NCBI GenBank assembly: GCA_905233645.1
Contig: CAJODZ010000003.1
Coordinates: 1-32,846 of the forward strand
DNA length: 32,846 bases
Reading direction: 5' to 3'
Source of the DNA: an uncultured Synergistales bacterium
GTDB lineage: Bacteria; Synergistota; Synergistia; Synergistales; Aminobacteriaceae
Below the pieces are notes generated by a model. It was not told the DNA's origin. It did no database searches and was given only the letters and a program-made list of their open reading frames with translations. The translations under genes and the position numbers were made by a program. This document shows positions 1-32,846 of the stretch, one piece after another (position 1 is the first letter of the stretch; each line of letters begins with the position of its first letter).

Positions 1-637
1 CGATTGATTCAGCTTTAACGGTTGCCGATGAGATAGTCGGCGCGTTTGTTTTCAAATTCACAAAGTCGTTGCTCAGGGTAGTGATATTTGAAAAATCCAC
101 GTTATAGCATTTAACGTCGCTATCTGTCGATATGAGAAAATGCCCTATTTTGTCGGAGAAAGTATTTTGAGTGCCGAAATAAAAGTTGTTATACGTCGTT
201 TCCTGAGTGTTATCGGGCTTGTAGTCTTTGTAAGTAACGTCTTTACTTTCTTCGCCTTCTGTGTAAGGTCCGTATCCCCAATAGTACCCTTTCGCGTCCT
301 TAGCCAAAGTAGTCAGATTTACGCCAAATCCCAGCCAATAACCCCATTTATGATTGCCATTGTAATGAGGCGGTAAATTTGTAGCTGTAATTTGAATAGT
401 TGAAGGCTTCTTAAATGACGCTTCTCCGCCAGGTAAGAGTTCTATTTTGAGACCTCCAACCTGATCTGTAATCACTTTATAGCTTGGGTGATTTGGATCA
501 CTTGCCCCATCTGCGGGATTATCAGCTATGGGCACAGTGATAAAGCCACTACTATTTGCGTCTGTTGCCCAAGCCCCTGCGCACAACGCCAAAACGAACG
601 CGCACAACAAAACGAATATTTTAGTCCGTTTCATCAT
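1..637 (-). CDS. Secreted protein of unknown function, N-terminal part (runs off the left edge)
   Basis: An uninterrupted minus-strand reading frame runs from ATG at 637 to the window edge, about 212 codons with no stop. The N-terminus is a classic signal peptide: MMKRTK, then a hydrophobic stretch (IFVLLCAFVLALCAGA) and a likely cleavage site near AWA-TD. The mature part is rich in Gly, Tyr, Thr and Asn and contains no domain I can name. Two ATG codons in tandem (637 and 634) are possible starts, and a GAAAGGAG motif lies upstream at about 651-658. The protein is probably exported to the periplasm, surface or medium. An IS element begins about 100 bases upstream of its start and may have replaced its native promoter region. 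Function is unknown and the C-terminus is outside the window. Confidence 0.75.
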   Translation of the reverse strand, partial: MMKRTKIFVLLCAFVLALCAGAWATDANSSGFITVPIADNPADGASDPNHPSYKVITDQVGGLKIELLPGGEASFKKPSTIQITATNLPPHYNGNHKWGYWLGFGVNLTTLAKDAKGYYWGYGPYTEGEESKDVTYKDYKPDNTQETTYNNFYFGTQNTFSDKIGHFLISTDSDVKCYNVDFSNITTLSNDFVNLKTNAPTISSATVKAESI

Positions 638-734
638 AACTAAAATTGATTCTCCTTTCGGGAAATTTTTTTATATAAAAAAATCCCTCTTTTTTCATCG
701 GGCGCGGCTTCCCAACAAAAAAAGAAGGATAAAT

Positions 735-756
735 CAGGGCAACAGCATTTACTTTT
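735..756 (+). repeat. Left terminal inverted repeat of the IS
   Basis: This matches the reverse complement of 1882-1903 at 21 of 22 positions by eye. It begins CAGGGCAACAGC and marks the left boundary of the ISAs1-type element. Confidence 0.88.
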
Positions 757-782
757 CAGATAAACACTGCGATACTTAAAAA

Positions 783-1889
783 ATGAAAATAAGTATATTA
801 AAGTTGCAAGATGAAATAAAAAATTTAACTGAGCCTAGACGGATCGCCTACGGAAATATCCGCCATAAACTTGAAGATATTATTATCATAGGATTGCTTG
901 CAATAATTTGCGGAGGCGAAGATTTTTCAGATATGGAAACGTTCGGAAAAGAACGGGAAGATTTTTTAAGAAATTTTCTCGAACTTCCCAACGGTATACC
1001 GGACAGCGACACTTTCAGACGGGTATTTGAACGGATTAATCCACAGGAACTTTCCGTATGTCTGAAAAATTGGATAGGCGCTGAACGAGCAGAGCGTTCC
1101 GTTATTGCAGTTGACGGTAAAACGATACGGGGCAGCAGTAACATGAAGCATAATGCTTATCATGTCGTAAGTGCTTTTGTAGCGGAAAATCAGATTACGC
1201 TCGGAGAAATTACTACAGCGGAAAAATCTAATGAGATCACGGCTGTTCCCGCATTGCTGGATTTAATTGATGTTGAGGGGGCAATCGTTACAGCAGATGC
1301 CATGAGTTGCCAAAGTGCCATAGTCAAAAAAATTATGGAGAAGAAAGCTGATTTTACGATTACGCTAAAAGGAAACCAGCATGAATTATATGAAGACGCA
1401 ATAGATTCTTTCGCCTCCTTTGAGGATGAAACGGACTATTTTTATACGTCTGAAAAAGATCACGGAAGGATTGAAAAACGGGAGTATTTTCTCTTAAAAA
1501 ATCTGACATGGCTGACCAGTAAAAAGAAATGGAATGGCGTGAAAGCTTTCGGAATGGAAGTTTCGACAGTTACGAAGAACGATAAAACGAGCAGAAACAT
1601 AAGATATTTTATAACCTCGCTTTCAGACGTTAATGAATTTGCATATTCAGTAAGAAAACACTGGTCAATAGAAAACCAGCTTCACTGGAGTCTTGACGTT
1701 ATTTACGGCGAAGACAGAGCCAAAAACCGTAAGGATAATTCGCCGCTAAATATGAACGTTCTGCGAAAAACGGCACTTTCGCTTGTAAAAGAAGCACAGT
1801 ACGGACGTTTAAGCAAAAAGAAAATGATGTTCAAGGCAGCATTGAATCCTGACGTGCTCTTGAATATCATTTTTGGCTACAAAAAGTAA
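783..1889 (+). CDS. ISAs1 family DDE transposase
   Basis: This 368-residue protein catalyses cut-and-paste movement of the surrounding IS. It has the family's N-terminal region (LTEPRRIAYGNIRHKLEDIIIIGLL and DSDTFRRVFERI). The RNase H-like catalytic core follows, with the first Asp in VIAVDGKTIRG, the second in IVTADAMSCQ, and the Glu region in HWSIENQLHWSLDV. The length matches full-size ISAs1 transposases and there is no internal stop or frameshift, so it may be active. The ATG at 783 follows an AT-rich leader without a strong ribosome binding site. Its stop codon (1887-1889) lies within the right inverted repeat. The same family includes the transposase-like H-repeat proteins of enteric bacteria. 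Confidence 0.93.
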   Translation: MKISILKLQDEIKNLTEPRRIAYGNIRHKLEDIIIIGLLAIICGGEDFSDMETFGKEREDFLRNFLELPNGIPDSDTFRRVFERINPQELSVCLKNWIGAERAERSVIAVDGKTIRGSSNMKHNAYHVVSAFVAENQITLGEITTAEKSNEITAVPALLDLIDVEGAIVTADAMSCQSAIVKKIMEKKADFTITLKGNQHELYEDAIDSFASFEDETDYFYTSEKDHGRIEKREYFLLKNLTWLTSKKKWNGVKAFGMEVSTVTKNDKTSRNIRYFITSLSDVNEFAYSVRKHWSIENQLHWSLDVIYGEDRAKNRKDNSPLNMNVLRKTALSLVKEAQYGRLSKKKMMFKAALNPDVLLNIIFGYKK

Positions 1890-1903
1890 ATGCTGTTTCC
1901 CTG
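1882..1903 (-). repeat. Right terminal inverted repeat of the IS
   Basis: Read on the minus strand it begins CAGGGAAACAGC, matching the left repeat with one difference. It overlaps the last codons of the transposase. The base after it begins the open frame of the truncated formyltransferase. Confidence 0.88.
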
Positions 1904-1904
1904 A

Positions 1905-2339
1905 GCACCGGCTGTTTGGGCTTTACTCAACAATGAAAACGAATTTGGAGCAACCTGTCATTTTATTGACGCTGGAATTGATACAGGCAAAATAATTGAG
2001 CGTCGAAAATTTCAAATTGACAAACACAAAATAACAACAGGCCGCGAATTATCAAATTTTACTTGGGGTGTTTGTTTAGACGAATTGAAAGACTTTTTAA
2101 AAAAATATTTATCAGGCGAAACAATCACAGGTACAGAACAAAGCAACAGCGGTGAATATTACAGCATGGCAAAATTACAAAGCGTTAAAAAAATCGAACT
2201 TACCGAAAATAACGAAACCATAAACAGAAAAATTAACGCTTTGTGGTATCCACCGTTTGAAGGTGCTTATATTGAGGTTGACGGTGAGCGTTTTTATTTA
2301 ATAAACAAAAACATACTCGAAAAGATTTCTGAAAAATAA
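1905..2339 (+). pseudogene. Formyltransferase remnant truncated at its 5' end by the IS
   Basis: An open frame starts right at the IS end (1905) and runs 144 codons to a TAA at 2337-2339. It has no start codon of its own near the boundary; the first usable one is a TTG at 2085. The first residues (PAVWALLNNENEFGATCHFIDAGIDTGKIIERRKFQI) match the core of formyl-group transferases such as methionyl-tRNA or sugar-nucleotide formyltransferases, which transfer formyl from 10-formyltetrahydrofolate and carry the conserved H..D.GIDTG.I segment. The C-terminal part (INRKINALWYPPFEGAYIEVDGERFYL) resembles the small C-terminal domain of sugar N-formyltransferases. The N-terminal Rossmann half and the Asn-His-Asp catalytic set are not present anywhere to the left of the IS. 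I infer a dead gene, most likely for a surface-sugar formyltransferase. Confidence 0.78.
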
Positions 2340-2363
2340 TGACGCAATTACTTACTTTATGTT

Positions 2364-2392
2364 GCCTCCTAATTTGTTTAGGGGGCTTTTTT
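2364..2392 (+). terminator. Rho-independent terminator after the formyltransferase remnant
   Basis: The stem GCCTCCTAA (2364-2372) pairs with TTAGGGGGC (2378-2386), allowing one G-T pair, around a 5-base loop. Six T residues follow. Confidence 0.8.
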
Positions 2393-2430
2393 AATGCTAT
2401 GATTTAAAAAATTTAGGAGCGTGATTAAGA

Positions 2431-2814
2431 ATGGCAAGTTCAAATGATGTTTACGTTACGAAAGAATATTTCGATTTACGTATGGATATGCAAGAGGCTA
2501 TTTTCGACCGCAAACTTTCAGACACAAGAGCTGAATTAAAAGATGAAATAGCTTCTGTCCGTACTGAATTAAAAGATGAAATAGCTTCTGTCCGTACCGA
2601 ATTGAAAAGCGAAATAGCGGAGGTTCGCTCTGATATGAAAGAACTTAGAGCAGAAATTAACGGTCTTGTTCATTGGAATTATTGGGTGCTTGCTTTTGTA
2701 AGTATTATTATTGTTGTTGCGCCGTCGCTTAAAAATCTTGTAGATGCTTTCGCAGAACTTTTAAAAGATTTAGCAAAAAATAGACGTTTAAAAATTCAAG
2801 ATACTGAAAAATAA
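2431..2814 (+). CDS. Small coiled-coil membrane protein with 11-residue repeats
   Basis: This 127-residue protein has a long amphipathic coiled coil (about residues 20-85) followed by one membrane segment (WNYWVLAFVSIIIVVAPSL, about 90-108) and a short basic tail. The coiled coil contains three near-identical 11-residue units (ELKDEIASVRT, ELKDEIASVRT, ELKSEIAEVRS), encoded by 33-bp repeats. It resembles the loosely defined small coiled-coil proteins with a C-terminal anchor (DUF1640/CCDC90-like), but I cannot assign a function. The start is ATG, 11 bases after GGAG. It sits upstream of mazG in the same direction, with a gap of only 8 bases, and both are preceded by the same 15-bp leader sequence. 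Confidence 0.8.
   Translation: MASSNDVYVTKEYFDLRMDMQEAIFDRKLSDTRAELKDEIASVRTELKDEIASVRTELKSEIAEVRSDMKELRAEINGLVHWNYWVLAFVSIIIVVAPSLKNLVDAFAELLKDLAKNRRLKIQDTEK
2533..2631 (+). repeat. 33-bp tandem repeat, three copies, inside a coding region
   Basis: The units are 2533-2565, 2566-2598 and 2599-2631, each starting GAATTAAAAG or a close variant. The first two differ at a single base; the third has diverged. They encode the 11-residue coiled-coil units of the 2431-2814 protein. The copy number may vary by slippage or recombination. Confidence 0.9.
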
Positions 2815-2822
2815 ATAGGAGC

Positions 2823-3629
2823 GTGATTAAAATTCATTACTTTGATGAAATCGTTGACATAATCGAAAAATTGCGTGCGCCTGGCGGTTGTCCTTGGGAC
2901 AGAAAACAGACGCTCGAAACTTTACGCAAACCCGTTACTGAAGAAGCTTACGAACTCGCAGAGGCTATTACTAAAAATGATATGCAAAATATTAAAGAAG
3001 AGGCCGGCGATTTATTATTGCAAGTCGTTTTCATAGCGTCCATAGCTAACGAAAAAGGCGAGTTTAATATGTCTGATGTCGTGCGCGCGGTTTGTGATAA
3101 GTTAATTCGCAGACACCCTCACGTTTTCGGAAATGTTAAGGCTGAAACGAGCGAAGAAGTTTTAAAAAATTGGGAGGCTATTAAAACTCAGGAGCGCAAA
3201 TCTAAAAATCAGGACTTGTCAATTTTAGCGGGTGTTCCTGATAGTTTGCCCCCGTTGTTAAAAGCTGACAGAATGCAGGCTAAAGCGGCTCACGTTGGTT
3301 TTGATTGGCCTGGCGAAAATTCTGAACCCTTATTTAAAAAGATTGACGAAGAATTAAACGAATTAAAAGACGCTGTTAAAGAAAATAATATTGAACATAT
3401 GTCCGAAGAGTTAGGCGATGTCTTATTTGTGATTGTAAATTTGGCAAGACGTTTGAAAATTGATGCTGATGCGGCGTTGTCTAAAACATGTTCAAAATTT
3501 AAATCGCGCTTCTCTCTAATGGAACAATATGCACGCGATGAAAATCATAATATTTCAGAATACGGCTTAAATGATTTAAATAGACTTTGGAATAAAGCGA
3601 AAGAATGTTTGCGCAATAATCAAGTATAA
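2823..3629 (+). CDS. mazG: MazG nucleoside triphosphate pyrophosphohydrolase
   Basis: MazG hydrolyses (d)NTPs, including aberrant ones, to NMP plus pyrophosphate in the cytoplasm. This 268-residue protein has the tandem-MazG layout. The first domain carries GGCPWDRKQT, then EEAYELAEA and EEAGDLLLQVVF, whose Glu/Asp residues bind Mg2+. The second domain carries HVGFDWPG, EELNELKDAV and EELGDVLFVIVNLARR. Length is normal for the two-domain form. The start is uncertain. The GTG at 2823 overlaps the GGAG ribosome binding motif (2818-2821), which would be an unworkable spacing. The next in-frame codon at a plausible distance is ATT at 2832, ten bases after the motif, and no in-frame ATG exists nearby. 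Downstream of the gene lies a carboxyltransferase gene in the same direction. Confidence 0.93.
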   Translation: MIKIHYFDEIVDIIEKLRAPGGCPWDRKQTLETLRKPVTEEAYELAEAITKNDMQNIKEEAGDLLLQVVFIASIANEKGEFNMSDVVRAVCDKLIRRHPHVFGNVKAETSEEVLKNWEAIKTQERKSKNQDLSILAGVPDSLPPLLKADRMQAKAAHVGFDWPGENSEPLFKKIDEELNELKDAVKENNIEHMSEELGDVLFVIVNLARRLKIDADAALSKTCSKFKSRFSLMEQYARDENHNISEYGLNDLNRLWNKAKECLRNNQV

Positions 3630-3674
3630 TAAATTCCAACATTAAACACTAAAAACAGGAGGTATTTTTTTAAC

Positions 3675-5072
3675 ATGGCAGAAACAAAACGTGTGCGTGT
3701 TACTGAAACTGTTTTACGCGACGCTCACCAATCTTTAATAGCTACCCGTATGACTACAAATGATATGCTCCCGATTATTGAACAAATGGACGAGGCCGGT
3801 TATTGGGCGTTGGAAATGTGGGGCGGTGCGACTTTTGACTCATGTATGAGATTTTTAGACGAAGACCCTTGGGAACGTTTACGCCTTATTCGTTCAAGAG
3901 TTAAGAAAGCAAAATTACAAATGCTCTTACGCGGTCAAAACTTAGTTGGTTATAGACACTATGCCGATGACGTTGTAAGAGAGTTTGTTAAAAAAGCCGT
4001 TGCGAATGGAATTGATATCGTTAGAGTTTTCGACGCGTTAAATGATTTACGTAACGTTGAAATTGCAGCCGACCAAGTTAAAAAAGAGGGCGCGCATTTA
4101 CAGTTATGTATTGCTTACACTTTATCACCGGTTCATACGCTTGATGCATTTGCCGACATGGCCAAGAAAATGACTGACATGGGCGCGGACTCCATTGCTA
4201 TTAAAGATATGGCAGGCTTATTAAGTCCAGGCGACTGCGCAAAATTAGTTAAAGCTATTAAAGCAAAAGTTAATGTTCCGATTGAGTTGCATAGCCATTA
4301 CACAACAGGTTTAGCAAGCATGACATATTTTGCAGGAGTTGAAGCCGGTGCAGACGTAATCGATACAGCAATCTCGCCATTCGCACTCGGAACAAGCCAA
4401 CCCCCGACAGAATCAATGGTTGCTGCTTTAGCCGGTACTGAATGGGATACAGGTTTAGAAATTGCGAAATTATTGCCGGTTTGCGAACATTTCAAAAAAT
4501 TGCGCGATAAATATAAAGATTTAATGCCCTCAATCGCCGGAGTTAATATAAATATTCTGCGTTATCAAATTCCTGGCGGTATGTATTCAAACATGGTCAA
4601 CCAGTTAAAAGAGATGAACGCTATCGACAAATTAGAGGACGTTTTAAAGGAAGTTCCTGTCGTTCGTGAAGCAATGGGTTATCCTCCGTTAGTTACACCA
4701 AGTTCGCAAATGGTCGGTACTCAAGCTACGATGAATGTTTTGAGCGGACGCTGGAAAATTTTCCCGAAAGAGATTAGACAGTATTTCTTAGGTTATTACG
4801 GAATGCCCCCTGCGCCGGTTGATAAAGAAGTTCAGAAAATGGCAATCGGTAAAGAAGAGCCTATCACTTGCAGACCTGGTGAGAAAATCGCTCCTGAAAT
4901 GGAACAGGCACGCAAAGACGCAGCTCCATGGATGACACAGCCAGAAGACGCTTTAACTTGGATTATGTTCCCGCAGGTTGCAAAAGATTTCTTACCTAAA
5001 AAATACGCGCGCGTTCATAATCGTGATGTTGGTTTACAAAAAACAGATGATCCGGCGGCTTATCCAGTATAA
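3675..5072 (+). CDS. Carboxyltransferase subunit (pyruvate carboxylase subunit B / oxaloacetate decarboxylase alpha type), no biotin domain
   Basis: This enzyme part moves a carboxyl group between biotin and pyruvate/oxaloacetate, or a related acyl-CoA, using a metal in a TIM barrel. The 465-residue protein shows TVLRDAHQSLIATRMTT near the N-terminus, the carboxylatable Lys in SIAIKDMAG (about residue 177), and the metal ligands of HSHYTTG (about 206 and 208). It also carries the AISPFALGTSQPP substrate loop and the C-terminal conserved domain (GYPPLVTPSSQMVGTQA). It ends without the roughly 70-residue biotinyl domain (AMKM) that oxaloacetate decarboxylase alpha normally carries, so the biotin carrier must be a separate protein. 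Partner subunits are not in this window. Start: ATG at 3675 after AGGAGG with a 13-base gap. The exact acceptor substrate cannot be told from the sequence. Confidence 0.88.
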   Translation: MAETKRVRVTETVLRDAHQSLIATRMTTNDMLPIIEQMDEAGYWALEMWGGATFDSCMRFLDEDPWERLRLIRSRVKKAKLQMLLRGQNLVGYRHYADDVVREFVKKAVANGIDIVRVFDALNDLRNVEIAADQVKKEGAHLQLCIAYTLSPVHTLDAFADMAKKMTDMGADSIAIKDMAGLLSPGDCAKLVKAIKAKVNVPIELHSHYTTGLASMTYFAGVEAGADVIDTAISPFALGTSQPPTESMVAALAGTEWDTGLEIAKLLPVCEHFKKLRDKYKDLMPSIAGVNINILRYQIPGGMYSNMVNQLKEMNAIDKLEDVLKEVPVVREAMGYPPLVTPSSQMVGTQATMNVLSGRWKIFPKEIRQYFLGYYGMPPAPVDKEVQKMAIGKEEPITCRPGEKIAPEMEQARKDAAPWMTQPEDALTWIMFPQVAKDFLPKKYARVHNRDVGLQKTDDPAAYPV

Positions 5073-5094
5073 ATTTTAAAAATTAAAAATTGCT

Positions 5095-6060
5095 ATGGAT
5101 ATTCCGTTGTCCGGGGAGACGCTTGCACGCCTTGCAGGTCAGCACGATGAAAACTTTGAGGCTATTGAGGCACGTTTTCCCGTTTCGTTAAATATTGTTG
5201 ATGGGGTCGTTCGTGTTGGCGGCCCTGATTTAGAACCCGTAAAAATTGTCAGTCATTTAATTCGTGAGTTAGCGTCTGTTGCTGAAAAAGGTTTTGAGAT
5301 TGCTCCGGCTGATTTAAGATTTGCAATGGATACGTTAGCTGAAGGCCATGAATTAAATTTAAACGCTTTATATTCTGAAATTATTTGCACAACTGCCAGA
5401 GGCAAACCCATTAGAGCAAAAACTCACGGCCAAAGAGAATATATAAAAGCAATTCGCCAGAATGATATTTTATTCGCGACCGGCCCTGCTGGAACTGGTA
5501 AAACATATTTAGCAGTCTGTGAAGCAGTCTCAATGTTAAAAGCAAATAAGATTTCGCGAATAATTTTAGTGCGTCCGGCTGTTGAGGCTGGTGAAAGTTT
5601 AGGTTATTTGCCCGGAGATTTACGTGAAAAAGTCGAACCCTATGTGCGCCCGTTGTATGATGCATTTTTTGAATTATTGTCGCCTGAAAAATTTGCCCGT
5701 TACACTGAAAAAAATATTATCGAAATTGCACCGTTAGCTTATATGCGCGGCAGGACGTTAAACGAGAGCTTTATAATTTTAGATGAGGCTCAAAACACAA
5801 CGTCTATGCAGATGAAAATGTTTTTGACACGTTTAGGCAATGGCTCGAAAGCTGTTGTTACGGGTGATATAACGCAAGTCGATTTGCCTGGGAAAGCTGT
5901 ATCAGGTTTAAAAAGCGTACGTGAAATTTTGCAGAGCATAAAAGGAATTGGCTTTATTGATTTAAGTTATGCCGACGTTGTAAGACATGAGATAGTGCAA
6001 AAAATAGTACTTGCCTATGAACGCTACGGAGCTAAATTTAAAAATGAAAACCCGAATTAA
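5095..6060 (+). CDS. phoH: PhoH-family ATPase
   Basis: This is a cytoplasmic P-loop ATPase of the PhoH/PhoL family, usually linked to RNA metabolism and ribosome-associated functions together with YbeY. At 321 residues it has the normal length. The N-terminal half is the family's nucleic-acid-binding-like region. Walker A GPAGTGKT lies at about residues 130-137 and Walker B FIILDEAQN at about 226-234. The C-terminal part includes VVTGDITQVDLPG and FIDLSYADVVRHEIVQKIV, both family hallmarks. The ATG at 5095 has no clear ribosome binding site, but the reading frame and the 22-base gap from the preceding gene support it. Its stop overlaps the start of pgpH by 17 bases, pointing to translational coupling. 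Confidence 0.93.
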   Translation: MDIPLSGETLARLAGQHDENFEAIEARFPVSLNIVDGVVRVGGPDLEPVKIVSHLIRELASVAEKGFEIAPADLRFAMDTLAEGHELNLNALYSEIICTTARGKPIRAKTHGQREYIKAIRQNDILFATGPAGTGKTYLAVCEAVSMLKANKISRIILVRPAVEAGESLGYLPGDLREKVEPYVRPLYDAFFELLSPEKFARYTEKNIIEIAPLAYMRGRTLNESFIILDEAQNTTSMQMKMFLTRLGNGSKAVVTGDITQVDLPGKAVSGLKSVREILQSIKGIGFIDLSYADVVRHEIVQKIVLAYERYGAKFKNENPN

Positions 6061-8131
6061 AATTGTTAAGACAAATTCAAGCAACACTCAAAATTTTTTA
6101 TGGCCGTTTATATTTTTAATGATTGCCGGAATTTTGCTTGTGCTTGCTCAATGGTATTTTTTAAATAAAAAAGGTGATAGCTTTGCCGTCAATCAGCCTG
6201 CGCCTGAAACTTATCGTGTAATAACTGAAGTTAGATACGATGACCAGGACGCAGCTAAAACTTTAAGGCAAATGGTTCGCGACAGTATAGCTGGTGTTAC
6301 GGTTAAGGATATTTCTGCAAAATCGCGGTTAAAATCACGTTTAGAGGGATTGAATTTAAATTCGCCGAATAATATTTCATATTTACCTGAAGCGTTATCG
6401 AGAGCGATAGCAAATCTTGATGAGATTGACAGAGCCAGAATTTTAAATCTCGCTTATGAAATTGGCCAGGCTTATATCGACAGGTTAGAAGCTGAAAAAA
6501 TTTTCATGAATAACACAATGGAGACGGCTATTTTATGGGAAGAGATAAATAAAAATATAAATTCTGTCAACGACGCAAATTTTGTATATCAAATTTTGAC
6601 GGGGCTTGGCAATTTAAATTTACGGATTGACGGCGAATTAACAGATTTAGCGCGTCGTGCTGCTGTAAACGATGTCCCTGATATTGACCGTAAATTAAAG
6701 CCAGGCGATGTAATCGTTCAGCGCGGTGAAGTTGTAACTAAACAGACGGCTATATTATTACGTTTACAAGGTTATACAGAAGATGTTTTCCCGTTTTTTC
6801 AATTATGCGTTGTAATTTTGTGCGTAGTGCTTTTACCGTCATGGTTAGAAATTTTAGGCTGTACGTCTGGTTATAAAAAAGTTAGTTGGTGGTGTGCTGT
6901 TGTTTTAATAATAACGGCGTGGTCATGTGAAGTTTTTGCTGCTCGTCTTGGCATTCATGGTGCTGGAATTTTGCCTGCTGTAACGATTGCGTATCTGTGC
7001 TTGAATAAATATACGGCGTTTTGTTTGGCGTTAATTGGTTCATCGTCGGGTGTTTTTATAATTACCGGCCAGGCGATTTCAGCGTCAAATTTATTAGCTT
7101 TAATGTCAATAGCCGGCTCGACTATCGGATATTATTTGCTTGGAAATTTAAACGCGGTCAAGCAAAAAGTTATAGTTCGAATTTTAATGACAGCGTTAAT
7201 TATGACTTCAATCAGAATGTTAATGCGTTGGTTTCAAGGGCCTGAATTAACACGAGATTCATTCAGGTTATTTATTCCGTTAGGGACTTTCTGGAAAACT
7301 GCGAGCTTTTATTTACTGTTTGAAGGAATTGCGACGTGTGCATTAGTATTCTTTCTGCCTTACGTTGAGGAAGCATTAGGTGTTTTGTCGGTGATAAGTT
7401 TACGCGACGCTTCACACCCTTCAAATCCTTTGTTGCGCGATTTACAAAGGAATGCTCCGGGAACGTATCAACATTCTTTAACGATAGCGACTTTAATCGA
7501 GGCCGTAGGTTTAAAATTAGGGATGGACGTAAATTTATTAAGAGCCGGAGCTTATTATCATGACATTGGAAAATTAAGAAAGCCGTTATTTTTTGTTGAA
7601 AATCAGGGCGGCGGTGCTAATCCTCATGATGAGATGTCCCCGACTTTGAGCGCGATTACTATAATTTCACACGTTAAAGACGGTCTTGAGTTAGCATGGG
7701 AGGCAAAATTACCCGTTCGCATCAGAGAATTTATCGCTGAACATCACGGAACGACCAGCACAAGATATTTTTATAATAAGGCAAAATCTGAAGGCGAGAA
7801 TGTTACGTGGGAGCAATTCTGTTATCCAGGGCCTAAGCCTCAATCAAGAGAGACAGCTTTGTTAATGATTGTCGATTCTGTTGAAGCAGCAGTGAGGGCG
7901 CAAAATTTACGGGGGCTTGCAACGTCCGATACTAATCGCGGTAAAGGTCAAGGCGCAATGATGATTGAAAAAATTGTAAATCAAGTCGTGTCGAGTAAAA
8001 TAAACGAAAATCAATTTGATGACACGGGTTTTACGTTGCAAGACCTTGCAATTATAAAAGAGACGCTCATAAATGTTTTAATGTCCATGTATCATACAAG
8101 GCATGTTAAAAAAATCGAGCAGAAGCAATAA
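6044..8131 (+). CDS. pgpH: 7TM-HD membrane phosphodiesterase (PgpH family, cyclic-di-AMP)
   Basis: Members of this family degrade cyclic-di-AMP through a cytoplasmic HD domain attached to a seven-helix membrane region. After a first membrane helix (about residues 15-38) there is an extracytoplasmic 7TMR-HDED-type region. A cluster of membrane helices follows (about 255-445), then the HD domain with RDASHPSNPLLRDLQRNAPGTYQHSL, YYHDIGK (His-Asp at about 506-507) and IAEHHGTT. The best start is the ATG at 6044, which overlaps the end of phoH; an in-frame TTG at 6011 lies further inside phoH and is less likely. The predicted length is 695 residues, normal for the family. The phoH-pgpH-ybeY order is conserved in many bacteria. 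Confidence 0.92.
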   Translation: MKTRIKIVKTNSSNTQNFLWPFIFLMIAGILLVLAQWYFLNKKGDSFAVNQPAPETYRVITEVRYDDQDAAKTLRQMVRDSIAGVTVKDISAKSRLKSRLEGLNLNSPNNISYLPEALSRAIANLDEIDRARILNLAYEIGQAYIDRLEAEKIFMNNTMETAILWEEINKNINSVNDANFVYQILTGLGNLNLRIDGELTDLARRAAVNDVPDIDRKLKPGDVIVQRGEVVTKQTAILLRLQGYTEDVFPFFQLCVVILCVVLLPSWLEILGCTSGYKKVSWWCAVVLIITAWSCEVFAARLGIHGAGILPAVTIAYLCLNKYTAFCLALIGSSSGVFIITGQAISASNLLALMSIAGSTIGYYLLGNLNAVKQKVIVRILMTALIMTSIRMLMRWFQGPELTRDSFRLFIPLGTFWKTASFYLLFEGIATCALVFFLPYVEEALGVLSVISLRDASHPSNPLLRDLQRNAPGTYQHSLTIATLIEAVGLKLGMDVNLLRAGAYYHDIGKLRKPLFFVENQGGGANPHDEMSPTLSAITIISHVKDGLELAWEAKLPVRIREFIAEHHGTTSTRYFYNKAKSEGENVTWEQFCYPGPKPQSRETALLMIVDSVEAAVRAQNLRGLATSDTNRGKGQGAMMIEKIVNQVVSSKINENQFDDTGFTLQDLAIIKETLINVLMSMYHTRHVKKIEQKQ

Positions 8132-8175
8132 TTATAAAAATAATAATTTTTAGCACGAAAGGATTTTATATAATT

Positions 8176-8676
8176 TTGAAGTTAGAATTAAATATCACCG
8201 GCTCTCAGGATAATCAAAATCAGGAAGAAGCCGACCCCGATAACTTTTTTAAAAGCATTACTCCTATTCTTGAAAGCGAATTAAAAAGTTTAATGCCCGC
8301 GTCGCAAAATTATGATACGGCTGAAATTTCGATAACTTTTGTCGATGAAGACGAAATGCACGCATTAAATTTCACGTACATGGACGTTGACGCGGCTACA
8401 GATGTTTTATCTTTTCCAATGCTTGACAATATCGAAGAGCCGGAACAAAATACACCGTTCTTAATTTTGGGCGATGTTGTAATTTGTGAAAGCGAAATGA
8501 GAAAAATATATCCGGATTTAAATTACACTGAAGCGTTATGTTTAATGTTGGCGCATTCATTTTTGCACTTACTGGGATTTGACCACGCTACGCCCGAAGA
8601 AGAAGCCGTAATGTTTACGAAACAGAATGATATTAAAGATTTGATGATTGACGCTTTAAATAAAAATAATAAATAG
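8176..8676 (+). CDS. ybeY: Endoribonuclease YbeY (rRNA maturation factor)
   Basis: YbeY is a zinc-dependent endoribonuclease needed for 16S rRNA 3'-end processing and ribosome quality control. The 166-residue protein has the family region DVLSFPM and the zinc-binding motif H-S-F-L-H-L-L-G-F-D-H, with ligands at about residues 127, 131 and 137. The Gly that usually follows the first His is Ser here. The start is a TTG at 8176, 12 bases after AAAGGA. It is the third gene in the phoH-pgpH-ybeY-corC run, which supports the assignment. Confidence 0.93.
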   Translation: MKLELNITGSQDNQNQEEADPDNFFKSITPILESELKSLMPASQNYDTAEISITFVDEDEMHALNFTYMDVDAATDVLSFPMLDNIEEPEQNTPFLILGDVVICESEMRKIYPDLNYTEALCLMLAHSFLHLLGFDHATPEEEAVMFTKQNDIKDLMIDALNKNNK

Positions 8677-8687
8677 ATTTTTGGAAC

Positions 8688-9995
8688 ATGACAGGAATAA
8701 TTTTAAGCTTTGTTGCTTTATTTTTGCTTTCAGCATTTTTCAGCGGTGCGGAGACTTCAATAACTACGACCGGCACGACGAGAATACGTACGTTACAGGA
8801 ACAGGGTAAATATAATTTTTTAAATCCGATTTTCCAGTGGCTTATTAACGACCCTCAAGAGGCTTTAACGGTCTGTTTAATTGCGAATAACGTTGTTAAT
8901 ATTGCGTTAAGTGCTTTTGCGTCGGCTTTAACATCAGATATTTTCGGACAGGGCGCAATTATTATCGTTGTTCCGGTGATGACAATTTTAATCGTAATTT
9001 TCGGTGAGATTTTGCCCAAGAGTTTAGCAATGATTTACGCTGAGAACGTTTTATTATTTTCGTCTCCTGTATTGCGTTTATTAGCGTTTGTGTTAATGCC
9101 TGTAGCTTGGGGAATGAAAAAATTTGTAAGTTTTATCGGCGTTATCTTGCACATGAATTTAAATACCCAAAAAGTTTTTGTAACGCGCGATGAAATTGAA
9201 CAGGTCGTTAAAATCGGCGAAGAGACCGGAGTGTTAGACCATGACGAACGCAGAATGATTGACGGGATTATTGATTTCGATGCTACAAAGATTAACGATA
9301 TTATGATACCGCGTACTGATATGGTCATGCTTGAGGCAAATGATAAATTGAGCGACGCTGTTAAATTATTTATCGAACAAGGACATTCGCGCGTACCTGT
9401 TTATGAAGAGACACCGGACAATATAACAGGAATTTTATACGTTAAAGACACGCTGAAAAATTTATTAAATTCTGATTTAGACTGCGGCATTAAAGATTTA
9501 TTACGCAAACCGATATTTGTCCCTGAAAGCATAAAAACATCAGAAGTTTTAGAGGCCATGAGACGCGACCATATTCATATTGCGATAATCGTTGACGAGT
9601 ACGGCGGAGTAGCAGGTCTTGTAACAATGGAGGATATTTTAGAGCAAATAGTTGGCGAAATTCAGGACGAATACGACCAGGAAGCACCGGAAATTCAAAA
9701 ATTAGATGACGGCTCATATTTAGTTCAGGGAATAACAAGTCTTGAAGATGTCAGCGAAGCTTTAGGCTCAGAATTTGAAAGCGATAACACCGAGATTAAA
9801 AGTTTAGGCGGATTAGTTTTGACATTGGCCGGAAATTTTCCAGAAGAGGGCGAAATTTTTGATTATCAGGACTGGCGCATAAAAGTTTTAAGCGTTGAAG
9901 ACCATAGGATAAAAATTTTAAGCCTCACAAAAATTAACACCGTTTCTGAAGACGAAAACCCTAACGAAATATATTCAACCCAAGAAGACGAATAA
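8688..9995 (+). CDS. CorC/HlyC-family transporter-like protein (DUF21-CBS-CorC)
   Basis: This is an inner-membrane protein of the CNNM/CorC type, associated with Mg2+ or Co2+ efflux. The 435-residue protein has an N-terminal DUF21 membrane domain with several helices (residues about 1-190, including GAETSITT and FGEILPKSLAMIYAE). A CBS pair follows (about 205-330; MIPRTDMV, GHSRVPVYEE, HIAIIVDEYGGVAGLVTMEDILEQIVGEI). A C-terminal CorC_HlyC domain ends the protein (about 345-420; DDGSYLVQG, LGGLVLTLAGNFPEEGE). All parts are intact and the length is typical. The ATG at 8688 follows ybeY by 11 bases. It is the last gene of the block; a terminator follows at 10005. Confidence 0.92.
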   Translation: MTGIILSFVALFLLSAFFSGAETSITTTGTTRIRTLQEQGKYNFLNPIFQWLINDPQEALTVCLIANNVVNIALSAFASALTSDIFGQGAIIIVVPVMTILIVIFGEILPKSLAMIYAENVLLFSSPVLRLLAFVLMPVAWGMKKFVSFIGVILHMNLNTQKVFVTRDEIEQVVKIGEETGVLDHDERRMIDGIIDFDATKINDIMIPRTDMVMLEANDKLSDAVKLFIEQGHSRVPVYEETPDNITGILYVKDTLKNLLNSDLDCGIKDLLRKPIFVPESIKTSEVLEAMRRDHIHIAIIVDEYGGVAGLVTMEDILEQIVGEIQDEYDQEAPEIQKLDDGSYLVQGITSLEDVSEALGSEFESDNTEIKSLGGLVLTLAGNFPEEGEIFDYQDWRIKVLSVEDHRIKILSLTKINTVSEDENPNEIYSTQEDE

Positions 9996-10004
9996 ATAAT
10001 AAAA

Positions 10005-10038
10005 AATGGCCTCTCCGTTAAAATTTGGGGAGACCATT
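10005..10038. terminator. Shared terminator between convergent genes corC-like and fliD
   Basis: AATGGCCTCTCC (10005-10016) pairs with GGGGAGACCATT (10027-10038), allowing one wobble and one mismatch. A run of A residues precedes it and AT-rich sequence follows, so it could stop transcription in both directions. Confidence 0.7.
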
Positions 10039-10071
10039 ATTATCTTTATAATTTTTATAAAATTGCTAACT

Positions 10072-13000
10072 TTAACTGCTGCTGGAACTATTATTTGCGC
10101 TTGTTCCGTTAAGAGTGTTTAAAATTGCGGCGATAGAGCTTGCTTTTTGAGTAAGTTGAGCTAATGTCTGTTCAGCACTTGAATATTTACTGCGCAACAT
10201 CTCTTCTTGACGGTCGAGCCTGTCTTGATAGTCCTCTAAATATTCATCAATGCGGCTGATCTGATTATCTATATTTTCGATTTCGCGCGTGATTATTCCA
10301 GACGTATCGCCCGAACTTGTAAGCATTGATTTCGCCCAAGTATCAATCTGAGTTGCGAATGAGAGCATTAACGATTGGACTTCGTCGGGATTATCTTCTA
10401 ACGCTTCCATAAATTTGCTGCTGTCAAATTCAAGTTCACCGCTCTTGCCGTAATCATCAGATGTTGTTGAAACTCCGATTTGATATAAGCCTTTGTACGT
10501 GTAATTCATCTTTAACGCATTCAAAGCTGATACGCCGGATAATTCTAATTGTGTCGAAGTCCCTGCAGAAATTTTTAACATGTCATCAGTGATAGAAGCT
10601 TTAAATAACGGCTGCTCTAATAAATTCCCGTCGTCGTCATAATATAAATCATATAACTCGCTCGTCTCGGAATTGTCATTTAATTTTTCAAGCAACGTCT
10701 CTAAAGTGTCTTCCGGTGTTACTGTTAAGTCTGCATATTTATCACCGGCTTTAATTCTTAACGTTGTGCTTGAACGCAAACCGTTAAAGCCCATTGTCCC
10801 GTAAACAGCTTCAGAACTTTGGCGCGTCTCAAATGTGAATGTAAAATTCTGGCTCGTTATTGAACGCATTTGGCTTTTCATCTGGCGTAAAATCGAATTA
10901 CCGTGTAACAAACCCCAACGCATTCTAAAATCATCGCTATCAACTGTGGCGGCTGTATCCTCATCAACTTGGCTCTCTGTCATACGGGTGTTAATCCATG
11001 ACAAAATGGAGTTATAGTTATCAACCAATGTTTGAATAGATTCAACGGCCTTCTGTGCGTCCTGTGCAACATCAAGAGATACAGTGCCGACACCCTTTAA
11101 CTGGATTGTCATGCCTTTAATAAGTTCGTTGTTGTAGTCTGCACCTATGTAATTTGATGAGCGCGTAACCTCTTCACCGTCGAGAATTAAAATTGCGTCT
11201 TGTGCGGCTGTGTAATGTTCGGCTTGTTCAGCGACAGCGTCCTCATCTTCTTCGTCTATATCTTTTGGATAATCGAGGCCAAGAGATGACAAAATCGCTC
11301 CGTCCATATTGTCATCAAGTGTAAAAGTATTTACGCCGTACGTGTAGCTGGCAGTGAACTCGTTAATTTCGCCGTCCGTTGCATAAGTCGGCATATTTTC
11401 GCGTGCTACTGTTGTTGGCGGTTGCCAGTCGAATGAAAATTCAGTTCCGTTTTTAGAAACTTCAACGCCTAAAGCTTCAGTAACGCCGTCTTCACTTAAA
11501 ACATAAGCTTTTACGCTGCTGTCAACAGTCCTATTGATACCGTACATTGAGCCGTTAACAGACGTAAAACCGTAATCGCTCATTTCTAACGTCTCGGCCA
11601 TGTCGCGAATGCCGGTGTAAGTGCTTGTCGTGCCGTCTGATTGCGTTAAATTTATCGTGTAACTGTCGCCAGCGTCCGGAATGTACCAGCTAGAATTTTC
11701 TAACCATTGAACAGCCGCCGTAGCACTATCACCAGAGCCGTTCTTAGTAATTTTGAAGTCGATGCCCTCGTAAAAAGTTTTTGAACCTTGAGTAATCGTA
11801 ACAGTACCGCCGTCAAAATTCGAGTATAAAGGCTGGTCATTTAAATCGCCTGAATAAATCGTAGTGTCTGTATCGGTGCGGCTCATTGAGAAATTAAAAA
11901 TATCACCGTTGCCGTCATCAGTTCCGCTAATCGCACTGCCGGTATATTTAACGCTGACTTGAACGCCGTTTTCGGGAGGATTATTAGCCCAACGAATAAC
12001 AGGTAAATAATTTCCCGAACTGTCCTGCATTCCGTAATTTATATAAAAATCAGTGCCGTAAACTCCGTCGTATTCGATTTCGTTGCCTGAACTGTCGGTG
12101 AATGTAAATTCTAAGTAATCGCCGCTGATAATTTCTAAGCCGTCTGAATTTGTAGTCTTTTCACTCGAAGGGATTTGGCCGTAACTTAAATATGACCCGT
12201 TGTAAATTCCTTCTTCGCTTGAGAAATAGACACCGTTATAACCGCTTGAATTAACAGTGATTGTATTTGACTTAACTTCTGTTGCGCTGGCATTTCTATA
12301 ATTCAGGGTATATTCCGTTCCGCTTGAAGGCCCGTCGCTTGCCCAAACTATATTTTTGCCGCTTATTGTGAAATCATCGCCGTATTTATAAGTTGTAGTC
12401 GTTCCGTTTTCTGTAGCTGTAATCGTAAATCTTGACTGGTCGTTAATCGTTGCGGTGAAGTCTAAAACATTCCTGTCCGTTGTCCCTGAGCCTTTAGTAG
12501 CTGTAATAGAGAACGTATCGCCTGCGTAAGATTTATATTTTGCTGTAAAGTCATCGCCAATATCGATTGTGTCTTCGCCTAAATCATACTCGCGCCAACG
12601 AATTTTATTACCGTCAATAATTTGAAAATCGCCGTTTTCCTGTGTCCAAGTTTTTGAACCGCTCTTAATTTCAAAAGAAGCGTCGCCGCTCTCAAGAGCA
12701 TTCGTATCGACCGTAATATTACTAAGTGTATTTACACCGTTACGGGAATAATTAAAAGTCTCTGTTACAGTTTCCGAACCAATACCAGTATTATCGCTTT
12801 TTAAAATTAACTTGTTATCAACGACTGAAGCTGTAACAGCAACAGGTGTACTCTGAGTTTTGAGAGTATTATTAAGTTTTGATTTTAATGAGTTTAACGT
12901 ATCTGTCGAAGTTACATCAACACCAACACGCTGACCGCCGCAATTAACGTAAATTTTGCCGTTGGTCAAATTGTTCATTGTCGAACTTAAAGAGCTAAAC

Positions 13001-13371
13001 GTTCCGGTGATTTGATTTGACCTTAACGTTTGAGCTGTTGCCAGTTGTTTGACTTCGAGATTATAAACGTTTACTTCAGCGTCAGCATTGACTGTAGCTG
13101 TCAAAACGCCTTTATAAGAGCTATTGCTATCGAGCCGTTCAATTTCGAGTTCTTTAGCTTTGTAAGTTGAGGGCAATTTCAGCGGTGAAATAGACGATTG
13201 AAAGCCCTGCATTGACACTTTTAACTCTTCGAAGAGAGATTTTTTATTTGTCAGGTTTGTGCGTTTATTGACTTGTACCATTGCTGGTTGAGAAGCGTTT
13301 TCAATAATACTATCAATCATACTTTCCCAGTCAATTCCCGACACTACACCCGAAATACTCATACCGGCCAT
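10072..13371 (-). CDS. fliD: Flagellar filament cap protein FliD, unusually long with an internal repeat region
   Basis: FliD caps the growing flagellum and folds flagellin subunits into the filament. The N-terminal domain is recognisable (GVVSGIDWESMIDSIIENASQPAMVQVNKR, then LKVSMQGFQSSISPLKLPSTYKAKE). The C-terminal domain is too (QDAQKAVESIQTLVDNYNSILSWI ... LEDYQDRLDRQEEMLRSKYSSAEQTLAQL), ending in the usual coiled coil. At about 1099 residues it is far longer than the usual 400-700. The extra length is a central region (about residues 235-585) with four degenerate copies of a beta-rich module of the form G.DF.I...I.W....G..Y...Y. I chose the ATG at 13371, 12 bases after AGGAGG, over the upstream TTG at 13383, which abuts that motif. 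The gene stands alone; no fliS or flagellin gene is adjacent. Confidence 0.9.
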   Translation of the reverse strand: MAGMSISGVVSGIDWESMIDSIIENASQPAMVQVNKRTNLTNKKSLFEELKVSMQGFQSSISPLKLPSTYKAKELEIERLDSNSSYKGVLTATVNADAEVNVYNLEVKQLATAQTLRSNQITGTFSSLSSTMNNLTNGKIYVNCGGQRVGVDVTSTDTLNSLKSKLNNTLKTQSTPVAVTASVVDNKLILKSDNTGIGSETVTETFNYSRNGVNTLSNITVDTNALESGDASFEIKSGSKTWTQENGDFQIIDGNKIRWREYDLGEDTIDIGDDFTAKYKSYAGDTFSITATKGSGTTDRNVLDFTATINDQSRFTITATENGTTTTYKYGDDFTISGKNIVWASDGPSSGTEYTLNYRNASATEVKSNTITVNSSGYNGVYFSSEEGIYNGSYLSYGQIPSSEKTTNSDGLEIISGDYLEFTFTDSSGNEIEYDGVYGTDFYINYGMQDSSGNYLPVIRWANNPPENGVQVSVKYTGSAISGTDDGNGDIFNFSMSRTDTDTTIYSGDLNDQPLYSNFDGGTVTITQGSKTFYEGIDFKITKNGSGDSATAAVQWLENSSWYIPDAGDSYTINLTQSDGTTSTYTGIRDMAETLEMSDYGFTSVNGSMYGINRTVDSSVKAYVLSEDGVTEALGVEVSKNGTEFSFDWQPPTTVARENMPTYATDGEINEFTASYTYGVNTFTLDDNMDGAILSSLGLDYPKDIDEEDEDAVAEQAEHYTAAQDAILILDGEEVTRSSNYIGADYNNELIKGMTIQLKGVGTVSLDVAQDAQKAVESIQTLVDNYNSILSWINTRMTESQVDEDTAATVDSDDFRMRWGLLHGNSILRQMKSQMRSITSQNFTFTFETRQSSEAVYGTMGFNGLRSSTTLRIKAGDKYADLTVTPEDTLETLLEKLNDNSETSELYDLYYDDDGNLLEQPLFKASITDDMLKISAGTSTQLELSGVSALNALKMNYTYKGLYQIGVSTTSDDYGKSGELEFDSSKFMEALEDNPDEVQSLMLSFATQIDTWAKSMLTSSGDTSGIITREIENIDNQISRIDEYLEDYQDRLDRQEEMLRSKYSSAEQTLAQLTQKASSIAAILNTLNGTSANNSSSSS

Positions 13372-13503
13372 TTTAATTTTCAACCTCCTGTTTAAAAATA
13401 TAACACCATTTTTAATATCGGAGCTAAAATTTTGCGTTATTAACCTAACAAATTATTTTCGGCTAAAAAATCCTCAAACTTTTTTATAGCTCAAGCTCTT
13501 TGA

Positions 13504-13557
13504 TATAATAAACTCAATTTTGAAACAGTCCCTTAAAATTTACGAGGGGCTGTTTTT
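13504..13557 (+). ncRNA. Possible very short transcript: TATAAT box immediately followed by a terminator
   Basis: A perfect TATAAT (13504-13509) with a weak TTTTTA 17 bases upstream would start transcription near 13516. Only a few bases later, AACAGTCCCT (13524-13533) pairs with AGGGGCTGTT (13545-13554), followed by TTTT. The hairpin itself is convincing as a terminator. The idea that it ends a roughly 40-base RNA is an inference; it could equally stop read-through towards the plus-strand gene. Confidence 0.4.
13524..13557 (+). terminator. Intrinsic terminator hairpin upstream of the 127-bp repeat
   Basis: A 10-bp stem (AACAGTCCCT with AGGGGCTGTT, one G-T pair) has an 11-base loop and a T run on the plus strand. 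The dispersed repeat begins three bases later. Confidence 0.72.
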
Positions 13558-13559
13558 TG

Positions 13560-13686
13560 CAACTACGTTTACCACTACAAAAAAGCTTTTAAAAATTTAA
13601 TCGCCGCATAATTTTTAAGCACATCGATTTTTAAACAAAGTGTTAAATTTTTTGAGGCGTGTTGAAAAATTTTTAATTATATTTTT
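13560..13686 (+). repeat. Dispersed intergenic repeat, copy A (127 bp)
   Basis: The sequence from CAACTACGTTTACC to AATTATATTTTT matches the reverse complement of 21923-22049 over 127 ungapped positions with six differences, counted by eye. It has no coding potential, no terminal inverted repeats and no IS features. It can fold weakly: a TTAAAAATTT arm against AAATTTTTAA, with GCC against GGC inside. It ends 129 bp before the start of the flippase-like gene and reads in the same direction as that gene. Confidence 0.9.
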
Positions 13687-13743
13687 AAGTGCATTGGTTA
13701 TGCTATAAAAATGTCTTGATTTTCAAAATACAAATTTTAAAAA

Positions 13744-13773
13744 TTGCAAGTGTTTAATTAAAATTGTGATAAT
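13744..13773 (+). promoter_or_regulatory. Predicted sigma-70 type promoter for the flippase-like gene
   Basis: TTGCAA (13744-13749), an 18-bp spacer and GATAAT (13768-13773) lie 43 bp before the TTG start at 13816. The same TTGCAA element precedes the cheV and tRNA-Ala promoters in this window. An alternative extended -10 (TGCTATAAA, 13701-13709) lies closer to the dispersed repeat. Confidence 0.55.
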
Positions 13774-13815
13774 ATTCATTAGTTAGAAATCATTTAAATT
13801 ACGGAGTGGTAAATT

Positions 13816-14871
13816 TTGTCGCTCAGAAAAGGTTTAATAATTTTCATACTGCTTGCGTTTGGAGCAGGCGGGCTTAATGTCGCAAGGAGTGTCGATAAAT
13901 ATACGATACATTCACTCTTGACGGCTGATAAATTAAAATTGCTGTTAGCATTATGTGTAGTGTTTGCTGCTTGGATTTTTGATGCAGGCAGATTTTGCGC
14001 GTTGTCATCAGCTGCTAACGAACATGTAACTTTTTCAACGGGAATAATTTTAACTTGGCTTAATTATTTTGGGAGTGCCGTTACTCCAATGCAGAGCGGC
14101 GGCGGGCCTTTTCAAGTTTACGCATTATATAAAAAAGGCGTTCCAGTCGGTAAAGGTATCGCTATAACTTTAATGCGAACGATGTTGACGGTGTTGATTT
14201 TAAGTTTAACTGTACCGGCGGCTGTATTGCTTGACCCCGAAATTTTAGCCGGCAGTAAATTTTTAAAAGGCTTAGTCTTTTACGTCTTCGTCATAATTTT
14301 AGCAACGTGGGCATTTATTATTTTTACGCTGATTAGACCGGACTTGTTTAAAAAAATGGGGAAGATAATAATTTTATGGTTCAGACGTTTTAATTTTATG
14401 CGCTCTAATCGAAAAGTTATAAACGCTTTTAAATGGCTTGACCGCGAAATTGATAATTACATTTTAAATTTCAGATTAGTTTTTGACAGCGGCAAATTAT
14501 ATTTTTTCGCAGCTTTAATTTTATCGGCATTGCATTTACTGGCGTTATTTACAGTTTTGCCGGTCTTAATGAGTGCTGTAGGTTTGCCGTTCCAATATTT
14601 GCAAACAGTCGCTATTCAAGCCGTTTTCATGTTCATTTTATATTTCGTGCCAACGCCTGGAGCTAGCGGTGTCGCTGAGGGCGGAGGTGCTTTGTTATAC
14701 AGTATGTTAATGCCGGCGAATATGGCTGGTATTATGTCAATAATATGCAGATTTTTCACGGATTATATTTCAATTTTTATGGGAGTTGTTGTTGTGATTA
14801 AAATGCTTGGTTGGGGTGTAACTGAAAATTTACACAAGGGCGAGTCGCCTGATTCGGGAGCTTTGGTTTAA
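13816..14871 (+). CDS. UPF0104 / LPG-synthase-TM-like flippase domain membrane protein
   Basis: This 351-residue integral membrane protein has about eight helices. It belongs to the UPF0104 family (lysylphosphatidylglycerol synthase transmembrane region, flippase-like). Family hallmarks are visible: the N-terminal helices, SAVTPMQSGGGPFQVYALYKKGVPVGKGIA, and the C-terminal PTPGASGVAEGG. It lacks the soluble aminoacyltransferase domain of full MprF, so lysyl-lipid synthesis is unlikely. A role in moving a lipid or lipid-linked molecule across the membrane is the usual inference. The TTG start at 13816 is 9 bases after GGAG. A methyltransferase-like membrane gene follows at 14874 with a 2-base gap, so the two are probably co-transcribed. 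Confidence 0.85.
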   Translation: MSLRKGLIIFILLAFGAGGLNVARSVDKYTIHSLLTADKLKLLLALCVVFAAWIFDAGRFCALSSAANEHVTFSTGIILTWLNYFGSAVTPMQSGGGPFQVYALYKKGVPVGKGIAITLMRTMLTVLILSLTVPAAVLLDPEILAGSKFLKGLVFYVFVIILATWAFIIFTLIRPDLFKKMGKIIILWFRRFNFMRSNRKVINAFKWLDREIDNYILNFRLVFDSGKLYFFAALILSALHLLALFTVLPVLMSAVGLPFQYLQTVAIQAVFMFILYFVPTPGASGVAEGGGALLYSMLMPANMAGIMSIICRFFTDYISIFMGVVVVIKMLGWGVTENLHKGESPDSGALV

Positions 14872-14873
14872 CA

Positions 14874-15455
14874 ATGAATTTTAATTTAAATTTGGATTTA
14901 GGCCGTTGGGTTTTTAAAATGCGCGGCGGATTATGGACGTTGTTATTTTTAATAATATTATTCATGACGCGGCATACAGACCCTGAAATAATTTTGCTGT
15001 CGCTTGTAATAATTTTAGCTGGTCAATTATGGCGGTGTTGGGCTGCCGGGACGATAATGCTTTATCGCGGCGAAACGGTCAAAGCTGAAGGATTAACTAC
15101 AACAGGCCCGTACGCTTTAATGCGAAATCCTTTATATTTTGGCAATTTTTTAATCGGTTTAGGCTGGAGCATTATCTCAGGTAAAACAGCGGTAATATTA
15201 TTTTTAGCAAGCTTCATAATTTTGTACGTCATGATAATTATTCCGTACGAAGAGAATTTTTTAGCCGGCAAATTTGGAACAGCTTATGAAAAATACCGCG
15301 AGCGCGTCGGAATGTTCTTTCCTAAAAAATTCCCGATTGAAAATTTCAAAGGCAATTTCGATGTTGATATTTTGTCGCGCAGTGAAGTTCATACGATGCT
15401 GACGACTTTAACAGGCACAAGCATAATTGTCGCGTGGGCACTGTGCTATACTTAG
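14874..15455 (+). CDS. Isoprenylcysteine carboxyl methyltransferase-like membrane protein
   Basis: This 193-residue protein has about four membrane helices and the family signature TTGPYALMRNPLYFGNFLIGLGWSI. Further on it has IPYEENFLAGKFGTAYEKYRERVGMFFPK, as in ICMT/PEMT-type methyltransferases that use S-adenosylmethionine to methylate lipids or prenylated substrates at the membrane. The bacterial substrate is unknown. It starts 2 bases after the flippase-like gene, suggesting a shared transcript and a shared membrane-lipid role (inference). A last hydrophobic segment (TTLTGTSIIVAWALC) extends beyond the usual core. Confidence 0.82.
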   Translation: MNFNLNLDLGRWVFKMRGGLWTLLFLIILFMTRHTDPEIILLSLVIILAGQLWRCWAAGTIMLYRGETVKAEGLTTTGPYALMRNPLYFGNFLIGLGWSIISGKTAVILFLASFIILYVMIIIPYEENFLAGKFGTAYEKYRERVGMFFPKKFPIENFKGNFDVDILSRSEVHTMLTTLTGTSIIVAWALCYT

Positions 15456-15498
15456 CCTTTAAAATATTTCAGATATGAGGAGGCTTAAAATTCCAGCA

Positions 15499-16122
15499 AT
15501 GTATTCAGACAATAAAAATCAAGGCGATGAACTAACTGTAAATCAACTTTTGTCCGCAATATCTCAAACTGAGTATCCGCAGTATATCCTTGAGGCTATT
15601 GAGCGCGTCCGTAAATGGTTACAAAAGACTACGGGCAGCGAGCATGAACACGAATATGATCCACTTGCGGCAATTTTCGAGAATGATTTTGATGACGGAG
15701 AAAATTTAGGAGATTTGCTTTTTGATTTAGTCGACCTTGAAGAATATGTAGACGTGTTACCAAATATAAAAGCACCTGAAGGGAAAGCTGACACAATAGT
15801 AATAAGTATTGCGCCTCCTGATTATGAAAGCGGTTTAAGAACAGCAATAGATTACGCAGCCGTTTTCAATAAATCTAAAACAAAACGTGTATGGATTATG
15901 GGCAACTCATTCATTTTTGATGACGTTATGAAATTCTCTCACCATGTCGACGCTTTAGCCGGTCAGGGAATAACTTTAAGATTTATTTTAGTAACGCCGT
16001 GGGGGTGGGTTGAATTGCCTTTAAGCGGTGCTATGGTTTCAAAAAATCAATTTGTATGGCAAATGCCTCATGAAAAATCACAAGCCCGTAAACGTAAAAC
16101 CCGTCCGGGACGTAATGATTAA
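15499..16122 (+). CDS. Hypothetical acidic protein
   Basis: I do not recognise this protein. From the ATG at 15499 it has 207 residues. The N-terminal half is highly acidic (HEHEYDPLAAIFENDFDDGENLGDLLFDLVDLEEYVDV). A more globular part follows (DTIVISIAPPDYESGLRTAIDYAAVF, KRVWIMGNSFIFDDVMKF), then a strongly basic tail (ARKRKTRPGRND). There is no signal peptide or membrane helix. The frame also opens at ATG 15475, but that codon overlaps AGGAGG (15478-15483), the ribosome binding motif; ATG 15499 lies 15 bases after it, a spacing seen elsewhere here. It follows the methyltransferase-like gene by about 40 bases and ends at a convergent terminator. Confidence 0.72.
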   Translation: MYSDNKNQGDELTVNQLLSAISQTEYPQYILEAIERVRKWLQKTTGSEHEHEYDPLAAIFENDFDDGENLGDLLFDLVDLEEYVDVLPNIKAPEGKADTIVISIAPPDYESGLRTAIDYAAVFNKSKTKRVWIMGNSFIFDDVMKFSHHVDALAGQGITLRFILVTPWGWVELPLSGAMVSKNQFVWQMPHEKSQARKRKTRPGRND

Positions 16123-16142
16123 ACATAAGTATAAGTAAATGA

Positions 16143-16171
16143 CCGCTACTTTTTATAAGTGGCGGCTTTTT
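16143..16171. terminator. Shared terminator between convergent genes
   Basis: CCGCTACTT (16143-16151) pairs with AAGTGGCGG (16157-16165) around a 5-base loop, with one G-T pair, followed by CTTTTT. It lies between the plus-strand gene ending at 16122 and the minus-strand gene ending at 16170. Confidence 0.8.
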
Positions 16172-17216
16172 ATAAAATAATATTGTTTTCGTCAAATTCT
16201 ATTTTTAAACTCGGTGAAAAATTCTGAAATGTGATATTTTCGCTAATCATACTACCTGCAAGTTTGCTTGACACTTTCTCAAACATGCTTTCAATTTTCG
16301 TGAACATGTAACCCATTCTGTTTATAGGTTGAACAAGTTTAAATGTTTCGGTGTCAGGGTCTTTCAGCATAATTCCTAAAGCGGTTTGAAATTTATTGAT
16401 TTGGTCTTCAGCCGGTAAATCTGAAAGTTGTAATTGCCCGTCTAAATCTTCGCCATCGTAATCCATTAAAAAAGAACTGAAACGGTCACGAAGATGTTTT
16501 ACGTCGTTTAATTCATTCTCAATTCGTTCCAGCCCTCTTTTAGCCGTAACGCTGCTCATTAAATTCACTGTGTCGGTAGCGTTAATTTTTTCTAAAACGG
16601 TAGGCTCTTCGCTGTCGTCTATTTTTTCAAAAGTTCCGCCCGTTATTTTGTAATGCCCGTCGTCGCTAATTTCATATTTGGGGTTAAAAATTTCTGCAAC
16701 GTTCCAATCTTCTCCCTTCATCAATCTATCACGAGCGCGTTCAAGTAAAGTCCGTTCAATTTTTATCGGATTGTCGCTTTCAAAAGGATTTTCAATTTCG
16801 TGCGACGTATCTGATAATGATTTTGTTTTTTGACCAGAAATTTTTGCAAGTCCTTCATTTAACTTCGTTGAAGCACCGGCTAAATTTTCGCGTAACTCTT
16901 CAAATTTAATTTGCATGTCAATTCTTTCAAGTGCTGTTAAATTATTTTTGGAGGCTTTTTTCGTAAGTTCGTTCATTTCCTCAAGCGTCTTCTCAAAACC
17001 GGAAAGCGTTTTACTCATTAGGCTGGCCGCTTCTTTTATGTCCGAAGTTCCGCCGCTTATTTTCCGTCCTTTATTTATGCTAAGACGCTGGCCTAATTCA
17101 GAAATTGAAACGCTGTCTTGAAAATCATTTTTATTTGTTTGCGTTATAGGATTTTGAGCGTTGTATTTTTTTGATAAAATATTTGCTGTGTAATTCGTTA
17201 AACTCTGAATTTGCAT
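16170..17216 (-). CDS. Hypothetical protein with weak flagellin-N-like helices
   Basis: This 348-residue helical protein is not clearly assignable. Residues about 36-120 (SISELGQRLSINKGRKISGGTSDIKEAASLMSKTLSGFEKTLEEMNELTKKASKNNLTALERIDMQIKFEELRENL) follow the pattern of flagellin and hook-associated proteins. In those, a helix with L..M.EL...A precedes R.D.Q.....L. The rest is charged with no known domain, and the C-terminus lacks the matching flagellin-C helix that I would expect. There is no signal peptide. The start is ATG at 17216 after AAGGGG, 9 bases away. Export by the flagellar apparatus is a guess based on the helix pattern and the fliD gene about 3 kb away. Confidence 0.6.
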   Translation of the reverse strand: MQIQSLTNYTANILSKKYNAQNPITQTNKNDFQDSVSISELGQRLSINKGRKISGGTSDIKEAASLMSKTLSGFEKTLEEMNELTKKASKNNLTALERIDMQIKFEELRENLAGASTKLNEGLAKISGQKTKSLSDTSHEIENPFESDNPIKIERTLLERARDRLMKGEDWNVAEIFNPKYEISDDGHYKITGGTFEKIDDSEEPTVLEKINATDTVNLMSSVTAKRGLERIENELNDVKHLRDRFSSFLMDYDGEDLDGQLQLSDLPAEDQINKFQTALGIMLKDPDTETFKLVQPINRMGYMFTKIESMFEKVSSKLAGSMISENITFQNFSPSLKIEFDENNIIL

Positions 17217-17270
17217 AACGACATCCCCTTCTGCATCATTTTATATTATTTTTTAATAATATCATAACTC

Positions 17271-17538
17271 GACAATCCGTCTGCTATAGCGATTTCCATT
17301 TTACAGCATCATAAACAGGCTGTCCCTCAAGTTGAACTATTTTAGCTTTTGGAAATTCTTTTTTAACAACATCAAAATACGACCTTTATCCGTTACTGTT
17401 ATAGTAAAGGCTGGGTCGTTAAGCTGTTGAATTGATGTTATAGGCTCTTTAGCAGAACAATCTGAAAAATTACAGCAAATTATGAGCAAAGAATAGAATA
17501 ATGCAATATGCAAATCTTCTATAACCAAATACGCTCAT
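17271..17538 (-). pseudogene. Decayed duplicate of the 5' end of the ABC binding-protein gene
   Basis: This 268-bp block matches the first 308 bp of the intact binding-protein/permease gene (20585-20892), mostly base for base. Its ATG (17538-17536) overlaps the stop of the ABC ATPase gene in an ATGA junction. It carries a one-base insertion near codon 11, a one-base deletion in the run CCC at about 17380, and a deletion of roughly 40 bp whose ends fall in two CCATTT motifs. No further part of the gene is present. A 63-residue frame (17337-17528) can still be read from an internal TTG but keeps only the signal-peptide region. I read it as the relic of a tandem duplication of the transporter operon. 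Confidence 0.9.
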
Positions 17539-18608
17539 TCAATAAACAGTCTTATAGTTCCAGTTTCAGCAGAATAATCAATATTTGACGCAATACCCTT
17601 TAAAACATTCATTGACAGTTCATCGGCAGTTTCTAAAAGATTTACGTTATTTAGGCTGTAATTAACGCTTAGTACTGCTTCATTCTTTTCTTCTGAATAT
17701 TCAATAACTGCATCAATATCAGGCTTCTCAAGTTCTGGAAATAATATTTGCTGTATAAGTTCTTCAAAAGCAAGCTGAAGCCTGTTACAAGTACGAGAGG
17801 CAACAAGATTTTTCATGCAATAATTTTCGATACTTGAAATCGCAGCAGGGAAATCATAATTTTTGCTGGTAATCTTAATTTCAAGAACTTTAAGCCTCTG
17901 AATAAATCTTCGAGTTTTATCGCGCTTCGGTGAATTGAAAATTTGTTCGGGAGTCCCGTCTTCGTAAATTCCGCCTTCGTCCATGTAAAACACTCTGTTG
18001 CTCACAGTACGGGCAAAATTCATCTCGTGCGTTACTATAATCATCGTTTTTCCAGTCTTGGCCAAGTCTCTGATTACCGCTTGAACTTCTCCAACCATTG
18101 TAGGGTCAAGCGCACTCGTTGGTTCGTCAAAAAGTATTACATTCGGATTCATGGCCAACGCACGGGCTATCGCTATTCTCTGTTTTTGACCGCCTGAAAG
18201 TTCGTGAGGGTAATTCAGCATTTTATCGGCAAGCCCAACATTACGCAGAAGCCTCATTCCTTCATCAAAAGCCTGCTGTCTTGAAAATCCCTTCAGCTTC
18301 ACGGGTGAAAGCATAATATTTTCAATTACCGTCAAATGTCCGAACAGATTAAACGATTGAAATACCATTCCCATTTTCTGCCTGATTTTTGGGACATTAC
18401 ATTTTGGGGAAGTTATCTCTTCATCATCAAGAAAGATTTTGCCTTTGTCGGGACGTTCAAGAAGATTGATACAGCGCAACAAAGTACTTTTACCAGTTCC
18501 GGAAGGCCCTATTACGGATATTACATCGCCGTCGTTAATTTCTGCGTTGACATCTGAAAGAGGCGTAACATTCGGATAAACTTTTTTGACATGCTCAAGC
18601 TTAATCAT
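17535..18608 (-). CDS. Amino-acid-type ABC transporter ATPase with extra C-terminal GHKL/RsbW-like domain
   Basis: The N-terminal 240 residues are a standard polar-amino-acid ABC ATPase that powers import. They show Walker [10 protein letters not shown], the Q-loop [12 protein letters not shown], the signature LSGGQKQR, Walker [14 protein letters not shown], and the H-loop IVTHEM. A normal member ends there. This one continues about 115 residues into a domain resembling RsbW/SpoIIAB-type histidine-kinase-like ATPases. That domain has a helix [16 protein letters not shown] in the N-box position, beta strands [18 protein letters not shown], and a C-terminal [19 protein letters not shown]. The expected N-box Asn is Gln and no clear G1 box is seen, so it may be a non-catalytic sensor. 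The ATG at 18608 overlaps the upstream stop by 8 bases; the TTG at 18617 is less likely. The final length is 357 residues. Confidence 0.87.
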
Positions 18609-20892
18609 GAATTTCAATCCCCCTTAAAATATCGTTCTTCGTTCTTTTTTCCGGTTTAATTCGATTGTGAATGATATTGACAATTATGTTAAGCATTCCG
18701 GCAAGAACAAAATATATTACTGCAACAGCTATCAACGGGAAGAATGCCTCATACGTTCTGCTTCTCACGATATCGCCCATCTTCGTTAAATCCTGAACAG
18801 CAATGTAACCAACAATCGCAGTCGCTTTTATGAGAGCAACGACTTCAGCTTTATATGCCGGCATAAAATGTAATGCTGCCTGCGGAAGAATAATCGTGAA
18901 AAATGCTCTTCTGTCCGTAAATCCCAATGCGTACGCTGCTTCGAGCTGTCCTTTGTCCAACGCATTAACACCAGATAAAAGCATTCCGTAAACTCCAGCT
19001 CCGAATGTCAGCGAGAACGCAATCACAGCTACCCATATTCCGGCTATGTCAACATTTCCGAAGATTATGTAATACAAAATCATTAACAGCACGACCATAG
19101 GCATCCCCTGAATTAGCCATACGAAGAAACGTGTAACAAGGTTTGCGATGATGTTTCCGCCCCTGCATGAGAGATACACTATAAAGCCCAGAATTGTCCC
19201 GCCTAAAATCGAAAATACAGTAATTATCATTGTGCTGATTATGCCTTCAACGAAGAGCCGCCACCTGTCTTCACGGATAAACGTGCGTTCAAAACTTGAT
19301 TTGATATTGTCAAAAAAATTATTTTGCTCTATCTCAGCAGGTTGGACAGTTTCAGCAGATTTCATGACAATAAGCACTATTGGAGTTTCTGCATTCGGGA
19401 CAGGTGAAAATAACATCGTTTCGGCTCGTTCTTCTGTACGTGTTATACTGCCGGTTAAATCGCATTTTCCAGTTTTGATTGAGCCTAAAATTCCTGCAAA
19501 ATTCATAGAATAGACTTCAAGTCCGTAACCTTTAGCCTTACAGAACATTGTTGCAATGTCTATATCATAGCCCGTAATTTTATTATCTTTTACGTAAGCA
19601 AAAGGCATACGCCCTGTATCGATTGCCATTTTAAGAATACCGTTATCTGCAGGCAGTTTTGAATAATCCTCAGTCGTTCGCGACAGCTCGTCTTCACTGT
19701 AAATCCATTTGTCTAAAAGCTGTTTAATAGTTCCGTTATCCCATAAAGATTTTACAAATTCGGCATACTCATCACAAAACTTATGCCCTTTATCAGAATT
19801 AGTAAACGCTGAATAAGTATACGTGTTTTCGAGCGGTTCTGATATATAAGACATATCTTTATGCTCATACGTCATGTATATTGCTGTAGGGAGTGTGTTT
19901 GTGAAAGCATCAATTTTACCTGTTTTAAGAGCAAGTGTTATGGCACTCAAATCACTAAAGTATTCAATTTGAGCGTTAGGAATTTTTTCAGCAACAAAAA
20001 TATCATGGTTTGCTCCTAAAATAATTCCGATTTTTTTGCCGTCAAAGTCTTTTAATGATGAAGGTATTTCAGCTGCTGAAGGCATATTATTGTCTTTTAT
20101 CATCAACGCAACTTCTTCAGTTAAAAGCACGTCGGAAAAATCAATTTTTTCTTTTCGTTCAGGAGTAACATTTAAGTTCGCCATAATGCAGTCAATTTCG
20201 CCTGTATGTGCTGCTGCGATTAAACCGCCGTAATCATAAGTTCTAAATTCTACTTCTGCTCCAAGCCGCTTCGCTAACCTTCTGCCTAGTTCAATATCAA
20301 AACCGGTTAAAGTAATACCCTCGTAATAACTAAATGGTATAACAAGTCCAGACGTACCTATTACAATTTTTAGCTTTGATGACGAAGGCAACTCAATTTC
20401 AGGCATAGTATTTTCAGCGTTAATTACCCAGCGTTTATACATGTCTTGAAGAGTTCCGGAGGCTTTAAGCTCAGAAATGAATAAATTTATTTTTGTTCTC
20501 AAATCGGGAATTTTTGACGCTCTTGAAATTCCAACAGCAATTTCAACTTTATCGCCGACATTGCCTGGTAATATTTTTACACCTGACAATCCGTCTGCTA
20601 TAGCGATTTCCATTTGAACGCGGCTGTAAGCATAAGCATCAGCTCTTCCCATTTTTACGGCATCATACGCAGGCTGTCCCTCAAGGTAGATTATCTTAGC
20701 TTTTGGAAATTCTTTTTTAATAACATCAAAATACGACCCTTTATCCGTTACTGTTATAGTAAAGGCTGGGTCGTTAAGCTGTTGAATTGATGTTATAGGC
20801 TCTTTAGCAGAACAATCTGAAAAACTACAGCAAATTATGAGCAAAGAATAGAATAATGCACACGCAAATCTTCTGTAATCGAATACGCTCAT
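18601..20892 (-). CDS. ABC transporter binding-protein/permease fusion (amino-acid type) with permuted binding-protein lobes
   Basis: This 763-residue protein combines solute capture and membrane transport. A signal peptide or anchor ([19 protein letters not shown]) leads into a partial family-3 binding-protein segment (about 30-155) that resembles the second lobe. A complete binding protein follows (about 170-397; [41 protein letters not shown]). Next comes a first-lobe segment only (about 415-515; [29 protein letters not shown]). A HisM/GlnP-type permease follows (about 545-750), with the EAA motif in [29 protein letters not shown]. It lies 8 bases after the PAP2 gene and overlaps the ATPase gene, so all three should be co-transcribed. 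The substrate is probably a polar amino acid but cannot be fixed. Confidence 0.9.
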
Positions 20893-20900
20893 TAAAAAAA

Positions 20901-21833
20901 TTATTTTCTCCCTGTGAATATTTTCAAAACCAGCGGCCAGAGTATCATTACAAAAAAGAAGAATACAAATTGATAAACCAGCTTCCCGATGTGAGGGCCA
21001 AATGTGTTATTCATGATGACTTTGAGACTTTCCACCATCCACGCAACAATAACAAGACCGATTGCACAGAGAATAACGCCTTTAACATTCCAGCCCGTAG
21101 CAGAAAATTTTATCCAGCGCTGTTCAATGTACCATGCTAACGCAAGCGCAACAAGTCCTCCGGCATCTCCCCAAGCGTCTATTTGCATTTTCACGGGGTC
21201 AACTAATAATTTTCCGTCAACATAATCCATAGGATAAGGCTTATAACTAATATAAACGAGCGTTAAAGTTCCGACAGCAGCAAGAATTATCATAGCAAGA
21301 CCAAATTTTTCGGGTTTCCTGTCGAGATAATCAAGCAGTAATTTAGCAACATATATTGACGCAGCTCCAAGCACTACTCCAACGAGAACGTCCTGCGGAG
21401 TGTGAACACCAAGATAATTACGCGAAAACATTGTAATTAAAATCAACGCAATCCAGAAAAGACGCGCAATTTTATTTTTCGTGATACAAGCTAATCCGCC
21501 GTAAATAGGAGTTACCATCATTGTATGACCGCTAGGAAATGAATAACCTCCAGCCGTTATTATCGCGTCTCCTGCCGGAATAATTCTTGCATCTCTTACC
21601 CACGGGCGGTATATACAAGCTGTTAATTTGACCATTGCGTTAAAAGTCTGGCTGATTTTCCATGCGGAAAGAATAAATAACCCTTTGCGTTTGTCCAGGC
21701 ACCAATAAACGAAAACCGGAATTAAAATTATGTTATTTATTCCAAAATATGAAATCCATTCCATAAAGGGCGTTAATGCATCGTTAATACCGTTTCTGAA
21801 ATCCTGAAGCCACAATAAATAAGTTATATCCAT
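20901..21833 (-). CDS. PAP2-family membrane phosphatase
   Basis: PAP2 enzymes remove phosphate from lipid phosphates such as phosphatidate or polyprenyl pyrophosphate at the membrane. The 310-residue protein has about six to seven helices and all three catalytic motifs: KLTACIYRP (Lys 69, Arg 76), PSGH (100-103), and SRNYLGVHTPQD (Arg 138, His 144, Asp 148). It is longer than minimal members, with three extra C-terminal helices. ATG at 21833 follows AAGGAG by 8 bases. Its leader contains a terminator-like hairpin and, further up, the second copy of the 127-bp repeat. It is the first gene of the transcript that includes the ABC transporter. Whether the phosphatase and transporter cooperate is unknown. 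Confidence 0.9.
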   Translation of the reverse strand: MDITYLLWLQDFRNGINDALTPFMEWISYFGINNIILIPVFVYWCLDKRKGLFILSAWKISQTFNAMVKLTACIYRPWVRDARIIPAGDAIITAGGYSFPSGHTMMVTPIYGGLACITKNKIARLFWIALILITMFSRNYLGVHTPQDVLVGVVLGAASIYVAKLLLDYLDRKPEKFGLAMIILAAVGTLTLVYISYKPYPMDYVDGKLLVDPVKMQIDAWGDAGGLVALALAWYIEQRWIKFSATGWNVKGVILCAIGLVIVAWMVESLKVIMNNTFGPHIGKLVYQFVFFFFVMILWPLVLKIFTGRK

Positions 21834-21855
21834 CTTTATACTCCTTGAATTTTTA

Positions 21856-21888
21856 TAAAAACCCCACAGTTATGCAAGGCTGCGAGGT
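21856..21888 (-). terminator. Terminator-like hairpin in the leader of the PAP2 operon
   Basis: Read on the minus strand, ACCTCGCAG (21888-21880) pairs fully with CTGTGGGGT (21869-21861) using two G-T pairs. The run TTTTTA follows, and the ribosome binding site comes only about 10 bases later. Its position inside a leader suggests attenuation, or protection from read-through. Confidence 0.6.
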
Positions 21889-21922
21889 ATTTTAACACCT
21901 GATTGAGATATAACGCCCTTAA

Positions 21923-22049
21923 AAAAATATTATTAAAAATTTTTTAACACGCCTCAAAAAATTTAACACTTTGTTTCAAAATCGATATGCTTAAAAATTA
22001 TGCGGCTATTAAATTTTTAAAAGATTTTTTGTAGTGGTAAACGTAGTTG
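21923..22049 (-). repeat. Dispersed intergenic repeat, copy B (127 bp)
   Basis: The reverse complement aligns without gaps to 13560-13686 with about six differences. It reads in the same direction as the PAP2 gene and ends 89 bp before that gene's start. Weaker similarity continues a few bases past the end (TTAAGGGCGTT against TTAAGTGCATT). Confidence 0.9.
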
Positions 22050-22183
22050 TAAAACTCAATGGTATTTTTAAAATTTGGAAAGATAATTTTTTAGTCAGAG
22101 GCATTATAGCAAAAATTCTTTTTTAATTTTGAGTGATAATAATTTATAAACATAATCTCAAAATATGAAAGAGGCTCTTTTTT

Positions 22184-22744
22184 ATGACAGAATTTGAAAA
22201 AATGGTCGCCGGCGATTTATATAATCCTGATGACGAATATTTAACGCAAATTAGACAACGCGCTCATCACCTTTGCACAGAATATAATCACTCGTATGAA
22301 GATACTGACAAAATTAGACGCGCTGAAATTTTAAAAGAATTATTACCAAACGCCGGAGCTGAAGCATTTTTGCCAGGCCCAATCTATTTTGATTACGGTT
22401 TAAATTTTTACACGGGCAAAAATTTTTTCGCAAATTTTAATTTTACGGTTTTAGATTGCGCTCCCGTTATTATTGGCAATAATGTAATGATTGGGACAAG
22501 CGTATCGCTTTTAACACCTGTTCATGATTTTGATTATAAAAAACGTAATACTTTTTTAGAATTTGCTCGTCCAATTTCAATCGGTGATAATTGCTGGCTA
22601 GCGTCAAATGTTACGGTTATCGGCGGCGTTAAAATAGGTTCAGGGAGTGTCATTGGAGCTGGGAGCGTCGTTACTAGAGATATTCCCGAAAATGTTTTTG
22701 CAGCCGGTTCGCCGTGTCGTGTAATTCGTGAAATTGTAAGCTAA
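22184..22744 (+). CDS. Maltose/galactoside O-acetyltransferase-type hexapeptide enzyme
   Basis: This cytoplasmic enzyme transfers acetyl from acetyl-CoA to a sugar. The 186-residue protein has the N-terminal Mac domain (EFEKMVAGDLYNPDDEYLTQIRQRAHHLC). A left-handed beta-helix of hexapeptide repeats follows, with FDYGLNFYTGKNFFANFNFTVLDCAPVIIGNNVMIGTSVSLLTPVHD (catalytic His) and DNCWLASNVTVIGGVKIGSGSVIGAGSVVTRDIPENVFAAGSPCRVIR. The length is normal for Maa/LacA proteins. The ATG is preceded by GAAAGAGG at 14 bases. It stands alone in a divergent position opposite the PAP2 operon. The natural acceptor sugar is not determinable; family members are often named for maltose or galactoside by default. 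Confidence 0.9.
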   Translation: MTEFEKMVAGDLYNPDDEYLTQIRQRAHHLCTEYNHSYEDTDKIRRAEILKELLPNAGAEAFLPGPIYFDYGLNFYTGKNFFANFNFTVLDCAPVIIGNNVMIGTSVSLLTPVHDFDYKKRNTFLEFARPISIGDNCWLASNVTVIGGVKIGSGSVIGAGSVVTRDIPENVFAAGSPCRVIREIVS

Positions 22745-22763
22745 TGTGCTAATATTTTCACCG

Positions 22764-22792
22764 TTGCAAAATTTTCGTATTATTAGTGTAAT
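22764..22792 (+). promoter_or_regulatory. Predicted promoter of cheV
   Basis: TTGCAA (22764-22769), a 17-bp spacer and TGTAAT (22787-22792) lie 27 bp upstream of the cheV start. No flagellar sigma-28 motif is evident. Confidence 0.55.
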
Positions 22793-22819
22793 AAAAACAA
22801 AGGGGCTGAATTTTTCACA

Positions 22820-23752
22820 ATGCAGGAAGTAAAAAAAGTTACAACAGAAGTCGGGACTAATGAGTGGCAATTAGTAGTTTTTGTTTTGGGTGATCAGTCA
22901 TTTGCAATTAACGTTGACAAGACACGTGAGATTTTGCGCTGGCCTGGTTGTCGTGCAATTCCTGACGCGCCCGTTGCTTTAATTGGTATAACGTCCGTTC
23001 GCGGTGAAGTTTTACCGATGGTTGATTTACGCATTTTCTTAGGCATTCCGCCCGTTACAGCTGTTGAACAAAGTAAAGTTATTATCGCTGAATTTAATGA
23101 GGTCAAATTAGGTTTTGTCGTTGACGCTGTAGAGCGCATTTATAGAATTAAATCCGAAGACTTAGACGCAAGCATGACAGGCAAATATTTAGGCGACTGG
23201 ATTTTATACGTCATCAAGCGCGATGCTCGTAACGTCTTATTATTAGATTATGAAGCTATCGTCCAGACTATAAGCCCGCAATTAGTCATTCAACACAGCG
23301 GAGAGCCAGGACGCGCCGTTAGCATGATGGAAGGTGTCGGACATCCAGCAGATTATCATATTATTGTTGCTGAAGACTCGCCGTTAATTCGTAAACAGGT
23401 CGAGGACGCATTAGTAGCAAGCGGATTTACAGATTTACATATTTGTCCGGACGGTAAAGTTGCTTTCGACGCAATAGTTAAAGACGGCGAAATGTGCGAT
23501 TTGTTAATTACTGATGTTGAAATGCCGCGCCTTGACGGTTTGACATTAACAAGACGTATTAAAGAGAACCCTGGCACGCGTAATATTCCGGTTATAGTTT
23601 TCTCGTCGATTATGGCTAATGATATTAAAAATAAGGCCGCAAGCGTCGGAGCAAATTATCAGGTTACTAAACCAGAAATCGGCCAGCTTGTTGAATGCGT
23701 CGTTAAAGTCATTCGCGAACGTCAAGAAGGTAAAGAGGAGGAAGCTGTATAA
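22820..23752 (+). CDS. cheV: Chemotaxis coupling protein CheV (CheW domain plus receiver)
   Basis: CheV links chemoreceptors to the CheA kinase and tunes adaptation through phosphorylation. The 310-residue protein has an N-terminal CheW-like domain (about 15-160; VFVLGDQSFAINVDKTREIL, ITSVRGEVLPMVDLRIFLG) and a C-terminal receiver (about 178-305). The receiver shows the acidic pair in VAEDSPLIRKQVEDAL, the phospho-acceptor Asp 232 in DLLITDVEMPRLDG, the Ser of VIVFSSIMAND, and the Lys in QVTKPEIGQL. All key receiver residues are present. The ATG follows AAAGGGG by about 13 bases. An unknown gene follows 3 bases after its stop, so the two are likely co-transcribed. Confidence 0.94.
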   Translation: MQEVKKVTTEVGTNEWQLVVFVLGDQSFAINVDKTREILRWPGCRAIPDAPVALIGITSVRGEVLPMVDLRIFLGIPPVTAVEQSKVIIAEFNEVKLGFVVDAVERIYRIKSEDLDASMTGKYLGDWILYVIKRDARNVLLLDYEAIVQTISPQLVIQHSGEPGRAVSMMEGVGHPADYHIIVAEDSPLIRKQVEDALVASGFTDLHICPDGKVAFDAIVKDGEMCDLLITDVEMPRLDGLTLTRRIKENPGTRNIPVIVFSSIMANDIKNKAASVGANYQVTKPEIGQLVECVVKVIRERQEGKEEEAV

Positions 23753-23755
23753 ATT

Positions 23756-24451
23756 TTGTTTTTGCCTTTTTGGAACTCTGAAATTTATGTTGACATAACT
23801 TCATGGTTTCCGTATGGCAATGATTATTCGCCGGTCAGTGTAAACAGATTTTTCGATGACCGTTTAAAAGTTATTGCCAAAGGTTGCATGGAATTGGGGA
23901 GTGAATTTTTATTTATGGTCTCGCCGTTAACAGGTTGTATAGGAAATTTATCGCGTGATAATTTATTCAAACCTGCTAACGACGGAATGTTTACGCTCGG
24001 CTTCATGATGTTGCTTGGTTATTCAGATATGCTTGAACAAGTATTATGCTCAACAATGGGAATAATAGACGATGACAAAGAATTAAGCGTCGGAATTGCT
24101 CCATGTTCATTATGGCGCGAAGGTGTTTTAACGGGGCGTTCAAAAGTTATCGCAATAGTTAGCCGCGAGCCTTTTTATGACCATAATAAATTTTTGATAG
24201 GACTTGAATTTTTATTTGATGAGATGATGAAACGTACAAAGACCGGTTTAACGTTTTATGCTGAAAAATTCGGTTATACACGTTTTTATTACGAACACGA
24301 AAATTTTGACCCGCTAAAATTTAAAATATCACAGGCTCTTTCTGATATCAAATCCGGCGAAGCTCACGAAATTACGGGCGGTTCATCTGAAATACAATTT
24401 CCGCCGTTTTTAGGGATGGTCATGGGCGGAATTTCATTAGTTGAAGAGTAA
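23756..24451 (+). CDS. Hypothetical protein downstream of cheV
   Basis: I cannot assign this 231-residue protein. It has no signal peptide and no clear membrane helix. It is a mixed alpha/beta, aromatic-rich sequence (SEIYVDITSWFPYGNDYSPVSVNRFFDD, LGSEFLFMVSPLTGC, LSVGIAPCSLWREGVLTGRSKVIAIVSREPFYDHNKFL) with a Gly-rich end (GEAHEITGGSSEIQFPPFLGMVMGGIS). The proposed start is TTG at 23756, with GAGGAGG inside the end of cheV 14 to 20 bases upstream. Linkage to cheV suggests a chemotaxis or envelope role, but that is only context. Confidence 0.68.
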   Translation: MFLPFWNSEIYVDITSWFPYGNDYSPVSVNRFFDDRLKVIAKGCMELGSEFLFMVSPLTGCIGNLSRDNLFKPANDGMFTLGFMMLLGYSDMLEQVLCSTMGIIDDDKELSVGIAPCSLWREGVLTGRSKVIAIVSREPFYDHNKFLIGLEFLFDEMMKRTKTGLTFYAEKFGYTRFYYEHENFDPLKFKISQALSDIKSGEAHEITGGSSEIQFPPFLGMVMGGISLVEE

Positions 24452-24492
24452 ATTTAATAATTATTTTTAATTTTTAAAGGAGATTACTAACT

Positions 24493-25598
24493 GTGCAACA
24501 AGACGAAAAAGATATTATGGAAGAAGACAGCACTAGTATAAATACTAGCGTTGAAGATTTAATTAACCAAAGTAAAGCAAGAGGTTACGCGACACATAGT
24601 GATATAGAGCAAAGCTTACACGATTCCGATTGGGACCCTGATACACTCGATAAAATTTTTACAAGCTTTCAGGATATGGGGATTGATGTTCTTGATAAGC
24701 CAGTTCCTGATAAATTACCTACACAACAGGAGACGCGTGAAGAGTTTATCCCTGTGGCTGAAGCTGATTTAGGCAAGCTCGATGATATTCCGTTAACCGA
24801 CCCAGTAAGAATGTATTTACGCGAGATAGGCAAAGTCTCACTTTTAACGGCGGCTGAAGAGGTCGATTTAGCAAAAAGAATGGAGGCCGGTGATATTTCA
24901 GCATCGATGCAAATTTACGTCTTGTCGTAAGCATAGCTAAAAAATATATCGGGCGCGGAATGTTATTTTTAGATTTAATTCAGGAGGGCAATTTAGGTCT
25001 GATTAGAGCCGTTGAAAAATTTGATTACCGCCGCGGTTTTAAATTCAGTACTTACGCAACATGGTGGATTAGACAAGCGATAACCCGTGCTATAGCAGAC
25101 CAGGCAAGAACGATAAGAGTACCAGTTCATATGGTCGAGACAATTAACAAAATGGTAAGGGTATCGCGTCTGCTTGTTCAACAGTTGGGGCGCGAACCTA
25201 CTGATGCAGAAATTGCTAAAGAGATGGGAATTGAACCCTCCCGCGTTGAAGAGATTAGGCGAATTTCTCAGTTACCTGTTTCGCTTGAGACACCAATAGG
25301 CGAAGAGGAAGACAGCCAGCTCGGTGATTTTATCGAAGACCATGATTTACCAAGTCCGGACGAAGCAGCAGCAGGACATTTATTACATGAACAAATTGAA
25401 GAGATGTTAGCTAATTTGTCGGACAGAGAACGCGAAGTTTTGCATTATAGATTTGGACTTGAGGACGGGCATTCATACACGCTTGAAGAGGTCGGCAAAA
25501 AATTTAATGTAACTCGTGAGCGCATTAGACAAATCGAAGCTAAAGCCTTACGTAAATTACGTCAGCCGAGCAGAAAATTGCGCGATTTTCTCGATTAA
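24493..25598 (+). pseudogene. rpoD: Principal sigma factor RpoD, reading frame broken near region 2.1
   Basis: The first frame (GTG 24493 to TAA 24930) encodes region 1.1 and region 1.2 ([32 protein letters not shown]), then runs out of frame. The frame that opens at 24894 continues the protein: [58 protein letters not shown] (region 2), then region 3 and region 4.2 ([29 protein letters not shown]). Compared with the usual sequence between EAGD and NLRL, a few residues and a frame step are missing at about 24900-24908. The GTG start is 10 bases after AAAGGAG. An intact housekeeping sigma factor is essential, so a sequencing or assembly indel is the most likely cause. A true split or a second rpoD elsewhere would be needed otherwise. 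Confidence 0.85.
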
Positions 25599-25626
25599 CG
25601 ATTAAAAAATATTATTTTTAAATCCA

Positions 25627-26691
25627 ATGGCGGGAAAATTTATCAAAAATGTTAAGAGCGCACGTCGAGGGATAAGCTTTTCTAAAAAGATACGGCACAG
25701 ATTTACAGGAGTGCTGTTTTTATTTTTAGGGTTAATTTTAGCGAGTGCTTTTTTAATCTGGTGGCGCGAAAAAAATTTTACAGGCTCATTTACCGAGGCA
25801 TTATGGAGCGTTCTGTTTACGTTAATCGGTCAGGGTGAATTTGCTGCCTCTCCTCAAACTCTGGCCGGCCGTCTAATAGTATTTTTATTGTCAGTTTTTG
25901 GCGTTGCGTTATTCGGTGTTGTTTTTGCTGAAGTAATGCAACGCTTAATTAACAGCAAATTGCGTGAAATGGTAGGTGAGATTTTAGGAATGAACGAATG
26001 TAAATTTGAAGGCCATGTTTTAATTTGCGGCTGGAACGGTCGGGGAGAATATTTAATACGAGAATTATTAGCCTCTGGCCGTGAAGTAGCGTTAATTGCT
26101 CATGAGAGACCTGAAAATTTGCGCCGTGAAATATTTTTCGTACAGGGTAATGCTTCTGAGCGTGAGGCTTTAATAAGGGGCGGTGTTCAAAAAGCTCGTG
26201 CGGCAATAATTTTAGGAGAGGGCAACGATGACGCTAGGACGATTTTAACAGGGCTTGCGATTGAAGCTGTGTCGCCCGGAGTTTATACGGTTATGGAATT
26301 ACATAATCCCGAAAATGAGAAATATGCGAGATATGCTCACGTCGATGATATTTTATACACTGACAGCTTAATTGCTGATATTACGGCCATGTGTACGCAT
26401 AACGAAGGAATTTCAGCATTTTTACGTGACATATTATCAGCTGATGATGACGGTCATAGTTTTGCGGCGTTTGACGTTCCGGAAGAATTTAACGGCCAGG
26501 AAGTTGGAGAATTATTTAAAAAATTTCAGGCTGAAGGTAATTTACCTGTTGCTTTAATAACTCCTCCCGACGGTAACGCAAAAGCTTCAGCCGCTGAATG
26601 GGTTTCTAATGTAAATCCGGAGCCTACTAAAAAAGTAATTATTCCGTCAAAAGTCGTCTGCATAGTTAAAGATACGAAGCTCAAAGATTAA
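25627..26691 (+). CDS. Two-helix ion channel with cytoplasmic RCK/TrkA-N domain
   Basis: This 354-residue protein has two membrane helices (about 27-46 and 85-105) around a pore loop, then an RCK-type Rossmann domain (HVLICGWNGRGEYLIRELLASGREVALIAHERPENL, DARTILTGLAIEAVSPGVYTVMELHNPEN). A C-terminal TrkA-C-like part follows. That is the layout of MthK-like potassium channels. The filter is atypical: residues 65-72 read TLIGQGEF where TVGYGD is expected, so K+ selectivity is doubtful. The ATG at 25627 lies 29 bases after rpoD with no strong ribosome binding site. Candidates are a cation channel of altered selectivity or a related channel family (CASTOR/POLLUX-like). Confidence 0.82.
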   Translation: MAGKFIKNVKSARRGISFSKKIRHRFTGVLFLFLGLILASAFLIWWREKNFTGSFTEALWSVLFTLIGQGEFAASPQTLAGRLIVFLLSVFGVALFGVVFAEVMQRLINSKLREMVGEILGMNECKFEGHVLICGWNGRGEYLIRELLASGREVALIAHERPENLRREIFFVQGNASEREALIRGGVQKARAAIILGEGNDDARTILTGLAIEAVSPGVYTVMELHNPENEKYARYAHVDDILYTDSLIADITAMCTHNEGISAFLRDILSADDDGHSFAAFDVPEEFNGQEVGELFKKFQAEGNLPVALITPPDGNAKASAAEWVSNVNPEPTKKVIIPSKVVCIVKDTKLKD

Positions 26692-26796
26692 GTGATTTTT
26701 TAATTTTAAAATTTAATCGCGTATTCTTAGTGATTGTGCAAGGATTGTTTTTAATATAAAATTTCAAAATCAAACGAGGAGGCATTAAATTTTTTT

Positions 26797-27141
26797 ATGG
26801 ACGATTGCATTTTTTGCAAAATACTCAATGGCGAAATACCTGCAAAATTTATACACAGCGATGGAGATACGGCTGCTTTTTATGATGTTAATCCGCAAGC
26901 CCCGACGCATATTTTGATTATTCCTAAAGAGCATATAGCCTCCTCTGCGGAAGTTGACAGTCAAAATTCTGATGTCTGGAATAAAATTCTTGGCCGTGCT
27001 GTACAAATTGCACACGAGTTAAATCTCGATAAGGACGGCTACAGAATGGTGATTAACACAGGCGAGCAAGGCGGTCAGACAGTACCTCACCTTCATTTAC
27101 ATTTGCTGGCAGGACGTAATTTAGGCTGGCCTCCGGGTTAG
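26797..27141 (+). CDS. HIT-family nucleotide hydrolase (HinT-like)
   Basis: HinT-type enzymes hydrolyse nucleoside phosphoramidates and related AMP conjugates in the cytoplasm. The 114-residue protein begins CIFCKILNGEIPAKFIHSDGDTAAFYDVNPQAPTHILIIPKEHI and carries the histidine triad HLHLHLLAGR near the C-terminus, ending LGWPPG. Its length is normal. The ATG follows GAGGAGG by 14 bases. A possible promoter (TTGTGC, 15 bp, TATAAA at 26755-26760) lies upstream. rpsU follows within 40 bases in the same direction, an arrangement seen in many bacteria. Confidence 0.94.
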   Translation: MDDCIFCKILNGEIPAKFIHSDGDTAAFYDVNPQAPTHILIIPKEHIASSAEVDSQNSDVWNKILGRAVQIAHELNLDKDGYRMVINTGEQGGQTVPHLHLHLLAGRNLGWPPG

Positions 27142-27180
27142 TCTGAGCCTGAACGATACGAAGGGAGGGAAATTAGAAGC

Positions 27181-27378
27181 ATGACTACCGTTACCCGTAA
27201 AGAAGGAGAATCACCCGAAGATACTCTAAAGAGATTTAAAAGGGAAGTTGCGCGCGTAGGAACTCTTAGAGAAGCCCGCAGACGTGAACATTACGAGAAG
27301 CCGAGCGACGCTAAAAAGATTAAACGCGCTGAAGCAGCCCGTAAACGTAAAAGCATGAGACGCAGGACACCGGGCTAA
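27181..27378 (+). CDS. rpsU: Ribosomal protein bS21
   Basis: This 65-residue basic protein of the small ribosomal subunit binds near the 3' end of 16S rRNA. It shows [35 protein letters not shown], then a Lys/Arg-rich tail ending KSMRRRTPG. The ATG at 27181 follows GAAGGGAGG. It is downstream of the HIT gene and is followed by a terminator. Confidence 0.95.
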
Positions 27379-27414
27379 ACGCTTTTTAATTTTATTTAAC
27401 ACGAAATTTTTACA

Positions 27415-27446
27415 GGGGGCTGAAATTGTTTTAGCTCCCGTTTTTT
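27415..27446 (+). terminator. Terminator after rpsU
   Basis: GGGGGCTGAAA (27415-27425) pairs with TTTTAGCTCCC (27429-27439) using G-T pairs and a 3-base loop, followed by G and six T residues. Confidence 0.8.
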
Positions 27447-27473
27447 AATTTGAAAGGGGAAAAATTTTTTAAC

Positions 27474-27923
27474 ATGCTCACTCAAGACATAACTCACGAT
27501 TTAACGCAGGCTATGAAAAACCGCGATGAAAGCAAATTAGCAACGTTAAGAATGTTAAAAGCCGAGTTGCAAAAATTTCAAGCTGATAAAGGCAAATCTT
27601 ACGAAATAACCGACGATGACGTACACACTTTGATTCGCCGTTTGATTAAACAGCGCAAAGAGGCCGCTGAACAATATAACGCAGGCGGAGCAACAGAACG
27701 CGCAGAAGCCGAATTAAGCGAGATAAAAATCCTTGAGCCTTATTTACCCGCGCAAATGTCTGATGATGACTTAAACAAAGTTATTGCCGAAGTTGCGAAT
27801 GCTATCAACGCAAGCTCAGTTAAAGATATGGGCAAAGTCATGAAAGGCGTTATGCAAAAAATTTCTGGCCAAGCCGACGGGACGCGCGTTAAAAATTTGG
27901 TTACAGCATTTTTAAACAAGTAA
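27474..27923 (+). CDS. yqeY: GatB/YqeY domain protein
   Basis: This 149-residue protein of the YqeY family is related to the tail domain of the GatB amidotransferase subunit, which binds tRNA. Its own role is not settled. Visible features are LTQDITHDLTQAMKNRDESKLATLRMLKAELQKFQ, then LIRRLIKQRKEAAEQYNAGGATERAEAELSEIKILEPYLPAQMSDDDL, and a C-terminal region VKDMGKVMKGVMQKISGQADGTRVKNLVTAFL. The start is ATG 27474, about 14 bases after AAAGGGG; the in-frame TTG at 27450 precedes that ribosome binding motif. The rpsU-yqeY order is common. Confidence 0.94.
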   Translation: MLTQDITHDLTQAMKNRDESKLATLRMLKAELQKFQADKGKSYEITDDDVHTLIRRLIKQRKEAAEQYNAGGATERAEAELSEIKILEPYLPAQMSDDDLNKVIAEVANAINASSVKDMGKVMKGVMQKISGQADGTRVKNLVTAFLNK

Positions 27924-27951
27924 GTACATAATTTTTACAAACAAAAATGAA

Positions 27952-27981
27952 CCGGGGGTTGTCCAGGCCTCCGGATTTTTT
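27952..27981 (+). terminator. Terminator after yqeY
   Basis: CCGGGGG (27952-27958) pairs with CCTCCGG (27968-27974), one G-T pair, followed by A and six T residues. Confidence 0.82.
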
Positions 27982-28129
27982 GTCAAATTTGAAAGGTTAT
28001 TTTTCAAAGAAAAGCTCTAATATTTTCCTGAAGTGTGCGAGAATTTTAGTATCAAGTTTTGATTTTGTCAAATGTACGTATTCAAAATTACGCAAAAATA
28101 ACAATAGGCATATTCAAAAATTCATGACA

Positions 28130-29464
28130 TTAAACATTCATAATCACACGAGCTACAGCAAAATACATCGTTAAACTTCCAGCGTCAACGATTGTCGTAA
28201 CGATTGGTGCAGCCATTAACGCTGGGTCAAAACCTAATGCGCGCGCTAATAATGGCAGCATTCCTCCGATTGTCTGCGCAAAAATTACTGTTGCAAACAA
28301 GCTTACACCGACAGTGAGTGATAATAAATAATCGCCGCTCAACGCATATTTATAAGCAAAATTTACAATAGCAAGACCGCCGCCAACTAGAAAACTAACG
28401 CGCAATTCTTTAAATAATACTTTCAATGCGTCGCGCAAACTTAATTCACCTACTGCTATCCCACGAATTACGAGCGTTGAAGATTGTGAGCCTGCATTTC
28501 CGCCGGTGTCCATTAACATTGGGATTGAAGCTATTAACGCAGGAATTGCCGCAAAAACTGATTGGTAACTGGTTATTATTTGTCCCGAAAGCGTTGCCGA
28601 AATCATTAAAACCATTAGCCAAAGAATACGTTTTTTAGCAAGCTCAAGTACTCCCGTGTCTAAATAAGGGTCATCAAAAGGAACGATAGCAGCCATTTTA
28701 TGAAAGTCTTCCGTACTCTCTTCCTCTAAAACTTCCATAGCGTCATCGACCGTAACAATGCCGACTAAATGATTTTCAGAATCTACGACAGGCAAAGCAA
28801 TAAAGTCATATTTTTGGAATAATTCCGTAACTTTTTCGCGGTCATCATTTGTATTAACGGTGATTAAATTTGTTGCGCTCATGATATCCCCGATTTTGTC
28901 TGAGTATTGTGACAAAAGCATTGTCCTAACTGTAACTACTCCGGTTAAAACATGATTGGGATTTACGACGTAACAAGTATATAAAGTCTCTTTATCTGTT
29001 CCGACTTCGCGAATATGTTTAAAACTTTCCTCAACGGTCATATCAGGCGTTAAATCTATATATTCCGTTGTCATGATACTTCCGGCGGAGTCTTCCTGAT
29101 ATTGTAAAATTTGATTTATTCCGCGTCTTGTTTCAGGGTTTGCGCTTTCTAAAATTCTTCTGACGACATCGGGCGGCATTTCTTCAACTAAATCAGCGGC
29201 ATCGTCTAAGAATAATTCATTGATAACGTTACTTAATTCCGGTGCTGTTAATTGTGAGACTAATTCTTCTTGCGTGTCGGGCGATAAATATGCAAAAACA
29301 TCAGCGGCTAAATCCTTCTGTAAAAATCTAAACAGCCTGACACGTTTTTCAGGGTCAAGACCTTCGAGAGCGTCTGCTAAATCTGCTGTGTTGATATCTT
29401 CTGTCAAAGTTCTAAGCTCTTTAATATTTTTTGCCTCTATCAAACTATTTATACGTTCGAGCAT
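28130..29464 (-). CDS. mgtE: Magnesium transporter MgtE
   Basis: MgtE is a Mg2+-gated channel for magnesium uptake in the inner membrane. The 444-residue protein has the N-terminal superhelical domain (about 1-125; ADLADALEGLDPEKRVRLFRFL, DDAADLVEEMPPDVVRRIL). A CBS pair follows (about 130-255; IMTTEYIDLTPDMTVEESFKHIRE, FIALPVVDSENHLVGIVTVDDAMEVLEEE), then a linker helix. Five membrane helices end the protein (about 275-444; SIPMLMDTGGNAGSQSSTLVIRGIAVGEL, DPALMAAPIVTTIVDAGSLTMYF). The family pore motifs are intact and the length is normal. The ATG at 29464 follows AGGAGG by 6 bases. It converges on yqeY and diverges from the decarboxylase gene. I found no clear Mg2+ riboswitch in its short leader. 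Confidence 0.95.
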   Translation of the reverse strand: MLERINSLIEAKNIKELRTLTEDINTADLADALEGLDPEKRVRLFRFLQKDLAADVFAYLSPDTQEELVSQLTAPELSNVINELFLDDAADLVEEMPPDVVRRILESANPETRRGINQILQYQEDSAGSIMTTEYIDLTPDMTVEESFKHIREVGTDKETLYTCYVVNPNHVLTGVVTVRTMLLSQYSDKIGDIMSATNLITVNTNDDREKVTELFQKYDFIALPVVDSENHLVGIVTVDDAMEVLEEESTEDFHKMAAIVPFDDPYLDTGVLELAKKRILWLMVLMISATLSGQIITSYQSVFAAIPALIASIPMLMDTGGNAGSQSSTLVIRGIAVGELSLRDALKVLFKELRVSFLVGGGLAIVNFAYKYALSGDYLLSLTVGVSLFATVIFAQTIGGMLPLLARALGFDPALMAAPIVTTIVDAGSLTMYFAVARVIMNV

Positions 29465-29521
29465 TTTTGACCTCCTGTTATTTTAAAAATAATCCGTTAA
29501 AAATATTATATATTCTCCAAA

Positions 29522-29530
29522 TGCTATAAT
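29522..29530 (+). promoter_or_regulatory. Extended -10 promoter for the decarboxylase-GH13 pair
   Basis: TGCTATAAT (29522-29530) is a perfect extended -10 box 47 bp before the ATG. No good -35 is visible, as expected for this promoter type. Confidence 0.5.
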
Positions 29531-29577
29531 CTCTGAGATTTTTGATTTTTATGAAGGGAATTGAAAATTTTTAAATC

Positions 29578-30525
29578 ATGCCTAGAAAAAGAATACTTGT
29601 TACAGGCGGAGCTGGTTTTATCGGTTCGCACTTATGTGAAAAATTATTACAAGAGGGGAACGATGTTATTTGTCTTGATAATTTATTCACAGGCCGTAAA
29701 GATAATATCCGTCATTTAATGGGCGATCCGTATTTTGAATTTGTGAGACAAGATTTGCTCGAAGATATTTATATTGAATGCGACCAAATTTATAATTTAG
29801 CTTGTCCTGCTTCACCTATTCATTATCAATATGACCCAATTAAAACTACTAAAGCGTGTTTTATTGGAGCTTTACACACTTTAGGGCTTGCGAAGAGATG
29901 TCATGCTAGGATTTTACAGGCTTCAACTTCAGAAGTTTACGGCGACCCCGAAATTCATCCGCAGCCTGAAAGCTATAGAGGCAGTGTAAATCCGATTGGT
30001 ATCAGGTCATGCTATGACGAGGGCAAGCGCGTAGCTGAAACATTATTTTTTGATTATCACAGACAGCACGGTGTAAAAATTAAAGTAATCAGGATTTTTA
30101 ACACTTACGGCCCGCGAATGAGACCAGATGACGGACGTGTTGTGAGTAATTTTATAGTTCAGGCTTTAAAAAATCAGGACATAACAATTTACGGTGACGG
30201 AACTCAAACGAGAAGTTTTTGCTATGTTGATGATTTAGTTGACGGAATGATTAGAATGATGAACTCGCGCGAAGAATTTACGGGGCCTGTTAATTTGGGT
30301 AATCCTGGAGAATTTACGATGTTAGAGCTTGCTAATTTAGTTTTAAAAATTACTGGTTCGAGTTCAAAAATTGTTCATTTACCTTTACCGCAAGATGACC
30401 CGACACAGCGCAAACCTGTAATTGATTTAGCTATGAAAGAATTAGACTGGTGTCCTACGATAAAGCTTGAAGACGGTTTAAAAAAGACAGTAGCATATTT
30501 TGAGGAGTATTTAAAAAATGCCTAG
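29578..30525 (+). CDS. UDP-glucuronate decarboxylase-like NAD-dependent epimerase/dehydratase
   Basis: This 315-residue extended short-chain dehydrogenase resembles UDP-xylose synthase, which turns UDP-glucuronate into UDP-xylose. The Rossmann motif is [12 protein letters not shown] (about 8-19). The UXS-specific segment is [23 protein letters not shown]. The catalytic Ser is in [11 protein letters not shown] (118), and Tyr 146 and Lys 150 are in [30 protein letters not shown] follows, also characteristic of UXS. The ATG at 29578 is preceded by GAAGGGAA at 19 to 26 bases. It overlaps the next gene by 8 bases, so the two are translationally coupled. The product could feed a surface glycan. Related dTDP-glucose dehydratases are excluded by the UXS-type NLACPASP segment. 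Confidence 0.88.
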
Positions 30526-32413
30526 AGCAAAAAAGAAGATTGATATAGATTACACAGTATTTGAGAAACGTCTTGCTAAAAATTTTGATGAGCTTAAATG
30601 GCTTTATTACGAGTTATACAACGACAGCGGAGCATTTGAATATTTTTGCGGAATGTTAAAGCGTGCATGGGCTGAACGTAACGATGAATTAAAAGAATTA
30701 GACGAAGCCCGCGAGCAAAATCCTGATTGGTATTCTGGCAATGATATTTTAGGAATGATGGCTTACACCGAATGTTTTGCTAAAAATTTAAAAGGTGTTG
30801 AACGTCATTTAAATTACCTTGAAGAATGCGGAGTTGATTATTTGCATTTAATGCCGTTACTTGACAGTCCGAAAGGTAAGAGCGACGGCGGTTATGCTGT
30901 GTCTGATTTTAGAAAAGTCCGCGAAGATTTAGGCACGATGAAAGATTTAGCGCGTCTGTCTTCAAAGTGTCATGCGCTTGGAATAAGTTTATGTTTAGAT
31001 TTTGTAATGAACCACACGAGCGAGGAGCATGAATGGGCGTTAAAAGCTAAACAGGGCGAAAAGGCTTATCAGGACAGATACTTTTTTTATGATGACTGGA
31101 CAATACCTAATGAGTTTGAAAAGACTTTGCCTCAAGTTTTCCCAACGACTGCGCCAGGAAATTTCACATTAAATCCCGACACCAACAAAATCGTAATGAC
31201 CACGTTTTATCCGTATCAATGGGATTTAAATTACTCAAACCCGACTGTATTTAATGACATGACCGACAACATGTTATTTTTATGCAATCAGGGCATTGAT
31301 ATTATTCGTTTGGACGCTGTACCTTACATTTGGAAGACTTTAGGGACTAATTGCCGCAACTTACCTCAAGTTCATAATTTAGTAAGAATAATGCGTATAG
31401 CTTGTGAAATTGTTTGTCCCGGAACTTTATTATTAGGCGAAGTCGTAATGGAACCTTCAAAAGTTGTGCCGTATTTCGGGAGTGTCAGCAAGCCTGAATG
31501 CCATATGTTATACAACGTTACGACTATGGCCAGCACTTGGCATACAGTAGCGACGCGCGATGTAAGATTATTACGCCACCAATTAGAAAGTGTTTTTAGA
31601 TTACCTAAAGCGTATGTATTTTTAAATTATTTGCGTTGTCATGATGATATAGGTTGGGGATTAGATTACGACTATTTAAAAAATTTTGGCATTGATGAAA
31701 TTCCGCACAAAAAATATTTAAATGATTATTTAAAGGGCGATTATCCAAATTCAATTTCGCGCGGTGAATTATATAACGATGCTCCTGAATTAGGTGATGC
31801 CAGAATGTGCGGTACGACAGCTTCATTATGCGGACTTGAGAGCGAAAATTTGAACGAGCGTGATTTAGCGATAAGGCTCGATGAGATGTTACATGCATTT
31901 TTATTCACGCAAAGCGGCATTCCAGTTTTATACAGCGGTGATGAAGTAGGACAATTAAACGATTACAGTTATCATGACGACCCTGAAAAAGCTGATGACA
32001 GCCGTTATATTCATAGAGGAGCTTTTAACTGGCATAAAGCAATAAGCCGCAATGATTTAAGAACAGTACAGGGCAAAATTTTCAGAGCGATTAAAAAATT
32101 AACAACATTGCGCGAAAAATATAATGTTTTTACTAATGCTGCTGATACTTGGATAATCGAAACTCATAACGACCACGTTTTAGGCATAGGCCGCTATTAT
32201 GGTGAGAAGTCATTAAAAGAGAAGATGCTTGCGTTTTTTAATTTTGATGAACACGAACAAATTTTTACGCCTGATGAAAATTTAAGAGATTTTGATTTTA
32301 TTGACTGTATAACTGGTGAGAAATTCAATTCACACAGCAATAATGGCATAATAAATTTACGCGGTTATGATTTTAAATGGTTAATTGCCTCATGGCGAGA
32401 AGATTTAAATTAA
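30518..32413 (+). CDS. Amylosucrase-like GH13 enzyme
   Basis: This 631-residue alpha-amylase-family enzyme has the amylosucrase (GH13_4) layout: an N-terminal helical domain (about 1-80), the TIM barrel, and a C-terminal beta domain. Catalytic motifs are DFVMNHTS (161-168), the nucleophile Asp 266 in [15 protein letters not shown], the acid/base Glu 308 in [10 protein letters not shown], and HDD (375-377) in [10 protein letters not shown]. Family members use sucrose to build or rearrange alpha-glucans, or hydrolyse it. Which reaction applies here is not visible. There is no signal peptide, so it acts in the cytoplasm. The ATG at 30518 lies inside the decarboxylase gene. No clear terminator follows before the tRNA gene. 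Confidence 0.87.
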
Positions 32414-32484
32414 AATTCCGTTAAAAACTTTCAGACATAATAATTAAAAATTATCTCTTCGATAAATAGCTCTCCAAAATAAAT

Positions 32485-32512
32485 TTGCAAGATAAAAAAT
32501 TTTTTGTATAAT
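32485..32512 (+). promoter_or_regulatory. Promoter of tRNA-Ala
   Basis: TTGCAA (32485-32490), a 16-bp spacer and TATAAT (32507-32512) place a start near 32519, eight bases before the mature tRNA 5' end. This is one of the best promoter matches in the window. Confidence 0.75.
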
Positions 32513-32526
32513 GTAGCGCGTTTTAT

Positions 32527-32602
32527 GGGGCTGTAGCGCAGTTGGGAGCGCGCCACATTCGCATTGTGGAGGCCGGGAGTTCGAATCTCCTCAGCTCCAC
32601 CA
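32527..32602 (+). tRNA. tRNA-Ala (anticodon CGC), CCA encoded
   Basis: This 76-base cloverleaf has the acceptor stem GGGGCTG/CAGCTCC, a D arm with GCGC/GCGC, and the anticodon stem CCACA/TGTGG with loop TTCGCAT (anticodon CGC, reading GCG). The T arm is GGGAG/CTCCT (last pair G-T) with TTCGAAT, and the 3' ACCA is encoded. The G3-U70 wobble pair in the acceptor stem, the main alanine identity element, is present and supports the assignment independently of the anticodon. Confidence 0.95.
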
Positions 32603-32638
32603 GATGATAAAACGGCAAAGTTCGATAAAGTATATAAA

Positions 32639-32661
32639 CCAGCATAATAGCTGGATTTTTT
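32639..32661 (+). terminator. Terminator after tRNA-Ala
   Basis: CCAGC (32639-32643) pairs with GCTGG (32650-32654) around a 6-base loop, followed by A and six T residues. Confidence 0.8.
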
Positions 32662-32711
32662 ATTTTTATTACTCCGTTAAACACCATTAAAAACCTGTTA
32701 AAGCCGATACT

Positions 32712-32754
32712 AAACCGTACAAGAAAATTTTTATGTTAATCTTGTGTACGGTTT
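32712..32754. other. Long hairpin of unknown role downstream of the tRNA
   Basis: AAACCGTAC (32712-32720) pairs perfectly with GTACGGTTT (32746-32754). The stem extends by AAGA (32721-32724) with TCTT (32740-32743) after a two-base bulge; the loop is AT-rich. No T run follows, so it is not a typical terminator. The rest of 32755-32846 holds no gene. It ends in AAAAAGGAGG (32837-32846), probably the ribosome binding site of a gene beyond the edge. Confidence 0.55.
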
Positions 32755-32846
32755 CATCTGAAAGGAGCTATAAGCTAGATATCGAAATAGTGTAATAATG
32801 TACCCTCTAACCCATAAAAATTGATTGAAAAAAATGAAAAAGGAGG

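Follow-up and report, generated by a model that had tools for sequence, protein, structure and literature searches.

A small intergenic repeat with a tandem 12-bp core, dispersed at fairly regular intervals in the genomes of rumen Synergistaceae

Two copies of a non-coding element in one contig

In a stretch of 32,846 nucleotides from an uncultured Synergistales bacterium (assembly GCA_905233645.1, contig CAJODZ010000003.1; hereafter the window), two non-coding sequences of 127 bp resemble each other in the gaps between genes. The earlier note pointed out that each copy reads towards a membrane-lipid type gene and suggested a conserved cis-element, a leader RNA or a family of small RNAs, with a dead miniature transposon as the main alternative. 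We then asked what this element is, how often it occurs, and whether it is linked to the genes next to it.

The alignment of 13560-13686 (+) with 21923-22049 (-) showed 95% identity over 127 bases, and the ungapped match extended over 132 nt. Both copies were located in divergent intergenic regions, and their flanks differed. The observation of the repeat itself was therefore confirmed, but two corrections were needed. The terminator-type hairpin, which had been noted near each copy, is part of the element only at copy 1, while copy 2 has no hairpin before its core and belongs to a hairpin-less subtype. In addition, the repeat is not a pair, because the same genome holds about 95 copies. The likely element is also longer than 127 bp, from an extended -10 about 60 bp before the core to about 95 bp after it. 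The features of the two loci, with promoters predicted from sequence, are as follows.

13501..13509 (+), extended -10 promoter of copy 1 (TGATATAAT)
13525..13558 (+), terminator-type hairpin of copy 1 (ACAGTCCCTT...GAGGGGCTGT) plus T-tract
13560..13578 (+), core of copy 1, CAACTAC-GTTTA-CCACTAC, a tandem 12-bp dimer
13579..13584 (+), A-tract following the core of copy 1
13630..13653 (+), box B of copy 1 (TTTAAACAAAGTGTTAAATTTTTT)
13560..13686 (+), copy 1 as first described, without its promoter and hairpin
13765..13775 (+), own promoter of the flippase-like gene (TGTGATAATAT), between element and gene
13816..14871 (+), flippase-like membrane protein gene, 351 aa, a neighbour and not part of the element
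22103..22111 (-), extended -10 promoter of copy 2 (TGCTATAAT)
22031..22049 (-), core of copy 2 (CAACTACGTTTACCACTAC), with no hairpin before it
21956..21980 (-), box B of copy 2 (TTTGAAACAAAGTGTTAAATTTTTT)
21923..22049 (-), copy 2 as first described
21889..21897 (-), promoter-like -10 of the PAP2 gene (TGTTAAAAT), between element and gene, identified from sequence only
20901..21833 (-), PAP2-type phosphatase gene, a neighbour and not part of the element

To estimate the copy number, we searched the genome to which the window belongs (G000, a rumen Synergistaceae MAG of 1.57 Mb in 94 contigs, about 80% complete). A sequence search returned at least 40 matches, and a pattern search for the first 24 bases found 90 places, 41 on one strand and 49 on the other, whereas the reversed control pattern gave none. 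By pattern searches the element was found in 22 of 43 genomes of the genus (21 in a separate pattern search) and in none of 140 other genomes of the order. Named records with related copies are mostly goat and red-deer rumen or reticulum MAGs labelled Synergistaceae, Synergistales or Fretibacterium. No match was found in the phage collection, and the window has no Rfam match other than a tRNA. Five hits on viral contigs and five on non-Synergistaceae genomes lacked the scaffold described below where their sequences were inspected. Within a genome the copies are alike, while between species mainly the scaffold and the tandem nature of the core persist.

The interpretation of the earlier note was only partly supported. 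A simple gene caller placed the nearest genes around about 90 copies in all four arrangements about equally (24, 23, 22 and 17), indicating random orientation to genes. Matches to the flippase-like protein were found in 41 of 43 genomes of the genus and to the PAP2 protein in 40, but none of the 13 and 14 upstream regions, respectively, inspected from other species carried the element. The predicted promoter TGTGATAATAT of the flippase-like gene, located between element and gene, is also present in another genome of the genus (G025), which lacks the element there, and this contradicts a leader function for that gene. The PAP2 gene likewise has the -10-like TGTTAAAAT between element and start codon. 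A link to envelope-lipid genes or a cis-acting leader is thus not supported, and neither is a dead miniature transposon, since orthologous copies show purifying selection on the core (see below), although the copies are dispersed in both orientations. In contrast, a conserved non-coding element without IS features, detectable terminal inverted repeats or coding frame was supported, and a small-RNA family remains possible because many copies carry a predicted promoter.

Scaffold, tandem core and selection

Copies were oriented and aligned to determine the anatomy of the element. From 5' to 3' were observed an extended -10 (TGnTATAAT or TGnTAAAAT) some 48-75 bp before the core, a hairpin with T-tract of the intrinsic-terminator type in many copies, the core CAACTAC-GTTTA-CMACTAC, an A-tract, some 45 bp of lesser conservation, and box B (TTTNAAACAAAGTGTTAAATTTTTT), about 50 bp on from the core and mostly 81-100% conserved by position across G000 copies. 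The motif TGnTAnnAT was detected in the expected window in 45 of 88 copies against 0-4 of 88 in nine control windows. The core with its tracts is a tandem repeat of a 12-mer (TTTNCAACTACN x2): a scan for near-identical 8-mers between a T-tract and an A-tract gave 151 overlapping hits at period 12 and 1-13 at the other periods from 9 to 15. No consensus RNA structure was found from core to box B (RNAalifold 0.0 over 88 copies).

The hairpin is linked to the direction of the upstream gene. A stable fold before the core (MFE at or below -8) was present in 36 of 46 copies whose upstream gene reads towards it and in 20 of 42 others (p = 0.004), while no such link was observed with the right-hand gene (31/48 and 24/39). 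Co-directional upstream genes often end 59-88 bp before the core. This fits a terminator that protects the site or serves the upstream gene, as inferred from sequence.

The two halves of the core change together. CAACTAC pairs were observed in most genomes, CAGCTAC pairs in G062, and CTAATAC pairs in part of the copies of G017 and G062 (G017 and G062 being further genomes of the genus). A profile built only from sequence downstream of the core was then run over 1.12 Mb of the genome G020, and a second set was found with the same scaffold and the core TTGGGGACTAC-AATGGGGACTAC. Across the genus this second dialect occurs in numbers only in the sister species G007 (33) and G020 (41). In a comparable search of about 355 kb of G000, all 26 strong profile hits carried the core, and only the CAACTAC dialect was found. 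In total, CAACTAC, CAGCTAC, CTAATAC or GGGGACTAC pairs occur on one scaffold, although slippage or gene conversion between half-sites could produce part of this pattern. Tandem arrays of two units about 190-290 bp apart, some with a CAGCTAC core next to a CAACTAC unit, were observed at loci L203, L228 and L161 (JAFSNU contigs), on contig C101 of G017 and on contig C85 of G062.

We next tested whether the core is under selection. A query lacking the core found its 40 best matches all at places that carry the core. Copies persist at orthologous sites in the sister species, and for 16 copies at orthologous places in G007 and G020 the core plus tracts differed at 9 of 464 sites (1.9%) and box B at 11 of 382 (2.9%), against 46 of 583 (7.9%) between promoter and core and 159 of 2502 (6.4%) in the left flank (p = 2e-5 for core plus tracts against left flank; bootstrap ratio 0.29, 95% interval 0.11-0.54). 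The core thus evolves 3-4 times more slowly than flanking DNA. The right flank, at 4.6%, probably includes coding sequence, and loci at which one or both flanks did not align within the part of G020 examined could not be scored for presence. In G007 against G020 the alignment breaks next to or near the element at three loci (L395 against contig C1 of G020 at 257813, L398 and L409), a possible sign of rearrangement at copies. The variable stretch between promoter and core evolves like neutral DNA, and a guide-RNA reading of this stretch was rejected. Two exact 19-bp cores without the scaffold were found in G000 on the opposite strand inside intact reading frames, in proteins that look by sequence like hydroxymethylbilane synthase (hemC; L105, contig C25 near 21276) and the flagellar hook-length protein FliK (L090, contig C11 near 11400), and both encode VVVNVV at that point. 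This hints that the core itself, as DNA, is the unit that matters.

A coding function was rejected by sequence inspection, as open frames exist in a few copies but stops vary, no start is shared, and third codon positions of the invariant CTAC blocks never vary. No complementarity of the core to the rest of 1.12 Mb of G020 was detected beyond chance. The marks of mobile elements were also tested. The consensus ends of one subtype look inverted by eye, but inverted alignment of left to right ends within a copy scored no better than between different copies (20.53 vs 20.58). No target duplication at a fixed offset was clearly above permutation, although locus L116 (core at 1569) is flanked by an exact 25-bp direct repeat (TAAAATCTTTGACCAATCATTTTTA), and about 17 G000 copies of one subtype have TGACCAAAT-like direct repeats (TGACC repeats) on both sides of the core, about 145 bp apart. 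The Y1_Tnp (PF01797) transposase was absent from G017, G014, G020, G007, G064, G027, G062, G066 and G034, all of which carry the repeat. Among the neighbouring ORFs, grouped into clusters without annotation, no recurrent neighbour family or transposase was recognised, a comparison that does not extend to all transposase families in the whole genomes. Elsewhere in the window, a near-identical 123-nt stretch (99%) plus a flanking 89% match between two neighbouring genes 3.35 kb apart (17299-17505 and 20653-20860) looks like recent gene conversion, and a perfect 33-bp tandem duplication (11-residue repeat) lies inside a 127-aa reading frame (2531-2596).

Spacing of the copies along the chromosome

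Copies avoid each other and are spaced at fairly regular intervals of 13-20 kb. In G000, 45 within-contig gaps have a CV of 0.56 against 0.85 +- 0.11 for random placement (P = 0.0002), and 3 are under 5 kb against 14.8 expected, but regularity beyond a 3-6 kb exclusion model is not shown for this genome. In G007 and G017 no gap tested was under 7 kb (P = 0.0009 and 0.006), the tested gaps not including the tandem duplicates about 200-300 bp apart that occur in G017 and G062. In G020 the CAACTAC copies alone show exclusion but not regularity. When the second dialect was added, however, 43 gaps were obtained with a mean of 18.5 kb and a CV of 0.45 against 0.93 for random placement, none under 6 kb and 42 of 43 within 6-36.5 kb, and this series is more regular than a 6-kb exclusion model (P = 0.005). 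None of 22 second-dialect copies lies within 6 kb of a first-dialect copy (6.8 expected, P = 0.0004). No orientation preference relative to GC skew was observed (48 of 91).

Interpretation and related systems

We tentatively favor the reading that each copy is a chromosomal landmark site, probably protein-bound, although our confidence falls short of even. The analysis itself establishes about 95-100 dispersed, nearly all intergenic copies per genome in random orientation, the fixed scaffold with its optional hairpin, the 12-bp tandem direct repeat with co-varying halves, the slow evolution of the core at orthologous sites, the preferential retention of hairpins behind co-directional genes, the mutual exclusion, and in G020 the regular spacing that spans both dialects. 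What we infer beyond this is that the core is read as DNA by an unidentified protein with two like DNA-binding units, each contacting one 12-bp half-site, that the hairpin stops upstream transcription before it crosses the site, and that the promoter of the element makes a short or read-through RNA of unknown use. In this view the family first spread by DNA transposition as a non-autonomous, MITE-like repeat, and a host need for one site every 10-30 kb now holds the copies in place, for example for domain anchoring, topology or marking of self DNA, while the recognition code has switched in some lineages with site and reader changing together. A bolder form, possible but less likely than not, is that of about 100 evenly spaced sites whose tandem 12-bp word can be swapped as a unit on a constant promoter-terminator scaffold, as a system of a kind not yet known for organising or marking the bacterial chromosome at intervals of about 18 kb. 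Against the landmark reading, no reader protein was identified, many copies carry a promoter that a pure DNA site would not need, no single position is essential as positions differ between distant species, and about half of the congeneric species show no recognisable copies. The spacing could also reflect transposition immunity or selection against recombination between nearby repeats.

The main rival, which we consider somewhat unlikely, is a mobile MITE-like repeat of little use to the host, mobilised by an unidentified transposase that binds the tandem 12-mers and perhaps box B, with long-range target immunity keeping copies apart. The dispersal in random orientation between genes, the differing positions between distant species, the homogeneity within and divergence between genomes, the exclusion within about 6-7 kb in four genomes with few exceptions, the direct repeats around some copies and the tandem units all agree with it, but it is opposed by the core-specific slow evolution, by the absence of fixed-offset target duplications, of terminal inverted repeats and, in the high-copy species, of a Y1 transposase, and by exclusion between two dialects with different cores. 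A multi-copy small-RNA family, in which an unstructured core transcribed from the extended -10 would act in trans as a binding site for an RNA-binding protein or RNA, is less likely still. The enrichment of predicted promoters at a fixed position, a -10 hexamer nearly unchanged between orthologues and a conserved region of fixed length speak for it, but a terminator-type hairpin lies between promoter and core in 56 of 88 copies, neither a consensus structure from core to box B nor complementarity of the core to the examined part of G020 beyond chance was found, and a small RNA needs neither regular spacing nor core-only copies inside genes. A signature of the DNA-uptake type (USS/DUS-like), kept by biased uptake of self DNA, would fit the species dialects, the short conserved core in near-neutral surroundings and the association with terminators, but it is very unlikely, as about 100 copies per genome is sparse for fragment uptake and the scaffold with promoter and box B is conserved too. 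The leader for envelope-lipid genes, for which only the direction of the two window copies speaks, is the least likely of these.

The element meets the full definition of none of the known systems tested here. Coxiella burnetii QMITE1/QMITE2 (PMC5896051) share some 50 dispersed non-coding copies, sigma-70 promoters in QMITE1, small RNAs from some copies and conservation in linkage between strains, but they are described as MITEs with direct repeats of 2-11 nt, whereas here neither terminal inverted repeats nor fixed-offset target duplications were found, and no tandem 12-mer core, regular spacing or dialect switching appears in the abstract of that study. Pneumococcal repeats include BOX, RUP and SPRITE (PMC3049150). 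These are modular, transcribed intergenic repeats with conserved and variable modules, but BOX amplifies an internal module, whereas here the core is a dimer with 12-bp period and copies exclude one another. REP/BIME elements are associated with RAYT transposases (PMC2817692). They occur in about 100 or more intergenic copies with species-specific sequences and hairpins, and GTAG, expected at the foot of a conserved hairpin, occurs here on the minus strand of each half-site of the CAACTAC type; the hairpin is, however, variable or often absent, the GTAG units are separate from it, and the high-copy species have no Y1/RAYT transposase. DNA uptake sequences of Neisseria and Haemophilus (PMC3630211) were also compared. 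Those are dispersed, differ in dialect between species and are associated with terminators, but the sites here are far fewer and the scaffold with its own promoter is much larger. Dispersed nucleoid sites include matS, Noc and SlmA sites (PMC3116907). Tens to about a hundred of such sites are read by one DNA-binding protein, but they are short bare motifs, while here a tandem direct repeat sits in a transcription-unit scaffold and the sites are spaced apart. CodY boxes of Synergistetes (PMC9318921) are palindromes with AT-rich arms and do not match the tandem core.

Dispersed intergenic repeats are usually treated as transposon debris. This family shows together three things that debris should not, namely per-locus selection on a short core, non-random spacing around the chromosome, and a recognition word that switches as a unit. 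If the sites organise or mark the chromosome, a Synergistaceae genus with dozens of sequenced species becomes a natural experiment on how such a code and its reader change. If instead immunity sets the spacing, the family is an unusually clear genomic record of long-range transposition immunity.
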